Assembly (NCBI RefSeq): GCF_000582785.1
Contig: NZ_HG931173.1
Coordinates: forward strand, 359,602-423,601
From: Candidatus Blastococcus massiliensis AP3
Lineage (GTDB): Bacteria > Actinomycetota > Actinomycetes > Mycobacteriales > Geodermatophilaceae
Reading direction: 5' to 3'
Length of the DNA: 64,000 nucleotides
Under the pieces are notes generated by a model. The model had not been told where the DNA came from and made no database searches. It saw only the letters and a program-made list of their open reading frames with translations. The position numbers and the translations under genes are program-made. Of this stretch, positions 1 through 64,000 are shown one piece after another; the first letter of the stretch is position 1, and every line of letters begins with the position of its first letter.

Positions 1-858
1 GTGGAGGCCGCCCGCGACGCGATCACCCCGCGGGTGGAGGCCGCTCGCGACGCCGCCGGGCCGAAGGTCGCCGCCGCGGTCCTCGCGGCGCAGACGGCGG
101 CCACCAAGGCCGCCACCGACTTCGGGCCGCGCGTCGAGGTCGCCCGCGATGCGGCCCAGAAGGCGCTGAAGGACGACGTCGTCCCCCGGCTCGAGGCCGC
201 CCAGGTGGCCGCACTGGCGTACGCCACCCCCAAGGTGGCCGCCGCCCGCGGCGCCGTCACCCCTGCACTGGAGAGCGCCCGCGGGACCCTGGCCGCCGGC
301 GTCGACAGCGCGCTCAGCGAAATCGACGCCCGCCGGGCCGAGTTCGCCGCGACGGCGGAGAAGTCGACGCGCAAGGCCCGCAAGGGCGCGAAGAAGGCGC
401 GCAAGACGGCCGTGAAGAAGCGGCGGGAGTTCGAGAAGGCCGCCGTCGCCACGGCCAAGGTCGTGAAGCGGAAGGCCGGCGTGGAGCCGGAGCCCCGCCG
501 GTGGCCGTGGGTGTTCGCCGCGCTGGCCCTGGGTACTGCCGTGTTCGTCCTCGTGCGCCGCTCGAAGGACGACACCTGGACCCCGGCCCCCGCCGGTGAC
601 GGTCCGGTGCCCAGCTACCGAGAGGACCCCGTGCCCAGCTCCGACAGCACCTTCGGCAAGACCCCGTCCACCGCGGACACCACCGGGGACTCCGCCCCGG
701 CCGAGTCCGACATGGGCGTGCGGGACGCGCAGCTCGCCGACGGCGACGGCCCCGACACCACGTCGGTCAACGGCAGCGACGCCCCTGAGCCCTTCACCTC
801 GGGCAACGGTGGTTCGGATGCAGGCCCGACCGCCGGACCGGACGACCGACAGGTCTGA
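1..858 (+). CDS. Alanine-rich coiled-coil protein with one membrane segment, 5' end outside window
   Basis: The frame is open from the first base, so the true start is probably upstream and these 285 residues are the C-terminal part. The first half consists of Ala-rich helical repeats built on ARDA, PRVEAAR and PKVAAAR patterns, followed by a strongly basic stretch ([11 protein letters not shown], residues 125-145), one hydrophobic segment at about residues 169-186 ([15 protein letters not shown]) and an acidic, Ser/Thr/Pro/Gly-rich tail. The layout suggests a single-pass membrane protein with a long amphipathic domain on one side and a disordered tail on the other. I do not recognise a characterised family and propose no function. 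It ends before a strong hairpin at 876-910 and is therefore transcribed separately from lipA. Confidence 0.7.
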
Positions 859-875
859 GCACCGGGTTCCGCCTC

Positions 876-910
876 CGACGCCCCCGTCGCCTCGTGCGAC
901 GGGGGCGTCG
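876..910 (+). terminator. Hairpin terminator after the first gene
   Basis: A perfect 14-bp stem (876-889 against 897-910, arm CGACGCCCCCGTCG) with a 7-nt loop starts 17 bases after the stop codon. There is no T tract, as is common in high-GC actinobacteria. Confidence 0.75.
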
Positions 911-942
911 GTCGTCCCAGGGGACGCGGTGCGTTCCGGGGG

Positions 943-955
943 TACCGTGGAGATC
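943..955 (+). promoter_or_regulatory. Probable leaderless promoter of lipA (-10 TACCGT)
   Basis: TACCGT at 943-948 fits the actinobacterial -10 pattern TAnnnT. It is followed by exactly seven bases and then the ATG of lipA, so transcription would begin at or next to the start codon. The DUF4191 gene shows the same 7-base arrangement at 1999-2012. Confidence 0.5.
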
Positions 956-1930
956 ATGAGCGACCCCGCCCTTCCGACGTCCTCCGCGGGATCGACGATC
1001 GAGCCGGCCGGCCGCAAGCTGCTCCGCCTCGAGGTCCGCAACAGCCAGGTGCCGATCGAGCGCAAGCCCGAGTGGATCAAGACCCGGCTGAAGACCGGCC
1101 CCGAGTACACGGAGCTGAAGTCGCTGGTGCGCCGCGAGGGCCTGCACACCGTCTGCGAAGAGGCCGGCTGCCCCAACATCTACGAGTGCTGGGAAGACCG
1201 CGAGGCCACCTTCCTCATCGGTGGCGACCAGTGCACGCGCCGCTGTGACTTCTGCCAGATCGACACCGGCAAGCCCGCCGACTTCGACGCCGACGAGCCG
1301 CGCCGGGTGGCCGAGAGCGTCGCCACGATGGGGCTGAGGTACGCGACGATCACCGGTGTCGCCCGCGACGACCTGCCCGACGGCGGCGCCTGGCTGTACG
1401 CCGAGACCGTGCGGCAGATCCACGCCCAGCTCCCCGGCTGCGGTGTCGAGCTGCTCATCCCCGACTTCAACGCCGACCCCGCCCAGCTGGCCGAGGTGTT
1501 CTCCTCCCGTCCCGAGGTGCTCGCGCACAACGTCGAGACGGTGCCGCGCATCTTCAAGCGCATCCGCCCGGGCTTCCGGTTCGACCGCTCGCTCGCCGTC
1601 ATCACCGCTGCCCGCGAAGCAGGCCTGGTGACCAAGTCCAACCTGATCCTCGGGATGGGCGAGGAGCCCGAGGAGGTCGTGGAGACGATGCAGGCGCTCC
1701 ACGACGCGGGTTGCGATCTGCTGACGATCACCCAGTACCTGCGGCCGTCGCCCCGGCACCACCCCGTGGTCCGGTGGGTCAAGCCCGAGGAGTTCGTGCA
1801 GTTCCAGCAGGACGCCGAGGAGATCGGCTTCCCCGGAGTGCTGGCCGGCCCCCTGGTGCGCAGCTCCTACCGTGCCGGCCGCCTCTACCAGCAGGCCATC
1901 GCAGCCCGCGGTCTCACGCCCACGATCTGA
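956..1930 (+). CDS. lipA: Lipoyl synthase LipA
   Basis: Radical-SAM enzyme that inserts two sulfurs into protein-bound octanoyl groups to form lipoyl cofactors of 2-oxoacid dehydrogenases and the glycine cleavage system. The 324-residue product has both cysteine motifs: [12 protein letters not shown] (CX4CX5C, auxiliary cluster) near residues 64-75 and CTRRCDFC (CX3CX2C, radical-SAM cluster) near 94-101. The C-terminal RSSYRA supplies the serine ligand of the auxiliary cluster. The ATG at 956 is chosen because it lies seven bases from a -10 hexamer and gives the usual N-terminus; the frame is open further upstream. lipB, often adjacent, is not in the window. The DUF4191 gene follows, as in many actinobacteria. 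Confidence 0.97.
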
Positions 1931-1998
1931 GCCCCGTCGATCCCGGCCCGCCGCAGGGGCCCGGCGGGAGCGTGCAGGGGCGGGGGGCGGTGGGTCCC

Positions 1999-2011
1999 TA
2001 GACTGGCTGCC
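1999..2011 (+). promoter_or_regulatory. Probable leaderless promoter of the DUF4191 gene (-10 TAGACT)
   Basis: TAGACT at 1999-2004 is followed by seven bases and then ATG at 2012. No Shine-Dalgarno sequence is visible before the ATG, which supports a leaderless transcript. The same hexamer serves rnpB (52753-52758, minus) and the gene at 30166. Confidence 0.55.
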
Positions 2012-2779
2012 ATGGCACGCAGCAAGCCCACCTCCGGCTCCTCCCCCGCTTCCGGCTCGACGCCGAAGCTGGACAAGAAGGGCCGCCCCAAGGTCGGGCG
2101 GATGAAGAAGCTCGGCAACAACGCCCGCATGATCAAGCAGGCGTACACGCTGACGAGCAAGCACGACCCGAAGCTGCCGTGGATCCTGCTGATCACGTTC
2201 GTGCTGGTCGCGACCGCGGTCGAGCTCCTGGGCATCCTCTTCTCGATGCCTTTCCTGTTCATCCCGCTCGCGATCCTCTTCGGGCTGCTGGCCACCCTGA
2301 TCGTCTTCGGGCGGCGCGCGCAGGGATCGGCCTACCGGCAGGTCGAGGGGCAGCCGGGTGCGGCCGCGTGGGTGCTCGAGGGTCTGCGGGGCGACTGGCG
2401 GGTCAGCGCCGGCGTGGCGGGGACGACGCAGCTCGACGCCGTGCACCGCGTGCTGGGCCGGCCCGGCGTCATCCTGGTGGCCGAGGGCGTCCCGTCGCGG
2501 GTGCGCGGCCTGCTGGCCCAGGAGAAGAAGAAGGTCGCCCGGGTCGTCGGCGACACCCCGATCTACGACATCCTCGTCGGTGACGACGAGGGCCAGGTGC
2601 CGCTGAACAAGCTCAGCACCCACGTCATGAAGCTGCCCCGCAACCTGACCGCCGCCGAGCTCAACGCCCTCGGCCGCAGGATGAGCGCGCTGGGCGGCCC
2701 GAAGATGCCGGTGCCCGGCGGTCCGCTCCCCGGCGGGCGGCAGATGAGCGTCAGCCAGCGCCAGGTCCGCCGTCGCTGA
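2012..2779 (+). CDS. DUF4191 family integral membrane protein
   Basis: Conserved actinobacterial membrane protein of 255 residues and unknown function, typically encoded next to lipA as here. After a basic N-terminus (residues 1-50) come two adjacent hydrophobic segments at about 57-77 (WILLITFVLVATAVELLG) and 80-99, which form a helical hairpin. A soluble C-terminal domain follows with the family-typical region around YRQVEGQPGAAAWVLEGL and the end KLPRNLTAAELNALGRR, then a Pro/Gly-rich basic tail. The topology suggests a cytoplasmic C-terminus. The gene has its own leaderless-type promoter. Confidence 0.85.
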   Translation: MARSKPTSGSSPASGSTPKLDKKGRPKVGRMKKLGNNARMIKQAYTLTSKHDPKLPWILLITFVLVATAVELLGILFSMPFLFIPLAILFGLLATLIVFGRRAQGSAYRQVEGQPGAAAWVLEGLRGDWRVSAGVAGTTQLDAVHRVLGRPGVILVAEGVPSRVRGLLAQEKKKVARVVGDTPIYDILVGDDEGQVPLNKLSTHVMKLPRNLTAAELNALGRRMSALGGPKMPVPGGPLPGGRQMSVSQRQVRRR

Positions 2780-2800
2780 CCGGAGTGCGACGGCCCGCTC

Positions 2801-3337
2801 TCACAGGCGGGCGAACGGCTCCGCGTAGCGGAAGGTCCCGGGGGCCGGTACCGGCCCGGTGAGCAGGCGGGCCTGGAAGTGCTCCCCCCATCGCGGGTCG
2901 GGCGCGGTGATGCCGAGGTCCGCGGAGGCCCGGAAGCCGAAGCGCCCGTAGTAGGCGGGATCCCCGAGCAGCGCGACGAGCGGCTCGTCGCAGGCCTCGG
3001 CCACCGCCAGCAGCGCATGCACCAGGACGGTGCCCACGCCCTGTCGTTGGACGGCGGGCAGGACGCCGAGCGGTCCCAGGCCCAGCGCCGGCGATCCGTG
3101 CGGCTCGATCCACCCCCGCGTGGCGATCACGTGACCGACGATCGCGTCGTCCGATACCGCCACCAGCGACAGGTGCGGCAGGAAGCCCGGGTCCTCACGG
3201 AGCTCGTCGACCAGCGGCGCCTCGACGACGTCCGCCGGCGCCCGTTTCCGCCCGGTCGCCGGATCGCGGGCGAACGCCGCCTGGTGCAGGGCGCGCACGG
3301 CACCGGAGTCGGCGGGGCGTTCTCGTCGGACGATCAC
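2801..3337 (-). CDS. GNAT family N-acetyltransferase
   Basis: Predicted acetyl-CoA-dependent N-acetyltransferase of 178 residues. The GNAT core is recognisable: beta strands around LSLVAVSDDAIVGHVIA, the acetyl-CoA loop LGVLPAVQRQGVGTVLV (Q/RxxGxG/A motif), and a C-terminal segment LLGDPAYYGRFGF typical of the YhbS subgroup. The frame stays open far upstream to about 3649, but that extension is Arg/Pro-rich junk overlapping the next gene. I chose GTG at 3337, which gives the usual start (VIVRRERPAD) with a GGGAGC sequence upstream. The substrate cannot be predicted. It converges on the DUF4191 gene. Confidence 0.85.
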   Translation of the reverse strand: MIVRRERPADSGAVRALHQAAFARDPATGRKRAPADVVEAPLVDELREDPGFLPHLSLVAVSDDAIVGHVIATRGWIEPHGSPALGLGPLGVLPAVQRQGVGTVLVHALLAVAEACDEPLVALLGDPAYYGRFGFRASADLGITAPDPRWGEHFQARLLTGPVPAPGTFRYAEPFARL

Positions 3338-3435
3338 CGGCCGAGTGTCGGCTCCCGCGCTGCTGCGGTCCACCGCATTGCGGCGACGTGCCGGAGCCGT
3401 CGGCCAGGGTCGAGCCCGGAGAAAGGTGGCGCCGG

Positions 3436-4932
3436 CTAGAACGGAGGTGGGTCGGCGTCGGTCTCGGCCGGCGGGGTGCCCGATGCCGGCGGCTCGGACG
3501 GTGACATCTCGTGCACAGGTCTCCGAAGGCCCGGTGGCCTGGTCGTCCGGCTGATGCCGCTCGGCGTCGTGACGTGCAGGGTGCCGTCGGGGTCCATGCG
3601 GACGTCCCAACCGCGGGCGAAGGTCTTCAGTCGGTGGTGCGAACGGCACAGGCAGCAGAGATTCGTGCAGGTCGTGGCGCCGTCGCAGGAGTGCGGGATG
3701 ACGTGGTCGAGGTCGGTCCAGCCCACGCGCTGCCCGCAGTTGGGCATCCGGCAGGTGCGGTCGCGGGTGGTGACGAAGCGTTCCTGGCGTGCGGTGTGGG
3801 CGTAGGCCTCGGTGGCCGGCGGGGCGCTCAGGACCGGGCAGCCGCAGTCACCTTCGGGGTGCTGGGTGCAGCCGGTCTTCGCGAGGCGGAGCAGTTCGGC
3901 GACCGTGGTCGTCGCGAGCAGCCGCCCGTCGGTGTCGGTGAGCGCGAACGTCAGGCTGCCGTTCGGTGGGGGCTGCAGGCCCAGGGCGGCGATGCGCGCC
4001 AGCAGGGAACGGACGTGCGCGGCGGTGATCACCAGCCCGTTCACCGTCCCCGCGGCCGCGGTGCTGCCCTCGAGGGCGTCGAGCGAGGCGGTGATGGTCA
4101 GGTGCGCGGTGACGTCGGGCTGGCCGTGGCCGCCGGGGCGACGCAGCAGCAGGGAGAACAGCTCGGTGCGGATCCGGGCGACGGGCCGGTGATCGCCGTC
4201 GGCCTTGGCCATCCTGGCCAGGGTGTCGATGACGGCGTAGCCCTCGGTGGCCTCGTCGGCCGGTAGGTCCGCGCCCAGGGTGGCCATGCCGTCGGCGCCG
4301 GGCTGCAGGAACACGTCGGCGGACTGCTGCGCCTCCTCGCGTCGGGCCTCGGCGCCCGCGGCGTCCAGCTCCAGCAGCAGTTCGCGAGCCCGCTCCTTCA
4401 ACGTGGTCACCGACAGGTCGACCGCCTCGGGCAACAGCCGACCCTCGATCACGGCGGCCAGGCCGGCGTCGACGGAGCCGAGCACGTCGGCCAGCGCGGC
4501 CGCCCGCGACTCGTCCAGCTCACCGCCCGACAGGGCGGCATAGGTGGCGGGCAGGTTCTCCCGCCACGCCAGCGCCCGCGCGTACCGGTGCGTGGCGGTG
4601 CCGCGGCCACGGTTGAGCACCATCGCCAACTCCCCGGCGAAGAACTCACTCACCCCACCCGGCTCGGGGGCCGCTCCCCACCCGGCGGTACGGGCACCCG
4701 GGCTGCCCGGTGGCGGGTCGTGCTCGTCGCAGCTCAGCTCGGCCATCCGCAGGATCAACGCCGCCTCGTACGCGGCGTCCATCGCCCGTCGGCGCTCCCG
4801 CCGCTGGAGCTCCGCGGCGACCTGCTTCCGGGACAGCAGTCCCACCGGCAGCCCCCGACCGCTCACCGGCTGGTCCAGCGACCAGTCGATCAGCACACCC
4901 TCCACGCGAGAGGAGCCGGAGATCCGAGGCAC
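3436..4932 (-). CDS. DUF222 and HNH endonuclease domain protein (13E12-type)
   Basis: The 498-residue protein combines an N-terminal DUF222 region (roughly residues 45-330) with a C-terminal HNH nuclease domain (about 375-440). The nuclease part shows TCRMPNCGQRVGWTDLDH, then PHSCDGATTCTNLCCLC and RSHHRLK: the Asp-His of the HNH core, the zinc-binding cysteines and the final His are all present. This family is highly multiplied in actinobacteria and occurs in the 13E12 repeat proteins of mycobacteria. Its natural role is unknown and mobility is often suspected. Nothing flanking it (no repeats, no integrase) suggests recent transfer here. Confidence 0.9.
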   Translation of the reverse strand: MPRISGSSRVEGVLIDWSLDQPVSGRGLPVGLLSRKQVAAELQRRERRRAMDAAYEAALILRMAELSCDEHDPPPGSPGARTAGWGAAPEPGGVSEFFAGELAMVLNRGRGTATHRYARALAWRENLPATYAALSGGELDESRAAALADVLGSVDAGLAAVIEGRLLPEAVDLSVTTLKERARELLLELDAAGAEARREEAQQSADVFLQPGADGMATLGADLPADEATEGYAVIDTLARMAKADGDHRPVARIRTELFSLLLRRPGGHGQPDVTAHLTITASLDALEGSTAAAGTVNGLVITAAHVRSLLARIAALGLQPPPNGSLTFALTDTDGRLLATTTVAELLRLAKTGCTQHPEGDCGCPVLSAPPATEAYAHTARQERFVTTRDRTCRMPNCGQRVGWTDLDHVIPHSCDGATTCTNLCCLCRSHHRLKTFARGWDVRMDPDGTLHVTTPSGISRTTRPPGLRRPVHEMSPSEPPASGTPPAETDADPPPF

Positions 4933-5024
4933 ACCCCCACGCTAGGGCGGGGGTACGACAGTTTCGTGGCCCTGACCAGGGAGGTCGTCGTCAGGGCGAC
5001 GTCATGGACGCGCGGGGAGGGCCC

Positions 5025-5444
5025 TCAGTCGCGGACGACGGCGGTGCCGGTCAGCCGGTCGTGCAGGCCGCGACCGTCGGCGTCGACCAGGAGGGCAGGC
5101 ACGAGCAGGACGAGCAGCCCGGTGCGGACGACGGCCCGCCACACGGCCAGCCGCTCGCCCGGCCGCGGGTGGGCCAGTCGCAGGCCGAGCAACCGCATTC
5201 CCGGTGTCTGACCTGCGGCCACCAGCGACACCACGGTGACGATCGAGAACGACAGCAGGCTCCAGTTGCCGGGCAGGTCCGGAGCGGTGAAGAGCCCGGC
5301 AACCAGGGCCGAGGCGAACGCGTCGATCAGGAAGGCGCCGGCGCGGGTGCTGAACGCGGCCAGCGAGCCGGCGCCGTCGGCGGGCAGCCCCAGGGAGGCG
5401 CCGCGCGGGCGCTCCTGAGAGGGTTGCGGTACGTCCCTGACCAT
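5025..5444 (-). CDS. RDD family membrane protein
   Basis: The 139-residue protein carries the RDD signature: the first membrane segment begins RAGAFLIDAFAS with the family Arg and Asp, further segments lie near residues 62-80 (LLSFSIVTVVSLVAAGQTPG) and 105-122 (VVRTGLLVLLVPALLV), and the end LHDRLTGTAVV is typical of the C-terminal helix. Some RDD proteins have been linked to ion transport, but the role here is unknown. ATG at 5444 is preferred over the longer upstream frame, which would run into the glnA promoter. It is divergent from glnA, and its promoter must share the 5445-5607 region with the GlnR-like site. Confidence 0.85.
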   Translation of the reverse strand: MVRDVPQPSQERPRGASLGLPADGAGSLAAFSTRAGAFLIDAFASALVAGLFTAPDLPGNWSLLSFSIVTVVSLVAAGQTPGMRLLGLRLAHPRPGERLAVWRAVVRTGLLVLLVPALLVDADGRGLHDRLTGTAVVRD

Positions 5445-5520
5445 GACAGCAGCGTAGTGAGAGGACCTGCCGCCCCCGTCTGCCGAGGCCCGACGTGACG
5501 AGCGACACGTCCGGCGCGTT

Positions 5521-5547
5521 GTTACGACGCCGAAACAATCGGGACAC
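5521..5547 (+). promoter_or_regulatory. GlnR-like operator upstream of glnA1
   Basis: GTTAC (5521-5525), GAAAC (5532-5536) and GACAC (5543-5547) are spaced with exactly six bases between them, an 11-bp period. This matches the actinobacterial GlnR pattern gTnAC-n6-GaAAC with an additional half-site. It lies 61-87 bases before the glnA start, where GlnR would be expected to act on a nitrogen-regulated promoter. Confidence 0.65.
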
Positions 5548-5607
5548 GCCGGGGCAACTCCCCACTCGTAGCTTCCGTTCAGCCGTCCGCCCCACCCCGG
5601 AGGATCG

Positions 5608-7031
<1,424 letters not shown>

Positions 7032-7044
<13 letters not shown>

Positions 7045-8150
7045 ACCTCGCTCTCCCCTGACCTGCGGTTTCGTCCGCGGGCAGGTCCCGTAGTCCGCAC
7101 AGAGTCCGCACGAGCCGCCAGAACCAGACCGACGGCGGCTCGTGCGGACTCGTCGCTGTCGGGCCACAGGTGGCCGTAGGTGTCCAGCGTCGTCTTCGCC
7201 GAGCCGTGCCGGAGTCGGTGCTGAACGACCTTCACGTCCAGGCCGCTGCCGATCAGCAGCGACGCCAGGTAGTGCCTCAGGTCGTGGAACCGGAACTCCT
7301 CGGGCAGGCCGGGCACCTTCGGCCGGGCGGCCCGCACGGCCCGCTCGATCGCCCAGGTGGACGTCTGGCGGCCGAGCCCGTCGGTGACGACGTACTCGCC
7401 GCCCCAGCGCTTGACCGCGGCGGCCAGCTCGAGCGCGAGCTCCTGTGGGATCGGCAGCGGGGTCTTCGACGTCTCGGTCTTGAGCTCCTCCCCCGCGCCC
7501 TGCACCGTCGGGTGCACCACGCCGCGCATGAAGTCGACGTCGACCAGGCGCAGCCCCACGGCCTCGGCGGTGCGTAGGCCCACGAACGCGCCGAGCAGGA
7601 TCGCCGGGCGCAGATGCTCGGCGACGGCGTCGTGGAGCGCCCACACCTGCTTCGTGGTGGCCACGTAGGGCCGCTGCTTGCCCTTCCCCGGCGAGGTCCG
7701 GCGCGAGCACGGGTTCCGTGGGAGCAGCCCGTCGTGCACGGCGTCGCTCATGATCTGGGACAGCCGCGAGTGCAGCGCGTAGACGTAGCTGTCGGCCAGG
7801 CCGTCGGCCTTGAGCTTCGCCGTCCACGATCGCACCGCTGACGGCCGGACGTTCGCGAGCTGTTGCCGGCCGAACCCTGCCTTGATGTGCGCGATGTGCA
7901 CCTCGGCCTGGCGCACCGTCCGCGGCCGCCGCGTCGCGTAGCCGGCCAACCAGGTGTCACACCAGTCGCTCACCGACGTCCGCGCGGTCTTCGGGTCCAC
8001 GAAGGTGCCCGTGACCAGGGCGGTGGTCTGCTCGTCGAGCCAACGCTGAGCGTCGACCTTCCGCTTGAAGTGCCTGGCGTGCTCCTTGCCGTTCGCGTCG
8101 CGGAATCGCGGCCTGTACGTGCCGTCGGGCCGGCGGGCGATGCTCGCCAT
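7032..8150 (-). CDS. int: Tyrosine recombinase, integrase of the glnA element
   Basis: Site-specific recombinase of 372 residues that would integrate and excise the element at the glnA 3' end. It has an N-terminal AP2-like arm-binding domain ([18 protein letters not shown] with [19 protein letters not shown]), a SAM-like core-binding domain (about 65-150) and the catalytic domain: box I Arg in [16 protein letters not shown], HxLRH in [12 protein letters not shown], the [16 protein letters not shown] box with the nucleophilic Tyr. ATG at 8150 overlaps the stop of the upstream regulator gene (ATGA). The last codons read through the attachment core and converge on glnA with a 13-bp overlap, so the integrase C-terminus is encoded antisense to the glnA stop. 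The position beside attL is typical for such elements. Confidence 0.95.
7060..7087. terminator. Hairpin just inside attL, possible replacement glnA terminator
   Basis: GACCTGC (7060-7066) pairs with GCAGGTC (7081-7087), with an additional short CGG/CCG pairing inside. It lies 15 bases after the glnA stop, within the end of the integrase frame. It could terminate glnA transcripts now that the original terminator is 9 kb away. No T tract is present. Confidence 0.4.
7092..7150. repeat. Integrase arm-type sites at the left end (AGTCCGCAC repeats)
   Basis: AGTCCGCAC occurs at 7092-7100 and 7103-7111 (11-bp period) and inverted at 7142-7150. The second copy and the inverted copy are ends of a perfect 17-bp inverted repeat (7103-7119 against 7134-7150, 14-nt spacer). 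The same core AGTCCGCA recurs three times with 11-bp period at the right end. Direct repeats near both ends of an integrase element are the usual layout of arm-type binding sites. Confidence 0.55.
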
Positions 8151-8740
8151 CAGTCCTCGCCCGCCCGCCCCGGCCGCGCCGGCCCCAACTTCCCCGCCTC
8201 TCGCGCCCGCTGTACCCACAGGGCCGCGGTGCGGTGAGCAATCTGAAAGCTTGAGGCAACGGCGAGCGTCGGTTTCCCTGTGCTCAGCCCCTCCCGGTAG
8301 ACCCTCGCCACGTCGTCCAGGGATGGCCGGGTGCCGCTGCGCCTCCGCGCCCGCCTGGCGGCGATCGCCGCGCGTGCTGCGGCCTCGTCGTCTCCCAGGA
8401 TCTCCCACACGCCGTCAGCCACCGGCTCGTAGCGCACGCCGACCGTCTCCGCTACCCGCTCCAGCACCGCGCTGACGTTGATCGCGCGGAAGTCAGCGGA
8501 GCGCAGGCCTCTCGTGCCCTCGGGTGCACGGAAGCACCACTGCACTAGTTCCGGCTGGCCCTCCCGGACTTCCACGAGTGCGCCGAACGACGGCGCGCCG
8601 CCCAGGCCCTCGAAGTCGACCTCGACCTTCATGGGCATCGCCGCGTCCGACCCGATGCCCTCGTGCTCGAGGGACATCTGCCGGATGGACACGTTGCCCG
8701 GCCACGGCCAGACCCGCGTGCCGCTGTGCTCTGCCGTCAT
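8150..8740 (-). CDS. Element-encoded protein with C-terminal helix-turn-helix, upstream of int
   Basis: The 196-residue product has a unique N-terminal part (residues 1-120) and a C-terminal DNA-binding-like region: SLDDVARVYREGL, then TLAVASSFQIAHRTAALWVQ as the helix-turn-helix, ending in KLGPARPGRAGED. That ending recurs in small regulators encoded beside integrases of actinobacterial elements, judging from memory of similar loci. ATG at 8740 starts immediately beside the divergent control region; the frame is open further upstream but would overlap the excisionase and later genes antisense. Its stop overlaps the integrase start (ATGA), so the two are translationally coupled. A role in controlling int/xis is inference. 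Confidence 0.75.
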   Translation of the reverse strand: MTAEHSGTRVWPWPGNVSIRQMSLEHEGIGSDAAMPMKVEVDFEGLGGAPSFGALVEVREGQPELVQWCFRAPEGTRGLRSADFRAINVSAVLERVAETVGVRYEPVADGVWEILGDDEAAARAAIAARRARRRSGTRPSLDDVARVYREGLSTGKPTLAVASSFQIAHRTAALWVQRAREAGKLGPARPGRAGED

Positions 8741-8857
8741 GCTCGCAACCTCGCATCCAACCCACCTGCTTGCGTAGCAGACAACCTCGCACATGCCATG
8801 CAGGCTGTCAACAACTCGGAAGTTGTCCGGGCTTACACGAGAAGGAGATGACCACGG
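8741..8857. promoter_or_regulatory. Divergent control region between the regulator-int and xis operons
   Basis: On the minus strand a consensus -35 TTGACA (8806-8811) is followed after 17 bases by GAGGTT (8783-8788), a plausible promoter for the regulator and integrase. The 10-base sequence CAACCTCGCA occurs twice (8746-8755 and 8782-8791), the second copy covering that -10. A palindrome ACAACT-n4-AGTTGT (8811-8826) abuts the -35. The excisionase has a strong ribosome site GAAGGAG at 8841-8847. The layout is that of an operator region for a lysogeny-type switch. Confidence 0.5.
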
Positions 8858-9058
8858 GTGAGCGAACTCCTGGACACGGACCAGGTAGCAGAGATGACCG
8901 GCCTGGCGGTGAACACCCTCCGGAGCTGGCGCTGGCAGGGCGTCGGACCGCGGTCGTTCAAGGTCGGTCGCTGGGTTCGGTACGAGCGCAGCGACGTCGT
9001 CGCGTGGCTGGCCGCACAGAAGGCGTCGACCTCCGCCGGCGGAGCGCCGGCGGCTTGA
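8858..9058 (+). CDS. xis: Excisionase-like MerR-type helix-turn-helix protein
   Basis: The 66-residue protein is a winged-helix DNA-binding domain of the excisionase/AlpA type: LLDTDQVAEMTGLAVNTLRS forms the helix-turn-helix, RWVRYERSDVVAWLAAQ the wing and last helix. Such proteins direct integrases toward excision. GTG at 8858 is preceded by GAAGGAG at ten bases; an ATG at 8848 is in another frame and reads no recognisable protein. It is the first gene of the rightward operon and is divergent from the integrase operon, the usual arrangement in satellites and integrative elements. Confidence 0.85.
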   Translation: MSELLDTDQVAEMTGLAVNTLRSWRWQGVGPRSFKVGRWVRYERSDVVAWLAAQKASTSAGGAPAA

Positions 9059-9062
9059 GTTG

Positions 9063-9611
9063 GTGTGGACCAAGTTGGGCGACGAGTTCAACGACGCCGC
9101 GGCAGACCTCTCCGACGCCGCGGCGCGCACCCACGTCGACGCGCTGCTGTGGTCGAACCGCCGGCTCCTCGACCTGCTCGTGCCGAAGCGCGACCTCCGA
9201 CGCTTCGCCTTCTCCCCAGCCGTGGACGTCAGCGACGAGGACGGCGGCCAGGTCGTCGCCGAGCTCGTCGCGGCCGGCTGGTGGGAAGACCGGGGTGACG
9301 CCTGGTACATCGGCCTGCGCTGGCCTGAATGGCAGCTCGAGCGGGGCCAGGTCGAGGAACGCCGCGAGCGGGAGACAGCGAAGAAGCGGAGACAGCGAGC
9401 CCACGCCCGGGGTGACCACTCGCTGTGTTCGGCGCCTTGTTCTTCAGAGGTCCCCGTCCCGTCCCGGGTCCCGGGGGGTAGTCCCCGGGGGACAGTTCCC
9501 AGCATTGTCCCCCGGGGTGTCCCGGGGGGACAGCTCTGCCGCGAGCACATGCTCGGTCGCTCCCCTGACTCGTGCCCGGGCTGCGCCGCCGACCGGAAGG
9601 CGGCCGGATAG
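9063..9611 (+). CDS. Winged-helix, replication-initiator-like protein of the element
   Basis: About 182 residues. The N-terminal 110 residues (MWTKLGDEFNDAAADLSDAA, then LLWSNRRLLDLLVPKRDLRR and VVAELVAAGWWEDRGDAWYI) look like the helical/winged-helix domain seen at the N-terminus of phage replisome-organiser proteins. A basic stretch ERRERETAKKRRQRAH follows. The last 70 residues are Pro/Gly/Ser/Arg-rich and encoded by four GC-rich iteron-like repeats (9468-9532). Replication genes with the origin inside the coding sequence are common in phages. GTG at 9063 is preferred to TTG at 9060. Function is inference; no polymerase, primase or helicase motif is present anywhere in the element. Confidence 0.6.
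   Translation: MWTKLGDEFNDAAADLSDAAARTHVDALLWSNRRLLDLLVPKRDLRRFAFSPAVDVSDEDGGQVVAELVAAGWWEDRGDAWYIGLRWPEWQLERGQVEERRERETAKKRRQRAHARGDHSLCSAPCSSEVPVPSRVPGGSPRGTVPSIVPRGVPGGQLCREHMLGRSPDSCPGCAADRKAAG
9468..9532. repeat. Iteron-like GC-rich repeats inside the replication-type gene, possible origin
   Basis: Four related 13-14 bp units, GTCCCGGGGGGTA (9468-9480), GTCCCCGGGGGACA (9481-9494), GTCCCCCGGGGTG (9507-9519) and GTCCCGGGGGGACA (9519-9532), lie within 65 bases. Each is nearly palindromic. The encoded residues are a low-complexity P/G/S/R stretch, so the DNA rather than the protein seems to be conserved. Confidence 0.5.
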
Positions 9612-9812
9612 ATGGCCGCCTACCGGGACCGCACTGGCGAGTTGCACGACGAAGAGCCCGCTGATCTACCCGAGCCTCACGACGCGCTGTGCCGCGGCGG
9701 CTGGCTTCCCATGACGACCGACGGTCGGGCCCGGCCCTGCCTCACCTGCCGTCCCCACCTACGCGGCCGCGCCGAGCGGCTGCGTTCCCAGCTGACAGGA
9801 GAACTGCCCTGA
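9612..9812 (+). CDS. Small zinc-finger-like protein
   Basis: The 66-residue product contains ALCRGGWLPMTTDGRARPCL followed by TCRPHLRGRAERLRSQL. The Cys-n-CxxC-xx-His pattern suggests a single zinc site followed by a basic helix. The ATG directly abuts the stop of the preceding gene (TAGATG). Similar Cys/His mini-proteins occur in actinophage replication regions, which is my only hint to function. The family is not recognised with certainty. Confidence 0.6.
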   Translation: MAAYRDRTGELHDEEPADLPEPHDALCRGGWLPMTTDGRARPCLTCRPHLRGRAERLRSQLTGELP

Positions 9813-9994
9813 AGATCCAGATCCTCGGTGTGCGAGGCCGGCGCTCCAGCTCACCGTCCGTCGTCGCCACCGTCGACGACCACCTGGTCCAGTGGCGCCC
9901 CAGCGGCTGGCTCTGCGAGTGCGACGTCGACGACTGCCCCCACGTCGACGCGGTCGCCGAGCTGCTCGACCCTCGCGTGACCGGAGGGCACTGA
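9809..9994 (+). CDS. SWIM-type zinc finger mini-protein, probable CTG start
   Basis: The reading frame encodes about 61 residues ending WLCECDVDDCPHVDAVAELL. The CxC-n-CxH spacing (CECDVDDCPH) is that of a SWIM zinc finger, a domain that binds DNA or proteins in transposon- and helicase-associated contexts. The best start is CTG at 9809, which overlaps the previous stop (CTGA) and is preceded by CAGGAGA (9796-9802). No ATG or GTG in a comparable position would keep the leading beta strand KIQILGVRG, so a rare start codon is inferred. It overlaps the next gene by one base (TGATG). Confidence 0.6.
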   Translation: MKIQILGVRGRRSSSPSVVATVDDHLVQWRPSGWLCECDVDDCPHVDAVAELLDPRVTGGH

Positions 9995-10854
9995 TGCCGT
10001 TCCGGTTCTTCTTCGCCTACACCGATCCCGAAGACACCCTCAGCAGCTGCGCTGTGGTGCCTCGGCAGGGGATCCTGCCCGACCGGTGGGCGCCGCTGCT
10101 CTCCCCCTGCCGCTTCACCACCTGGCCGGCCGGATGGGTGCGCTCCACCTGCGCCCAGTGTCCCGAGCCGCCTGGTGACCACTGCCGCTGCGGTCTGACC
10201 GTGATGACGAGAGGCGACCAGCTCGCCCGCTGGCTCCTGAGCGCCTACGGGCGGTACTTCATCCCACCCGCCGAGTACGGACGCCTGGCCGTCGCACGGA
10301 TCTCGGTGCGAGGCCGGCTGGCGCCTCTCGACGACGCCTACCTCGAGCACGACCAGCGCCGAGCACGCAGCTTCACCGGCTGGGACGGCGACCTCGTGTC
10401 CACGCCAGATGAGTGGCGAGCCGAGCACGCCAAGGTCGTGGAGCTCTGGCTGCCCGCGGCCGCCGCGAGGTTCGAGCCGGTGCTCAAGAAGACGTACTCA
10501 GTTCCGGTGCACGTGAGCGCGCTGTCGGGTCACTCCTGGCTGCGAGAAACCTTCCCGGAGCCACGCCACATGGCGCTGATGGACGTCCTGGAGGCAGCGG
10601 ACAAGCACCAGCACCAGCGTCGCGCCGCTGGTGCGGGCGCTGGTGATCCGGCTCTCGCGTTGGCGCAGTCGATCGCTACTCGGACGCGCCAGCTCCTCAC
10701 AGAGCTCAGCGAGGGTGGGGGCGGGGACCCCTCCCCCGCCCCCGCTCGCCGTGTGACCGCCGGTTCTGCGGAAAATGCCCCGCGGGACTCTGGAGAACTC
10801 GCCCAACCGGCCGCGCCGCGTGCCGGGCGACGACCCCGCAGGGGTGGTCACTGA
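9994..10854 (+). CDS. Hypothetical protein of the element, Cys-rich N-terminal part
   Basis: The 286-residue protein is not recognised. Residues 45-75 hold a cysteine cluster (STCAQCPEPPGDHCRCG) that could bind zinc. The middle (residues 80-200) is rich in Trp and Leu with a helical look, and the last 60 residues are Gly/Pro/Arg/Ala-rich and probably disordered. The ATG overlaps the previous stop by one base (TGATG), and its stop overlaps the small terminase start in the same way, so it is translated in a coupled chain. It lies between replication-type genes and the terminase and could belong to either module. Confidence 0.6.
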   Translation: MPFRFFFAYTDPEDTLSSCAVVPRQGILPDRWAPLLSPCRFTTWPAGWVRSTCAQCPEPPGDHCRCGLTVMTRGDQLARWLLSAYGRYFIPPAEYGRLAVARISVRGRLAPLDDAYLEHDQRRARSFTGWDGDLVSTPDEWRAEHAKVVELWLPAAAARFEPVLKKTYSVPVHVSALSGHSWLRETFPEPRHMALMDVLEAADKHQHQRRAAGAGAGDPALALAQSIATRTRQLLTELSEGGGGDPSPAPARRVTAGSAENAPRDSGELAQPAAPRAGRRPRRGGH

Positions 10855-11387
10855 TGGCCGGCCGCGGCTTCCCACCCAAGGACCCTCGCCTCCTGTCACG
10901 CCCCCGAGACAGCCGCCGGCGCGGCGAGGTTCAGGAGGTCGCCGCACCACCGGCCCGGCAACCCACCCTGCCGCGAGACATCGACTGGCATCCGCGCACA
11001 CGCGCCTGGTGGCGGGACTGGAAGCGCTGGCCGCTGGCCGACTCCTTCACCGCCGGCGACTGGTCCTTCCTGCTCGACACCGCGCTCATGCACCACCGCA
11101 TGTGGGCCAAGGGCGAGATGAAGTGGGCCTCCGAGATCCGCCTCCGCGTCGCCAAGTACGGGGCCACGCCCGAGGACCGCCAACGCCTTCGAGTCCAGTT
11201 CACCGATCCAGCGGCCCAGGACCCGCCCAACCAGCGCGGCGCCCGCGGCCGCGCCCGCACGCCGTCTCACCTCGCGGCCGTGCCCGACGACCCAGCAACT
11301 CGACCACCCGACCCCCGCTTGGTCCTGTACGCGACACAGCAGCCCGCCGAGCGGCCACCACACACCGAAGGAGACCCCCCAGCGTGA
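10854..11387 (+). CDS. Phage small terminase subunit-like protein
   Basis: Small terminase subunits recognise packaging sites on phage DNA. The 177-residue product resembles actinophage forms: a basic disordered N-terminus, then PRDIDWHPRTRAWWRDWKRW and FTAGDWSFLLDTALMHHRMW, followed by the family hallmark EIRLRVAKYGATPEDRQRLR (about residues 99-118). A Pro/Arg-rich tail follows. No large subunit (ATPase/nuclease) is encoded in the element. In satellites that carry their own small subunit this redirects a helper phage's packaging motor, which is the inferred role here. The start overlaps the previous stop (TGATG). Confidence 0.75.
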   Translation: MAGRGFPPKDPRLLSRPRDSRRRGEVQEVAAPPARQPTLPRDIDWHPRTRAWWRDWKRWPLADSFTAGDWSFLLDTALMHHRMWAKGEMKWASEIRLRVAKYGATPEDRQRLRVQFTDPAAQDPPNQRGARGRARTPSHLAAVPDDPATRPPDPRLVLYATQQPAERPPHTEGDPPA

Positions 11388-11704
11388 TCACCATCCCCGA
11401 CAGCGTCACCGACCCCGAGGCGCCCGACGGCGCCTGCCCCGTGCGCAACTGCGGGCAGCCGCCCGAGGATCCTCGCCGCCAGTGGTGTGAACTGCACGAG
11501 CTCGCGGGCCGGCTGCTCGCGATGGGTCGGGCCACGACGTGGCAGGACGCGCTCCAGCTCGCCGGCGGCTCTCCTCAGCACGTCCGTTTCGAGAGCGGCG
11601 TGCGCCTCCTCGAGGACGCCGACGGCCGCCCCGCCGGCGTCAGCGGGCGCACCGCCACGGCGACGATGACCTACCGACTCGACCCGAACAGGCCGCTCAC
11701 TTGA
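11384..11704 (+). CDS. Small Cys-containing protein between terminase and scaffold genes
   Basis: The 106-residue product starts at GTG 11384, overlapping the terminase stop (GTGA) with GAAGGAG at 11367-11373 upstream. It contains ACPVRNCGQPPEDPRRQWCE followed by LHELAG, a Cys-x4-Cys...Cys-x2-His pattern that could hold one zinc ion. The remainder is not recognised. Position in the head-gene cluster suggests a role in packaging or assembly, but this is only context. Confidence 0.6.
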   Translation: MITIPDSVTDPEAPDGACPVRNCGQPPEDPRRQWCELHELAGRLLAMGRATTWQDALQLAGGSPQHVRFESGVRLLEDADGRPAGVSGRTATATMTYRLDPNRPLT

Positions 11705-12027
11705 GCACCCCCGCCTGCCCCGAGTGCGGCCGCGAACAGCTGGAAGACCACCCCGCGGGCCTGCTGTTCCAGCACTCCCAGGCCTGCACCCTGCTCGCGG
11801 CCGAAGACGCGCGCCGCGTCGCGGATGTCGACCAGGCCAGCCGCGTTGGCTGGCCCTTCACGCGCCCGGCCACCGCGGTCGAGCGCCAGCTCCTCACCGC
11901 GTCCGGGCGGAGCCTCCCCGCCGACGACGCCGAAGCCTTCGTGATCGTCGACTACGCGCTCGCCAACGCCGTCCGCCGCCGCACCTTCCCCACCGCCGAA
12001 CCCATCACCCCCCAGGAGACACCGTGA
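11701..12027 (+). CDS. Small protein with CPxCG zinc knuckle, TTG start
   Basis: The 108-residue product begins at TTG 11701, overlapping the previous stop (TTGA). Its N-terminus STPACPECGREQLEDHPAGL followed by LFQHSQACTLL gives a CxxC...H...C zinc-site pattern. The C-terminal half (residues 45-105) is helical, including SLPADDAEAFVIVDYALANA. I have the impression that similar short proteins accompany scaffold/capsid genes in actinobacterial elements, but no function is known to me. It is coupled to the next gene by a GTGA overlap. Confidence 0.6.
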   Translation: MSTPACPECGREQLEDHPAGLLFQHSQACTLLAAEDARRVADVDQASRVGWPFTRPATAVERQLLTASGRSLPADDAEAFVIVDYALANAVRRRTFPTAEPITPQETP

Positions 12028-12563
12028 CCAACTCCGCTTCCCCGGAGACACCCGACCCCGACGACGCCACCTCGGCGCCGGCCGGCGACGAGCCCGCGGC
12101 CGCCGAGAGCGCCGAACCGGCCTCACCCACACCCGACCATCTCCCGACGGAGGACACCGACCCTCCCTCCGAGCCAGGCGACGGCAACGCTGAAGCAGCC
12201 CGGTACCGGAGAAGGCTCCGCGACGTCGAGAACGAGCGCGACGGGCTCGCCGCCCGCGTGGAGAGCTTCCGCCGCGCGGACGCCGAGCGAGCCGCCAGCC
12301 AGCTGCTCGCCAACCCCTCCGACCTCTGGCTGTTCGCTCAGCCGGCCGACGTCCTCGACGACGCGGGCGACGTCGACGAGACGCGGGTGCGCGAGCTGGC
12401 CACCGCGGTCGTCAGCGAGCGCCCCGGCCTCGGCATACCCCGAGTCCAGATCGTCGACATGGGACAGGGTCGACGCGTCGCCCCAACCTCGGGAGGCGGC
12501 TGGGCCAGCGTGCTGAAGGACTCACAGGGCACCGGGCGACGCAGCCGCACCGGCCGGATCTGA
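12024..12563 (+). CDS. Scaffold-like coiled-coil protein, first of two paralogues
   Basis: The 179-residue product has an acidic, Pro/Ser/Thr-rich N-terminal half (residues 1-55), then a charged coiled coil (AARYRRRLRDVENERDGLAA and RVESFRRADAERAASQLL), then a compact segment PSDLWLFAQPADVLDDAG and a basic Gly-rich end. An acidic disordered region plus coiled coil directly before a capsid gene is the usual look of capsid scaffolds. It shares the coiled coil and the DLWLF-PADVL segment with the next gene. GTG at 12024 overlaps the previous stop and follows CAGGAGA. The scaffold role is inferred from architecture and position. Confidence 0.65.
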   Translation: MTNSASPETPDPDDATSAPAGDEPAAAESAEPASPTPDHLPTEDTDPPSEPGDGNAEAARYRRRLRDVENERDGLAARVESFRRADAERAASQLLANPSDLWLFAQPADVLDDAGDVDETRVRELATAVVSERPGLGIPRVQIVDMGQGRRVAPTSGGGWASVLKDSQGTGRRSRTGRI

Positions 12564-12570
12564 GCCGACC

Positions 12571-12963
12571 GTGCAGCCTGACGATGCCACCGTGGACCAG
12601 TCCTCCGAGCCCGCTCACGACGCCGCCGGCGCTGAGGCGGCCCGATACCGACGGCAGCTGCGAGACGCCGAGCTCGAGCGCGACGGGCTCGCCGCCCGTG
12701 TGGACGGCTTCCGGCGCTCGGCCGCCGAACGGGCCGCGGCCCGCGTGCTACGGGCTCCCGCCGACCTCTGGCTCTTCCACGACCCCGCCGACGTCCTCAA
12801 CGAGCATGGCGACGTCGACGAGGACCTGGTGGAGGACCTGGCCCGTCGACTCACCGACAGCCGTCCGGGCCTCCGCCGGCCAGTGCCGCGTCACGGTGCC
12901 GGCGGACACCGCGCCGAGCAGGTCACCGGCTGGGACGGCGTGCTCAAGGGCTCGGGAACCTGA
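12571..12963 (+). CDS. Scaffold-like coiled-coil protein, second paralogue
   Basis: The 130-residue product repeats the plan of its neighbour: AARYRRQLRDAELERDGLAA, then RVDGFRRSAAERAAARVL, then PADLWLFHDPADVLNEHG and a basic end with GWDGVLKGSG. The acidic N-terminal half is much shorter (about 18 residues against 55). The pair shares long identical DNA stretches in the coiled-coil part, showing tandem gene duplication. Two non-identical scaffold-like proteins could co-assemble or specify different shell sizes, but that is speculation. The start is GTG at 12571, seven bases after the previous stop. Confidence 0.65.
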   Translation: MQPDDATVDQSSEPAHDAAGAEAARYRRQLRDAELERDGLAARVDGFRRSAAERAAARVLRAPADLWLFHDPADVLNEHGDVDEDLVEDLARRLTDSRPGLRRPVPRHGAGGHRAEQVTGWDGVLKGSGT

Positions 12964-12970
12964 CACGGGC

Positions 12971-13029
12971 CGCGCCGATGCGGAACTGTCGGTCGGTTCC
13001 GCTACCGTTCGAGGTGCTGCATCGGCGCG
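12971..13029. promoter_or_regulatory. Nested inverted repeats and putative promoter before the capsid gene
   Basis: An outer perfect 11-bp inverted repeat (CGCGCCGATGC 12971-12981, GCATCGGCGCG 13019-13029) encloses an inner perfect 7-bp repeat (GCGGAAC 12980-12986, GTTCCGC 12996-13002). TACCGT at 13003-13008 fits a -10 hexamer, and GGAAC at 12982 could be an ECF-type -35 although the spacing to CGTT is slightly long. The region is either an operator-rich promoter reserved for the capsid gene or a structured RNA leader. Confidence 0.5.
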
Positions 13030-13134
13030 TGCCAGGTCGCTCCCCGCTGCAGCACGACGCCCCAGGAGGGCACCCCGGGTCGGACAGGCGCCCCCGGATG
13101 AGACCAGAGTCCTTCTTCCCTCCTGGAGAGCCCC

Positions 13135-13983
13135 GTGGCACAGACCACCACCACCGCGTCCGCGATCGTTCCCACCGAGACCGGCGAACTCATCGTCCAG
13201 CCGGTCATCGAGCAGTCCGTGGCCATGCAGGTAGCCACCGTCCGCCGGACGACGACCAAGACCCTCCGCATCCCGGTCGTCACCGCCGACCCCACCGCCA
13301 GGTGGGTGGCCGAGGGCGACGAGATCACCCCCTCGGACCCCACGCTCGACGAGATCGAGGTCACCGCGTCCAAGGTCGCCGGCCTGACCATCATCAGCCG
13401 GGAGCTCGCCGACGACTCCTCGCCCGAGGCCGCCGAAGTCGTCGGCGAAGGACTGGCCCGCGACATCGCCCGCAAGGTCGACCAGGCCTTCTTCGGCAAC
13501 CTGCCGTCACCGGCCCCGGCCGGGCTCGGCTCCCTCCCGACGACCGCCGGCAACGTGCAGACCGTCGACGCCGGCGCCGACTGGACCAACCTCGACCCCT
13601 TCGCCGAGGCCCTGTCCAAGGCCGAACAGGTCGGCGCGGTCATCACCGCATGGGTCACCACGCCCGCCGTCGCCCTGAAGCTGGCCACCCTGAAGGAGGG
13701 CACCGGCTCCAACAAGCCGCTGCTGGGCAACGACCCCGGCGCCCCCACCCGCCGGCAGATCCTCGGCCTGCCGGTCTTCGTCAGCCCCGACGTCGCCGCC
13801 GACACCGTGTGGGGCATCCCCGAGGACCGCGCGGTGATCTGCGTCCGGGAGGACGCCGAGGTCGAGTCCGACCGCTCGGTGTTCTTCACGAGCGACCGCG
13901 TCGCGGTCAAGGCCACGATGCGGGTCGGTTTCGGCTTCGCCCACCGCGCCGCCCTCGTCAAGATCAGCGTCACGCCGGGCTGA
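13135..13983 (+). CDS. HK97-type phage major capsid protein
   Basis: The 282-residue protein matches short HK97-fold major capsid proteins of actinobacterial elements: the N-terminal arm begins SAIVPTETGELIVQPVIEQS, the E-loop region TLRIPVVTADPTARWVAEGD and ELADDSSPEAAEVVGEGLAR follows, then the P/A-domain stretch TTPAVALKLATLKEGTGSNK and the ending VRVGF-like RVGFGFAHRAALVKI. There is no N-terminal delta domain, so scaffolding must come from a separate protein, consistent with the two scaffold-like genes upstream. No head protease or portal is encoded. GTG at 13135 follows CTGGAGAG. The gene ends the rightward operon at a strong terminator. Confidence 0.88.
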   Translation: MAQTTTTASAIVPTETGELIVQPVIEQSVAMQVATVRRTTTKTLRIPVVTADPTARWVAEGDEITPSDPTLDEIEVTASKVAGLTIISRELADDSSPEAAEVVGEGLARDIARKVDQAFFGNLPSPAPAGLGSLPTTAGNVQTVDAGADWTNLDPFAEALSKAEQVGAVITAWVTTPAVALKLATLKEGTGSNKPLLGNDPGAPTRRQILGLPVFVSPDVAADTVWGIPEDRAVICVREDAEVESDRSVFFTSDRVAVKATMRVGFGFAHRAALVKISVTPG

Positions 13984-14006
13984 CGCCCCGGCGCCAGCTC
14001 GAGCAC

Positions 14007-14050
14007 CTCTGGCCCCCGCCGGTTCCCAGGTGAACCGGCGGGGGCCAGAG
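14007..14050. terminator. Strong bidirectional terminator between capsid and recombinase operons
   Basis: A perfect 19-bp stem (14007-14025 against 14032-14050, arm CTCTGGCCCCCGCCGGTTC) with a 6-nt loop is followed by TTCTTCTC. It separates the rightward capsid operon from the leftward operon ending at 14070. Confidence 0.9.
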
Positions 14051-14069
14051 TTCTTCTCGGTCTCTGGGA

Positions 14070-14360
14070 TCAGCCGGGCGGGTGCGGCCGGCGCAGTCGA
14101 GACTCCAGCCGATCGGACTTGTCGGGATCCCCGAACAGGTTGAGCAGGCAGTGGGTGAAGTCACCGGCCCACAGCTCTCGGCCCATCCGGTGCTCCAGGC
14201 ATCCGATGCAGAGCAGGCCGGTTCCGTCGCCCCCGTTCGGCCCGTACTCGCGCCAGATGTGGTCGTGAACCATGTAGTCCTCGGCGCCGGTGTCGTCGCC
14301 GCAGTCACTGCACGGGCCGCGGCTCAGCCGCCGCGACGCGCGCCGGGCAGCTCTGTTCAC
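14070..14360 (-). CDS. Small zinc-ribbon protein downstream of the second recombinase
   Basis: The 96-residue product starts at GTG 14360, overlapping the recombinase stop (GTGA). It has two Cys pairs, SRGPCSDCGDDTGAED and GLLCIGCLEHRMGREL, with the spacing of an HNH-like or zinc-ribbon fold, and contains YMVHDHIWREYG between them. The His residues and paired cysteines raise the possibility of a minimal HNH-like nuclease, but the catalytic Asn/His pattern is not clear. The C-terminus is basic. No confident family assignment. Confidence 0.6.
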   Translation of the reverse strand: MNRAARRASRRLSRGPCSDCGDDTGAEDYMVHDHIWREYGPNGGDGTGLLCIGCLEHRMGRELWAGDFTHCLLNLFGDPDKSDRLESRLRRPHPPG

Positions 14361-15523
14361 GCGCCTCCACCCCCGTCCGGGCTCGTCAACATCGCGGCGG
14401 CCATCACAGCGTTCCGCCGGGCGCTGCCCGGCACCGCGGTGTAGATCATCGTCGTGTTGACGTTGGCGTGGCCCAGGAGCTCCTGGACGGCCCGGTAGTC
14501 GCGCTCGGCGGCGTAGGCAGTGCTCGCGAACCGGTGCCGAAGGGTGTGCGGAGTCCAGTGGTCGGACAGCCGCTCGCGCATGAGCTTGCCCAGGTGCGCC
14601 GGCGTCAGGTGTCCTCCGCGGCCGTTGGGGAACAGCCATCCCCGCGAACGAGAAGACAGCCTCGCGCCCAGATCGTCCGGCAGGGGAACGTCTCGCTCCA
14701 CGCCGCCCTTGCCCGTCACCCGGAGCCACCACCCGTCCGGGCGCTGCACCAGGTCCTCGGTGCGCACCCGGGCGATCTCCGATCGGCGCAGACCGGCGAC
14801 AGCGCCCAGCTCGATCGCATCGGCCTGCCGAACGTCGGCGCCGTCGAGCGCTGACACGATCACCGCGTCAGGGGCGGGACGGGGTAGCGCCCGCGGGTGG
14901 CGCACGGCTGGCAGTTCCGCTGACGGGTCGACCGCGATGCGCGCGGTAGCCACTCCCCAGCGGTAGAAGGCCCGCAGGCTCTGCCTGGCCACACGCAGGG
15001 CTGCCGACCCGACGCCGAGCGATCCCATCCAGGTGGTGAGGTCGTCCAGCTCGAGCTCCCACGGCCCCCACTGAGGATGGGCGCAGGCGAGCCGGCGGAG
15101 TACGTACGTCCGCTGCCGGATCGTCTGCTGACTCTGGCCGGACGCCGACAGCCAGCTGGCCCACGCGTTGAGCTCTGCAGACCAGATTGCCGCGGCGGGT
15201 TGGTGCACCAGAGAGGCGTGGCGCGCGGGGGTGGGGGGTTGGTCGGTCCAGCCTTTCGTCACAGCGAACTCGTAGAACAGCCGGAGGGTCCGCATCCACG
15301 TCCCCCGGGTCTGTCGCGACCATGCCTGCTGCTCGGCGTAAGCCTGCAGGCGCTCACCCGTCACGTCCCAGGGCGATCCAGCGAAAGCGTGGGCCGCCCG
15401 ACGGACCGAGCGCAAGCGGTCCCGGATCGTCCCCTCCGCGAAGCCGTCCGCCCGCAGTCGGGCCTCCCAGCACTCGATCGGCTGTCTCCACTGTTCAGGG
15501 AGCGACCTGGCGGTCATCGTCAT
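14357..15523 (-). CDS. Second tyrosine recombinase with two tandem core-binding-like domains
   Basis: The 388-residue protein has an intact catalytic domain: box I Arg in LGAVAGLRRSEIARVR, HTLRHRF in the HxxR box, LLGHANVNTTMIYT with the nucleophilic Tyr. Unusually, the N-terminal part contains two successive SAM-like segments of about 90 residues: residues 13-100 (FAEGTIRDRLRSVRRAAHAF, then TLRLFYEFAVTKGW) and 112-205 (SQQTIRQRTYVLRRLACAHP, then SLRAFYRWGVATARI). Typical XerC/integrase proteins have one. It has no AP2-like arm domain. ATG at 15523 overlaps the previous stop (ATGA). It could resolve multimers, act on a second site, or belong to a nested element. Confidence 0.85.
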   Translation of the reverse strand: MTMTARSLPEQWRQPIECWEARLRADGFAEGTIRDRLRSVRRAAHAFAGSPWDVTGERLQAYAEQQAWSRQTRGTWMRTLRLFYEFAVTKGWTDQPPTPARHASLVHQPAAAIWSAELNAWASWLSASGQSQQTIRQRTYVLRRLACAHPQWGPWELELDDLTTWMGSLGVGSAALRVARQSLRAFYRWGVATARIAVDPSAELPAVRHPRALPRPAPDAVIVSALDGADVRQADAIELGAVAGLRRSEIARVRTEDLVQRPDGWWLRVTGKGGVERDVPLPDDLGARLSSRSRGWLFPNGRGGHLTPAHLGKLMRERLSDHWTPHTLRHRFASTAYAAERDYRAVQELLGHANVNTTMIYTAVPGSARRNAVMAAAMLTSPDGGGGA

Positions 15524-15888
15524 GCCGCACCCCGCTCTTGCGCGAGCTGGTCCGCCAGGTCCGCGGCCGCGAGCAGCAGGCCGGCGAAGGTTCGAGCCTC
15601 CTGAGCGGTGAGCCCGGCTACAGGTTTGCCGTCCTGGAACTCGTCGACCCCTGCGGCCACCATCGGCGCGCCCAGCTGACGGGCACCGTCCCGGATGCGT
15701 TCCTCGGCGAACAGGTAGGCCCAGACGGGTGCATCGGCCGCCGGCGTCACCGTCGTCTCGTGGAAGCGGATCGGGAGGCCGGTGGCTGTCTCGATGTCCC
15801 ACTCGTCCAGGTGGCAGCCGAGTTGGTAGTCGCACCAGGGCGGGCAGGGATGGGCGTCGGTGGCGTCGGGGTCAGTAGCGTTGCTCAT
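15520..15888 (-). CDS. DUF6907-like small protein, first gene of the recombinase operon
   Basis: The 122-residue product begins with CPPWCDYQLGCHLDEWDIET near residue 15, the Cys/His-rich signature I associate with the DUF6907 family of actinobacteria, followed by a beta-strand region and a C-terminal helical part (LTAQEARTFAGLLLAAADLA). The function is unknown. It starts the reverse-strand trio; the upstream sequence has AAGGACGAG before the ATG at 15888. The family assignment is from memory of the N-terminal motif. Confidence 0.65.
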   Translation of the reverse strand: MSNATDPDATDAHPCPPWCDYQLGCHLDEWDIETATGLPIRFHETTVTPAADAPVWAYLFAEERIRDGARQLGAPMVAAGVDEFQDGKPVAGLTAQEARTFAGLLLAAADLADQLAQERGAA

Positions 15889-15938
15889 GGGTCTCTCGTC
15901 CTTCTAGCCAGGGTGAGGGATCAAGGCCTCGTCTCGGT

Positions 15939-16128
15939 GTCCGCACACCGGGCGGGGCCGTCTTCATCTTGCTGGTCGGGTGCCGACGACTGCTCGTCCC
16001 ACGGTTGAGCGCAGTCCGCAGAAAGTCCGCAGAACGTCCGCAGATCGGCACAACTCACCAACGGTCAGTTGGGGAGAAATCGCAGGTCAAGGCCGGTTGC
16101 GCACATCTCGGCACAACTGACCAACGGT
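15939..16128. repeat. Direct repeats at the right end of the element (putative arm sites)
   Basis: The 243-base stretch 15889-16131 has no gene. AGTCCGCAG occurs at 16013-16021 and 16024-16032, with CGTCCGCAG at 16035-16043: three copies with exactly 11-bp period, matching the AGTCCGCAC copies beside attL. A further GTCCGCAC lies at 15939-15946. In addition a 20-base sequence CGGCACAACTCACCAACGGT is repeated with one change (16046-16065 and 16109-16128), the second copy ending four bases before attR. Confidence 0.6.
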
Positions 16129-16131
16129 GCG

Positions 16132-16162
16132 GCACGAGTTCGCGATGTACTACGACATCTGA
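16132..16162. repeat. attR: right copy of the 31-bp attachment core
   Basis: It duplicates the last codons and stop codon of glnA (7014-7044) with one mismatch, C at 16150. The bases before it (GGTGCG) do not match glnA, marking the element boundary. Confidence 0.9.
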
Positions 16163-16195
16163 TCGCGGACATCTGATCGCGGACATCTGATCTCG
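16154..16195. repeat. Three tandem 14-bp units overlapping attR
   Basis: GACATCTGATCGCG is repeated at 16154-16167 and 16168-16181, with a third copy GACATCTGATCTCG at 16182-16195. The unit starts with the last two codons and the stop of glnA, so the chromosomal flank itself carries a short expansion of the integration site. Confidence 0.85.
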
Positions 16196-16203
16196 CCTGC
16201 TGA

Positions 16204-16246
16204 CACCGCGGCCCCCGACCTGCTCGCCAGGTCGGGGGCCGCGGTG
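16204..16246 (+). terminator. Original glnA terminator, displaced by the element
   Basis: A perfect 19-bp stem (16204-16222 against 16228-16246, arm CACCGCGGCCCCCGACCTG) with a 5-nt loop lies 42 bases after attR, where a glnA terminator would sit in the empty site. It also faces the end of the convergent gene at 16255. Confidence 0.8.
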
Positions 16247-16254
16247 CGTCCGGG

Positions 16255-16599
16255 CTAGGTGCGGTGCAGCAGGAAGTCCGCGGCCGTCCACGCGCCCAGG
16301 ATCGCCAGTGCGAGGAGGCCGAGGAGGACGAGAGCGCACCCGGTCAGCGCCGCGCGATCGGCCCAGCTCGTCGGCGGCGCCTCGGCGTCGTCGGACCCGG
16401 GCGGCGGGGGCAGGGGCCGGCTCAGCCACTCCGCCGCGTGCTCCTGCGTGCAGAAGCCGACGTACCAGTCCCCCCATTCACCGTCCGGCCGCCTTCCGGA
16501 GACCTCCAGGGTCAGTGCGGTGCCGCCCTCGCTCGGCGACGGGGTCGCGCGGCCACACAGGTCGCACGTCCACTGCTCGTCGGCGCTGTTCTCGGGCAC
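16255..16599 (-). CDS. Small zinc-knuckle protein with C-terminal membrane helix
   Basis: The 114-residue product begins with a CDLCG knuckle (residues 12-16), then a strand-rich part with DWYVGFCTQEHAAEWL, which is reminiscent of the conserved end of small actinobacterial zinc-finger proteins. A Pro-rich linker and a hydrophobic segment at about 88-108 (LTGCALVLLGLLALAILGAW) follow, so it is probably a tail-anchored membrane protein. ATG at 16599 is the only plausible start. It converges on glnA. Function unknown. Confidence 0.65.
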   Translation of the reverse strand: MPENSADEQWTCDLCGRATPSPSEGGTALTLEVSGRRPDGEWGDWYVGFCTQEHAAEWLSRPLPPPPGSDDAEAPPTSWADRAALTGCALVLLGLLALAILGAWTAADFLLHRT

Positions 16600-16650
16600 G
16601 GCGAGCCACCCTAGGTGGGACGGCGAACTGCCTCATCCGGATTTCTGCGG

Positions 16651-18798
16651 TCAGGCGCGGGAGCGGGACAGCAGGTAGACGAAGTAGGGCGCCCCGATGA
16701 GTGCGACGGCGAGGCCGGCCGGCAGCTCCGCGGGGGCGAGCACCGTGCGGCCGACGACGTCGGCGACGCCGAGCAGGGTGGCACCCACCAGCAGCGACAC
16801 CGGGACCGAGCGGGCATGCCGCCCACCCACCAGCGCCCGTGCGAGATGCGGGGCGACCAGACCGACGAAGCCGACGACGCCGACCGCGATGACGCTGGCG
16901 GCGGCCAGCAGCGCGGCGACGGTGAGGACCAGGAGCCGCACCCGCTCGAGCCCCACCCCCACCAGGCGCGGGGTGTCCTCGTCGAGGGCCAGCAGGTCCA
17001 GCTCACGGCGCACGACGACGGCGAGCGGCACCGCCACCAGCAGCAGGACGGCGACCGGCAGGACCTGGCTCCACGAGCGCCCGTAGGTGGTGCCGGACAG
17101 GAAGGTGAAGATCCGGGGCGTGTCGAAGGGGTTGGCCCGCAGCAGCAGGTAGGTCGTCACGGCCATCGAGCCGTACCAGAAGCCGATGCCGATGAGGACG
17201 AGCCGGTCGGTGTCCAGGCCGCCGCGCCAGGCCAGGCCGTAGACCACGGCGAAGGCGAGCAGCGACCCGGCGGCGGCCGCGAGCAGGGTGGCGGTGCCGC
17301 CGGCCCCGGCGCCGCCGGCGACGACGACCGCGCCGAGGCCCGCCCCACCGGTGATGCCCAGGAGACCGGGCTCGGCCAGCGGGTTGCGGCAGGTCGCCTG
17401 GACCAGCGAACCCGACAGCGCCAGGGCGGCACCGGCGAGCAGCGCCGCCGCCACCCTCGGCGCCCGTTCGTCGAGCGCGAACCGGAGGAACGGCGAGCCC
17501 TCGCCGGCGAGCCACAGGGCGACGTCGCCCGTGCGCAGCCAGGTGTTGCCGGCCAGCAGCCCGAGGACGGCCACACCCGCGACCGCCGAGGCGCACAGCG
17601 CGAGCACGATCCAGAACCGGCGGGCGGTGCGCGCCATGGCGCCGGTGCCCGGGGGCTGCCGGGTCGGCCCCGAGTCGCGGCCGCGGCGGGCCAGGAACAC
17701 CAGCAGCGCCGCGCCGAGCAGGGTCGTCGTGATGCCGGTCGGGATGGAGATGGCGCGGTCGGCACCGATCGCCGCGCGCATGACCGCGTCGGCCAGGACG
17801 ACGACGAGCGCCCCCACCAGCCCGGCAGCCGGGATCAGCACGACGTGCCGCTGCAGGGCGGGGACCGCGCGGGACACCAACCGGGCGAGCACCGGCGCCG
17901 CGAGACCGACGAACCCGATGGGACCGGCCAGGGTGACCGCCGCGGCGGTGAGCAGCACGGCCAGGACCGTGCCGATCAGGCGCGTCGAGCGCACCGGCAC
18001 GCCGAGGACGCCGGCGGTGTCGTCGCCCAGCCCCAGCAGGTCGAGGCGGCGGGCCAGGAGCAGGGCACCTCCCGTGGCGACGAGCACCACCGGGGTGGCG
18101 CGCTGGAACGCCTCCAGCCCGAGCTGGCTGAGCGATCCGCCGCCCCAGGCGAACAGGCCCGTCGTCTCCTGCGCGAACAGGATGAGCAGCGCGGCCGTGG
18201 CCGCCTGCAGGGCCAGCGCCACCGCCGTCCCGGCCAGGATGAGTCGGGTGGTCGACGTGCCCGAGCCGCCGGCCAAGCCCAGCACCAGCAGGGCGGCGAG
18301 CAGCCCGCCGGCGGTGGCGACCGCCCCGGAGGCGGCCAGTGGCACCGCCAGGCCGAACGCGGCCACCGCGCTGACGGCGAAGTGCGCGCCGGCCGTCACC
18401 GCGAGGGTGTCGGGCGAGGCGAGCGCGTTGCGCGCCAGCGACTGGAACAGAGCACCGGCGACGCCGAGCGCGAAACCCACCGCGAGGCCGGCGGCCAGGC
18501 GCGGGATCCGCGAGCCCACGAGGACGTCGCGGGTACCGGCGTCGATGTCCTCCCGGCCGGTCAGCAGCCCGACCAGGTCGCCGAACCCGACGGCGGAGGT
18601 GCCCTGGGTCAGGTGCCAGCCGGCCGCCGCGGCCACCGCGGTCAACAGCACCACGAGGGCCACGGCCGCCCCGGCGAGCCGCGCCGTCCCCGCGGGGGTC
18701 CGCGGGTCCTCCGGACCGGGCCGCGGAACCTCGACGTCGGCGCCCGCCGCCCCCGGGTGGACCCCGGGGGCGGCGGGCAGGTGGTCGGACCGGCTCAC
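16651..18798 (-). CDS. Double-length FecCD-family siderophore ABC permease (FhuB-like)
   Basis: The 715-residue protein contains two complete FecCD permease domains in tandem, about residues 40-345 and 380-713. Each has the family hallmarks: RIPRLAAGLAVGFALGVAGA and RAPRVAAALLAGAALALSGS near the start of each half, and GPIGFVGLAAPVLARL and GVVGFVGLVAPHLARAL in the coupling region that contacts the ATPase. Most iron-siderophore importers use two separate permease genes; here the pair is fused as in FhuB. It is the last gene of the operon with the ATPase and binding protein. Substrate is probably a ferric siderophore, given the IdeR-like site upstream. Confidence 0.93.
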   Translation of the reverse strand: MSRSDHLPAAPGVHPGAAGADVEVPRPGPEDPRTPAGTARLAGAAVALVVLLTAVAAAAGWHLTQGTSAVGFGDLVGLLTGREDIDAGTRDVLVGSRIPRLAAGLAVGFALGVAGALFQSLARNALASPDTLAVTAGAHFAVSAVAAFGLAVPLAASGAVATAGGLLAALLVLGLAGGSGTSTTRLILAGTAVALALQAATAALLILFAQETTGLFAWGGGSLSQLGLEAFQRATPVVLVATGGALLLARRLDLLGLGDDTAGVLGVPVRSTRLIGTVLAVLLTAAAVTLAGPIGFVGLAAPVLARLVSRAVPALQRHVVLIPAAGLVGALVVVLADAVMRAAIGADRAISIPTGITTTLLGAALLVFLARRGRDSGPTRQPPGTGAMARTARRFWIVLALCASAVAGVAVLGLLAGNTWLRTGDVALWLAGEGSPFLRFALDERAPRVAAALLAGAALALSGSLVQATCRNPLAEPGLLGITGGAGLGAVVVAGGAGAGGTATLLAAAAGSLLAFAVVYGLAWRGGLDTDRLVLIGIGFWYGSMAVTTYLLLRANPFDTPRIFTFLSGTTYGRSWSQVLPVAVLLLVAVPLAVVVRRELDLLALDEDTPRLVGVGLERVRLLVLTVAALLAAASVIAVGVVGFVGLVAPHLARALVGGRHARSVPVSLLVGATLLGVADVVGRTVLAPAELPAGLAVALIGAPYFVYLLSRSRA

Positions 18799-18805
18799 GG
18801 GAAGG

Positions 18806-19843
18806 TCAGTCCGTCAGCAGCTCGACGAAGGCCTCCAGCGCCTGCTCCGCGGAGCGCGGACCGCCGAAGGTCCAGATGCCGGCGGGGAACTCGTAGACCC
18901 GTCCCTCGGCGACGGCCGGGATGGAACTCCACGCCGGGTTGCCCTCCAGCAGGGGCGCGAGCTGGTACTCCTCGATCTCGGTGCCCGTGTAGAAGAAGGC
19001 GGCGTCGCCGACTGCTCGCATGCCCTCGATGTCGGTCGAGCCCAGGCCGTACGCCTCGTCCACCGGTCCGGTCCAGGCGTTCGTGAGGCCGAGCTCCTCA
19101 CCCAGCTCGCCGAACAGCGAGCCCTGGCCGAACGGGCGGAACGCGACGTTGCCGCCCTGGGCGTACCCGTCGAAGTAGACGAACTCGGTGACCCCGACGT
19201 CGCTGTCGGCCACCGCCTGCCGCGACTCCTCCAGCGTCGTCCCGAACTCGTCGAGGACCTCCTCGGCGCGGGCCTCGCGCCCGGTCACCTCGGCGATGAG
19301 GGTGAACGTGTCGCGCATGTTCCGGATGGGGTCGCTCGCATCCGCGCCCACGGTGGCCAGCACCGGGACGTCGTACTCGTCGAGCTGGGTGAGCACCGGG
19401 TCGTCCTCCCCCGTGGCCTCGACGATCACCAGATCCGGCCGGGCGGCGAACAGTGCGTCGAGGTTGGCCTCACCGCGGGTGCCGACGTCGTCGACGCCCT
19501 CGGGGAGCTCCTCCGCGGTGTTCCACTGCCCGTAGCCCTCGACGTCGGCGACGGCGACCGGGGTCAGGCACAGCGAGAGCACCATCTCCGTCTGCTGCCA
19601 CTCGAGCACGGCGACCCGCTCGGCGGGGGCGTCGAGCTCGACGGTGCGGCCCAGGTCGTCGGTGACGCTGACCGGACCGTCCGAGGTCTCGACGCCGTCG
19701 CAGCCCTCGGCCGACGGGCTCCCGGCGGCCCCGCCTGAGGCGGCCGGCTCGGGGTCGCTGGTCCCGCAGGCGGTCAGCGCCATCGAGGTCACGACCGCGG
19801 CGAGCGTGGTGCGGGTCAGCAGGGGGCGGGCACTTCTGGACAT
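18806..19843 (-). CDS. Iron-siderophore substrate-binding lipoprotein
   Basis: The 345-residue protein carries a lipoprotein signal peptide ending in the lipobox LTAC (Cys 26), so it is anchored on the outer face of the membrane. The body is a periplasmic-binding-protein-like (FepB/FecB type) fold: VSVTDDLGRTVELDAPAERV opens the first lobe, DLVIVEATGEDDPVLTQL and VRMRD-like IRNMRDTFTLIAEVTGREA form the linking region, and AVAEGRVYEFPAGIWTFGG the second lobe. It lies between the ATPase and permease genes, seven bases before the permease start. Confidence 0.93.
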   Translation of the reverse strand: MSRSARPLLTRTTLAAVVTSMALTACGTSDPEPAASGGAAGSPSAEGCDGVETSDGPVSVTDDLGRTVELDAPAERVAVLEWQQTEMVLSLCLTPVAVADVEGYGQWNTAEELPEGVDDVGTRGEANLDALFAARPDLVIVEATGEDDPVLTQLDEYDVPVLATVGADASDPIRNMRDTFTLIAEVTGREARAEEVLDEFGTTLEESRQAVADSDVGVTEFVYFDGYAQGGNVAFRPFGQGSLFGELGEELGLTNAWTGPVDEAYGLGSTDIEGMRAVGDAAFFYTGTEIEEYQLAPLLEGNPAWSSIPAVAEGRVYEFPAGIWTFGGPRSAEQALEAFVELLTD

Positions 19844-19914
19844 GCTGGTTCTCCTGGAGTGAGGCGGGTCGTGCAGGGGGCGGTGGTGGAGGGGGGTTGG
19901 TGCGGCGGCGGCGC

Positions 19915-20760
19915 TCAGGCGGTCGCCGCGAATGGACGACGGCGCCGCTCGTGGTGGCGCGCGCGCGGCTCGATGCGGAGCAGCCCGGTGTCGGGGTCGT
20001 CATGGACCGCGATCGGGAGCTCGTAGACCTCGGACAGGTGCTCGGCCGTGAGCACCGCGGCCGGCTCCCCCACGGCGGCGACCCGGCCGCGGTGCAGCAG
20101 GACGACGGTGTCGGCGACCGTCGCGGCGTGGTTCAGGTCGTGCAGCACGATCCCGAGCGCCGTCCCGTGGTCCGCGGCGAGCTGGTGGACCAGGTCGAGG
20201 ATCTCGACCTGGTAGCGCAGGTCGAGATGGTTGGTGGGCTCGTCGAGGAGCAGCACACCGGTGTCCTGGGCGAGGCAGGTCGCCAGCCAGACCCGCTGCA
20301 GCTCTCCGCCGGAGAGCTGGTCGACGGGGCGGTCCGCCATGGCCTCGACACCGGTGAGGCCCATGGCCGAGGCGATCGCGGCGCGGTCGGCGTCGTCCAG
20401 CGCGGCGAAGCGCCGCCGGTGCGGATGCCGGCCGAAGGCCACGACGTCGCGGACGGCGAGCCCGGAGGGGTGCGGCCGGGACTGGGAGAGCAGGGTGACC
20501 CGGCGGGCGAACTCCCGGGCCGAGAGCGGCGCGGCGTCCTCCAGCCGGCCGGCGTCGGCTCCCCCGCCGACGCTGATCCGGCCGGACTCGACGGCGTGCA
20601 GCCGGGCCAGCGAGCGCAGCACGGTGGACTTCCCGCTGCCGTTCGGGCCGATGAGTGCGGTGACCTCTCCGGGAGCCATCCGGACCGAGACGCCGTGCAC
20701 CACGGTCGTCCCGGAGTAGCCCAGCACGAGGTCGTCACCGCGGAGACCGGTCGCCGTCAT
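19915..20760 (-). CDS. Siderophore ABC transporter ATP-binding protein (FepC/FhuC type)
   Basis: ATPase of the importer, 281 residues. Walker A GPNGSGKST (about residues 38-46), Q-loop LLSQSRPHPSG, signature QLSGGELQRVWLA, Walker B VLLLDEPTNHLDL and the switch His in LHDLNHA are all intact. The C-terminal segment matches FepC-type proteins (VLTAEHLSEVYELPI), followed by an Arg/His-rich tail. It is the first gene of the iron operon: an IdeR-like box lies six bases upstream of its ATG. Confidence 0.94.
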   Translation of the reverse strand: MTATGLRGDDLVLGYSGTTVVHGVSVRMAPGEVTALIGPNGSGKSTVLRSLARLHAVESGRISVGGGADAGRLEDAAPLSAREFARRVTLLSQSRPHPSGLAVRDVVAFGRHPHRRRFAALDDADRAAIASAMGLTGVEAMADRPVDQLSGGELQRVWLATCLAQDTGVLLLDEPTNHLDLRYQVEILDLVHQLAADHGTALGIVLHDLNHAATVADTVVLLHRGRVAAVGEPAAVLTAEHLSEVYELPIAVHDDPDTGLLRIEPRARHHERRRRPFAATA

Positions 20761-20765
20761 GCAGG

Positions 20766-20784
20766 TGAGGCTAACCTAACCTCT
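20766..20784 (-). promoter_or_regulatory. IdeR/DmdR-type iron box
   Basis: The minus strand reads AGAGGTTAGGTTAGCCTCA, which matches 14 of 19 positions of the IdeR consensus as I remember it (TTAGGTTAGGCTAACCTAA). Its location directly before the ATPase start suggests iron-dependent repression of the siderophore uptake operon. Confidence 0.75.
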
Positions 20785-20835
20785 GACGCCGCAACCACCC
20801 CCCCTACCGCGGCGGCTCGCCGCTGACCTGCACGG

Positions 20836-21681
20836 TCACTCGACGCGGGCCTCGACGACCCGGCGCGCCGTCCGCCGGATCCAGTCGATCCGGCGGGAGA
20901 GGGTCAGGTCCAGGAGCCGGTTCACGGGGCTCACCTCACCCAGTCGCGCCGCCCCCGCCCACCGCGGGACGGCGACCGTCCGGGACCACGGGGTGGTCAG
21001 GCACCCGCCGATCGCCGCGGCCACCCGCTCCGGGGCGACGCCGCGGGAGAGCCGGCCGCGAGCGTCGGCGTCCGACACCGGCGCGTGACCGTGCCCGCGG
21101 GCCAGCCACTCGGTCTCCACGAAGAACGGGTTGACCGTGTGGACCCGGACCCCGCGGGCGGTGACCTCGCGGCGCAGGCCCTTCACGAAGCCGTCGAGAC
21201 CGGCCTTCGTCGCGGAGTAGACGGTGAGCGGCGGCACCTGCGTCCAGGCGGCCACCGAGGACACCGCGACGACGTCCCCCCTCCCCCGCTCCCGGGCCGC
21301 GGTGAGCAGGTGCGGCAGCGCCAGCCTGGCCACCTCGACGGCGCCGGTGAGATTCAGCGCGACGATCCCGGCCACGACGTCGTCCGGCATGTCCTCGACC
21401 AGCCCCGCCCAGCCGAGGCCGGCGTTGAGGACGACGCCGTCGAGGCGGCCGTGCGCGGCCAGCGTCGTGTCGACGAGGCGGGCGCGGTCGCCGGCGTCGG
21501 CCATGTCGGCGGCGAGTCCGGTGACCCCCGGCAGCCCGTCGAGGGCCTCGGCCAGCCGGTCGCCGTCCCGGGCGCAGGTGACCACGCGGGCGCCCCCGGC
21601 AACCAGCCGCTCGACGGTCGCGCGGCCGATCCCGGCGCTACCGCCTGTGACGACGACGACGCGATTGCTCAGATCGGGCAT
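20836..21681 (-). CDS. Short-chain dehydrogenase/reductase
   Basis: NAD(P)-dependent oxidoreductase of 281 residues. The nucleotide-binding motif TGGSAGIG is at residues 12-19, NAG in VVLNAGLGWAG near 87-89, the catalytic Ser in VSSVAAW and the YSATK catalytic Tyr/Lys near 154-158. The C-terminal 60 residues extend beyond the SDR core and include RRIDWIRRTARR. CARD after the third strand suggests NADP preference, as Arg follows the acidic-free position. The substrate is not predictable. It lies alone between the iron operon and a divergent iron-enzyme gene; its ATG is at 21681. Confidence 0.9.
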   Translation of the reverse strand: MPDLSNRVVVVTGGSAGIGRATVERLVAGGARVVTCARDGDRLAEALDGLPGVTGLAADMADAGDRARLVDTTLAAHGRLDGVVLNAGLGWAGLVEDMPDDVVAGIVALNLTGAVEVARLALPHLLTAARERGRGDVVAVSSVAAWTQVPPLTVYSATKAGLDGFVKGLRREVTARGVRVHTVNPFFVETEWLARGHGHAPVSDADARGRLSRGVAPERVAAAIGGCLTTPWSRTVAVPRWAGAARLGEVSPVNRLLDLTLSRRIDWIRRTARRVVEARVE

Positions 21682-21744
21682 GTGCCTGTCCTACCCCCGG
21701 GGGACACCGCATGCCCCCAGGCATCGAAATCGCGGACCGTGGGC

Positions 21745-22770
21745 ATGGGCGCTGACATGCACCTGCCCTCTGCCCGCGGCCCGCTCAGCGAGTCGCTCAC
21801 CGCCGATCTCGCCACCCGCTCGACCCTCTCGTCCCGGACGCTGGAGCGCGCCGCCCGCCTCGCCGACGCCCCGACCGCTCCGCTCACCGACGAGGACCTG
21901 CAGCTGTCCCTGGCGATCTGCTACGAGCTGCACTACCGCGGGTTCGACGCGGTCGACGAGGAGTGGGAGTGGAACCCGGAGCTGATCCGGCTGCGGGGCG
22001 GCCTCGAGCGGCTGCACCTGTCCGCGCTGCGCGGTCTGGTCGGGCCGGTCCCGGTGACCGACGAGCCGATCGACCGGCAGCTGACCGCCGCCATCGCCGA
22101 GGACGATGGCCCGTCGCTGTCCCGGTACATGTCCCGGCACGGCACGCTCGAGCAGTGGCGGGAGTACCTGACCCTGCGGTCGGTGTACCACCTCAAGGAG
22201 GGCGACCCGCACACCTTCGCCATCCCCCGGCTCTCCGGCCGGGCCAAGGCGGCCATGGTCGAGATCCAGGCCGACGAGTACGGCGGAGGCTCGGCCGCGC
22301 GGATGCACAGCGAGCTGTTCGCGGGGCTGATGCGCGACCTCGACCTGGACTCCACGTACGGCGCCCTCTGGGACGACGCCCCGGCGGCGGCGTTCGCCAA
22401 CGTGAACACGATGTCGCTGTTCGGCCTGCACCGCCGCTGGCGGGGCGCCGCCCTCGGTCACCTGGCGACGGTGGAGATGACCTCCTCCGAACCGAGCCGC
22501 CGCTACTCGGCCGGGCTGCGCCGGCTGGGCTTCGACGAGTCGACGACGGTGTTCTACGACGAGCACGTGGAGGCCGATGCCGTCCACGAGCAGATCGCCT
22601 CGGTGGACATGTGCGGCGCGCTCGTCACGGAGGACCCCGAGCTCGCCGCCGACGTCCTCTTCGGGGCACGCAGCGCGCTGGCCATGGACGGAATCGCGGC
22701 GCGGCACCTGCTGGGCGCCTGGGAGGCCGGCCGGTCGGCGTTGCGCCGGGAGCCGTCGCTGGCCGCCTGA
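21745..22770 (+). CDS. Iron-containing redox enzyme family protein (haem-oxygenase-like diiron fold)
   Basis: The 341-residue protein resembles the haem-oxygenase-like diiron oxidase/oxygenase (HDO) group annotated as iron-containing redox enzymes. Candidate metal ligands lie in YHLKEGDPHTFAIPRL, AAMVEIQADEYGGG (Glu, Asp-Glu) and ARMHSELFAG (His). The later VEMTSSEPSRRYSAGL, FYDEHVEADAVHE and EDPELAADVLFGA stretches hold further His/Glu/Asp residues typical of helix 3 and 6 ligands. The reaction is unknown; characterised relatives oxidise amino-acid or fatty-acid derived substrates. ATG at 21745 was chosen, ATG at 21757 is possible. It converges, seven bases apart, on a CDGSH protein gene, which suggests functional pairing. 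Confidence 0.8.
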   Translation: MGADMHLPSARGPLSESLTADLATRSTLSSRTLERAARLADAPTAPLTDEDLQLSLAICYELHYRGFDAVDEEWEWNPELIRLRGGLERLHLSALRGLVGPVPVTDEPIDRQLTAAIAEDDGPSLSRYMSRHGTLEQWREYLTLRSVYHLKEGDPHTFAIPRLSGRAKAAMVEIQADEYGGGSAARMHSELFAGLMRDLDLDSTYGALWDDAPAAAFANVNTMSLFGLHRRWRGAALGHLATVEMTSSEPSRRYSAGLRRLGFDESTTVFYDEHVEADAVHEQIASVDMCGALVTEDPELAADVLFGARSALAMDGIAARHLLGAWEAGRSALRREPSLAA

Positions 22771-22777
22771 CCCCCGG

Positions 22778-23113
22778 TCAGGGTTGCGACTGCTCCTCGC
22801 GGAGCTGCGCTGCCGGGCGAGGTCGGCTCGGCGCGCTGGCCGCGGTGAACCCGGCCTTCTTGTGGGTGCCGTCGCAGAAGGGCTTGATGCCGGACTTCCC
22901 GCACCGGCACAGGGCGATCGTGGTCCGGCCTGGGTCGATCTCGGCGCCGTCCTGGTCGACCAGACGGAAGTCGCCGCGGACGATCAACGGCCCGTCGCGG
23001 TAGGGCGTGATCGTCGCGCCGCCGGCGGGACCGGCGTCGGCGTCGGGCTGTTCGGACGGGGCAGGCTGTTCTGACGGGGAGGGCTGTTCTGACGGGGAGG
23101 GCGTCGGCTGCAC
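22778..23113 (-). CDS. CDGSH iron-sulfur domain protein
   Basis: About 111 residues with one CDGSH motif: CRCGKSGIKPFCDGTHKKAG, in which three Cys and one His bind a 2Fe-2S cluster. The upstream strand ITPYRDGPLIVRGDFRLVD completes the family domain. The N-terminus is a disordered (PSPSEQ)-type repeat encoded by three tandem 18-bp units (23048-23101). GTG at 23113 is the only in-frame start I see. CDGSH proteins mediate electron or cluster transfer; convergence with the iron enzyme gene suggests it could be its redox partner, which is inference. Confidence 0.85.
   Translation of the reverse strand: MQPTPSPSEQPSPSEQPAPSEQPDADAGPAGGATITPYRDGPLIVRGDFRLVDQDGAEIDPGRTTIALCRCGKSGIKPFCDGTHKKAGFTAASAPSRPRPAAQLREEQSQP
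23048..23101. repeat. Three tandem 18-bp repeats in the CDGSH gene
   Basis: The units at 23048-23065, 23066-23083 and 23084-23101 follow the pattern CTGTTCTGACGGGGAGGG; the last two are identical. They encode a Pro-Ser-Glu-Gln hexapeptide repeat at the N-terminus and are a likely length-variable tract. Confidence 0.85.
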
Positions 23114-23184
23114 GCACCCACACTGCCCTGCGCCCCGGGCGGGCACACCCGCTGCCGGATCGGTCACCCGCCGGGGCGACCCGC

Positions 23185-24252
23185 TCAGCCGGTGATCTCG
23201 ATGGTCCCCATCATCCGGTCGAGCATCCGCACGTTCCGCGCGTAGTCGAACTGAGGCAGCCCGACGGTGTCGACCACCAGGGTGCGCGGCCCGTCGTCCG
23301 TGGGCTCGAGCTGGACGACGTAGCTCGTGATGCGGATGCCCGGCGGGTACAGCCCCTCCCCGAGGGTCACCTGCTGGATGCGGACCGCCCGGCGCCCGTC
23401 GATCGTCGTCTCCTGCCGGCTGTCCGGCGCGGCTCCGGTCGACGCGACCAGATCGAACGGCATCGTCTGCACCGAGGCGGTGACCGAGCCGATCCGCGCG
23501 TCGGTGGCGGGTGGCACGCGGAAGGACTCGGGTGCGAACCGCGTGCACGCGGGCACGGTCTCGCCGACGTTGACCGACCAGCCCTCGGGATAGGAGATGG
23601 CGAAGCCGGCGGGGCTCTCGCACCGCAGGGACAGCGGCGTGGAGGACGTCGGCGGCTCGTCGAGCAGATCGACCACGATCCGCTGCGGGTCGGTCAGCAG
23701 CCCCACCGCGAACTGCCGCTGCTCCGCCAGGCCGGCGAAGAAGGCGTACCGCCCCTCGAAGAGGTTGTCGGAGACCAGGGCCTCGAGGACGGCACCCCCA
23801 TCGGGTTCCTGGCTGTCGGGACCCGACCACGGCCGCACACCGGAGGGCGCGTCGCCGGGCATCGCCAGGTTCGTGAGCGTGATCCCCAGGACCGCGTGAC
23901 CGGGCACCTCCACCGGCTCGCCCGAGCCCTGGGACCGGGGTGCGCCGGTGTATCCGACCTGCCAGCCCGCCCGCCCCTCGCCGGCGAGCTCGAACACGAT
24001 CCGGTCGAACCCCTCGTGGGCACCGAGCCGGACGTCGGTGAGGACCACCGGCGGGCCGTCGGCGTCGGCCTGGGACTCCACGACGTCGCCGGTGGCGATC
24101 GGCCGGGCGGGCCGGTCCTCCGCCGGATCGGCCGTCGCGGAGGAGGTCGCCGTGGCCGCTCCGGTGTCGCGAGGCTGCCCGGGCGGGTCCCCGGAGGTGC
24201 CGCAGGCGGTCAGCGCGAGCACCGCGCACGCACCGGCCGCGAGCAGACGCAT
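23185..24252 (-). CDS. AMIN-like domain lipoprotein
   Basis: A 355-residue predicted lipoprotein: a short signal peptide with lipobox LTAC (Cys 17), then a Ser/Thr/Ala linker. A first domain (about 65-195), VVLTDVRLGAHEGFDRIVFE and following, matches the AMIN-like beta-sandwich seen in actinobacterial cell-wall lipoproteins. The second half (about 205-355), beginning SLRCESPAGFAISYPEGWSV, looks like a separate beta-rich domain of unknown function. It is exported and membrane-anchored. It lies downstream of glnE in the same direction but separated by 123 bases, so it probably has its own promoter. Confidence 0.8.
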   Translation of the reverse strand: MRLLAAGACAVLALTACGTSGDPPGQPRDTGAATATSSATADPAEDRPARPIATGDVVESQADADGPPVVLTDVRLGAHEGFDRIVFELAGEGRAGWQVGYTGAPRSQGSGEPVEVPGHAVLGITLTNLAMPGDAPSGVRPWSGPDSQEPDGGAVLEALVSDNLFEGRYAFFAGLAEQRQFAVGLLTDPQRIVVDLLDEPPTSSTPLSLRCESPAGFAISYPEGWSVNVGETVPACTRFAPESFRVPPATDARIGSVTASVQTMPFDLVASTGAAPDSRQETTIDGRRAVRIQQVTLGEGLYPPGIRITSYVVQLEPTDDGPRTLVVDTVGLPQFDYARNVRMLDRMMGTIEITG

Positions 24253-24375
24253 CGCCGACCCACCTGCCTCTCCCGTCGGGATCTCCTCCCTGCAGACTTT
24301 CCAGCACGGGCCCGGCCGAACGTGCGCGGTCGACACGTCACCGAATCGACATGTCCACCGGGCGGCGGCTCGCGG

Positions 24376-27300
24376 TCAGCCGCCCGGCTGCTGGCCGTAG
24401 AAGGCCTGCTCCACGACCGTCCGTGCGTGCCGGGTGGTCCGCTGGTAGTCGTCCAGGAACTGCCCGGGGTCGGTGTCGGGCCCGTACCCGCAGGCCCGCG
24501 CGACCCCGTCGAGCTCCGGGCCCGGGCGGGGAAGCTGGTCGCTGGGCCGCCCCCGGACGAGGAAGATCGCGTTCCGGGCGCGGGTGGCCAACTCCCACGC
24601 CGCCCGCAGCGCGTCGGCCTGATCCGCGGGCAGCAGACCGTTGTCGCCCAGCGCCGCCAGCCCCTCGACCGTGGACAGGACCCGCAGCGCCGGCAGCTCG
24701 CCGGCGTGCTGGAGCTGGAGCAGCTGCACCGTCCACTCCACGTCGGCGAGACCGCCGCGGCCGAGCTTGGTGTGGGTGGCCGGGTCGGCGCCGCGCGGCA
24801 GCCGTTCGCGTTCCACCCGTGCCTTGATGCGGCGGATCTCGGCCACCTGCTCCTGGCCGAGCCCGCCCTCCGGGTAGCGCAGCGGATCGATCAGGGCGAC
24901 GAACTCCGCCGCGACCTCCTCGTCGCCGGCGACCGGGGCCGCCCGCAGCAGGGCCTGCACCTCCCAGACCGACACCCAGCGCGCGTAGTACTCGCGGAAC
25001 GCCGACACGCTCCGCACCAGCGCGCCCTGCCGGCCCTCGGGTCGCAGGTCCGCGTCGATCTCGAAGGCCGGGTCGGGCCCGGCCTCCCCCAGCAGACGGC
25101 GCAGCGTGTGCGCGACGGCGTTCGCGGCGGCGGTCGCCCTGCCCTCGTCGGCGCCCGCCCGTGGCCGGTGCACGAACAGGACGTCGGCGTCGGAGCCGTA
25201 GCCCATCTCGCCCCCACCGAGCCGGCCCATGCCGATCACCGCCAGGTCCGCGGGGAGATCGGCGGCCGTCGTCCCCGTCTCCTGGGCGTGCGCCCGGACG
25301 GCGGCGTCCAGGCCGGCCCGCAGCGTCGCGACGGCGACGTCGGTGAGGGCCCGGCCCACGCGGAGGGCGTCGAGGCGGCCCAGCAGGTCCGCGCAGGCGA
25401 TGCGGAGGAGCTCCTGGCGGCGCAGCCCGCGCAGCACCCGGATGCCCTCCTGGGGGTCCGGCGCGCGCCCGGCCGCCTGCCGCCACGCCTTGGTGAGCAC
25501 GGTGACGTCGCGGGGTTCGAGCTCGGCGTCGGCGGCGAGGACCCGCAGCGCCTCGGGGGTCCGGGTCAGCAGCCCGGCGACGTACTGGCTGGAGCCGAGC
25601 AGCCGGGCCAGGCGCTCGGCCACCTGTCCCTCGTCCCGGAGCAGGCGCAGGAACCACTGGTTGCCACCCAGCGCCTCGCTGACCTGCCGGTAGGCCAGCA
25701 GCCCCGCGTCGGGGTTGGGGCACGCGGCGAAGGTCTGGAGCAGGACCGGCAGCAGGTACTTCTGCATCGAGGCCGACCGCGAGACCCCACCGGTCAGCGC
25801 GGCGAGATGCCGCAGCGCCGCCTCGGGGTCACCGAAGCCCAGGGCGCGCAGCCAGTCCCCCGCCGCCTTCGAGCCCAGCTGCAGGTGCTCGCCGGGCACG
25901 CGGGCCACCGCGGACAGCAGCGGCCGGTAGAAGAGCTTCTCGTGCAACCGGCGCACCTCGCGGGTGTGCAGGTTGAGCTCCGCCTGCAGCACGTCGACCG
26001 CCCCGCCGCGGGCGTCCGGCTTGTACCCGAGCGATCGCGCCAGCCAGCGCAGCTGCTGCTCGTCGGTGGGCAGCAGGTGGGTGCGCCGGAGCCGGAGCAG
26101 CTGGAGCCGGTGCTCGACGGTGCGCAGGAAGCGGTAGGACGCGATGAGCGTGGCGGCGTCGTCACGGCCGACGTACCCGCCGGCGGACAGGGCCATGAGC
26201 GCGGGCAGCGTGCCGCCCACGCGGAGCGAGGCGTCGGCCCGTCCGTGCACGAGCTGCAGCAGCTGGACGGCGAACTCGACGTCGCGCAGGCCACCCGGGC
26301 CGAGCTTGAGCTCGCGGTCGGCCTGGGTCGGCGGGATGTGCGCCTCCACCCGGCGGCGCATGGCCTGCACCTCCGCGACGAAGCCGGGCCGGTCGCCGGC
26401 CCGCCACACCAGCGGCCAGAGCGCGTCCACGTAGGCGCGGCCGAGGTCGGGGTCGCCCGCGACCGGGCGCATCTTGAGCAGCGCCTGGAACTCCCAGGTG
26501 CTGGCCCACTGCTCGTAGTAGGCCTGGTGCCCGGCCACGGTGCGGACCAGCACCCCGGCCTTGCCCTCCGGGCGCAGGGCGGCGTCGACCTCCCACGCGG
26601 CCTGGCGGCAGATCCGCATGAGCGCGGCGGCCACGCGGGTGGCGCTGCCCAGCGCGGCGCTCTCGGAGTCCGAGGGGTCGACCGGCTCGCCGACGAAGAC
26701 GACGTCGACGTCGCTGACGTAGTTCAGCTCCCGGCCGCCGGTCTTGCCGAGCGCGATCACGGACAACCGGCAGGCTGCCGCGTCGTCGGGCTGCTCGGCG
26801 ACGGCGAGCGCCAGCCCCGCGGTGAGCACGGCGGCGGCGATGTCGGCCAGTTCCGCGGCCGCGTCCTCGGCGGCCAGGCCGTCCCCGAGGTCCCGGCCGG
26901 CGAGGGAGAGGATGGCCCGCCGGTAGGCCAGCCGGAGCCCGGCGACCCGTTCCGGCGAGGCGTCCGCGGCCCCCTTGCCCAGCCGGACCCCCCACGGCGG
27001 GTCGTCCGGGTCGGCGCCGACGGCGACCAGCATCTGCCGCTCGAGCGCCTGGGGCGTGGGCCGGGTGTGCCCGACCCCGTCGGCGTCGAGCACCGTCCAG
27101 TCACCGGGGTTGGCGGCGAGGTGGTCGGCCAGCCCCGAGCTGGCACCCAGCACCGCGAGCAGCCGGCCGCGGAGGACGCCCGACCCCCGCAGCCGGGCGA
27201 GCAGCGAGGCGGCGGAGCCCCCGGTCGTGTCGGCCTCGTCGAGCGCCTCGATCAGCCGGTGCAGCGAGCGCACGGCGAGATCGGGGTCGCCGGCCCTGGC

Positions 27301-27474
27301 CAGCGCGGCGACCACCGGCCCGGCCTCGGGATCGGCCGGCTCGTTGCGGTCGAGGTCCCACAGCCCGATGTCGGGGTGGGACAGCAGGCGCGCGGCGCGC
27401 TCGCCGTCCTCGAAGCCGAAGCGGACCAGCCGCACGACGGCACGCCGCGGGATCTCGGGCTCGGGTGTGGTCAC
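24376..27474 (-). CDS. glnE: Bifunctional glutamine-synthetase adenylyltransferase/deadenylylase
   Basis: The 1032-residue enzyme attaches AMP to, and removes it from, the adenylylation Tyr of GlnA1 (Tyr 406 here). Two nucleotidyltransferase halves are evident: in the N-terminal half GRELNYVSDVDVVFVGEP, in the C-terminal half GGGEMGYGSDADVLFVHR, each with the metal-binding Asp pair. Each is followed by a helical GlnD-PII-linker-like region (AYYEQWASTWEFQALLKMR; REYYARWVSVWEVQALL). The length is normal. GTG at 27474 follows four bases after the stop of the GATase gene, with which it forms an operon. It is encoded between the two glutamine synthetase genes, as in mycobacteria. Confidence 0.96.
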   Translation of the reverse strand: MTTPEPEIPRRAVVRLVRFGFEDGERAARLLSHPDIGLWDLDRNEPADPEAGPVVAALARAGDPDLAVRSLHRLIEALDEADTTGGSAASLLARLRGSGVLRGRLLAVLGASSGLADHLAANPGDWTVLDADGVGHTRPTPQALERQMLVAVGADPDDPPWGVRLGKGAADASPERVAGLRLAYRRAILSLAGRDLGDGLAAEDAAAELADIAAAVLTAGLALAVAEQPDDAAACRLSVIALGKTGGRELNYVSDVDVVFVGEPVDPSDSESAALGSATRVAAALMRICRQAAWEVDAALRPEGKAGVLVRTVAGHQAYYEQWASTWEFQALLKMRPVAGDPDLGRAYVDALWPLVWRAGDRPGFVAEVQAMRRRVEAHIPPTQADRELKLGPGGLRDVEFAVQLLQLVHGRADASLRVGGTLPALMALSAGGYVGRDDAATLIASYRFLRTVEHRLQLLRLRRTHLLPTDEQQLRWLARSLGYKPDARGGAVDVLQAELNLHTREVRRLHEKLFYRPLLSAVARVPGEHLQLGSKAAGDWLRALGFGDPEAALRHLAALTGGVSRSASMQKYLLPVLLQTFAACPNPDAGLLAYRQVSEALGGNQWFLRLLRDEGQVAERLARLLGSSQYVAGLLTRTPEALRVLAADAELEPRDVTVLTKAWRQAAGRAPDPQEGIRVLRGLRRQELLRIACADLLGRLDALRVGRALTDVAVATLRAGLDAAVRAHAQETGTTAADLPADLAVIGMGRLGGGEMGYGSDADVLFVHRPRAGADEGRATAAANAVAHTLRRLLGEAGPDPAFEIDADLRPEGRQGALVRSVSAFREYYARWVSVWEVQALLRAAPVAGDEEVAAEFVALIDPLRYPEGGLGQEQVAEIRRIKARVERERLPRGADPATHTKLGRGGLADVEWTVQLLQLQHAGELPALRVLSTVEGLAALGDNGLLPADQADALRAAWELATRARNAIFLVRGRPSDQLPRPGPELDGVARACGYGPDTDPGQFLDDYQRTTRHARTVVEQAFYGQQPGG

Positions 27475-27478
27475 CGGG

Positions 27479-28222
27479 TCACGCCGCCGGCCCGGCGTGC
27501 GCCCGCACCAGGTCGGCGAACCGGGCCGCGAAGGGGGCCCACGTCTCCGCGAGGTCGTCGTGGACGGCGTCCGCGCGGGCGCACAGCGTCGCGACGTCGA
27601 GCCCGGAGGCGGCCACACCCACCGCGTCGCGGTCCGCCCATCCGCGCACCATCTCCGGCGTCGTCTCGACGTGGAACTGGACGCCGTAGACGTGCGTGCC
27701 GACCCGGAAGGCCTGGTTCGCGTAGGCGGGGTTGCTGGCCAGCAGTGTCGCGCCCGGCGGCAGCGCAGCGATCTCGTCGTGGTGCCACTGCACGACGTCG
27801 GGGGCGAGCGGGAGCGGACCGAAGACCGGGTCGGCGTAGGCGGCGTCCCGCTTGGCGACCAGGGTGGCGCCCACCTCCGGCCCCTCGACACCGGACCGCA
27901 CCGCACCACCGCCCACCTGGGCCAGCAACTGGGCGCCGAGGCAGACGGCGAGCGTGGGGTGGTCGGTGGCGATCGCCTCGCGCAGCAGGGAGCGCACCCC
28001 GACCAGCTCGGGGCTCCTTGCGTCGTCGTCGGTCGCCGACTGCGGGCCGCCGAGCACGACCAGGCCGTCGTGGCCACCGAGGTCCGCCGGCAGCGTGTCC
28101 CCACGGCGGAGGTGCCGCTCGTCCAGGACCAGACCGGCGTCGGTCAGCCACTCCCCCAGCCGCGCGGGCGGGTCGCTCTCGCTCGGGACGACGACGAGCA
28201 GGCGGCCACCGACGGATGTCAC
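27479..28222 (-). CDS. Class I glutamine amidotransferase-like protein
   Basis: The 247-residue protein has the GATase1 triad: nucleophile Cys in LAVCLGAQLLAQ (about residue 95), and His/Glu in YGVQFHVETTPEM (about 180-182). The loop VVLGGPQSATDDD is the oxyanion-hole region. Such stand-alone proteins transfer glutamine nitrogen to unknown substrates or hydrolyse gamma-glutamyl compounds. It is encoded directly upstream of glnE with a four-base gap, so a role in glutamine metabolism is plausible by context. Start is GTG at 28222. Confidence 0.87.
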   Translation of the reverse strand: MTSVGGRLLVVVPSESDPPARLGEWLTDAGLVLDERHLRRGDTLPADLGGHDGLVVLGGPQSATDDDARSPELVGVRSLLREAIATDHPTLAVCLGAQLLAQVGGGAVRSGVEGPEVGATLVAKRDAAYADPVFGPLPLAPDVVQWHHDEIAALPPGATLLASNPAYANQAFRVGTHVYGVQFHVETTPEMVRGWADRDAVGVAASGLDVATLCARADAVHDDLAETWAPFAARFADLVRAHAGPAA

Positions 28223-28270
28223 GCCGCCGAGGCTAGTGCGCGCTCCGCGCCCGACGGCTCCAGGCCGGTG

Positions 28271-30070
28271 TCACGGCCCGTCCTGCGGCCACGGGGTGCC
28301 GACGACGACGTCGAGGACGCACAGCCGGGACGACGCGGGGCCGGCGGTCCGGACCTCGACCTCCCCCTCCTGACCGGTCACCACGAAGAACGCCTGCCCC
28401 GCACCCGGCGGCAGGGCGAGCTCCCGCTCGTCGCCGCCCACCGACAGGACCAGCGTGACCGGGCTCCCGGCCAGGTACCCCAGGCGGACGACCTCGGGCG
28501 CCTCGGCCGGGCCGGACAGCTCGCCCAGCGACCGGCCGGCCGCGCCCACCGACCAGCCGCAGCCCGGCGCGGGGCCGGCCCGCTGGAGACGGGGTGCCAG
28601 CACGGTCACGGGCCGGAGCTCGGCCGACCCGTCGAACATGAAGAGTTCGGTCCCGGGCCGGTCGAAGCTGCGCTCCTGGCCCAGCGTGCGGAGCATGCCG
28701 TCCAGACGCGGGCGGCCGAAGATGTTGACGTTCCACGGCGGCTGGCTGCTGACCACGGGCACGCCCGGGTCGGCGTCCATCGCGGCCAGCACGCCGTGGA
28801 CGTAGTCACGGGACCCCCGGTGCTGCAGCTCGCCGGCGACGAGGGTGGTGGTGACCAGGCCGCTGGCGGCCAGGAGGCCGCTCGCCGCCAGGGCGGGGCG
28901 CAGCGAGCCACCTCCGTACGGGAGCCTCCGCGCGGTGGTGGCGCGCTCGACCAGCGGCCCGGTGAAGGCGGCGCAGCACCCGATCGCGATCACCGGCAGC
29001 GCGTCGCTGATGTAGCGCGGATCCCGCGTCACCAGGTCCAGCAGCTGCCCGCGGCCGATCAGCACGAGCGCGACGTCCGCGGCGAGGTACCCGGCCACCA
29101 GCGCCCACCCGTTCAGCGCCCGCCTCCCCCGCAGCCACAGGCTGCCGGCGACCACGCCGAGGGCCAGCAGGGCGACGACCACACCGGTCGCGGCCCCGAC
29201 GCCGGGGAGGCGGGTCTCCTCCGCCCCGGCCGCCGTCCAGGGGCCGCCGAAGACGCCGGGCAGCACCATCCCGGCCACCGTCTCGCCGGTCCACGAGAGC
29301 GCGGCGCCCGCGTCCAGGTCCAGCGACGCGGTCGAGTCCACCACGACGACGTACAGCGGGAGGTAGGCGAGCACGAGCAGTCCGTGCCCGAGCAGGTACC
29401 GCCGGCTGCGCGCCAGGGACCGGAGCCGGCGGCCGAGCGGGTGCCCCGCCCCCTCGACGAGGAGCAGCACGCCCAGCAGGACCGGGAGGATCAGCAGCGC
29501 CTTCTCGTAGAAGAGCAACCCCAGTGCATGGCCGCCGACGGAGATCGCCGCCCAGCGCCAGGAGTGCCGCCGGATCGCGCGGACCAGCCCGAGCAGGGCC
29601 AGGAGCATCCCGATCTGCACCGGCAGGGCCTCGAGCCCCGACGCCGTCCAGGTCGCGACCGCGAGACCCAGGGGCGTGAACAGGTAGCCGGCGAGGGGCA
29701 GCAGGATCCACGGCGACCGGCCGAACAGTTCGCGCAGGACCGCCAGCAGCAGGCAGGACGCGACCACCTGCAGCCCGAGCAGCCAGAGCGCCGCAGGGAG
29801 GAACGACAGGCCGGCGTTCCGGCCGATCAGCCAGTAGACGACGTTCGCGCCGATCTCCAGGTGGCCGTTGTGGTCACGGATCAGGAACTCGCGGGACAGC
29901 CCCAGGCGGCGCGCGAGGTCCAGGTGGACGAAGTCGTCCTGCCAGTAGTACGAGCGGACCACGATCAGCGCCCGGACGACCGTCTGCCCGGCCACCAGCA
30001 GCATCCCGGCGAGCAGCACCGGGTCGCGGCGGAACCGGGTCCACGCCTCCGTGCGGGCTTCCGGGGTCAC
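28271..30070 (-). CDS. Polytopic membrane protein, GT-C glycosyltransferase-like, paralogue A
   Basis: About 599 residues with roughly ten to twelve hydrophobic segments in the first 430 residues. The first extracytoplasmic loop contains VVRSYYWQDDFVHLDLARRL, an aromatic-Asp-Asp pattern as in GT-C lipid-linked sugar transferases, followed by LIRDHNGHLEIGANVVYWLI. A soluble C-terminal region (from about residue 440) includes PPWNVNIFGRPRLDG and GCGWSVG. The divergent gene at 30166 encodes a clear paralogue with the same order of motifs. GTG at 30070 (VTPEARTEAW) is preferred to the more upstream frame, which would overlap that neighbour. Sugar transfer is inferred only from the loop motif and topology. 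Confidence 0.72.
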   Translation of the reverse strand: MTPEARTEAWTRFRRDPVLLAGMLLVAGQTVVRALIVVRSYYWQDDFVHLDLARRLGLSREFLIRDHNGHLEIGANVVYWLIGRNAGLSFLPAALWLLGLQVVASCLLLAVLRELFGRSPWILLPLAGYLFTPLGLAVATWTASGLEALPVQIGMLLALLGLVRAIRRHSWRWAAISVGGHALGLLFYEKALLILPVLLGVLLLVEGAGHPLGRRLRSLARSRRYLLGHGLLVLAYLPLYVVVVDSTASLDLDAGAALSWTGETVAGMVLPGVFGGPWTAAGAEETRLPGVGAATGVVVALLALGVVAGSLWLRGRRALNGWALVAGYLAADVALVLIGRGQLLDLVTRDPRYISDALPVIAIGCCAAFTGPLVERATTARRLPYGGGSLRPALAASGLLAASGLVTTTLVAGELQHRGSRDYVHGVLAAMDADPGVPVVSSQPPWNVNIFGRPRLDGMLRTLGQERSFDRPGTELFMFDGSAELRPVTVLAPRLQRAGPAPGCGWSVGAAGRSLGELSGPAEAPEVVRLGYLAGSPVTLVLSVGGDERELALPPGAGQAFFVVTGQEGEVEVRTAGPASSRLCVLDVVVGTPWPQDGP

Positions 30071-30132
30071 CGGAGCATCTTCGCCCCCAGCGTCCCGGTC
30101 TGTCGGAGGATGGATCCGGTCCGCCGCGTGCC

Positions 30133-30165
30133 TAGACTCCCGCGACCGCACCGATGAGGAGAGCC
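30133..30165 (+). promoter_or_regulatory. Promoter and ribosome site of the gene at 30166
   Basis: TAGACT at 30133-30138 is an exact match to the -10 found before the DUF4191 gene and rnpB. GAGGAGA at 30156-30162 sits in front of GTG 30166, which argues against the ATG at 30154 as start because that ATG lies upstream of the ribosome site. Confidence 0.5.
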
Positions 30166-32028
30166 GTGAACCACGCATCGGACGCGGCCGTCCACGGCGG
30201 AGCCGACGCGCCCGCCGGCCGCGCTCCCGACCGCGAGGCCGAGGGGCTCCCGACGCGGCCGGGACTCCGCGCCTACGTGCTGGTCACCGCATGGCTGCTC
30301 ATCGGCGCCCACCTGGTGCTGCGCGCGTGGACGCTCGGCGAGCGCCACTTCTACGCCGACGACCTCATGTACGGCGGCGAGGCCATCGCGACGCCGCTGC
30401 TCTCGGCCGAGTACCTCGTGGAGAACCGCCACGGCCACGTCATGCCGGCGGCCGTGGTGCTGCACGGCGTCCTGTACCGGCTCTTCCCGCTGGAGTGGGG
30501 GCCGTTCGCGGTGACGCTCCTGGTGCTCTCCGCGGCCGCCGCCCTCGCGGTGCTGCGCCTGCTGCGGGTGCTGCTGGACGACCGGCCGGCGCTGCTCGCC
30601 CCGCTGGCGGTGTTCCTCTTCTGCCCGCTGACCCTCGGGCCGGTCACCTGGTGGTCGGCGGCGATCAACTCGCTGCCGCTGCAGATCGGGATGGCCTGGG
30701 TGGTCGCGGACGCCGTCCTGCTGGCGCGCACCCGCCGGCGACGGCACGCGGTCTCGGGGACGGTGGCGTTCGTCGTCACGCTGCTGTTCTTCGAGCGCGC
30801 GGTGTTCGTCCCGTTCCTGGCGTTCGCGCTGGTCGCGCTGCTGCTGCACCTCCACGGCGCCCGTGGGCCCGTGCGGAGCGCCTGGCTGCGGGCGTGGGAG
30901 CTGTGGGCAGGACTGCTGGTCGCCGTCGCCGCGTGGGCGGTCGTCTTCCTCGTCGCGGTGCCCGCCGAGTCCGTCGGCACCGCGACGGCCGGGCAGGTCG
31001 CCGACCTCACCCGCATCTCGGCCACGGCCCTGGCTCCCGCTCTGCTCGGCGGCCCGTGGCGCTGGGTCGACGTGTCCGGCCCGCCCCTGTCCGACGCCCC
31101 GTCGTGGGCGGTCCCCGCGAGCGTCGCCGTCCTCGTGGCCCTGGTCGCCTGGTCGACCCTCCTCCGGCGGGGCGGCGGCTGGCTGTGGGTCGTGGCCGCC
31201 GGCTACGTCCTCGCCGGCGCGGTGGTGGTCGGCATCGGCCGCGGAGCGACCGAGTTCGCCCACGTCCTCCCGCTGACCTACCGGTACTTCGCGGCCGAGG
31301 CGGTGCTGGCCGCCGTCGTCGTCGCCTTCCTGTTCCTCCTGCCGGCCCGCCGGGCGGGCGACCGGCGGCCGGCGGCCGGCGCACGCGCGGGTGTCGTCAC
31401 CCTCCTCGTCCTGGCCTTCGTCGCGAGCTCGGTCCTCTCCACGGTGACCTACCGGCGCGCCTGGGCCACCGAACCGACCGGCGACTACCTCACCGCGGCC
31501 CGGGCGTCGCTGGCCGGTGCCGGCGACGAGCCACTGCTGGACTTCGACGTGCCCGACACCGTGCTGTGGGACTTCTGGTCACCCTGGAACCAGGCGTCCC
31601 TGCTCTTCGCGGGCCTGGAGGACCGGCCGCGTTTCGCCGCCGCCACCCACGACCTGCGGCTGCTCGACGAGGCCGGGAACCTGCGGCCGGCCGCGGTCGT
31701 GCCCGTCGCGCGCGTCGCCGACGGGCCGCTGCCCGGCTGCGGGTGGTCCGTCGCCGGAGACGGGCGCACCCCCGTGGCCCTCGCCGGCCCGGTGCCGGCC
31801 CGGGAGTGGACCGCGGAGCTGAGCTACACCGCCGACATCGACGGGACGGTCACCGTCTCCCTGGACTCCGGGAAGCCGGTGCACGTGCCGGTCAGGGCGG
31901 GCAGCCACACGGTGCACGTCCGCCTTGAAGGCGGGGGGCAGACGCTGCACACGACGGCGCAGACCCCCGGGCTGGGGCTGTGCATCGGCGCCGGCGCCCT
32001 GGGCGACGTCGTCCCCCAGGGCGGGTGA
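30166..32028 (+). CDS. Polytopic membrane protein, GT-C glycosyltransferase-like, paralogue B
   Basis: About 620 residues, with the same plan as the divergent neighbour: the first loop LGERHFYADDLMYGGEAIAT carries the Asp-Asp pair, then YLVENRHGHVMPAAVVLHGV, GPVTWWSAAINSLPLQIGMA (neighbour: ATWTASGLEALPVQIGML) and TLLFFERAVFVPFLAFAL (neighbour: GLLFYEKALLILPVLL). After about eleven membrane segments the C-terminal domain contains DFWSPWNQASLLFAG and GCGWSVAG. The conserved Asp pair, the His in RHGH/DHNGH and the FYEKA/FFERA motif are shared and may be functional. Start GTG at 30166 by ribosome site. Substrate unknown. Confidence 0.72.
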   Translation: MNHASDAAVHGGADAPAGRAPDREAEGLPTRPGLRAYVLVTAWLLIGAHLVLRAWTLGERHFYADDLMYGGEAIATPLLSAEYLVENRHGHVMPAAVVLHGVLYRLFPLEWGPFAVTLLVLSAAAALAVLRLLRVLLDDRPALLAPLAVFLFCPLTLGPVTWWSAAINSLPLQIGMAWVVADAVLLARTRRRRHAVSGTVAFVVTLLFFERAVFVPFLAFALVALLLHLHGARGPVRSAWLRAWELWAGLLVAVAAWAVVFLVAVPAESVGTATAGQVADLTRISATALAPALLGGPWRWVDVSGPPLSDAPSWAVPASVAVLVALVAWSTLLRRGGGWLWVVAAGYVLAGAVVVGIGRGATEFAHVLPLTYRYFAAEAVLAAVVVAFLFLLPARRAGDRRPAAGARAGVVTLLVLAFVASSVLSTVTYRRAWATEPTGDYLTAARASLAGAGDEPLLDFDVPDTVLWDFWSPWNQASLLFAGLEDRPRFAAATHDLRLLDEAGNLRPAAVVPVARVADGPLPGCGWSVAGDGRTPVALAGPVPAREWTAELSYTADIDGTVTVSLDSGKPVHVPVRAGSHTVHVRLEGGGQTLHTTAQTPGLGLCIGAGALGDVVPQGG

Positions 32029-32040
32029 CCGACGCCGGGG

Positions 32041-33390
32041 TCAGAGCCCGGGCAGGTAGCGCTGCAGCTCGAACGGCGTGACGTTCTGCCGGTAGGAGTT
32101 GAACTCCTCCCACTTGTTGCGGAGGAAGAACTCGAAGACGTGCTCCCCGAGCGTCTCGGCGACCAGCTCGCTGCCCTGCATGGCGGTCAGCGCCTCGCCC
32201 AGGGAGACGGGCAGGTCCTCGTAGCCGGCCGCGCGGCGCTCGGTGTCGGTGAGCGACCACACGTCGTCCTCGGCCTCCGGCGGGAGCTCGTAGCCCTTCT
32301 CGATGCCCCGGAGTCCGGCGGCGAGCAGGACGGCGAAGGTCAGGTAGGGGTTGCAGGCCGAGTCCGGCGAGCGCACCTCGACGCGGGCCGACTGTGCCTT
32401 GCTGGGCTTGTACTCCGGGATGCGCACGAGGGCCGACCGGTTCGCCCGGCCCCAGGTGGCCGCGGTGGGGGCCTCCGTGCCGGCCAGCAGCCGCCGGAAG
32501 GAGTTCACCGTCTGGTTGGTGACGGCGGTGTACTCGCGGGCGTGGGTGAGCAGCCCGGCGATGAACTGCTTCCCGGTCGTGGACAGCCGCATCGGGTCGG
32601 CGGCGTCGTAGAAGGCGTTGCGGTCGCCCTCGAACAGCGACACGTGGGTGTGCATGGCCGAACCGGCGAGCTCCGTGAACGGCTTCGGCATGAAGGTGGC
32701 GTACACGCCCTGGGCCAGCGCGACCTCACGGACGACGTGCCGCAGGGTCATGATGTTGTCGGCCATCGAGAGGGCGTCGGCGTAGCGCAGGTCGATCTCC
32801 TGCTGCCCGGGGGCCACCTCGTGGTGGCTGAACTCCACCGAGATGCCCATCGCCTCGAGCGCGAAGACCGCCTCCCGGCGGAAGTCGTGCGCCACGTTGT
32901 GGGTGGAGAGGTCGAAGTAGCCGCCGTTGTCGGCCGGCTCCGGCGGGGCACCGTTGGCCGGCAGGTCCTTCAGCAGGAAGAACTCGATCTCCGGGTGGGT
33001 GTAGAAGGTGAACCCCATGTCCGCGGCCTTGGCCAGGGTCCGTCGCAGCACGTGCCGCGGGTCTGCCCAGGACGGCGAGCCGTCCGGGAGGGTGATGTCG
33101 CAGAACATCCGCGCGGTGTCACTGGGCCGCCCGTCGCGTCCGGGCATGACCTGGAAGGTGCCGGGGTCGGGCTTGGCGAGCATGTCCGACTCGTAGACCC
33201 GCGCGAAGCCCTCGATCGCGGAGCCGTCGAAGCCGATGCCCTCCGCGAAGGCGGCCTCGATCTCGGCCGGGGCCACGGCGACGGCCTTCAGGTACCCCGA
33301 CACGTCGGTGAACCAGAGCCGCACGAACCGGATGTCGCGCTCTTCCAGGGTGCGCAGGACGAACTCCTGCTGTCGGTCCATGTTCGCCAT
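32041..33390 (-). CDS. glnA2: Glutamine synthetase type I, GlnA2
   Basis: The 449-residue product is shorter than GlnA1 and corresponds to mycobacterial GlnA2 (GSI-alpha-like). Family motifs are present: GFDGSAIEGFARVYESDM, ATFMPKPFTELAGSAMHTHV, NQTVNSFRRLLAGTEAP and RVEVRSPDSACNPYLTFAVL. The adenylylation loop of GlnA1 is replaced by RGIEKGYELPPEAEDDVWSL, lacking the NLY/DLY target context, so GlnE control is not expected. It may make glutamine under particular nitrogen states or act on related substrates, as some GlnA paralogues use polyamines. ATG at 33390. A GlnR-like pair lies 15 bases upstream. Confidence 0.93.
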   Translation of the reverse strand: MANMDRQQEFVLRTLEERDIRFVRLWFTDVSGYLKAVAVAPAEIEAAFAEGIGFDGSAIEGFARVYESDMLAKPDPGTFQVMPGRDGRPSDTARMFCDITLPDGSPSWADPRHVLRRTLAKAADMGFTFYTHPEIEFFLLKDLPANGAPPEPADNGGYFDLSTHNVAHDFRREAVFALEAMGISVEFSHHEVAPGQQEIDLRYADALSMADNIMTLRHVVREVALAQGVYATFMPKPFTELAGSAMHTHVSLFEGDRNAFYDAADPMRLSTTGKQFIAGLLTHAREYTAVTNQTVNSFRRLLAGTEAPTAATWGRANRSALVRIPEYKPSKAQSARVEVRSPDSACNPYLTFAVLLAAGLRGIEKGYELPPEAEDDVWSLTDTERRAAGYEDLPVSLGEALTAMQGSELVAETLGEHVFEFFLRNKWEEFNSYRQNVTPFELQRYLPGL

Positions 33391-33404
33391 GATCGCGTCC
33401 GATC

Positions 33405-33420
33405 GTTTCCGGGATGTGTC
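33405..33420 (-). promoter_or_regulatory. GlnR-like half-sites before glnA2
   Basis: On the minus strand GACAC and GAAAC are separated by six bases (33416-33420 and 33405-33409), the same 11-bp spacing and the same pentamers as in the glnA1 box but in the opposite order. They lie only 15-30 bases before the start codon, so they could act as a repressing site or be chance. Confidence 0.4.
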
Positions 33421-33471
33421 GCCGCCGTCGTTCCGCCTGCAGCCTGCCCCTTCCGGATGAACCGCACACGG

Positions 33472-33879
33472 CTAACGACCGGAACGTCGCCTCGTGTCGG
33501 GGTCGCCGTCCCGGGCCCGTTGCGCGGCGAGCGCGAGCGCGGCCTCCAGCGCCAGGAAGGCGCCCGTCGGCCAGGGCCGGAGCCGGCGGGCGAGGACTGC
33601 ACCCCCCAGACGGGCCAGCGCCATGCCGGCACTGGCGTCCCGGACGGCGGAGAGCACGCCGTCGCGATACCTCGGTGACCTCCCGGCGGCACGGAGGACG
33701 GCGACGGTGAACGCCAGCGGGATGCCGGCGTAGACGGCGCGCACCTCCGTCCGGGCCTCCGGCGTGACGGCCGCACCGCCGAAGACGGCGGGGACCGCGG
33801 CGGGCCGCACCGCCGCACCCACGCCGATCGCGGCGTAGATCCCCGCCACGAACAGCTCCGGACCGGTCCGCTCGGTCAT
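33472..33879 (-). CDS. Small hydrophobic membrane protein
   Basis: The 135-residue product has about three to four hydrophobic segments: LFVAGIYAAIGVGAAVRPAA, IPLAFTVAVLRAAG, GMALARLGGAVLA and FLALEAALALAA. The pattern resembles the DUF4345 type of four-helix membrane proteins, but I do not assign it firmly. ATG at 33879 gives a normal N-terminus; the frame is open further upstream. It lies between glnA2 and the divergent nadE without visible operon links. Confidence 0.6.
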   Translation of the reverse strand: MTERTGPELFVAGIYAAIGVGAAVRPAAVPAVFGGAAVTPEARTEVRAVYAGIPLAFTVAVLRAAGRSPRYRDGVLSAVRDASAGMALARLGGAVLARRLRPWPTGAFLALEAALALAAQRARDGDPDTRRRSGR

Positions 33880-34013
33880 GCCGCGGAGGCTAGCGCCCGC
33901 GTGCTCCCCGGGGCACCCTCGCCGGTCCGGCCTCACGCGGCACACCGGCGAGTGATCTTGTAGACAGCTGCCCCGTCTGGCCCCCTCCCCCGCCGGGCCG
34001 ACAGACTGATCAC

Positions 34014-35846
34014 GTGACCGATCAGCAGCCGGTGCAGATGCGGGTGGCGATGGCCCAGGTCGACACGAGGGTGGGCGACCTCGAGGGCAACGCCGACCTC
34101 GTGGTGCGGTGGACGGCGAAGGCCGCCGGGGAGAGCGCGCACCTCGTGGTCTTCCCGGAGATGACCCTGACCGGCTATCCCGCGGAGGACCTCGTGCTGC
34201 GCGAGTCCTTCGCCCGCGCCAGCGAGCGCGCCGTGGTCGACCTCGCCGCGAGTCTGGCCGACCAGGGGCTCGGCGGGATCGCCGTCGTCGTCGGGTACCT
34301 GGCGCACACGCAAGGCGCAGGGCCCGCGCCGGTCGACGAGCCTCCGACGGACGACGACCGGCCGGGCGACGCCAACCCGCGCCGGGGCGCGCCGCGGAAC
34401 GCCGCCGCCCTCCTGTACGGCGGCGAGGTCGTGGCGCGGTACTACAAGCGGCACCTGCCCAACTACGGCGTCTTCGACGAGGCGCGCTACTTCGTCCCGG
34501 GCACGGAGCTACCGGTCGTCCGGCTGCATGGGATCGACGTCGCGCTGACGGTGTGCGAGGACCTCTGGGTCGAGGGCGGGCCGTGCGGGGTCGCCGGGCA
34601 GGCCGGTGTGGACCTCGTCGTCTCCCCCAACGCCTCGCCGTACGAGCGGGCCAAGGACGACCTGCGGCTGCCGCTGGTCCGCCGCCGCGCGGCCGAGGCG
34701 CGGGCGACGATCGTCTACTGCAACCAGGTGGGCGGCCAGGACGAGCTGGTCTTCGACGGCGACTCGATGGCCGTCGCGGCGGACGGGACCCTGCTGGCCC
34801 GCTCCCCGCAGTTCGTCGAGCACCTGGGCACCGTCGACCTGGACCTCGATCCCTCGTCGGTTCCCGATCGGCGGGACGGCCGGATCGGGTCCATGACCGT
34901 CACCCGGCACGTCGTCTCGCACGCGCCGCTGCCGGCATTCGAGCGGCGGGCCGCGACCGTCGCGGAGCCGCTGAGCGACTGCGAGGAGGTCTGGCGCGCG
35001 CTCGTGCTCGGCCTGCGCGACTTCATCGACAAGAACGGCATGCCCTCGGTGGTGCTCGGCATGTCCGGCGGCATCGACTCCGCGCTGGTGGCGGCGATCG
35101 CCGTCGACGCCCTCGGCGCCGACCGGGTGCACGGCGTCGGGCTGCCCTCGAAGTGGTCCAGCGACCACTCGCTGGCCGACGCCGAGGACTCGGCGAAGCG
35201 CCTCGGCATGCACTACTCCGTCGTGCCGATCGCGCCGATGGTCGACGCGTACGAGGCGTCGGTGGAGCTCTCCGGCGTCGCCGCGGAGAACCTGCAGGCG
35301 CGGGTGCGCGGCACGCTGCTCATGGGGCTGTCGAACCAGCACGGGCACCTGCTGCTGGCCACGTCGAACAAGAGCGAGGTGGCCGTCGGCTACTCCACGC
35401 TCTACGGCGACGCGGCCGGGGGTTTCGCGCCGATCAAGGACGTCCCGAAGACGCTGGTCTGGGACCTGGCCCGCTGGCGCAACGCACACGCCCGCGACCG
35501 CGGGGAGACCGAGCCCGTTCCGCAGAACTCGATCGACAAGCCGCCGTCGGCCGAGCTGGCCCCCGGTCAGCAGGACAGCGACTCGCTGCCGTCCTACGAC
35601 GTCCTCGACGCCGTGATCGCCGACTACGTCGACCGCGACCTCGGCATGGCCGAACTGCTCGACCGGGGGCACGACCCCGGGGTGGTGGCCCGGGTCCTCC
35701 GGCTGGTGGACGCCGCGGAGTTCAAGCGCCGGCAGTCCGCACCCGGTACCAAGATCAGTCTCAAGGCGTTCGGCCGCGACCGGCGGCTGCCGATCACCAA
35801 CCGGTGGCGGGAGACCCTGCCCACCGTCCGAGAAGGAGCATCGTGA
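34014..35846 (+). CDS. nadE: Glutamine-dependent NAD+ synthetase
   Basis: The 610-residue enzyme converts deamido-NAD to NAD using ATP and glutamine. The N-terminal glutaminase (nitrilase fold, about 8-290) has its Glu-Lys-Cys triad in [26 protein letters not shown] and ALTVCEDLW. The C-terminal synthetase (about 330-600) has the ATP loop [11 protein letters not shown] and [16 protein letters not shown]. Length is that of shorter actinobacterial forms, with a lineage-specific insert near residues 100-125 ([13 protein letters not shown]). GTG at 34014. The stop overlaps a 12-codon mini-ORF that links it to panB. Confidence 0.95.
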
Positions 35847-35881
35847 ACGAGCTCGCGAGTTCAGCAGGGGGCAGAGCGTGA
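35843..35881 (+). CDS. Twelve-codon mini-ORF bridging nadE and panB
   Basis: GTG at 35843 overlaps the nadE stop (GTGA) and is preceded by a strong ribosome site GAAGGAG (35832-35838). The frame reads [12 protein letters not shown] and its stop TGA (35879-35881) overlaps the panB start GTG (GTGA). It is therefore precisely fitted between the two genes, so ribosomes finishing nadE could re-initiate here and again at panB. The peptide itself may be irrelevant, with the coupling being the function. It could also be an accident of the short spacer. Confidence 0.45.
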
Positions 35882-36708
35882 CCGAATCGGTGCTGTACGG
35901 CGGGACGTCGACGGCGCGGGTGCGCATACACCACCTGCAGCAGGCCAAGGAGCGGGGCGAGAAGTGGGCGATGCTCACCGCCTACGACACGTTCAGCGCG
36001 GCCATCTTCGAGGAGGCCGGCATCCCCGTCATGCTCGTCGGCGACTCCTCGGGCAACGTCGTCCTCGGGCACAGCAGCACGGTGCCGGTGACCGTCGACG
36101 ACCTGCTCCTCATGACCAAGGCCGTCACCCGCAGCACCAAGCGGTCGCTGATCGTCGCGGACCTGCCCTTCGGCTCGTACGAGTCCGGCCCGCAGCAGGC
36201 GTTCGACACCGCTGTCCGCATGATGAAGGAGGGCGGCGCGCAGGCGGTCAAGCTCGAGGGCGGGCTCCGGGTGGCTCCGCAGATCAAGCTGCTGCACGAC
36301 TCCGGCATCCCGGTCATGGCGCACATCGGTTTCACGCCGCAGAGCGAGCACGCCCTCGGCGGCTTCCGGGTGCAGGGACGTGGCGCAGGGGCCGAGCAGC
36401 TGCTCACCGACGCGCGCGCCGTGCAGGAGGCGGGCGCGTTCGCCGTCGTCATGGAGATGGTGCCCGCGGCGATCGCGGCTCAGGTGACCAAGGAGCTGGT
36501 CATCCCCACGATCGGCATCGGCGCCGGCCCGGACTGCGACGCCCAGGTGCTCGTCTGGCCCGACATGGCCGGGATGACCAGCGGCCGGGTGCCGAGGTTC
36601 GTCAAGAAGTACGCCGACCTGCGGTCCGAGCTGCTGCGGGCGGCCCAGGAGTACGCCGACGAGGTGCGGGGCGGGACCTTCCCCGGCCCCGAGCACTCCT
36701 TCGAGTAA
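35878..36708 (+). CDS. panB: 3-methyl-2-oxobutanoate hydroxymethyltransferase
   Basis: First committed enzyme of pantothenate synthesis: transfers a hydroxymethyl group from methylene-tetrahydrofolate to ketoisovalerate. The 276-residue product shows [18 protein letters not shown] and [18 protein letters not shown] (metal-binding Asp), [18 protein letters not shown] and [15 protein letters not shown], and the end [19 protein letters not shown]. The substrate and magnesium ligands are intact. GTG at 35878. Translation is probably coupled to nadE through the mini-ORF. Confidence 0.95.
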
Positions 36709-36720
36709 GCCCGCGTGCGG

Positions 36721-37290
36721 TCAGCGGGTCGGTGCTCGCAGGGTGGCCTGGATCCGGTCGAGCAGTGCGTCGACCTGGTCCTCGTCGTAGCCACGCTGTG
36801 CGAACGCCGGCTTGCGGAAGATGACGTCGCGGACCTCCTCCGCCGTCAGCTCCGGCGTGCGCCCGAGCGAGCGCGCGGTCAGCGCCTCGGTCGCGCGAAC
36901 CAGGAAGGCGTCCACCTCGCCCGGGGCGTACCCGCGCCTGCCCATGGGCGGCCGGCCCAGCTCGACCGCCCGCAACTCGTCCGCGGTGATGGCGGCGCCC
37001 TGGCGCCAGGAACCAGGGGCATCCCGGAGCGTCCGCTCGACCTGCTCGAGCAGCGCGTCGACCTCGTCCTCGTCATAGCCGCGCCCCTTGCCGAGGCCCG
37101 GCTTGCGGAAGACCGCCCGGTGCACGTCGTCCGCGGTCATGCCGGGCGCCCGCCCGCCCGCGAGGGCATCCAGCGCGTCGGCGGCCCGCGCGAGGAAGGC
37201 GTCCACCTCGGTGGGCTCGTAGCCCTTCTTCCCCCAGCCCGGGCGCCCCGGTCGCGCCGCTCGCACGGCGGCGCCCGTCAGGCCCGCCAT
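36721..37290 (-). CDS. Protein with four DivIVA-type repeats
   Basis: The 189-residue product contains four short DivIVA-like units: GYEPTEVDAFLARA, GYDEDEVDALLEQV, GYAPGEVDAFLVRA and GYDEDQVDALLDRI. They alternate in type (first and third alike, second and fourth alike), and VFRKP/IFRKP precedes the even units, which shows duplication of a two-unit module. DivIVA-type domains bind curved membranes or recruit cell-pole factors, but this protein lacks a long coiled coil, so polar scaffolding is uncertain. Its start overlaps the stop of the F420 reductase gene (ATGA), so the two are co-translated. Confidence 0.85.
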   Translation of the reverse strand: MAGLTGAAVRAARPGRPGWGKKGYEPTEVDAFLARAADALDALAGGRAPGMTADDVHRAVFRKPGLGKGRGYDEDEVDALLEQVERTLRDAPGSWRQGAAITADELRAVELGRPPMGRRGYAPGEVDAFLVRATEALTARSLGRTPELTAEEVRDVIFRKPAFAQRGYDEDQVDALLDRIQATLRAPTR

Positions 37291-37985
37291 CAGACGTCGG
37301 TGACGCGGATGCCGGCGTGCACCTTGTACCGGCGGTTCACCGACACCAGGTTCACCGTCAGCGCCTCGACCTGGCGGGCGTTGCGCAGCCGGCCGGCGTA
37401 GATCCCGCGCATGCCCGGCAGCCGCCCGGCCAGCGCCTGCACGGTGTCCATCGACGCGCGGTCGTCGCCGACCACCATCACGTCGCCGTCGATCGTGGGC
37501 TTGGAGAGGTCCTCGAGCAGCCGCGCCGACAGGTGGTGGAAGGCGCCCACGACGTGCGAGTCGGGCAGCAGCGCGGCGGCCTGCTGGGCCACGCTGCCCT
37601 CCTCGACGTCGAGGACGTAGGCGCCGAGCTCGTCGAAGCCCATGGGGACGACGCAGTCGACGACGATCTTCCCCGCCAGCGGGGCGACCAGCTCGCGCAG
37701 CGTGTCGGCGTGCCCGGCGTAGGGGACGGCGACGATCACCAGGTCGGCGGCGCCGGCGACGTCGGCGTTCGATCCGCCCTGGACCGACACCTCCGCGCCC
37801 GCCGCGGCAGTGCCGGCGCGGGTCGCGACCTCCGCGGCCACCTCGGCGGCACGCTGCGCGTCGCGGGACCCCAGGAGGATCCGCTGCCCGGCGGCCGCGA
37901 GGCGGACGGCCAGTCCCCGGCCCTGCGGTCCGGTGCCACCCAGCACTCCGACGACGAGTTCCTCCACCGCACGACCCTCGGTCAC
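37290..37985 (-). CDS. npdG: NADPH-dependent F420 reductase
   Basis: The 231-residue enzyme exchanges hydride between NADP(H) and coenzyme F420. The N-terminal Rossmann motif VVGVLGGTGPQGRGLAVRLA and the NADP-binding LLGSRDAQRA (Ser-Arg after strand two) are present, then DLVIVAVPYAGH and VVDCVVPMGF. The C-terminal half has VGAFHHLSARLLEDL and NARQVEALTVNLVSVNRRY as in Fno proteins. It implies that the organism makes F420. It is translationally coupled to the DivIVA-repeat gene downstream. Confidence 0.9.
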   Translation of the reverse strand: MTEGRAVEELVVGVLGGTGPQGRGLAVRLAAAGQRILLGSRDAQRAAEVAAEVATRAGTAAAGAEVSVQGGSNADVAGAADLVIVAVPYAGHADTLRELVAPLAGKIVVDCVVPMGFDELGAYVLDVEEGSVAQQAAALLPDSHVVGAFHHLSARLLEDLSKPTIDGDVMVVGDDRASMDTVQALAGRLPGMRGIYAGRLRNARQVEALTVNLVSVNRRYKVHAGIRVTDV

Positions 37986-38056
37986 GTCAGCCCCCTCCGC
38001 GGTGCCGGACGGCCCGGCCTCCGGTCCCGATCATGCAGGGGACCGGAGGACGACCG

Positions 38057-38239
38057 TCAGTCGCCCTCCCACTCGCGGTCCTCCTCGGTCAACTGCTCCT
38101 CGCGCTCGGCCACCGTCGCCAGCGCGCGCTCGGCCTCCTCGCGGGTGGCGTACGGGCCGAGCCGGTGGCGTTCGGCGCAGCCGTCCCGCGGCTCGACGGC
38201 GTTGTGCTTCAGGCAGTAGAACCACGACCCTTCGGCCAT
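38057..38239 (-). CDS. Conserved small acidic protein (60 aa)
   Basis: The product begins MAEGSWFYCLKHNAVEPRDG and continues CAERHRLGPYATREEAERAL with an acidic end EQLTEEDREWEG. The stretch GPYATREEAERAL is the SPOR-like helix-strand signature of short actinobacterial proteins. One Cys-x-x-His and one later Cys could bind metal. The start at ATG 38239 leaves a short shared upstream region with the divergent GGDEF gene. Function unknown. Confidence 0.75.
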   Translation of the reverse strand: MAEGSWFYCLKHNAVEPRDGCAERHRLGPYATREEAERALATVAEREEQLTEEDREWEGD

Positions 38240-38360
38240 GCCAGCTCCTCTCGGTGGGGGCTCCGGTCCGCGCAGCGTACGCCCGCACCGAGCGACGGCT
38301 CCGCCACGGACCGTGCGACGGAAAGCCCCGAAATGCGGAACGGTGCTGCATCCTGCTGCC

Positions 38361-39491
38361 GTGACCGGCCGGCCCCCGCACACCGCTGCGCCCGGTGAGA
38401 GCCCTGCCGAGCCGGCCGCGGCCACCGGTGCGGACAGCCGGGTGGCGGCGCTGTCCCTCGCGGCGCTCCTGGTCATCGGGGCGCTGATGGGCTCGGCCAA
38501 CCTGCTCGTCGACGGCGTGCTGCGGGACGGCCCGGCACCCTGGGCGTACGGCACGACCATGCTGGCGCTGCTCCTCCTGGGCGCCGATCTGGCGTCGCGG
38601 CGGCGGATCGGTCGCCTCCAGACCGTCGCCCTCGTCCTGCTCGGTGACCTGACCTACCTCGTCGTCGTCCTCTGCATCGCGGACCCCCTGCGCTACGCCA
38701 CTCCCCTGATGCTGCTGTTCCCGAGCCTGGCCGCCGCCTGGTTCCTCGACCTGCGGCCGCTGTGCGTGCACCTGTTCGTGACCACCGCCGTGTGCGTGGC
38801 CGCGCTCTGGCCGAGCTACGACAGCACGCTCGGGCTGCTCGTCCAGGCCGGCGTGAGCGCCTGCACGCTCAACGCCGCGGCGGTGGGGGTCTTCGTCCTG
38901 CGCCGACGCGTGCAGCGGCTCCTGGCCGCCACCCAGGCCCTCAGCCGCCGGGACCCGCTCACCGGGCTGCACAACCGCCGCTATCTCGACGAGCAGGCAC
39001 CACGGCTGTGGCGGCAGGCGCGGCGCGAGGGCACCTCCGTGAGCGCGCTGGTGCTCGACCTGGACCACTTCAAGCAGCTCAACGACGAGTTCGGGCACGC
39101 CGTCGGCGACTCCGTGCTGGGCGCCGTGGCCGGAGCGCTGTCGGCGACGGTCCGGCCGGCCGACCTCCTGGCGCGGACGGGCGGTGAGGAACTGGTCGTC
39201 CTCGGCGCGGTCGGCGACGTCGCGGAGGCGCGGCGGCTGGCCGAGCGGCTCCGCACGGCGGTGTCCGCGGTCCGCAGCCCGGACGGGCATGCGGTCACCG
39301 CCTCGGTCGGGGTGGCCGTGGCCCGTCCGGCCGACGGCGAAGATCCGGTCGCGCGGCTGTGGCGGCTGGTCGACCGGGCCGACATCGCGATGTACGAGGC
39401 GAAGCGCGGCGGACGCGACCGCGTGGCCGAGGCGGTGTCCGACCTCCCCCGCGCCCTCGGCGTCCGGGTGCAGGAGTCCGCGCGGACCTAG
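38361..39491 (+). CDS. Membrane-bound diguanylate cyclase (GGDEF domain)
   Basis: About 376 residues. The N-terminal part has five to six membrane segments (residues 28-180, for example ALSLAALLVIGALMGSANLL and LVALL-like TMLALLLLGADLA). The GGDEF domain follows (about 205-365) with DPLTGLHNRRYLDE, LDLDHFKQLNDEFGHAVGD and the active-site variant GGEEL, which keeps catalytic competence in many enzymes. No inhibitory RxxD site precedes it clearly. It would make cyclic di-GMP. Start GTG at 38361 is chosen because the upstream 40 codons are Arg/Pro-rich and unlike protein; an ATG at 38238 exists. Confidence 0.88.
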   Translation: MTGRPPHTAAPGESPAEPAAATGADSRVAALSLAALLVIGALMGSANLLVDGVLRDGPAPWAYGTTMLALLLLGADLASRRRIGRLQTVALVLLGDLTYLVVVLCIADPLRYATPLMLLFPSLAAAWFLDLRPLCVHLFVTTAVCVAALWPSYDSTLGLLVQAGVSACTLNAAAVGVFVLRRRVQRLLAATQALSRRDPLTGLHNRRYLDEQAPRLWRQARREGTSVSALVLDLDHFKQLNDEFGHAVGDSVLGAVAGALSATVRPADLLARTGGEELVVLGAVGDVAEARRLAERLRTAVSAVRSPDGHAVTASVGVAVARPADGEDPVARLWRLVDRADIAMYEAKRGGRDRVAEAVSDLPRALGVRVQESART

Positions 39492-39542
39492 CGACCACGC
39501 CGTCGACCGGTGGACCGGGCGGTTGTCTGTTTCGCTAGGGGC

Positions 39543-40841
39543 ATGTCGCTCGTCCTGCCCGATCCCACGCGGCGGGTACCCCTGCCCCTGCGCGAGCAGG
39601 CCGACGTGCGCGACCGCTGGCTGACGCAGCGACTGCTCGACCTGTTGCCCGGCCTGATGGACCGCGCCGGCATCGACCTGTGGATCGTCGCCGGGCGCGA
39701 GTACAACGAGGACCCCGTGCTCGGGACGCTGCTGCCGGCGACCTGGCTGTCGGGCCGGCGGCGGACGATCCTGCTCCTGCACCGCAGCGACGACGGCGTG
39801 ATGCCGGTCGCGGTGTCCCGGTACCCGATCGGCCAGTTCCTGCCGGCCGCCGTGCTCGCGGACTCCGGAGCCGGCGGTGACTGGGGCGTGGTGCGCCGGT
39901 TCGTCGAGCAGGCCGACCCCGCGCGCATCGGCATCGACGTCTCGGCCGACTTCGCCCTGGCCGACGGCCTGTCGCACACCGAGCACCGCCTCCTGGTCGA
40001 GGCGCTGGGTCCCTACGCCGACCGCCTGGTGCCGGCCGAGCGGCTGGCGGTCGGGTGGCTGGAGACCCGGCTGCCCGAGGAGATCGCCGCGCTGCACGCG
40101 CTCAACCGGCTCGCGCACGAGGTCATCGAGGAGGCCTTCTCCGGCGCCGTCGTCGTGCCCGGCACGACCACCGCGCTCGACGTCGCCTGGTGGTTGCGCC
40201 AGCGACTGCACGACCTCGGGGTCGAGCCGTGGTTCCAGCCCTCGGTCACGCTGCAGCGCGCCGGGGTACCGCTGGTCGAGCAGAGCGGGGCGCTCCTGCC
40301 CGGGGTCCCCTACGACGCCGTCGTCGAACCCGGCGACCTGCTGCACTGCGACGTGGGGCTGACCAGCCTGGGCCTGCGCACCGACACCCAGCGCAACGCC
40401 TACGTGCTGCGGCCGGATGAGGACGCCGCTCCCGAGGGCCTGCGCGCACTGCTCGCCGTGGGCAACCGGATGCAGGACCTCACCACCGCCGCCCTCGAGG
40501 TGGGGCGCACGGGCAACGAGGTGCTCGCCGCGGCCCGCGAGGCCGCCGCGCGCGAGGGCATCGACGCCGACGTGTACTCCCATCCGGTCGGCGTGCACGG
40601 TCACGGGGCCGGGCCGGCGATCGGGCAGTGGGACGCGCAGACCGGGGTTCCCGGTCCGGGCGACTACCCGGTGCATCCCGACACCGTCTACGCGCTGGAG
40701 CTGGCCGTGCGGCGGCCGGTGCCCGAGTGGGGCGGGCAGTGCGCCCGCATGGGTCTGGAGCAGGGCATCGCGCTGACGGCGGCGGGCGTGCAGTACCTCG
40801 ACGGCCGGCAGACCGAGCTCCTCCTGGTCCCGGCCGGCTGA
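39543..40841 (+). CDS. M24 family metallopeptidase (Xaa-Pro peptidase-like)
   Basis: The 432-residue protein has a creatinase-type N-terminal domain (about 20-170: LMDRAGIDLWIVAGREYNED) and a pita-bread C-terminal domain. Metal-ligand regions visible are LLHCDVGLTSLGLRTDTQRN (Asp pair) and HPVGVHGHGAGPAIG (His). YALELAVRRPVPEWGG holds a Glu at the expected place. Not all ligands follow the canonical spacing, so substrate type and activity are uncertain; similar proteins are annotated as Xaa-Pro peptidase family. ATG at 39543 (MSLVLPDPTRR) is preferred over the longer frame. Confidence 0.87.
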   Translation: MSLVLPDPTRRVPLPLREQADVRDRWLTQRLLDLLPGLMDRAGIDLWIVAGREYNEDPVLGTLLPATWLSGRRRTILLLHRSDDGVMPVAVSRYPIGQFLPAAVLADSGAGGDWGVVRRFVEQADPARIGIDVSADFALADGLSHTEHRLLVEALGPYADRLVPAERLAVGWLETRLPEEIAALHALNRLAHEVIEEAFSGAVVVPGTTTALDVAWWLRQRLHDLGVEPWFQPSVTLQRAGVPLVEQSGALLPGVPYDAVVEPGDLLHCDVGLTSLGLRTDTQRNAYVLRPDEDAAPEGLRALLAVGNRMQDLTTAALEVGRTGNEVLAAAREAAAREGIDADVYSHPVGVHGHGAGPAIGQWDAQTGVPGPGDYPVHPDTVYALELAVRRPVPEWGGQCARMGLEQGIALTAAGVQYLDGRQTELLLVPAG

Positions 40842-40853
40842 CCGTCGGAACGG

Positions 40854-41291
40854 CTACTTCTTCGACTTCTTGCGGGCGTCCGCGGTCTTCTTGTCGCTGG
40901 CCTTCTGGATCGCGTCGACCAGTTCCTTCTTCTTCATCGTCGACCGCCCCGAGATGTCCAGCTTCTTGGCCAGCTTGCGCAGGTGCTCCTTGGTGGCGTT
41001 GGCGTCGACGCCGCCCTTGGTCTTCCGGTTCGTGCCGCGGCCGCCCTTGGCCTGCTCGTCGGAGGGGCCCTTCTTGCCGCCCTCCTTGGGCGCCCAGTGG
41101 TCGCCGACCTTCTCGAAGGAGTGCTTGACCGCGGCCCACGCGACCTGGTTGGCGCGGCGTTCGTCGCCGTACTCGTCGGCGGCGGAGTCGTGCGCCTTGG
41201 CGAACGTGCGCTGGGCCTTCTTCGGCGACCGCTGGAGCGTGCTGGGCAGCTCCGACTTCTTGGCGTCGCCCTTCTTCGTGGTCTTCGGCAT
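40854..41291 (-). CDS. ChaB and Rho N-terminal/SAP-like domain protein
   Basis: The 145-residue basic protein has an N-terminal ChaB-like domain (about 12-72: LPSTLQRSPKKAQRTFAKAH, then ANQVAWAAVKHSFEKVGDHW) and a C-terminal SAP/Rho-N-like helix pair (about 103-135: ATKEHLRKLAKKLDISGRST, then MKKKELVDAIQKA). The two are linked by a Lys/Gly-rich stretch. Both ends are Lys-rich, so nucleic-acid binding is likely. Homologues occur near stress genes in actinobacteria, as here. ATG at 41291. Confidence 0.85.
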   Translation of the reverse strand: MPKTTKKGDAKKSELPSTLQRSPKKAQRTFAKAHDSAADEYGDERRANQVAWAAVKHSFEKVGDHWAPKEGGKKGPSDEQAKGGRGTNRKTKGGVDANATKEHLRKLAKKLDISGRSTMKKKELVDAIQKASDKKTADARKKSKK

Positions 41292-41415
41292 GACCTCTCC
41301 TCCTCGCGTGCTGGCTCCGCCCCTACCCGGTGCGCGCCGCATGATCACCTGGGCGGTCACCCGATCGGTGGGGCGAGCGACGGGACGAAGATGCCCGTCC
41401 CGTCGCACCCTGGCG

Positions 41416-41646
41416 TCAGGGCATGTCGGCCGTGTCGGACGACTGCCGGTGCCCGCCCTGGGCGTCGTCCGCGTCGGGATGGAGCGTCCGCTCCTCCGAC
41501 TCGGCGAGGATGATCTCGGCGGCGACCTCTTCCATGCCGCTGCCCCGCATCTCCTCCTCCTCGGGCAGGAGCTCGGCGCGCGTCTCGATGTTGCCCTCGG
41601 TGACGTTGGCGAGGGCCTCGGGGCTCGGCTTCTTCTGGGTCGTCAT
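41416..41646 (-). CDS. Small acidic hypothetical protein
   Basis: The 76-residue product is Glu/Ala-rich with no recognised domain: a helical segment around ALANVTEGNIETRAELLPEE and a second around MEEVAAEIILAESEE. Its ATG overlaps the stop of the DUF2795 gene (ATGA), so it is translated as the third member of the Rv2629-like operon. Function unknown. Confidence 0.65.
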   Translation of the reverse strand: MTTQKKPSPEALANVTEGNIETRAELLPEEEEMRGSGMEEVAAEIILAESEERTLHPDADDAQGGHRQSSDTADMP

Positions 41647-41903
41647 CAGAACCGCTGCTGCTCGGTGCCGATGCCCAGCGCCTCGGCGACCTCCTGGACG
41701 TTGCCGAACTGCTGGCCGGCGGGGAGCCGGCGCAGGTCGGCCAGGACGCCGTCTGCGTCGGCGGTCTCCTGGGCCTTCGCGATCAGCTGGTCGCGGTCGG
41801 CCGGCCAGATCTCCTTGCCGAGGACCTCGGCGATCGCGGCCCGGCGCTCGATGCCGCCCTCCGAGGTGCCGGGTGAGGTGGCGGGCTGGTGGGGGTCGGT
41901 CAC
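41646..41903 (-). CDS. DUF2795 domain protein
   Basis: An 85-residue product with the DUF2795 pattern: KEIWPADRDQLIAKAQETAD, ADGVLADLRRLPAGQQFGNV and QEVAEALGIG. DUF2795 proteins are small helical proteins of unknown function, often in stress-related clusters of actinobacteria. Two starts compete: GTG at 41903, preceded by AAGGAG at six bases, and ATG at 41936, which overlaps the stop of the upstream Rv2629-like gene (ATGA) and adds eleven residues. I chose the GTG because of its ribosome site. It is coupled to the next gene by ATGA. Confidence 0.8.
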   Translation of the reverse strand: MTDPHQPATSPGTSEGGIERRAAIAEVLGKEIWPADRDQLIAKAQETADADGVLADLRRLPAGQQFGNVQEVAEALGIGTEQQRF

Positions 41904-41932
41904 GGGGTGCTCCTTCGTCGTGGGGTGCGGGC

Positions 41933-43057
41933 TCATCGGCCTGCGTCGGTCGAGTCGTCGGTGTAGCGCAGGATCGCGGCCACCGGCGCCCCGCCGAGTG
42001 CCGAGCGGGGCGCGATCACCACCGCGGCCGCGCTGGCGACGGCAGCCTCGACGAGCGCCCGGTCGGCGGGGACGACCTGGCCGTGGATGCCGAGGGCGTC
42101 CATGTCCTGCTGCTTCACGCCGAGCTCCAGTGGCGAGCCACCGACCAGCAGGGTGTCGTCCTCCTGCTCGTCGGCGAGGACGAGCGTCTCGACCTGCCCC
42201 TTCCTCAGTGCCTCGACGACGTGTTCGGTGCCGGTGACCGACAGCCCGTGGGCGCTCGCTCCCTGCACCTTCTCCACGGCCTCGGCGACGTCGCGGGCCT
42301 CGTGCTCGGCGACCAGCTCGGCCGCGCGCCGGTCCACCGGCTCGCGGTCGGCTCCGGCCGCCCGGCCACCCTCCTCCATGGAGACGACCAGGTCCGACCA
42401 GCCGGCGGCCGCCGTGTCCGACAGGATCTGCCGGGCCCGGACGTCACCGGCGAGCAGGACGAACCGGAGGGGCAGGCGGCGCGCGAGGGAGCCCACCTCG
42501 TCGGCGACCCGGCCGAGGTTCTCCTCCCACTGGTTCTCCGCGGTGTGCATGTAGGTGTTGTGCGCCCAGCCGCCGACCTTGACCTTCCGCATGTGGAAGG
42601 TGTCGCCCTCCACCTGCTTCTCGTCGACCTCGCCGGATGCTCCGACGACCGAGACGTCGGCACCCACCCGGTCGGCCACGACCACGGCGTGCGGCACCCG
42701 TCCGGCGAGCCGCCGCAGCACCGGGAGGAGGTCCGGCTGCGGCGACCACACCGCCAGCGCCTGACCCGGCGCGTCGGCGAGGACCTCGTCCAGCACCACG
42801 GAGCCGTCGGCGGACACCACCACCGCCCGGCCGCGCAGCGTTCCGGCCGCACCGCCGTCGTTGCCCTCCAGCAGCCGGGCGCGCACCGCCTCGACGACGG
42901 CCTCCGGGGCGCCCTGCTCGGTGAGCTGCTCGGCGATCGCCCGGACGCGGAGCTCGAGCTCGGCGTCGGCGTTCTCGGTCGTGTGCGTCACGTCGGCGCA
43001 CACGGTGGCGTAGGGCCCGGAGGCGGCGAAGACCGGCTGCAGGAAGGACACGTCCAT
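41933..43057 (-). CDS. Rv2629-like protein (bacterial release-factor-like family, baeRF2 type)
   Basis: The 374-residue protein resembles mycobacterial Rv2629, a dormancy-regulon protein. The N-terminal domain (to about residue 140) is followed by VKVGGWAHNTYMHTAENQWE, the equivalent of a loop at the eRF1-like catalytic region. A domain with LPLRFVLLAGDVRARQILSD and a C-terminal L30e-like part ending GAPVAAILRY come next. Relatives are grouped with Vms1/ANKZF1-type peptidyl-tRNA hydrolases, so a ribosome-rescue or ribosome-binding role is plausible but not proven. It is the first gene of a three-gene operon and divergent from the gene at 43197. Confidence 0.75.
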   Translation of the reverse strand: MDVSFLQPVFAASGPYATVCADVTHTTENADAELELRVRAIAEQLTEQGAPEAVVEAVRARLLEGNDGGAAGTLRGRAVVVSADGSVVLDEVLADAPGQALAVWSPQPDLLPVLRRLAGRVPHAVVVADRVGADVSVVGASGEVDEKQVEGDTFHMRKVKVGGWAHNTYMHTAENQWEENLGRVADEVGSLARRLPLRFVLLAGDVRARQILSDTAAAGWSDLVVSMEEGGRAAGADREPVDRRAAELVAEHEARDVAEAVEKVQGASAHGLSVTGTEHVVEALRKGQVETLVLADEQEDDTLLVGGSPLELGVKQQDMDALGIHGQVVPADRALVEAAVASAAAVVIAPRSALGGAPVAAILRYTDDSTDAGR

Positions 43058-43128
43058 GACGTCGGGGCAACTCCTCGATCGAACGGCTGACGCGGCGCCC
43101 GTGACCGGGCCGCGGCGTCGGGTCTGAG

Positions 43129-43190
43129 CCGCCTACCCACCGACCCGGGGCTCACACCCCGTGTCGGATCCGGGAGGCCCGGGTAGGCGG
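43129..43190. promoter_or_regulatory. Inverted repeat in the divergent region before the Rv2629-like gene
   Basis: A perfect 10-bp inverted repeat, CCGCCTACCC (43129-43138) and GGGTAGGCGG (43181-43190), frames this promoter region. Each arm contains GGGTAG on the outgoing strand, which resembles the -10 GGGTAT/C of SigB-type stress promoters in Streptomyces. It may be a pair of stress promoters or an operator. Confidence 0.35.
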
Positions 43191-43196
43191 GTCGGC

Positions 43197-43532
43197 ATGA
43201 CCGAGCACGACCAGTTGCCGATTCCCGACCACGACCAGCTGCCGGTGGGAGGGCTGACCTCGCGGATCCGGACCCTGGACGCGCAGGGCCTGCAGACGCT
43301 GCTCACCTACGAGCGCGGGCACGCCAACCGCGTCCAGGTGGTGCAGATGATGGAGCACCGCCTGAAGGGGCTGGAGGAGGGCGGGCAGCCATCCGGAGGC
43401 GATCCGGCCGCGGCCGCCGCCGACGACCCGACGCACGCGTCGGCCGGCTCGAAGGTCTCCGAGGCGACCACCGGGCCGCCGGTGAACCCGCCGTCCCAGG
43501 GCGACCCGACCAACCCCGCCCAGCCGCGGTAG
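43197..43532 (+). CDS. Conserved small actinobacterial protein
   Basis: The 111-residue product starts MTEHDQLPIPDHDQLPVGGL and continues with a helical core SRIRTLDAQGLQTLLTYERG and ANRVQVVQMMEHRLKGLEEG, ending in a Pro/Ala/Gly-rich disordered tail. The core pattern (IR-LD...L..LL-YE--HANR..V...M..RL) recurs in actinobacterial proteins of unknown function. ATG at 43197 is divergent from the Rv2629-like gene, suggesting shared control. Confidence 0.75.
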   Translation: MTEHDQLPIPDHDQLPVGGLTSRIRTLDAQGLQTLLTYERGHANRVQVVQMMEHRLKGLEEGGQPSGGDPAAAAADDPTHASAGSKVSEATTGPPVNPPSQGDPTNPAQPR

Positions 43533-43629
43533 CAGGAACGGGGCAATCCTGTCGTGCCGAGTGGGGGCCGAAGGCCTCCGCGCAGGCGCGACGAAGCGGC
43601 TCATCTCAGGTCGGGGACGGCTCGTGGTG

Positions 43630-43685
43630 GCGGTGTCGTCCGGAGGACGACGATGTGATCGCCGCGGTGTCGTCCGGAGGACGAC
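43630..43685. repeat. Two tandem hairpin-forming 22-bp repeats between convergent genes
   Basis: GCGGTGTCGTCCGGAGGACG is the start of a 22-base unit present at 43630-43651 and 43664-43685 (34-bp period). Each unit ends in a hairpin with 7-bp stem GTCGTCC/GGACGAC and 3-nt loop GGA. They lie 98 bases after one gene and 13 bases before the end of tadC, so they may form a double terminator. Confidence 0.6.
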
Positions 43686-43697
43686 CGAGTCACACCG

Positions 43698-44582
43698 TCA
43701 CAGCACTCGCATGAGCTCCATGACGGCCGGTCCGACGACGACGATCATCAGCGCCGGGAGGATGCAGGCCATCAGCGGGAAGACCACCTTGACGGGGATC
43801 TCCATGGCCTTCTTCTCGGCCCGCTGCCGGCGCTTGTCCCGCAGGTCCTCGGCCTGGGCGCGCAGCACGTCGGCCACCGCGATGCCGTAGGAGTCCGCCT
43901 GGTTGACCGCGGCGACGAAGCGGCGCAGGTCCTCCACGTCGGTGCGCTGGGCCAGCGCGGCGTACGCCTCGCGCCGGGGGCGACCCACGGTGATGTCGTG
44001 CAGCGTGCGGGACAGCTCCTCGGCCAGCGGCCCCTTGCCGTTGGCGGCGGCCCGGGTCAGGGCGGCGTCGAAACCGAGGCCGGCCTCCACCGCGATGGTC
44101 ATCTGGTCGAGGGTGTCGGGCAGCGCGTTGCGGATCGCGTCCTGGCGCTCCGTGCCCCGGCCGTAGACGACGAGGTCGGGCACGAAGTAGCCGCCGACGG
44201 CGAGGCCGGCCGCCACCAGCAGGGTGAACGGCCCCGGCGTCGCCGCGAAGGTCAGCAGGCCGATGACCGCGCCGGTTGCACCCACGATCAGCTTGGCCCA
44301 CAGCGCACGGCTCATCCCACGGCCGCCGGCGAACCCGGCCAGCCCGATGAGCCGGCGCATGCGTGCGGCCGCGCGATCCGGCGTCAGCACGCGGAGCAGC
44401 GCGTCGAGCCCGGTGCCCCGGGACTCCAGCGAACCGACCTCCAGCACCCGGGCACCGAGGCCCCAGGTGAGGTTGCGCCGCGCGATGGCCAGGGTGCGGC
44501 CCGACGTCGCGAAGGCCTGGTTCACGAGGTAGGCGGCGGGCGCCACCACGAGCAGCACGCCCAGCAGCACGGTCGCAGGCAT
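43698..44582 (-). CDS. tadC: TadC-like type II secretion F domain protein
   Basis: The 294-residue inner-membrane platform protein belongs to the TAD (Flp) pilus machine. It has the T2SSF domain (about 150-270: ALPDTLDQMTIAVEAGLGFD, then EAYAALAQRTDVEDLRRFVA) flanked by hydrophobic segments near the N-terminus, around 90-140 (WAKLIVGATGAVIGLLTF) and at the C-terminus (PLMACILPALMIVVVGPA). Its start overlaps the tadB stop (ATGA). It is the last gene of the pilus operon, just before the tandem hairpins. Confidence 0.9.
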   Translation of the reverse strand: MPATVLLGVLLVVAPAAYLVNQAFATSGRTLAIARRNLTWGLGARVLEVGSLESRGTGLDALLRVLTPDRAAARMRRLIGLAGFAGGRGMSRALWAKLIVGATGAVIGLLTFAATPGPFTLLVAAGLAVGGYFVPDLVVYGRGTERQDAIRNALPDTLDQMTIAVEAGLGFDAALTRAAANGKGPLAEELSRTLHDITVGRPRREAYAALAQRTDVEDLRRFVAAVNQADSYGIAVADVLRAQAEDLRDKRRQRAEKKAMEIPVKVVFPLMACILPALMIVVVGPAVMELMRVL

Positions 44583-45520
44583 CAGAACCTCACCTTCACG
44601 GTCGAGCGCAGCCACAGGCCGCCGACGGTCATCAGGCTCGCGGCCAGGAGCAGCAGCAGCTGGCCCGATCCGGTGCCGGTCAGGGGGGCCGTGTAAGCGG
44701 GCGAGACGATGCTGAGCAGGACGAACACCGCCACCGGCAGGACCATGAGGACGACGCCGGACAGCCGGCCCTCGGCGGAGAGGGACTCCGCGTGCCGCCG
44801 GATCTGGTTGCGCTCCCGAATGGTGGTGCTCACGCCGTCGAGCACCTCCGCCAGGTTGCCGCCCACCTCGCGGTGGATGGCGATGGCCTGGACCACCCAG
44901 GCGAAGTCCTCGCTCCCGGTGCGGTCGGCGACCTCCTGCAGCGCGACGTTGATGTCACGCCCGACGCGGGTCTCGTTCACCACGCGGGTGAACTCCTCCG
45001 ACGTCGGCGCCTGGGCGTCGTGGGAGACCGCGTCGACGGCTCGCAGCACGCTGTGGCCGGCCCGGAGGCTGCTGGCCAGCAGGTGCAGCGTGTCGTCGAG
45101 CTGGTCGACGAACGCGGCCTGGCGCCGATGGCGGTACCGGTCGACGACGACCTTCGCCACCAGGGGCGCAAGCAGCGCGAACAGGACCGCGAGCAGCGGA
45201 CCGCCCAGCACCACGCCGACCATGGCGGCGACGACCGCGCCGGCGGCCGTGAGGACGACGACCTCGGCCGGCCGGCGGGTGATGCCGGCGCGCTCGAGCG
45301 CCTCCTCCAGCAGGTGCTGGCGGCCCGCCCGCTTGAGCAGCCGGTCAGCCACCGCGGTCGCGTCCTGCAGCGCTCCGGCCAGACGCGAGGAGGCCGGGGC
45401 GGCGCTCGGGTCCAGCCGGTGCAGCGACACCCGTGCCCGACCGGCTCCGGCGACCAGCGCGATCGCGATGATCAGGCCGGCTCCGAGGCACAGCAGGCCG
45501 ACGAGCTCGAGGCCGCCCAT
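44582..45520 (-). CDS. tadB: TadB-like type II secretion F domain protein
   Basis: The 312-residue paralogue of TadC forms the second half of the pilus membrane platform. Membrane segments are at the N-terminus (LVGLLCLGAGLIIAIALVAG), around 85-120 and at the end (VVLMVLPVAVFVLLSIVSP and LLLLLAASLMTVGGLWL). The T2SSF core reads FVDQLDDTLHLLASSLRAGH and VNETRVGRDINVALQEVADR. Start ATG 45520 overlaps the tadA stop. Confidence 0.9.
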   Translation of the reverse strand: MGGLELVGLLCLGAGLIIAIALVAGAGRARVSLHRLDPSAAPASSRLAGALQDATAVADRLLKRAGRQHLLEEALERAGITRRPAEVVVLTAAGAVVAAMVGVVLGGPLLAVLFALLAPLVAKVVVDRYRHRRQAAFVDQLDDTLHLLASSLRAGHSVLRAVDAVSHDAQAPTSEEFTRVVNETRVGRDINVALQEVADRTGSEDFAWVVQAIAIHREVGGNLAEVLDGVSTTIRERNQIRRHAESLSAEGRLSGVVLMVLPVAVFVLLSIVSPAYTAPLTGTGSGQLLLLLAASLMTVGGLWLRSTVKVRF

Positions 45521-47004
45521 CAGCCGGCCCCTCGCACGCGCGGCCGCTCCGCCGACGCACCGAAGACGCGGGGCGAGAGGGAGATGCCCAGATCGGCGAA
45601 CTTCTCCGCGAAGCGCGGCCGCACACCGGTGGGCACGGCCTTGCCCAGGAACCGGCCGTTGAGGTCGGTGCCGGCCGAGTAGTCGAAGAGGAAGGCGTCC
45701 TGCAGGGTGACGGTGTCGCCCTCGAGACCCTGGACCTCGGTCACGTGGGTGACCCGACGGGTGCCGTCCCGCAGCCGGCTGATCTGCACGATGACGTCCA
45801 CGGCGGAGGCCACCTGCTCGCGGACGGCGCGCAGCGGCAGGTCCATGCCGGCCATGAGCACGAGCGTCTCGAGCCGGGACACCGCGTCGCGCGGGGAGTT
45901 GGCGTGCACCGTCGACAGCGAGCCGTCGTGGCCGGTGTTCATCGCCTGGAGCATGTCCAGGCTCTCCCCGCCGCGGACCTCACCGACGACGATGCGGTCC
46001 GGCCGCATGCGCAGCGAGTTGCGGACCAGCTCGCGGATGCCGACGGCACCCTTGCCCTCGATGTTCGCCGGCCGCGACTCCAGCCGGACGACGTGGTCCT
46101 GCTGCAGCTGCAGCTCGACGGCGTCCTCGATGGTGATGATCCGCTCGTTCGCCGGGATGAACGACGACAGCACGTTGAGCAGCGTGGTCTTACCGGTACC
46201 GGTACCACCGGAGACGACGATGTTCAGCCGGGCTTCCACGCAGGCGCGCAGCAGCTCGGCCATCTCCGGCGACATGGTGCCGAAGGCGACCAGGTCGCTG
46301 ACCTGGAACGGCTTGCGGGAGAACTTCCGGATGGTCAGCGACGACCCACCGAACGCCAGCGGCGGGATGATCGCGTTGACGCGGGAGCCGTCGGCGAGCC
46401 GGGCGTCCACCAGCGGCGAGGACTCGTCGATGCGGCGTCCCACGCGGGAGACGATGCGCTCGATGACCCGGCGCAGGTGGTCCTCCGAGGCGAAGGCCAC
46501 CGTCGACCGGGTGAGCTTGCCCGCCCGCTCGACGTAGACCATGTCCGGCCCGTTGACCATGATCTCGCTGACCGTCGGGTCGTCGAGCAGCGGCTGCAGG
46601 GGGCCGTGGCCCAGCACCTCGTCGGTGACGTCGGCGCTCAGCCGCTGACGGTCCTCGGCGGTCAGCGGGGTCTGCTCGTTGGCGAGCACCCGCTGCAGCT
46701 CGGCACGCACCAGGGCGTGCAGCTGCTCCTCGGGCATGTCCGGGTCGTTGAGCTTGGTGCCCAGCCGGTCGAACAGCGCCAGCGTGGCCCGCTCGCGGAG
46801 GCGGTTGAGCCCCTCCCCCGGCGAGTTGACCTCGGTCGCGATGGACCGGCCGGCGTCGCCGTCGCCCCGCTGCTTCGGGACCGATCCCACCCGCGCAGCC
46901 AGGCTCTTGGCCTCCTCGGCCGCCGCCTCGCGGGCGAGCCGGACCGGGTCGGCGCCCAGTGCCTGCTCCCCGCGCGCCTCGGCCAGGCGCTCGTTGAGAC
47001 TCAT
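45520..47004 (-). CDS. tadA: TadA/CpaF secretion ATPase
   Basis: The 494-residue hexameric ATPase drives Flp pilus assembly. An N-terminal helical domain (about 60-150) precedes the nucleotide-binding domain: Walker A VSGGTGTGKTTLLN (about 268-281), Asp box TIEDAVELQLQ, RPANIEGKGAVGIRELVRNS and Walker B RPDRIVVGEVRGGE. The C-terminal end contains the hydrolytic His box region NTGHDGSLSTVHANS. It is coupled to tadB by ATGA. Confidence 0.95.
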   Translation of the reverse strand: MSLNERLAEARGEQALGADPVRLAREAAAEEAKSLAARVGSVPKQRGDGDAGRSIATEVNSPGEGLNRLRERATLALFDRLGTKLNDPDMPEEQLHALVRAELQRVLANEQTPLTAEDRQRLSADVTDEVLGHGPLQPLLDDPTVSEIMVNGPDMVYVERAGKLTRSTVAFASEDHLRRVIERIVSRVGRRIDESSPLVDARLADGSRVNAIIPPLAFGGSSLTIRKFSRKPFQVSDLVAFGTMSPEMAELLRACVEARLNIVVSGGTGTGKTTLLNVLSSFIPANERIITIEDAVELQLQQDHVVRLESRPANIEGKGAVGIRELVRNSLRMRPDRIVVGEVRGGESLDMLQAMNTGHDGSLSTVHANSPRDAVSRLETLVLMAGMDLPLRAVREQVASAVDVIVQISRLRDGTRRVTHVTEVQGLEGDTVTLQDAFLFDYSAGTDLNGRFLGKAVPTGVRPRFAEKFADLGISLSPRVFGASAERPRVRGAG

Positions 47005-48194
47005 CGGGAACCCACCCGGAACGGCAGCCGGCCGAGCAGGCCGGCCGGGCGCTCGTCGGCGTCGGGCAGGAAGCGGGCCAGCAGCTCGCGCAGACCCCGG
47101 CTGACGGCGTCGCGGTTGCTGTCCTGCAGCAGCGGGACGCCGGTGTTCGTGGACAGCGAGACCGTCGAGTTGCGCGGCAGCACGATGTCCAGGGGCTCGC
47201 CGACCGCCTTCTCGACGTCGGCCAGCGACAGCCCGTTGGCGGGGTCGGTCATGTTGAGCAGCAGGTGCAGCTCCTCGGGCACCAGGCCCAGCTCGCGCAG
47301 GACGTCGAGTTCCTTGCGCAGACCACGCACGCCGGGCACGTCCCCACTGCTCATCAGCACCAGGTCGGTGGCCCGCTCGAGGGCCACCAGCGTGTGGTCG
47401 GACAGGCCCGGGGCGGTGTCCACGATGACGTGCCGGAACTCGTGGCTCAGCGTGTCCAGCAGCCGGGCGACCTGCTCGGCGGAGACCGCGTCACCGGAGG
47501 CCGGCGAGTCGCTGCCGGCCACGACGTAGAGACCCGTCGGGTGCCGGCTGAGGAAGGTCTTCAGCACCAGCGGGTCGGTGCTGGCCGCCCCGTGCACGGT
47601 GTCCGGCAGGGTGTAGTCCGGCACGAGGGCGAGGGCGCTCGCCACGTCGCCGAACTGCATGTCCAGGTCGACCAGCACGGTCGACCCCATCCCGGACTGC
47701 GCGAGCCCGACGGCCAGGTTCGTCGAGACGGTGGTCTTGCCGACCCCGCCCTTCGGCGACGCGACCACGATCAGGCGGTGGTCGGGCTGCCGCGTGGTCT
47801 CCTGGATGGTGGCCTGCAGCCGGGTCTGGGCACGCTCGTCGGCACGCTCCAGGACGGCGGTGACCTCCGACAGCTCCGCGTCGGGAGTGAGGACGTCACG
47901 GACGCCGGCACGCATGGCGGTGACCCAGAGGTCGGCGTCGGCGTCGGCGACGATGACGACGCTGGTCGCCGGCCGGGCGAGGTCGACGGCCTCGGCGAGC
48001 TCCAGCGCCCGCCCGAGGGCCACGTCCGGCCCGAGGACGACGACGTTGGGGAAGCCGGCCTCCTCGACCCGCGCCAGCAGCCCGCCGTGGACGTCGAGGT
48101 GCTCCACGGTGAGGTGGACGAGGTCGCCGTCGGTGGCCCGGGCGAACTGCTGCTCGAGCGCGGTGTCCGCGCCGATGATCAGGACCTTGGTCAC
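47001..48194 (-). CDS. CpaE/TadZ-like pilus localisation ATPase
   Basis: A 397-residue protein with an N-terminal receiver-like atypical domain (about 1-110: VTKVLIIGADTALEQQFARA, lacking a full phospho-acceptor set) and a C-terminal MinD/ParA-type ATPase. The deviant Walker A is SPKGGVGKTT (about 155-164), followed by VLVDLDMQFGDVASALAL and VIVDTAPGLSDHT. Such proteins place TAD pili at the cell pole. GTG at 48194; its stop overlaps the tadA start (4 bases). Confidence 0.9.
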   Translation of the reverse strand: MTKVLIIGADTALEQQFARATDGDLVHLTVEHLDVHGGLLARVEEAGFPNVVVLGPDVALGRALELAEAVDLARPATSVVIVADADADLWVTAMRAGVRDVLTPDAELSEVTAVLERADERAQTRLQATIQETTRQPDHRLIVVASPKGGVGKTTVSTNLAVGLAQSGMGSTVLVDLDMQFGDVASALALVPDYTLPDTVHGAASTDPLVLKTFLSRHPTGLYVVAGSDSPASGDAVSAEQVARLLDTLSHEFRHVIVDTAPGLSDHTLVALERATDLVLMSSGDVPGVRGLRKELDVLRELGLVPEELHLLLNMTDPANGLSLADVEKAVGEPLDIVLPRNSTVSLSTNTGVPLLQDSNRDAVSRGLRELLARFLPDADERPAGLLGRLPFRVGSR

Positions 48195-48195
48195 G

Positions 48196-48852
48196 TCAGT
48201 CTCCCGGGGTGGTGTTGGGGGCGTCGTCCAGCGACAGCCACACGGCGTTGTCGTACATGCCGGCGATGACCGTGGCAGCCTGCTCGGCGGTGAGCGCAAC
48301 GGTCACGGTGACCATGGAGCCCAGCGCGGCGGAGCCGTCGACCTCGTTCACGCGGATCACCTCGACGTCGCCGTACACGCGCTCGCTGGCGGTTCCGGCG
48401 TCGGTCGCCCGGGTGAGGTAGACGGCGACGCGGTCGCCCTCCTCCAGGTGGCCGCCTGTTGCCCGCTGCGCCTCGAGGGTGAGGCTGACCTGCTCCCGAC
48501 CGTCGCCGACGGGCTTCGCGGCGGCGGCGTCCGGAGCGAATCGCTGCTGAGTGAGTCGGTCACCCGGCAGCATGCCGGTCGAGGTCGGGGTGTCCCCCAG
48601 CTCTGCGAGGTCGGTGAGCGGCTTCTCGTCCCTTCCCATCAGCCGCTTCGGCACCTCAGCGAGCGAGACCTTGGCCTCGAGCTGGTTGGCGGGGGTGCCC
48701 CTGGGTATCGCGGCGTCGGCGACGAGGACCTGCACGGTCTCCTCGCTGGCGCGGGCCCGCTCGTCGGCGCCGCCGACGTAGCTGATCAGCAGCACCGCGC
48801 CGACCGCGGCCAGCACGAAGGCCGCGACAGCGGCGAGGATTCGACGTTGCAT
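48196..48852 (-). CDS. cpaB: CpaB/RcpC-like pilus assembly protein with SAF domain
   Basis: The 218-residue protein has an N-terminal membrane anchor (ILAAVAAFVLAAVGAVLLIS) and a SAF/RcpC region: VQVLVADAAIPRGTPANQLE, LTDLAELGDTPTSTGMLPGD and VSLTLEAQRATGGHLEEGDR with VAVYLT. CpaB proteins form the periplasmic or wall-associated part of the TAD machine. ATG at 48852 is right at the boundary of the TadG gene (five bases). One base separates its stop from the CpaE start. Confidence 0.88.
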   Translation of the reverse strand: MQRRILAAVAAFVLAAVGAVLLISYVGGADERARASEETVQVLVADAAIPRGTPANQLEAKVSLAEVPKRLMGRDEKPLTDLAELGDTPTSTGMLPGDRLTQQRFAPDAAAAKPVGDGREQVSLTLEAQRATGGHLEEGDRVAVYLTRATDAGTASERVYGDVEVIRVNEVDGSAALGSMVTVTVALTAEQAATVIAGMYDNAVWLSLDDAPNTTPGD

Positions 48853-48857
48853 GGCAA

Positions 48858-49874
48858 TCACCGTTCCGTGAGGAAGACGGATCGGGCACCCAGGTCGGGA
48901 GCCGATGTGGGACGGGGTGCGTCGGAGAGTTCGACGTGAGTGGTGAAGTGGCCGTCGATGCCGAGGCCCTTGGGGCTCGCCTCGGTGCCGGTGAAGAGCC
49001 GGATCAGGAACTCGATGACGGCCCAGAACTTCTCCCGCGGGGTCATCTGCGACCACGGCTTGTCGCCGCCGAGGTCGTAGCCGGAGACGTGGAAGGCGGC
49101 GAAGCCGTACACGCGGTCGACCCCGCCCACCGCCTCGATCACCGGCAGCAGGACCGTCTTGCCGGCGAGGCCGAACAGGTGGTCGGCCTTGCCCTCGCAG
49201 GCATTGGGCATGCGGGTGGCGCCGGCGCTGGACCGGGTCACCTGAGCGCCGACCTGGGTGGTGGTCCGGCAGACCGAGCCCGAGTCCGTGTTCAGCCAGA
49301 CGAACCGCAGCGTGGTCTGACCGTCGCCCGTGCAGCCGGAGTTGCTGGCCTCCATGTTCACGGCGGGCCGCGTCCGGTGCTTGTCGTACTCGCACCGCGC
49401 GATCGCCAGGGGCAGCTGCGCCGTCGCCCGGCTCATCCCGCTCCAGGCCGCCGTCGACGTGGCGGCGACCGTGGAGGAGTCGTGGCCGAGGACCGGCGCG
49501 AACCAGTGATTCTGCCGCGCAGTCGCCGTCACCGTGACCGTCTGGCCGAAGGGGTCGGCGGGGGCGACGGCGACGGTCGAGGTCGGCGTCGTGGCGCCCA
49601 CCTGACCGGCATTGCGGACGACCAGCGAGCTCGCCGTCGCGGCCGTGTCGCCGCCGCAGGTGGACGGGTTCCAGGCGCAGTCCGTGGCGATCGCCAGTGC
49701 GGCGGCGTCGGCTCCGTTGCGCAGCTGCTGCTGCTCGGAGCGCAGGGCGGAGACGTCGATGGCGATGGCCGCGCAGCCCAGGAGCGGGACGAGCATGAGG
49801 GCGACCATCACGCCCACCGCACCGCGCTCGTCGCGGGCGCGTGCGCGCCAGCCGCGGAAGGTCAGGCGCCGCAT
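48858..49874 (-). CDS. tadG: TadG-like pseudopilin/von-Willebrand-type pilus protein
   Basis: The 338-residue protein begins with the TadE/G N-terminal sequence RDERGAVGVMVALMLVPLLG with a single membrane helix followed by SALRSEQQQLRNGADAAALA, the usual helix of the family. The large exported region contains three or more Cys pairs (ATDCAWNPSTCGGD; CTGDG...VCRTT) that could form disulfides. It overlaps the tadE 3' end by 13 bp, so translation is coupled. Confidence 0.85.
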   Translation of the reverse strand: MRRLTFRGWRARARDERGAVGVMVALMLVPLLGCAAIAIDVSALRSEQQQLRNGADAAALAIATDCAWNPSTCGGDTAATASSLVVRNAGQVGATTPTSTVAVAPADPFGQTVTVTATARQNHWFAPVLGHDSSTVAATSTAAWSGMSRATAQLPLAIARCEYDKHRTRPAVNMEASNSGCTGDGQTTLRFVWLNTDSGSVCRTTTQVGAQVTRSSAGATRMPNACEGKADHLFGLAGKTVLLPVIEAVGGVDRVYGFAAFHVSGYDLGGDKPWSQMTPREKFWAVIEFLIRLFTGTEASPKGLGIDGHFTTHVELSDAPRPTSAPDLGARSVFLTER

Positions 49875-50299
49875 CGCATGGCCGCCTTGCCGGTGAGTTC
49901 GACGCCGGCGCCGCCGAAGAGGCCGGCGACGAAGGTCTTGCGATGACGGACCGTCACGGTGACCGTGGTGCGGCTGCCGGGCGCGACGGCCGCGCAGGAC
50001 GCCGGCGACACCGAGATCTGCGAGTCACCCAGGGTCAGCCCGTTGGCGGCGGCCCGGACGGCGTCACGCGCCTGGGCCGGGGTGTCTCCGAGCGCCATCG
50101 ACCGGGCACCCTCGCGGGCTGCGGCGGAGAGCGACGCCTGGTCGTGGAAGGCCTTGCTGAACTCGACGATGCCGAGCAGCAGGAGGAGGAGCACCGGCGC
50201 GATGAGCGCGAACTCGACCGCGGCGGCACCGCGCTCGCCGAGCAGGCGTGCGGCGACCCGGCGGCGGCCGGGCACATGCGTGCGGATGGGGCTGGACAT
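49862..50299 (-). CDS. tadE: TadE-like minor pilin
   Basis: The 145-residue protein has the TadE signature GERGAAAVEFALIAPVLLLL, in which Glu at position five of the mature helix is characteristic and the preceding Gly marks prepilin cleavage. ASLSAAAREGARSMALGDTP follows. The exported rest is small with one Cys pair. ATG at 50299, after the hairpin at 50383-50416 that separates it from the major pilin. Confidence 0.9.
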   Translation of the reverse strand: MSSPIRTHVPGRRRVAARLLGERGAAAVEFALIAPVLLLLLLGIVEFSKAFHDQASLSAAAREGARSMALGDTPAQARDAVRAAANGLTLGDSQISVSPASCAAVAPGSRTTVTVTVRHRKTFVAGLFGGAGVELTGKAAMRCGA

Positions 50300-50382
50300 C
50301 GCGCGGGCTCCTTCCTGCGTGCGAGAGGGGTGCTCGAGGGGCGCTGCGTCGCCCGGGGACAGGGGGCGGCGCGGGGGCGTGG

Positions 50383-50416
50383 GGCGGCGCGGTCACTGCG
50401 GAGCGACCGCGCCGCC
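50383..50416 (-). terminator. Hairpin between the major pilin and tadE
   Basis: GGCGGCGCGGTC (50383-50394) pairs perfectly with GACCGCGCCGCC (50405-50416) over a 10-nt loop. It lies 25 bases after the flp stop and before tadE, so it may act as a partial terminator or RNA-stabilising element that raises the ratio of major pilin to assembly proteins. Confidence 0.6.
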
Positions 50417-50440
50417 GGCCACGACCCGGGGCGACTCGGT

Positions 50441-50671
50441 TCAGCTGGCGCCGGTGCCGGTGCCCCCGCCGCCGCCCAGCGAGATGCCGTTGAAGAGGGC
50501 GGTGATCTTGCCGCCGAAGATCGTCATCGCGCCGGCGATGACAGCGGCGACGGCCGCGACGATCAGCGCGTACTCCACCGCGGTGGCGCCCTTCTCGTCG
50601 TTCTTGATCGCCTCGAGGCGGTCCTGGGCCAGGTAGCCCAGCAGCTGCAGAGCGATGAACGGGTTGATCAC
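50441..50671 (-). CDS. flp: Flp/Fap major pilin
   Basis: The 76-residue prepilin has the Flp signature: a basic leader (RLEAIKNDEKG), then cleavage before ATAVEYALIVAAVAAVIAGA with Glu 5 and Tyr 6 of the mature protein, and a short Gly-rich tail. After cleavage by the A24 peptidase the helix polymerises into a thin pilus. GTG at 50671 follows AGGAGA at six bases. It is the first gene of the TAD operon. The 229 bases upstream hold its promoter; no confident -10 was found. Confidence 0.92.
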   Translation of the reverse strand: MINPFIALQLLGYLAQDRLEAIKNDEKGATAVEYALIVAAVAAVIAGAMTIFGGKITALFNGISLGGGGGTGTGAS

Positions 50672-50900
50672 GGTGATCTCCTAGGAGGTCCGCCGTCGAC
50701 TGATCGGGCCGTGGTGACCGGGGTCGCGGCTCCATCAAGATCGGGCTCCGGGAGCCAAAGCGGCAGGGGTTCGGGGGACGCCGTCACCCTGAGGAGGGAC
50801 CTCCGAGCAGGGGGTATCAAGGTCGCCGGACGTGACCGGCTAGCCCGATCGGGCGTCCCCCGGACGCTCGATCCGGTGACCCACAGTCACGGCAGAGGGA

Positions 50901-51578
50901 TCAGAACAGCGGGTCGAGGCCGATCCATTCACCGCTCAGGACGGCGGCCACCAGGGCCCCGGCGAGCAGCGCCGGACCGAACGGCAGCTCGGTGGAGCGC
51001 CCCGCGCGCCGCACGGCCAGCAGGGCCAGCCCGAGCACGGCCTGGAGCAGGAATCCGACCAGGAATCCGAGCAGCACGACCGGCCAGCCCAGCCATCCCA
51101 GGACCAGTCCGAGGAGGGCGGCGAGCTTGACATCACCCATCCCCAACCCGCTCGGGGAGATCAGCGCCAGCACCAGCCCGACCCCGAAGGAGACCGCGCC
51201 GGCGAGTGCCGCGCGCAGCAGATCGGGCCAGGCGTCGTCGACCGCCGCGGCGACGGTCAACAGCACGAGGACCGCGAGCGTGGCCGGGAGGAGGACACGG
51301 TTGGGGAGCAGCTTCGCCCGCAGGTCGATCACGGCGAGCACCAGGCCCGCGCTGACGAAGACCAGCCACGCGGGCAGCTGCGCGGTGAGGCCGAAGCGCA
51401 GCAGGACCACCGCGAACAGCGCCGCGCCGAGCACTTCCAGCCAGGGGCCCGGAACCGCCCGCTGGGCGCTGCCGCGCTCTCGCTCCGCCCACGGATGGGC
51501 ACCGGCCAGCTGGTTGGCCACCGCGCCGGCGCCCAGGCCGAGCCCCGTGAGGGCGACGAGCGCGATCACGGAGCGCAC
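50901..51578 (-). CDS. A24-family prepilin peptidase (TadV/CpaA type)
   Basis: The 225-residue membrane peptidase cleaves the Flp leader. The two catalytic Asp residues are in SAGLVLAVIDLRAKLLPN (VIDLR) and SPSGLGMGDVKLAALLGLVL (GMGD). About six membrane segments surround them. It lacks the N-terminal methylase domain with Cys motifs found in PilD. GTG at 51578 is chosen (VRSVIALVAL begins the first helix); the longer frame upstream encodes an Arg-rich extension. It lies upstream of the pilin in the same direction. Confidence 0.9.
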   Translation of the reverse strand: MRSVIALVALTGLGLGAGAVANQLAGAHPWAERERGSAQRAVPGPWLEVLGAALFAVVLLRFGLTAQLPAWLVFVSAGLVLAVIDLRAKLLPNRVLLPATLAVLVLLTVAAAVDDAWPDLLRAALAGAVSFGVGLVLALISPSGLGMGDVKLAALLGLVLGWLGWPVVLLGFLVGFLLQAVLGLALLAVRRAGRSTELPFGPALLAGALVAAVLSGEWIGLDPLF

Positions 51579-51784
51579 GGGAGGGAAGACGGCGGCACGG
51601 CGGCCACCCTGGCACAGCGCCGTCCTGCGACCGGGGAGGTGGCGGGCAAGCGCCCGACCCGACGCCTCCTCGCCGCGTTGCCGTGCAGGTGTCACATGCG
51701 CGCTCGGACCCCTGGTCCGGCGGAGCGAGGTGCGCCAGGCTGACAGGCACGGGGATCCCACCCAGTTCTGCTGCGGGAGGCACC

Positions 51785-51955
51785 GTGAAGGAACTCAAGT
51801 GCCGCGACGCCGGATTCGACTGCGACGCCGTCGTCCGCGGCGACACGATGGACGAAGTGATGGCTCAGGCGCGCCCGCATGCCGAAGAGGTCCACGGACT
51901 CGAGGTCACCCCGGAACGGGCTGCCCAGATCCGGGGCCTCGTCCGCGACGTCTAG
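51785..51955 (+). CDS. DUF1059 family small protein
   Basis: The 56-residue product matches DUF1059: MKELKCRDAGFDCDAVVRGD with two Cys, then TMDEVMAQARPHAEEVHGLE. The two Cys and His in HAEEVHG suggest metal binding; the function is unknown. GTG at 51785 follows GGGAGG at five bases. Its TAG stop shares the palindrome CTAG (51952-51955) with the TAG of the convergent gene, so the two stop codons interlock. Confidence 0.85.
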   Translation: MKELKCRDAGFDCDAVVRGDTMDEVMAQARPHAEEVHGLEVTPERAAQIRGLVRDV

Positions 51956-52236
51956 ACCGGCGAGGCCTCCGTCGTCCGCGTCACGACGAGCTCGCCCACC
52001 TCGAGCCGGCCCACCCGCAGATCGCGGATGTCGGCGCGGCCGATGGCCAGCCGCCCCACGGCCAGCGCACCGACCGCCGCAGCTCCGACGGCGAGCGCAC
52101 CCACCGCGAAGGCCCCGGTCGACGCGGCGCCGAGTGCCACCGCGCGGACGGCCACGGCCCGGACCGCCACCGGTCGCGCGACGACCACCGGCCGGTCCCT
52201 CCTGCTGACGTGCCCCGATCGAGCCTGGTGTCCCAT
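51952..52236 (-). CDS. Short-period repeat protein (five-residue AxAVG-type repeats)
   Basis: The 94-residue product consists largely of a five-residue repeat: AVRAVAVRAVALGAASTGAF, then AVGALAVGAAAVGALAVGRL and AIGRADIRDLRVGRLEVGEL. A small residue every fifth position and alternating hydrophobics suggest a pentapeptide-repeat-like right-handed beta helix or a coat-like stacking protein. The N-terminus is basic. It converges on DUF1059 (interlocked stop codons) and lies directly downstream of rnpB. Not matched to a named family. Confidence 0.55.
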   Translation of the reverse strand: MGHQARSGHVSRRDRPVVVARPVAVRAVAVRAVALGAASTGAFAVGALAVGAAAVGALAVGRLAIGRADIRDLRVGRLEVGELVVTRTTEASPV

Positions 52237-52320
52237 GGCGATCCCCTTCCGTCCGGGACGGACGACCAGGATCCCGCCCCGGTGCCTCGCAGGGAAGACG
52301 GTCGGTCGCGGAGCGGAGGA

Positions 52321-52744
52321 CGACGGACGAGTCGGCCTGTACGCCGGGTTCTGTCCACGGGTGCCTTGCGGCCTCCCGATGGGCGGTCATCCATCTAGGC
52401 CTGCCGTTGCCGGCAGGCTCGAGCGGTCTACCCGCAGGCTCGGGCGGGCCGCCCTCGAACGCCTGCGCAGGACGGCGGCGAACCGTCGTCCCTCTTGACC
52501 TTGCTCCGGGTGGGGTTTACCGAGCCACACCGGTCACCCGGTGTGCGGTGGTCTCTTACACCGCCGTTTCACCCTTACCAGCCGCTCTGCCGAAGCAGCA
52601 CCGCTGGCGGTCTGTTCTCTGTGGCACTGTCCCGCGGGTCACCCCGGGTCGCTGTTAACGACCACCCTGCCCTGTGGAGCCCGGACGTTCCTCGGCGACG
52701 GGGTCTCCCCCGCCGACGCGACCGCCCAGCCGACTCGTCCGTCG
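52321..52744 (-). ncRNA. rnpB: RNase P RNA, bacterial class A
   Basis: The catalytic RNA of RNase P that trims tRNA 5' ends. On the minus strand the conserved segments appear in order: GAGGAACGTCCGGGCTCC near the 5' end (P4 5' side), AGGGTGAAACGGCGGTGTAA with AGAGACCACCG following, and ACAGAACCCGGCGTACAGGC near the 3' end. Helix P1 is shown by the perfect complementarity of 52730-52744 and 52321-52335 (15 bp), which sets both ends at about 424 nt. A -10 TAGACT lies at 52753-52758, about eight bases before the predicted 5' end. Confidence 0.95.
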
Positions 52745-52752
52745 TGCCGGCC

Positions 52753-52758
52753 AGTCTA
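52753..52758 (-). promoter_or_regulatory. -10 element of rnpB
   Basis: The minus strand reads TAGACT. The distance to the first base of helix P1 (52744) is eight bases, as expected for initiation at the RNA 5' end. Confidence 0.7.
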
Positions 52759-52766
52759 GGCGCACG

Positions 52767-53486
52767 TCAGCCCCAGTAGAGCCGGAAGCCCACGCGGCGC
52801 CGTCCGTCCTCGGTCAGGGTGGACATGTCCACGATCTGCCGGGCCTGGTCCTCGACGGACTCGTCGGAGAGCAGCTCCAGGTACCGCCGGTGCTCGACCA
52901 GGGACGCCACGGCCTGCTCGACCTGGTCGGCGACATCCACCTCGTGCGGTGGGTCGAGCAGCTCCCCCACCGCGATGTACTGCACGCCGCTCCACCGCTC
53001 CTCGGGCAGATCCGGGAAGATCCACTCGTTCCCCGCGTCCGCCACGGCGTCCAGCACGCTCTGGCCGAGCGCCTGGTGGTCGGCGGAGTTCAGGTAGGCC
53101 GGCGAGACGCCCGGCGGCGTCCACGTCGGCCCGAAGTACCCGGTGACGACGAGCTCCGGCCGGTGCCGCCGGATCGCCCCGGCCAGGTCGCGCCTCAGGT
53201 CCGGCCCGGGCACGAGGACGCCGTCCCGGTGGTCGAGGAACTCCACCTCGCTCACGCCGACGACGGCGGCCGAGCGGCGCTCCTCCTCTTCGCGGATCGG
53301 CCCCGCTTCCTCCGGCGGGACACCGGCCATGCCGGCCTCACCGCGGGTGGCCAGCAGGTAGTGCACCTCCTTGCCGGCCGCCGTCCACACCGCGACGGCC
53401 GCCGCGATGCCGTACTCGATGTCGTCGGGATGGGCGGCGACGACGAGGGCGCGCTGCCAGTCGTCGGGCAGGGGCTTGGGTGGCAT
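52767..53486 (-). CDS. PIG-L family deacetylase (GlcNAc-PI/MshB-like)
   Basis: Zinc-dependent N-deacetylase of 239 residues. The motif VVAAHPDDIEYGIAAAVAVW holds the zinc-binding AHPDD (residues 17-21), and SADHQALGQSVLDAV supplies the third His. The family includes mycothiol MshB and conjugate amidase Mca, and antibiotic-related deacetylases; the present protein is smaller than MshB (about 300 residues), so its substrate is open. ATG at 53486, divergent from the deaminase gene by 27 bases. Confidence 0.88.
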   Translation of the reverse strand: MPPKPLPDDWQRALVVAAHPDDIEYGIAAAVAVWTAAGKEVHYLLATRGEAGMAGVPPEEAGPIREEEERRSAAVVGVSEVEFLDHRDGVLVPGPDLRRDLAGAIRRHRPELVVTGYFGPTWTPPGVSPAYLNSADHQALGQSVLDAVADAGNEWIFPDLPEERWSGVQYIAVGELLDPPHEVDVADQVEQAVASLVEHRRYLELLSDESVEDQARQIVDMSTLTEDGRRRVGFRLYWG

Positions 53487-53513
53487 GGCCCGAGTCTGGC
53501 GCAGGATGGGGAC

Positions 53514-53990
53514 ATGGTCGACGACGCCGATCGCGCGCACCTGCGCCGATGCCTGGAACTGGCCCGGGCCGCACTGGACGCCGGCGACGAGCCGTTCGGC
53601 TCCGTGCTCGTGGACGCCCGGGGGCAGGTGCGCTTCGAGGACCACAACCGCGTGGCCGGCGGGGACGCCACCCGGCACCCGGAGTTCGAGATCGCCCGGT
53701 GGGCGGCAGCGCACCTGACCGCCGAGGAGCGGGCGGCCGCCACCGTCTACACCTCCGGGGAGCACTGCCCGATGTGCTCGGCCGCGCACGCCTGGGTCGG
53801 GCTCGGTCGCATCGTCTACGCGAGCTCCGCGGCGCAGACCAGCCGGTGGTACGCCGAGTTCGGTGCTCCCCCCGCCCCCGTCCGGCCGCTGCCGATCACC
53901 GAGGTGGCCCCCGGCCTCGTCGTCGACGGCCCCGTGGCCGGGCTCTACGACGAGGTGCGCGAGCTGCACCGGCGGTTCCTGGCGAGGTGA
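53514..53990 (+). CDS. Nucleoside/cytosine deaminase family protein
   Basis: The 158-residue CDA-fold enzyme has the zinc motif as HPEFEIARW (His and the proton-shuttle Glu) and SGEHCPMCSAAHAW (two Cys). EPFGSVLVDARGQV is the usual start of the fold. It resembles guanine-deaminase/tRNA-adenosine-deaminase-like stand-alone deaminases; the substrate is not deducible. ATG at 53514. A possible -10 CAGGAT just upstream may make it leaderless. Confidence 0.88.
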   Translation: MVDDADRAHLRRCLELARAALDAGDEPFGSVLVDARGQVRFEDHNRVAGGDATRHPEFEIARWAAAHLTAEERAAATVYTSGEHCPMCSAAHAWVGLGRIVYASSAAQTSRWYAEFGAPPAPVRPLPITEVAPGLVVDGPVAGLYDEVRELHRRFLAR

Positions 53991-54018
53991 CCGAGGGCGG
54001 GCCGTAGGCTCGCCGCTC

Positions 54019-54774
54019 GTGTCCGCCCTCGATCTGCTCGTCGCGGCGGCGGTCGCGATGATCGCCGGCGGCATCAACTCCATCGCCGGCGGCGGCTCGC
54101 TGATCCTCTTCCCCACCCTCGTGGCGCTCGGGCTGGGCACCGTCGAGGCGAACGTGACCAACTCGGTCGCGCAGTGGCCCGGCTACCTCGGCGGAGTGGC
54201 CGGCTTCCGCCCCGAGTACCGCGGCCAGCGGTCGCGGATCGTGCGCCTCGGGCTGGTCGCCGTCCTGGGCGGCACCGTCGGCAGCGTCCTCCTGCTGACC
54301 ACACCGACCGAGGCCTTCGACGTCGTCGTCCCCGTGCTGGTGCTGCTGGCGAGCTCGCTGCTCGCCCTCCAGCCGCTGGTCACCGCGCGGCTGCGCCGGC
54401 AGGACGACGACGCCGCCGCCGGGGACCCCGTGTGGCTGTACGTCGCGCTGTTCCTGGCCACGGTCTACGGCGGGTACTTCGGCGGTGCCCTCGGGGTGAT
54501 CCTCGTCGGCGTCCTCGGCCTGGCCCTGCACCGGCTGAAGCTCGCCAACGCGCTCAAGTCGGCGCTGTCCGCGGTCACCGCCTCGGTCACCGTGGTCGTG
54601 TTCGGACTCTTCGGCGACGTGCACTGGGGCGTGGTGGCGGTGGCGGCACCGGCCGGCCTGCTCGGCGGCTTCGTCGGCGCCCGCATCGCCACCCGCATCC
54701 CGACGGCCCCGTTGCGGGCGTTCATCGTCTGCTTCGGCGTCGCGGTCTCGGTCTACCTGTTCCTGCGCATCTGA
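54019..54774 (+). CDS. TauE/SafE family permease
   Basis: A 251-residue membrane protein with about eight hydrophobic segments. The N-terminal GGINSIAGGGSLILFPTLVA and the matching second-half GGYFGGALGVILVGVLGLAL are the paired TauE/SafE motifs; NVTNSVAQWPGYLGGVAGFR follows the first. Members export sulfite, sulfoacetate or other organic anions. No sulfur genes lie nearby, so the substrate is open. GTG at 54019, 28 bases after the deaminase stop; the two may be co-transcribed. Confidence 0.9.
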   Translation: MSALDLLVAAAVAMIAGGINSIAGGGSLILFPTLVALGLGTVEANVTNSVAQWPGYLGGVAGFRPEYRGQRSRIVRLGLVAVLGGTVGSVLLLTTPTEAFDVVVPVLVLLASSLLALQPLVTARLRRQDDDAAAGDPVWLYVALFLATVYGGYFGGALGVILVGVLGLALHRLKLANALKSALSAVTASVTVVVFGLFGDVHWGVVAVAAPAGLLGGFVGARIATRIPTAPLRAFIVCFGVAVSVYLFLRI

Positions 54775-54845
54775 TCCCCCACCGCACTGCCCCGGAGGGG
54801 TGAGCCGCCCGGGCTGGCGTTCATCGGCTCCCGGCACCGGCCGAT

Positions 54846-55350
54846 ATGTCCCCCATGCCTGCTCCTCCGCGCATCCGGCTGCTGCCGGGAGCTCCGCGGT
54901 GGCTGCTCGCCCTCTTCCTGCTCGTGACCCTGCCGTACCTGGGACTGGCGATCACCCGGCTGATCACCCCGGACGCGGTCGGGGGCCTCAGCGCGCGCCT
55001 CGACGTCCCCCTGATCGTCGCGATGCACCTGCTGCTTCTCGCCCTGCTGACCTGGAGGGCCCGGGCCGTGGCGTCCGAGCGGCCGCTGTGGAACCGGCTG
55101 GCCCTCGGTGCGGCCGTGTTCGTCACCGCGATCGCTGTCTCGCTCGTGCTCGCGCTCATCCCGGCCAGCGAGTCGGTGGCGCTGGCTCCGCTGTACTGGT
55201 CAGGCGTCGCGGCCTTCCCGTTCTGGTACGGCGGCCTCGTGCGCTGGAACCGGCACAGCACCAGCCTGGCCGACCCCAACGACGTGATCAACGGCGTCGC
55301 CGCGGTGCTCGCCGTCGCCGCGGTGCTCAACCTGTGGCTGGGTGCGCGAG
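54846..55350 (+). pseudogene. N-terminal membrane portion of a GGDEF-EAL protein, apparently frameshifted
   Basis: This frame encodes five hydrophobic segments (WLLALFLLVTLPYLGLAITR; LIVAMHLLLLALLTWRA; LALGAAVFVTAIAVSLVLAL; LAPLYWSGVAAFPFWYGGLV; VINGVAAVLAVAAVLNLWLG) and then, after the codons for LGAR at 55338-55349, turns into Arg/Pro-rich nonsense ending at 55805. The next frame continues at once with GSSLAALPWWEVQAAVAQFA and further membrane segments. Skipping one base near 55350 would join both into one continuous multi-pass sensor. A one-base change, an assembly error, or separate expression of two polypeptides are the alternatives. ATG at 54846 or 54855 is the start. Confidence 0.55.
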
Positions 55351-57138
55351 GGCAGTTCGCTCGCCGCCCTCCCGTGGTGGGAGGTGCAGGCCGCGGTCGC
55401 CCAGTTCGCCGTCTGCTTCGTCATGCTCGGCACCACGCTGACCCTCCCGTTCCTGGGCGCCATGGGTCGCGACACCCGGATGTGGCTGGTCACGGTCTCC
55501 CTGACCGCAGGCGTGCTCGGCGCCGTCGGCACGCTGGCCGCCGGCGGCCAGGGGGTCGGCTGGGGGGCGGCCTTCCACCCCGTGTTCCTGCTGGGCCTCG
55601 CCGTCGCGGCCACCCTCCGCTCCCGCCGGTCGGCGCCGCGGCCCACGGACCCCACGGCGGCGACCATCGGCGCCTACGTCGTCATCGTGGGCTCGACCGC
55701 CACGCTGGCCCTGTGCGCGCTGACCGACGGCCCGGACATCGCCACCTGGTGCGCCGGGTTCGCCGTCGTCGGCGGCGGCCTGCGCATGGCCGTCAACGTC
55801 CGTGAGCTGGCGCAGCTCGCCGTCAGCCGGCGGGAGGCCCTCACCGACGAGCTGACCGGGCTGGCCAACCGGCGAGCGGTGCTGCGCCGAGCCGAGGAGC
55901 TGTGCGCCGAGCGCATGCCCCTGGCCCTCGCCCTCCTCGACGTCGACAAGTTCAAGGAGGTCAACGACGCCCTCGGCCACGCCGCCGGTGACGACCTCCT
56001 GCGCATGGTGGCCCAGCGCCTGGAGTCCGCGCTGCGGCCCGGTGACCTGCTCGGCCGGCTGGGCGGCGACGAGTTCGCCGTCGTCGCCGTCCTGGGCGAG
56101 GCCGACGCCCCCGAGGACGCCGCCCTGCAGCTGGCCACCCGCCTGCACGACCGGCTCGCCGAGCCGTTCGCCGTCGGCGGCCTGTTCGTGCACGCGTCCG
56201 CGAGCATCGGCGTGACGACGACGGCGACCGCCTGGCTCGACGCGTACGGTCCGGCCCGCCTGCTGCGCCAGGCCGACGTGGCCATGTACGACGCCAAGCG
56301 CAGCGGCATCGGCGTGGCCCTCTACGACCAGGACCGCCACGCCGAGAGCAGCGGGCACCTCGCCCTCGTCGAGGACCTGCGCGCCGCCCTGGCCGGTGAC
56401 CAGCTCGTGCTGCACCACCAGCCGCAGATCGACATCGACACCGGCCGGGTCACCGGCGTGGAGTCCCTCGTGCGGTGGACGCACCCCACGCGGGGGCAGG
56501 TCGCACCCATGGAGTTCCTCCCGCTGGCCGAGGTCCACGGCCTCATGGGCCCGGTCACCGAGGCGGTGCTCGGACAGGCCGTCACCCAGCTCGCCGACTG
56601 GCGCCGCCGCGGCCTGCACCTGCGGATGTCGGTCAACCTGTCCGCGAGCAACCTCCTGGACACCGGGCTGCCGGCCCGGGTGTCCGAGCTGCTGTCGCGG
56701 CACGCCGTCCCGCCGGCGTCGCTGGTGCTCGAGGTGACCGAGAGCGTGCTGCTCTCCGACCCGGACCGCAGCCTGTCGGTCGTCCGCGCGCTGGCCCGGC
56801 TGGGCATCACCGTCAGCATCGACGACTTCGGGACCGGCTACTCCTCGCTGGCCTACCTGCGCGACCTGCCCGTGGCCGAGCTCAAGCTCGACCGCTCGTT
56901 CACCGCCGACCTGGTCACCTCCGCCCGTTCGGAGGCGATCGTCGCGAGCACCATCGAGCTCGCGCACCGGCTCGGACTGCGCGTCGTGGCCGAGGGCGTC
57001 GAGGACGACGTCACGCTGCAGCGGCTGCAGTCACTGGGCTGCGACGTCAGCCAGGGCTATCTGCACGCCCGCCCGCTGCCCGCCACCGAGCTCGAGCAGT
57101 GGCTGGCCGACCGGACGGCGACCCTCCCCGCGCTCTGA
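55342..57138 (+). CDS. GGDEF-EAL cyclic-di-GMP turnover protein (C-terminal frame)
   Basis: From GTG 55342 the frame encodes about 598 residues: four membrane segments (residues 15-150), a GGDEF domain (about 165-330: DELTGLANRRAVLRR, LDVDKFKEVNDALGHAAGDD, intact RLGGDEFAVVA) and an EAL domain (about 345-590) with ESLVRWTHP in place of EALLRW, SVNLSASNLLD, DDFGTGYSSLAYLRDLPVAE, LKLDRSF and VVAEGVED. Both catalytic signatures look competent, so synthesis or degradation of c-di-GMP is possible. The true start is probably in the upstream frame (see 54846), so this CDS may be the 3' part of a disrupted gene. Confidence 0.85.
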   Translation: MREGSSLAALPWWEVQAAVAQFAVCFVMLGTTLTLPFLGAMGRDTRMWLVTVSLTAGVLGAVGTLAAGGQGVGWGAAFHPVFLLGLAVAATLRSRRSAPRPTDPTAATIGAYVVIVGSTATLALCALTDGPDIATWCAGFAVVGGGLRMAVNVRELAQLAVSRREALTDELTGLANRRAVLRRAEELCAERMPLALALLDVDKFKEVNDALGHAAGDDLLRMVAQRLESALRPGDLLGRLGGDEFAVVAVLGEADAPEDAALQLATRLHDRLAEPFAVGGLFVHASASIGVTTTATAWLDAYGPARLLRQADVAMYDAKRSGIGVALYDQDRHAESSGHLALVEDLRAALAGDQLVLHHQPQIDIDTGRVTGVESLVRWTHPTRGQVAPMEFLPLAEVHGLMGPVTEAVLGQAVTQLADWRRRGLHLRMSVNLSASNLLDTGLPARVSELLSRHAVPPASLVLEVTESVLLSDPDRSLSVVRALARLGITVSIDDFGTGYSSLAYLRDLPVAELKLDRSFTADLVTSARSEAIVASTIELAHRLGLRVVAEGVEDDVTLQRLQSLGCDVSQGYLHARPLPATELEQWLADRTATLPAL

Positions 57139-57150
57139 CGTCGCTCTGGC

Positions 57151-58248
57151 TCAGCGCAGGTGCGCGGTGTCGTTCACCAGCCGCACGGACGTCCGGCCGT
57201 CGGACGACCAGGCCACCGTGCACAGCGACGCCGCCTCGAGGAAGACCCGGTGGACGACGTCGTCGCCGGCACCCAGTCCCGCGGCGAGCATCAGCTTGAT
57301 CGGCGTGACGTGGCTGACCACGAGCACTGTCCGGCCGGCGTACCGTTCCAGGATCCGACGGCGCGCCCGCGCCACCCGGATGCTGACGTCGGCGATGGAC
57401 TCACCTCCGGGCGCGGCCACGGTGAGGTCGGACATGAACCGGCGGACGGCGAGCGGGTGCTTCGCGCGCGCCTCCTCGCCGGTGAGCCCCTCGAGGTCGC
57501 CGAAGTCGAGCTCCTGCAGGTCGTCGTCGAACTCCACGGTCAGCCCCAGGACGCCCGCCACGATCTCGGCGGTCTCGCGGGTCCGGCGCAGCGGCGAGGC
57601 GACGACGGCCTCGATGCCCAGCCCGGCCAGCCGGTGCGCGGCCGCCTCCGCCTCGGCGCGGCCGATCCGGGACAGCGGCAGGTCGTTGCGGCCGCTGTAA
57701 CGACGCTCGGGGGTGTGCTCGGTCTGCCCGTGCCGGAGCAGGTGCGTGACCGTGGTGACCACAGGCGCCGGCTCCTCCGGCTGCACGTCGGTCTCGGTCA
57801 CCGACGGCTCGGCCGCGATGTCGCGGTGCACGGGCGTGCCGTCCATCGCGCTGTTCGCCAGCGCGTCGGCGGCGCCGTTCTGCGCGCGCGGCACCCAGGT
57901 GTAGCGGACGCCGCCCAACTTCGAGGCGATCGCGCGGGCCTGCAGCGCGAGCTGCCGCATGTCGGGGTGCTTGATCTGCCAGCGGCCCGACATCTGCTCG
58001 ACGACGAGCTTGGAGTCCATCCGCACCTCGACCTCGGCGGAGGCGTCCAGGTCGAGCGCGGCCTGCAGACCGGCGACCAGCCCGCCGTACTCGGCGACGT
58101 TGTTGGTCGCCCGCCCCACCGACGCCGCCCGCTCGGCCAGGACCCGGCCGGTCTCCGCGTCGCGCACGAGGGCGCCGTAGCCGGCCGGACCGGGGTTGCC
58201 CCGCGAGCCGCCGTCGGCCTCGACGACGAACCGGCGCGGGCTCACCAC
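57151..58248 (-). CDS. Bifunctional RNase H-like/acid phosphatase protein
   Basis: A 365-residue fusion. The N-terminal RNase HI domain (about 5-135) has the acidic residues in VVEADGGSRGNPGPAGYGAL, NNVAEYGGLVAGLQAAL and VRMDSKLVVEQMSGRW, with a final Asp in NGAADALAN. The C-terminal histidine phosphatase domain (about 165-365) has LLRHGQTEHTPERRYSGRND, SPLRRTRETAEI and VVSHVTPIKLML. The same fusion is encoded by mycobacterial Rv2228c, where it cleaves RNA-DNA hybrids and has CobC-like phosphatase activity. GTG at 58248 or 58245. Confidence 0.93.
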   Translation of the reverse strand: MVSPRRFVVEADGGSRGNPGPAGYGALVRDAETGRVLAERAASVGRATNNVAEYGGLVAGLQAALDLDASAEVEVRMDSKLVVEQMSGRWQIKHPDMRQLALQARAIASKLGGVRYTWVPRAQNGAADALANSAMDGTPVHRDIAAEPSVTETDVQPEEPAPVVTTVTHLLRHGQTEHTPERRYSGRNDLPLSRIGRAEAEAAAHRLAGLGIEAVVASPLRRTRETAEIVAGVLGLTVEFDDDLQELDFGDLEGLTGEEARAKHPLAVRRFMSDLTVAAPGGESIADVSIRVARARRRILERYAGRTVLVVSHVTPIKLMLAAGLGAGDDVVHRVFLEAASLCTVAWSSDGRTSVRLVNDTAHLR

Positions 58249-58264
58249 GCGCTCCAGCTCGGGG

Positions 58265-59005
58265 TCACAGGCCGGACTCGGCCGTGCGCACCAGGATCCG
58301 GCCGCAGTTCTCGCAGCGGACCACCTCGTGCGGGTCGGCGTTGCGGACAGCGGCCAGCTCGCGGCCGTTGAGCTCGATCCGGCAGCCCTGGCACTGGCGC
58401 GCCTTGAGCATCGCCGCGCCCGTCGTGCCGGTCTGGGTGCGGATGCGGTCGTACAGGCTCAGCAGCGGCGCGGAGATGCCGCCGGTGACCGCCGCCCGCG
58501 CCGACTCGTGCCGGGTGGTGCCGTCGGCGATGTCGGCCAGGGCGTCGTCGCGCAGCTGCTGAGCGCGCTCCAGCTCCTCCCGGGCACGCACGTGGCCCTG
58601 CTGCGCCGCCGCGAGGGCGGACTCGGCCGCCTCCAGCCGCTCCATCAGCTCGAGCTGCTGGTCCTCCAGGTCACCCTGGCGGCGGGCCAGGGACTCCATC
58701 TCGTGCTGGAGCCCGGTCATCTCCTTGGGCGTCGCCGACCCGGAGTCCAGCCGCTGCTGGTCGCGGGTGGCGCGCTGCCGCACGGTGTCGACGTCGGACT
58801 CGAGCCGCTTGACCTCACGGGTGAGGTCGCGGACCTCGGTCTCGGCCCGGACGACGTCGGCCGAGAGGCTGCGCTCGGACTCCTCGGCCGCCTCCACCGC
58901 CGCGACCTCCGGCAGCGTCCGTCGGCGGTGCGCCAGCTGGGTCAGCGCGACGTCTTCCGCCGCGAGGTCCAGCAGCTTCTGCTGCTCGAAATGGTCCACC
59001 TTCAC
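58265..59005 (-). CDS. Coiled-coil zinc-ribbon protein (Rv2229c type)
   Basis: The 246-residue protein is mainly a long coiled coil (about 30-185, for example SERSLSADVVRAETEVRDLT and LEDQQLELMERLEAAESALA). It ends in a C4 zinc ribbon: KARQCQGCRIELNGRELAAV and EVVRCENCGRILVRT. The family is conserved in actinobacteria between the Nif3-like and RNase H genes as here. The function is unknown; nucleic-acid binding is plausible. GTG at 59005 (VKVDHFEQQKLLDL). Confidence 0.9.
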   Translation of the reverse strand: MKVDHFEQQKLLDLAAEDVALTQLAHRRRTLPEVAAVEAAEESERSLSADVVRAETEVRDLTREVKRLESDVDTVRQRATRDQQRLDSGSATPKEMTGLQHEMESLARRQGDLEDQQLELMERLEAAESALAAAQQGHVRAREELERAQQLRDDALADIADGTTRHESARAAVTGGISAPLLSLYDRIRTQTGTTGAAMLKARQCQGCRIELNGRELAAVRNADPHEVVRCENCGRILVRTAESGL

Positions 59006-59100
59006 GCAGAGGAACCTACCCGTGGTTCCTGCTGGGTTCGGCCCGCGTGCAGGGGCCCGCCGCGAGCGAGGGAGCCGTGGGGGGCACGGGGGTCCTTCTG

Positions 59101-59952
59101 CTACCCGTGGAGCGGAGGCTCTCCAGCCACGTCCGCCGCATGCCCCACGGACCGGGTCCACGGGTCGGTCCGCAGCCGGGACACCGCCACCTCGACCGCG
59201 CCGCCCAGGTCGGCGCGCAGCGCCTCCGCGGCCACCGGCAGCCACGGCCACTCGCTGGCGAAGTGCGCGACGTCGCACAGCGCCGGCCCCTCCACCTCGA
59301 GCGCGTCGGACGCCGGGTGGTGCTTGAGGTCGCTGGTCAGCAGGACGTCGGCGCCCGCGGCCGCCGCGGCGGCCAGGAGCGAACCGCCGCTGCCCCCGCA
59401 CACCGCCACCCGGCGCACGATCCGCTCCGGATCCCCGGCCATGCGCACCCCGCCGGCGGTGGCGGGCAGGACCCGGGCGGCCAGCGCGGCGAACTCCGCC
59501 AGGGTGAGCGGTGCCGGCAGCTCCCCCACCCGGCCCAGGCCTGCTCCCTCGACGCCGGGTGCGGGCTCGAGGGGCACGGCGCCGGCCAGACCGAGGACGT
59601 CGGCCAGGGCGGCGTTCACCCCGGTGCCCGGAGCGCGGTCGGCGTTGGTGTGCGCCACGAACAGCGCGGCCCCGGCGCGCACCAGCCGGTGCACGAGCCG
59701 GCCCTTCGGGTCGTCGGCGGGCACGCCGTGGACCGGCGCGAGGAACAGCGGGTGGTGCGTCACCAGCAGATCGACGCCGCCCGCCACGACCTCGTCGACC
59801 ACGGCCGTGGTCGGGTCGACGGCGAACAGCACCCGCCCGACGGGCTCCGACGGGTCACCGCAGACCAGCCCCACGGCGTCCCACGGCTCGGCCAGCGCCG
59901 GGTCGTATCGCGCCTGCAGCGCATCGATCACGTTCCCGAGCGGCACCGTCAC
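59101..59952 (-). CDS. Nif3-like dinuclear metal centre hexameric protein
   Basis: The 283-residue product belongs to the Nif3/YbgI family (sometimes annotated as GTP cyclohydrolase 1 type 2). Metal-binding residues are seen in WDAVGLVCGDPSE, DLLVTHHPLFLAP (His-His), VAHTNADRAPGTGVNAALAD and CDVAHFASEWPWLP (His and Glu). The length fits the short form without a PII-like insert. It is the third gene of the conserved minus-strand cluster with the zinc-ribbon and RNase H genes. GTG at 59952. Confidence 0.92.
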   Translation of the reverse strand: MTVPLGNVIDALQARYDPALAEPWDAVGLVCGDPSEPVGRVLFAVDPTTAVVDEVVAGGVDLLVTHHPLFLAPVHGVPADDPKGRLVHRLVRAGAALFVAHTNADRAPGTGVNAALADVLGLAGAVPLEPAPGVEGAGLGRVGELPAPLTLAEFAALAARVLPATAGGVRMAGDPERIVRRVAVCGGSGGSLLAAAAAAGADVLLTSDLKHHPASDALEVEGPALCDVAHFASEWPWLPVAAEALRADLGGAVEVAVSRLRTDPWTRSVGHAADVAGEPPLHG

Positions 59953-60054
59953 GGACCGGACTGTAGGTGAGCGGCCGGTCGGCCGAGCCGGTGCCGAGCT
60001 TCTCGTCGTCGTCGCCGGTGGGATCGAGCACGCGCCGACGCTGAGCGCCTGCTG

Positions 60055-61059
60055 TTGCGCCCCGCCCTCGGATGGGCCTGGGATGTGCGGGTGCCCGCCG
60101 ACCCCGTCCCCACCCTGCCGCCGCTGACCGGCCCGCCCCCACCCGGCTCCCGCACGGTCCGCACCGACGACGGCATCGACCTGCACGTGGAGGTGGACGA
60201 GGGATGGGCGGGTGACGACGCAGCAGAGGTGACCGTCGTCCTCTCCCACGGCTTCACCGCCCGGCTCGCCGAGTGGGAGCTGCAGCGGGAGGCGCTGCGG
60301 GGGCGCGCCCGGCTGGTGCTGTGGGACCAGCGGGGGCACGGCCGGTCGGCAGTCACCCCGCTGCCCGACGCCACCATCGACCGCACGGGGCGTGACCTGG
60401 GGCAGGTGCTCGACGCGGTCGCCCCGTCCGGACCGGTCGTGCTGGCCGGGCACTCCATGGGCGGGATGAGCGTGATGGCGCTGGCCCGGCAGCGCCCCGA
60501 ACTGTTCGGGGACCGGGTCGTCGGCGTCTTCCTGCTGGCGACGTCGGCCGGCGGACTCGTGGAGACTGGCGTGCTCGGCCGGGTGGTCAAGGTGATCCGG
60601 TGGCTTCGGCTGCTGCCGCTGTACCTGCGCGCGATCCAGCTGGTGGCGCCGGCCCTGGAGCGGTTCCGCTGGCGCGGGAGCCCGTTCGGCCGCTGGTTCA
60701 CCCGCCGGCTGCTGTTCGGCCGGGACGACGCCGACCCCGCTCGCGTGCGGCTCGTGCAGCAGCTTCTGGAGGAGACGCCGTACCCGGTGACCGCGGCGTT
60801 CTACGCGACCTTCCTCGACCACGACGAGTCGGCCGCGCTGGAGGTGCTGGGGCGGGTCCCGGTCACCGTGGTCGCAGCCACCCACGACCGGCTGACCCCG
60901 GTCGCCCACGGCCGGCGGATCGCCGAGGAGACCGGCGCGGAACTCGTGGTCGTCCCGGGCGCGGGACACAGCGTGAACCTCACGCGGACCGCGATCGTGG
61001 ACCGTGCCTTCCTGGACCTGCTCGACCGGGTCGACACCCGCGCACAACAGGCCGGTTGA
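60055..61059 (+). CDS. Alpha/beta hydrolase
   Basis: About 334 residues (start uncertain: TTG 60055, GTG 60085 or GTG 60091). The fold markers are VLSHGFTARLAEWELQ (oxyanion loop HGF), VLWDQRGHGRS, the nucleophile elbow LAGHSMGGMSVMA (Ser), the acid in VVAATHDRLTPVAHG (Asp) and the final GAGHSVNL (His). A lid region lies around 180-240. Substrate unknown. Divergent from the Nif3-like gene. Confidence 0.88.
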   Translation: MRPALGWAWDVRVPADPVPTLPPLTGPPPPGSRTVRTDDGIDLHVEVDEGWAGDDAAEVTVVLSHGFTARLAEWELQREALRGRARLVLWDQRGHGRSAVTPLPDATIDRTGRDLGQVLDAVAPSGPVVLAGHSMGGMSVMALARQRPELFGDRVVGVFLLATSAGGLVETGVLGRVVKVIRWLRLLPLYLRAIQLVAPALERFRWRGSPFGRWFTRRLLFGRDDADPARVRLVQQLLEETPYPVTAAFYATFLDHDESAALEVLGRVPVTVVAATHDRLTPVAHGRRIAEETGAELVVVPGAGHSVNLTRTAIVDRAFLDLLDRVDTRAQQAG

Positions 61060-61209
61060 GCAGGGCCTCTCCGGGGCAGGGCAGTGTGGTCCCGGTCACT
61101 GCTGCCATGTTGCAGTGACCGGACGACACAGATAACTTCAGCGGCCACCCGACGACGTGGATGACCCCTCGCCCGAACAGCGGTACCGAGGGGCGGCGAG
61201 GAGCAGAAC

Positions 61210-62697
61210 GTGGACCGGATGAGTGCGCTCGACAGCGGGTTCTACTTCGCCGAGAGCGAGAACACCCCCATGCACGTCGGGTCGGTGGCCGTCTTCGACG
61301 GCCCTGCGCCCACCTACGGCGACGTGGTGCGGCTGCTGCTGAGCAAGCTGCCGCTCGTCCCGCGGTACCGGCAGCGCGTCCGCGAGGTGCCGATGCAGCT
61401 CGGCCGGCCCATGTGGGTCGACGACCCCCACTTCCAGATCCTGTACCACGTGCGGCACACCGCGGTGCCCCGTCCGGGCAGCGACGAGCAGCTGCGCAAC
61501 CTGGCCGGCCGCATCCTCGGCCAGCGACTGGACATGTCCAAGCCGCTCTGGGAGCTGTACCTGATCGAGGGCCTGGCGGACGACCGCTGGGCGATCATCT
61601 CCAAGGTCCACCACTGCATGGTCGACGGCGTCGCCGGCAGCGACCTCATGCAGCTGATGTTCGACCTCTCCCCCGACGCGACCCACGACGAGCCGCGCGA
61701 CTGGTCGCCGCAGCGGACCCCGTCCAGCGCCGGCATGGTGGCCGGCGCCGTGGCCGACGCCGTGGCCAATCCGCTGCGCCAGCTGTCGACGGTGCCGGCT
61801 CTGGGCGGGCCGCGCCGGATGGCCCAGAGCCTGCTCGACTCGGGCAAGACCCTCGCCTCGACGGTGCCCTCGCTCGCGAAGCAGGCGCTGACGCCCACCG
61901 CCCGCTCGCTCAACGGGCCCATCGGGCCGCACCGTCGCTGGGCCTGGACGTCAGGGAAGTTCGACGAGCTCAAGGAGGTGCGCACCGCGCTCGGTGGCAC
62001 CGTGAACGACGTCGTCCTCACGGCGATCACGGCCGGGTTCCGCGACCTCCTGCAGGGCCGGGGCGAGCTCTCCTCGGAGAAGCTGGTCGTGCGCACGATG
62101 GTGCCGGTGTCCGTCCGGGCCGAGAACCAGCGCGGCACGCTGAACAACGCCGTCTCCTGCGTCTTCGTCGACCTGCCGGTCGGCGATCCGGACCCGCTCT
62201 CCCGCATGGAGTCCATCCGCGGCCAGATGGACGAGTACAAGAAGGCGATGCAGGCGGTCGACGTGCCGTCGATCATCTCCATGGGCGACTTCGTCGCGCC
62301 CACGCTGCTCTCCCTGGGCGTCCGGGCCGCGCTCTCCGCCGGGCAGGTCTGGTGCCAGGCGGTGACCACCAACGTGCCCGGCCCGCGCGTCCCCCTGTAC
62401 GTCCTCGGTCGCCGGATGTGCTCGGCCTACGCCTACGTGCCCATCGCGGGCGGGACGCGCTGCTCGATCGGCATCTTCAGCTACCTGGACACGATGACCT
62501 TCGGGATCAACGCCGACTTCGACGCCTTCTCCGATGTCGACGTCCTCTCCGGTGGCATCCGCCGCGGCATCGAGGAACTCCTCGAGTTCGCCCGCGCCGA
62601 GAAGGGCACGCCGGACGTGGAGCAGCCGCCCGCACGCAAGACGAGCGGAACGGGCGGGAAGCCGCGCAAGCGGTCGGCCTCGGCCGCCGCCAGGTGA
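61210..62697 (+). CDS. Wax ester synthase/diacylglycerol acyltransferase (WS/DGAT)
   Basis: The 495-residue enzyme joins fatty acyl-CoA to diacylglycerol or fatty alcohol, making storage lipid. The catalytic motif HHCMVDG (HHxxxDG) is at residues 135-141; the N-terminus MDRMSALDSGFYFAESENTP with MHVGSVAVF and PLWELYLIEGL are family-typical. The second half has TVNDVVLTAITAGFRDLL and TTNVPGPRVPLYVLGRRM (substrate-channel motif). A basic Ser/Lys/Arg tail follows. GTG at 61210; the stop overlaps the epimerase start (GTGA), so both are coupled. The 150 bases upstream are its promoter region. Confidence 0.95.
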   Translation: MDRMSALDSGFYFAESENTPMHVGSVAVFDGPAPTYGDVVRLLLSKLPLVPRYRQRVREVPMQLGRPMWVDDPHFQILYHVRHTAVPRPGSDEQLRNLAGRILGQRLDMSKPLWELYLIEGLADDRWAIISKVHHCMVDGVAGSDLMQLMFDLSPDATHDEPRDWSPQRTPSSAGMVAGAVADAVANPLRQLSTVPALGGPRRMAQSLLDSGKTLASTVPSLAKQALTPTARSLNGPIGPHRRWAWTSGKFDELKEVRTALGGTVNDVVLTAITAGFRDLLQGRGELSSEKLVVRTMVPVSVRAENQRGTLNNAVSCVFVDLPVGDPDPLSRMESIRGQMDEYKKAMQAVDVPSIISMGDFVAPTLLSLGVRAALSAGQVWCQAVTTNVPGPRVPLYVLGRRMCSAYAYVPIAGGTRCSIGIFSYLDTMTFGINADFDAFSDVDVLSGGIRRGIEELLEFARAEKGTPDVEQPPARKTSGTGGKPRKRSASAAAR

Positions 62698-63737
62698 GCC
62701 CGGCGAAGCAGCGCGGCGGCGGACGCCGCCGCGCCGGTGACCGTGACCTCACCGTCGCGGTCACCGGGCCCACCGGCACGTTCGGCGCCGGGCTCATGCC
62801 GCTGCTGCAGGACGACGACCGGGTCACCCGCGTCATCGGCATGGCCCGCCGGCCGTTCGACCCGGCCGAGCGCGGCTGGACGAAGATGGAGTACCGGCAG
62901 GGCGACGTCCGCGATCCGGACGCCCTCCACGAGGCGTTCCGCGACGCCGACGTCGTCGTCCACCTCGCGTTCCTGATCACCGGCAACGCCTCGCGCGAGA
63001 CGACGCGGGCCATCAACGTCGACGGCACCCTCAACGTCTTCCGGGCCGCGGCGTCGGTGGGTGCCCGCCGGTTCGTCTACGCCTCCTCGGTGGCTGCCTA
63101 CGGGTTCCACGCCGACAACCCCGAGCTGATCACCGAGGACTGGCCCACCCGCCCGGCCGCCCGGCTGTTCTACGCCCAGGAGAAGGCCGAGCTCGAGCAG
63201 CTCCTGCAGCAGGAGGCGGCGACCGCGCCGGACCTGGCCCTGTACCTGCTGCGCCCGCCGGTGGTGCTCGGCCCGAACGCGATCGGGGCCAAGGACGTCC
63301 TGCCCGGCCCGCTGGCCCCGATCGGCCGGAGGCTGTTCGGCCGGCCCCGGCGGCTCTCGGTCCCGGTGCCACTGCTGGTGCCCGAGCACCCGCTGCAGTT
63401 CATCCACGAGGAGGACGTCGGCCGGGCGCTGCAGCTGTGCGTCGTCGGCGCGGGCCCGCCGGGGGCGTACAACATCGCCGGCGACGGCGTGCTCACCGCG
63501 GCCGACGTCGCCCGCGAGTTCGGGGCGTGGCCCATCCCCCTGCCGGCCGCGCCCGGCCAGGCCGCCGCCCGGGCGATCTCGCGGCTGCCGTTCCTGCCGC
63601 CGGTGGCGGAGTGGATCGAGGCGGCGAGCCAGCCGGCCCTCATGGACACCACCCGGGCCAAGGCCGAACTGGGGTGGAGTCCGCGGTACACCGGCCTGGA
63701 GGCACTGCAGGACACGCTGCGCGAGCGGCCCTCCTGA
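62694..63737 (+). CDS. NAD-dependent epimerase/dehydratase family protein
   Basis: The 347-residue extended-SDR protein starts at GTG 62694 within the acyltransferase stop. After a basic leader (residues 1-17) come the cofactor loop VAVTGPTGTFGAGLM (GxxGxxG), DADVVVHLAFLITGN, INVDGTLNVFRAAASVGARR, VYASSVAAYG (Ser) and LFYAQEKAELEQ (YxxxK, here Tyr-Ala-Gln-Glu-Lys). Coupling to WS/DGAT suggests a lipid-related oxidoreductase, but the substrate is unknown. Confidence 0.88.
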   Translation: MSPAKQRGGGRRRAGDRDLTVAVTGPTGTFGAGLMPLLQDDDRVTRVIGMARRPFDPAERGWTKMEYRQGDVRDPDALHEAFRDADVVVHLAFLITGNASRETTRAINVDGTLNVFRAAASVGARRFVYASSVAAYGFHADNPELITEDWPTRPAARLFYAQEKAELEQLLQQEAATAPDLALYLLRPPVVLGPNAIGAKDVLPGPLAPIGRRLFGRPRRLSVPVPLLVPEHPLQFIHEEDVGRALQLCVVGAGPPGAYNIAGDGVLTAADVAREFGAWPIPLPAAPGQAAARAISRLPFLPPVAEWIEAASQPALMDTTRAKAELGWSPRYTGLEALQDTLRERPS

Positions 63738-63749
63738 CCGGCCGGAGGT

Positions 63750-64000
63750 CTAGCCGGTCCGGATGCTGCCGATCTCGGCCAGCCACGGCAGGACCTCGTC
63801 GGCGAGCCGCTGGGGGCACTGCAGCTGGGGCACGTGCCCGACGCCGTCGAGCTCCGCGTAGCGCCAGTCCGGGTGCCGATGGGCGACGTCCCGGGCGGCC
63901 TGGACCGGGATGAGCCGGTCCAGGTCCCCGTGCACGAGCAGGACCGGCCGCGCGAGCTCCTCCATCGCCCGGCGGTAGCGCCGCGGGTCCGCCAGCTGCA
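63750..64000 (-). CDS. Alpha/beta hydrolase, C-terminal part, gene continues beyond window
   Basis: On the minus strand the frame is open to the window edge and includes RRYRRAMEELARPVLLVHGD, LDRLIPVQAARDVA and ELDGVGHVPQLQ. This is the C-terminal third of an alpha/beta hydrolase: the acid Asp in HGDLDRLIP and the catalytic His in GVGHVPQLQ. The nucleophile lies beyond the window. It converges on the epimerase gene with a 12-base gap. Confidence 0.8.
   Translation of the reverse strand, partial: QLADPRRYRRAMEELARPVLLVHGDLDRLIPVQAARDVAHRHPDWRYAELDGVGHVPQLQCPQRLADEVLPWLAEIGSIRTG

Follow-up and report, generated by a model that had tools for sequence, protein, structure and literature searches.

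A Probable Replication Origin Inside the Initiator Gene of an Actinobacterial Integrative Element: Clustered Palindromic Units and a G-Rich Tract

Results

The Element and Its Genes

The window (the whole stretch of DNA analyzed, 64 kb in length) comes from an actinobacterial genome of 3.87 Mb and carries a phage-like element of 9.1 kb, spanning positions 7014–16162 and integrated at the 3′ end of glnA. The element is bounded by attL (7014–7044, in the glnA 3′ end) and attR (16132–16162), two copies of a 31-bp core with one mismatch (30/31 identical). The identical core is found in the glnA 3′ ends of two further element-bearing genomes. The glnA target is present in 23/23 genus genomes searched, and a second, short att copy in six of these (the window's genome counted in); hence, the glnA 3′ end is a recurrent integration hotspot. 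Several congeners show the empty site: lacking the element, their glnA runs directly into DNA that corresponds to the window's sequence past attR. A short tandem repeat, TCGCGGACATCTGA, lies directly behind attR (16163–16190), and each of its copies holds the last bases of the att core.

Within the element, we identified a tyrosine integrase (7032–8147, minus strand; PF00589, E 1.6e-16; phrog_1, E 3.3e-57); an HTH_17 protein, likely an excisionase or regulator (8858–9058, plus strand; PF12728, E 1e-11; phrog_66 excisionase, E 1.3e-10); the replication initiator gene (9060–9611, plus strand; start codon TTG at 9060 or GTG at 9063; 183 aa); a terminase small subunit, TerS (10854–11387, plus strand; PF25673, E 3.3e-29); and an HK97-type major capsid protein (13135–13983, plus strand; PF05065, E 1.2e-36). 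A second tyrosine recombinase is encoded at 14357–15493 (minus strand; PF00589, E 3e-21), so that one element has two such enzymes. A Pfam search of 15 ORFs of the element recognized no TerL, portal, or protease, leaving TerS and capsid (10854–13983) alone; the element may be a prophage that has decayed or a satellite that has been reduced.

The Initiator Protein

Residues 1–121 of the product of 9060–9611 match two families of replication initiation proteins, phrog_2447 (E 2e-12) and phrog_3926 (E 1.2e-10), which agrees with the preliminary description, where the repeats had been assigned to a putative replication gene; Pfam gives no match for this ORF. The phrog_2447 match covers profile positions 3–118 of 295, the C-terminal part of the profile being unmatched by the window protein. 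The N-terminal DNA-binding domain (A2 profile; 9060–9383, plus strand) is winged-helix-like in the structure model and modeled with confidence; residues 139–155, the stretch encoded by the repeats, have pLDDT below 50. A Foldseek search of PDB with the N-domain model yields nothing significant (best E 0.45). Upon re-alignment of the hits, winged helices of ORC, plasmid Rep, and DnaD proteins score at the background level of Z 7–8; e.g., DnaD 2vn2 (VIA Z 7.2, rmsd 2.9, 81 aligned) and 4pql (VIA Z 7.3, rmsd 3.1, 83 aligned) both fall inside the background range. A comparison with viral structure models ranks phage DUF1376, HTH, and replisome-organizer proteins highest (best E 4e-4). Neither a helicase nor a helicase loader is recognized in the element by Pfam, or by PHROGs on two of the next three ORFs.

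Palindromic Units

Four near-palindromic units are read from the sequence between 9468 and 9532 of the initiator gene. Unit 1 (GTCCCGGGGGGTA, 9468–9480) is degenerate and overlaps the C-rich tract described below; unit 2 (GTCCCCGGGGGACA, 9481–9494) contains an exact site at 9481; unit 3 (GTCCCCCGGGGTGT, 9507–9520) forms an inverted pair with unit 2, the 12-bp arms being separated by 11 nt; and unit 4 (GTCCCGGGGGGACA, 9519–9532) contains an exact site at 9519. Exact units are two among the four. According to the coordinates, unit 2 lies in a codon phase different from that of units 1, 3, and 4. The inverted repeat 9483–9494/9506–9517 is able to fold, and no T-run follows the units in the window.

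Over the 64 kb, exact GTCCC-N0–4-GGGAC sites number only three (914, 9481, and 9519). Nine of the 195 half-sites (GTCCC or GGGAC) fall within one 85-bp bin, the densest of the window, while at most five per bin are seen in 300 dinucleotide shuffles of the 9.1-kb element. The best 120 bp hold 23 repeated 7-mers on both strands, whereas 5000 synonymous permutations within the gene give 10.0 on average and never more than 20 (p 2e-4); against codon-usage draws, p is 1e-3. Near-palindromes with at most one mismatch show no excess across the whole element (5 vs. 6.5 in shuffles): the unusual feature of the units is their clustering, not their number. All four units of the preliminary description are present and clustered beyond the shuffle nulls. 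The same description had the repeats encode a low-complexity tail; the encoded segment is indeed of low complexity, but it forms an internal low-confidence linker (residues 139–155) rather than the extreme tail, and a short cysteine-containing end comes after it.

The C-Rich Tract and the AT-Rich Patch

Immediately 5′ of the units lies a tract missed earlier, CCCCGTCCCGTCCCGGGTCCC (9452–9472), one of only two sites in the element with four runs of the G3+N1–7 type. On the coding strand, the C-rich stretch extends as CCCCGTCCCGTCCCGGGTCCCG over 9452–9473 (G-rich on the minus strand), and 9453–9473 are identical in the two nearest homologues. The window gene and these two homologues have three C-runs at 5-nt spacing and one more after an interruption. 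The tract adjoins the most AT-rich 15 nt of the gene (9437–9451; 60% AT vs. the gene mean of 28%), a possible unwinding site. The order of modules in the window is AT-rich patch, tract, units, while in most loci read the iterons are followed by the tract; judged from this order, the window's module looks as if it were inverted relative to its near relatives.

Four regular G-runs are a pattern suggesting a G-quadruplex. The G4Hunter score at the window's tract is ordinary (2144/63975 positions are equally extreme), and three phages, Liefie, Ardmore, and Mao1, have iterons without a G-run tract; both observations speak against a G-quadruplex as the general nature of the tract.

Homologues and Constraint at the DNA Level

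Homology searches gave matches in 9/97, 22/394, 10/396, and 21/397 genomes of overlapping samples; together with named and viral contigs, these samples supplied 62 distinct coding sequences. Named contigs matching the closest relatives are those of Blastococcus xanthinilyticus and Klenkia soli. One further candidate (L009, E 9e-4) looked spurious and is absent from the list. With tblastn at E 1e-5, the window protein has no match in phages or plasmids, nor do two other homologues in phages; scanning viral contigs with the window protein as a single query sequence likewise returned no relative. Confinement of the family to islands was considered and dropped after a more phage-like member, L208, matched 388 phage records.

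The two nearest homologues (78% and 72% identical) share with the window both the GTCCC..GGGAC units and the 21-nt tract. Here, the first seven tract codons are identical (7/7), while in the DNA-binding domain the same codon is kept at 30/73 three-way identical residues. Over the site, the same-codon fractions among identical residues for the three pairs are 15/17, 14/15, and 17/19, vs. 52/90, 44/79, and 39/77 in the N-domain (Fisher test, 0.014, 0.004, and 0.0015, respectively, the pairs being non-independent). DNA repeats exceed synonymous shuffles (p < 0.01) in 38/62 homologues and fail to do so in 24/62; the passes number 21/31 among high-scoring and 17/31 among low-scoring members, and with the tract masked 20/62 still exceed the shuffles.

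Distant members have other repeated words at the same place (GTCACG..CGTGAC, GTAACG..CGTTAC, GTCAAC..GTTGAC); the window's word itself recurs in distant homologues as tandem units, three in L054 and four in L082. A recognition-helix code common to the iteron words was looked for and none was seen.

Nine homologues have short genes, with the stop codon no more than 110 nt beyond the domain. Significant repeats are found in the 140 nt after the stop codon in seven of them (p 0.001–0.006), the exceptions being L021 and L061; among the phages with short genes (B3, Liefie, Ardmore, Sarge, and Mao1), all five have repeats behind the stop (p 0.001–0.004). The repeats behind 7/9 short genes lie in non-coding DNA, therefore selection acts on the DNA; in terms of sequence comparison, this is the strongest single argument for a module working as DNA. 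The preliminary description had proposed aligning homologues to see whether DNA repeats are conserved while the tail varies, and had named a conserved tail with lost repeats as the counter-case. The alignment bears the proposal out: codons are kept at the site, and the opposite of the counter-case is seen, with the tail absent and the repeats persisting as non-coding DNA (7/9 and 5/5).

The G-Run Tract Across the Family

We defined a strict tract as four GG at an exact 5- or 6-nt period with 80% unit identity. It is found just after the DNA-binding domain in 30/62 homologues and is lacking in 32/62, including the window gene, whose tract is shortened, and its two sisters; controls gave 0/62 upstream, 1/61 downstream, and 1/1240 shuffled regions.

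Blind scans of 2.9 million viral contigs with two bare 18-mers, GGGACGGGACGGGACGGG and GGGTCGGGTCGGGTCGGG, returned at least 120 loci each. Among the matches listed, the tract lies in an ORF with the initiator domain in 53/120 and 54/120 cases, 53–352 nt past the domain end, compared with 0/101 and 3/64 for the reversed patterns. Some ORFs at the other 67 listed loci of the first scan match the replication families phrog_2149, 1408, 9474, and 22470; with ten proteins checked, these matches indicate that the tract probably occurs with more than one initiator family.

Of these 67 listed loci, 21 make up an HNH-containing cluster, counted outside the 53 and with weak A2 scores only, at four loci (E 0.002–0.0036). 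In L124, L126, L185, and 18 other tract loci, the HNH domain is preceded by an initiator-like N-terminus and followed by a GRDGTGRDG linker. This N-terminus was read by eye, and the phage annotation is that of HNH endonucleases; the proteins are perhaps initiator–HNH fusions.

Among 146 relatives scanned for the pattern, 46 genomes have the tract. The coding strand is C-rich in 66 of the 87 distinct tract loci and G-rich in 21. The next 20 nt behind the tract are AT-richer in 56/66 C-tract and 17/21 G-tract loci. A hairpin with arms of at least 6 follows the C-tract in 23/66 loci, compared with four in the control stretch and, in shuffles, 3.3 on average and 12 at most; none of this type was noticed behind the window's tract. 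The hairpin loop is often TAAC or TAAA (e.g., in L372 after 2258, and in L378, L125, and L050). C(UNAC)G loops are stable RNA tetraloops, and an RNA role for these hairpins is possible. In phage MosMoris (L383, at about 2020–2035), the GTAACG iterons are followed by four copies of CCCAAA, which gives the tract a telomere-like form.

Isolated Phages

Sixteen phage loci were fetched, 15 via the L208 domain and one, Poushou, via the query with the HNH cluster; they were hand-picked over the ranking and hence are a non-random sample, in which nine carry the strict tract. A DnaB-type helicase is encoded near or downstream of the homologue in 3/16 loci (Dropshot, Gage, and 1191A). The Dropshot homologue has genes for a helicase loader and a DnaB-like helicase directly behind it; in Gage, where the homologue lies beside a DnaB gene, the repeats and the tract are absent by eye, and so is the strict tract. 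Several of the loci have no terminase gene in the stretch of approximately 3 kb that was read.

Discussion

Given the repeats, their constraint at the DNA level, the initiator family, the family-wide iteron-plus-tract arrangement, and the ends of the element, all of them directly observed, the repeats are likely the replication origin of the 9.1-kb integrative phage-like element, placed inside its own initiator gene, where the initiator would bind and the duplex would open. Dimers of the N-domain would bind the GTCCC..GGGAC units, i.e., iterons that at the same time encode the flexible linker of the protein; the duplex would be opened, or the helicase loaded, at the G-rich/C-rich tract and the small AT-rich patch; and the element would replicate after excision. 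We infer these steps (binding, opening at the tract or the AT patch, helicase recruitment, and excision) from the arrangement. An origin within the initiator gene had been proposed in the preliminary description, and the DNA constraint, the initiator family, and the 3/16 phage loci with a nearby helicase support it. Counting against an origin are the short AT patch, the ordinary G4Hunter score, the 24/62 homologues that fail the shuffle test and the 32/62 that lack the strict tract, phage Gage, and the absence of a recognized helicase or loader in the window's element.

The repeats might instead reflect the protein: a linker of low complexity would then produce the DNA repeats incidentally, through GC-rich codons or slippage. 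The low complexity and low model confidence of the encoded segment would fit, as would the 24/62 homologues not above synonymous shuffles. This explanation is nevertheless largely refuted, and we consider it quite unlikely: the window retains p 2e-4 under synonymous permutation, the tract codons are identical in three homologues, unit 2 is read in a codon phase other than that of units 1, 3, and 4, and the same modules are non-coding in 7/9 short-gene homologues. Palindromic units beside a DNA-binding domain would suit any dimeric regulator, and initiators often autoregulate, so that the protein might bind the repeats as an operator, for operon autoregulation or a lysogeny switch, with no origin involved; yet the sites are found within the gene or after it rather than at its promoter, the tract would be left without a role, and the families are those of replication initiators, some with helicases as neighbors, all of which makes an operator unlikely.

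The element's own TerS, 1.2 kb downstream, and its capsid gene would suit a site for packaging (pac/cos-like) or recombination on which the terminase or a helper phage acts; such a site is very improbable, however, as the modules adjoin the initiator domain in 62 homologues and in phage loci of many kinds, several of which show no terminase gene in the roughly 3 kb read. Finally, GC-rich hairpins could attenuate or end transcription of the gene. The foldable inverted repeat 9483–9494/9506–9517 and the hairpin after the tract in 23/66 C-tract loci point in this direction, but the units differ in sequence and GC content among homologues and yet stay multi-copy, and in the window no T-run stands behind them; an RNA element is scarcely credible as the explanation.

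We regard as probable, and as the best reading, a lambda-O-like origin that lies within the initiator gene and is accompanied by a further tandem tract rich in G. In lambda, ori lies within gene O, where initiator-binding iterons and a special unwinding tract are found mid-gene (PMC7466680). Similarly, the window's repeats, candidate iterons by this analogy, sit inside the initiator gene and encode a linker, and the homologue of phage Dropshot is backed by helicase loader and helicase genes. In contrast to lambda, the palindromic units have another sequence; the conspicuous neighbor is a G-rich tandem tract of 5–6 nt period, with only a weak AT bump; and no loader is recognized in the window's element. 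The likeness described here is one of arrangement.

Counterparts are also found among actinobacterial phages with phrog_2447/phrog_3926 proteins, many of which have iterons and the tract: Microbacterium phage Appa, Gordonia phages Kroos and Ribeye, and Propionibacterium phage B3 share the N-terminal domain family with the window. The window differs from these relatives in its short protein (183 aa) and in having the tract before the iterons, the reverse of most relatives read. In mycobacteriophage RepA extrachromosomal prophage replicons, the initiator gene is sufficient for replication, and the authors of that study suggest an origin next to or within repA, like lambda O, with no repeats found (PMC7157519); the RepA proteins differ from the window's initiator. 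Capsid-forming satellites of Actinomycetota and cf-PICIs are small integrative elements with TerS and capsid genes (PMC10690885), and the window's element resembles them in all these respects; unlike a cf-PICI, with its own capsid, portal, protease, and large and small terminase, it has capsid and TerS alone recognized.

A more general but doubtful proposal is that actinobacterial phages and islands share a modular origin, in which initiator-specific iterons are combined with a fixed-period G-run tract (GGGAC, GGGTC, GGACA, GGTCT, GGGTTT, etc.). The tract would be carried by several initiator families and could switch to the other strand or move out of the coding region; flexible in sequence and perhaps able to form a G-quadruplex, it might open the duplex or load the helicase, and so take the part in high-GC genomes that the AT-rich tract has in lambda. 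A description of the G-run tract was not found in the literature searched, most subscription journals being outside its coverage; the kind of origin is known, while the wider iteron-plus-tract arrangement is apparently undescribed.

To our knowledge, the origins of most temperate actinophages are unmapped. The tract is searchable as plain DNA, and nearly half of the listed loci lie in initiator genes, so that origins could be predicted for hundreds of phages and used in building replicons for Gordonia, Microbacterium, and mycobacteria. The arrangement raises the question of how a G-rich element serves initiation, and would represent an origin conserved independently of the protein code that usually overlaps it.
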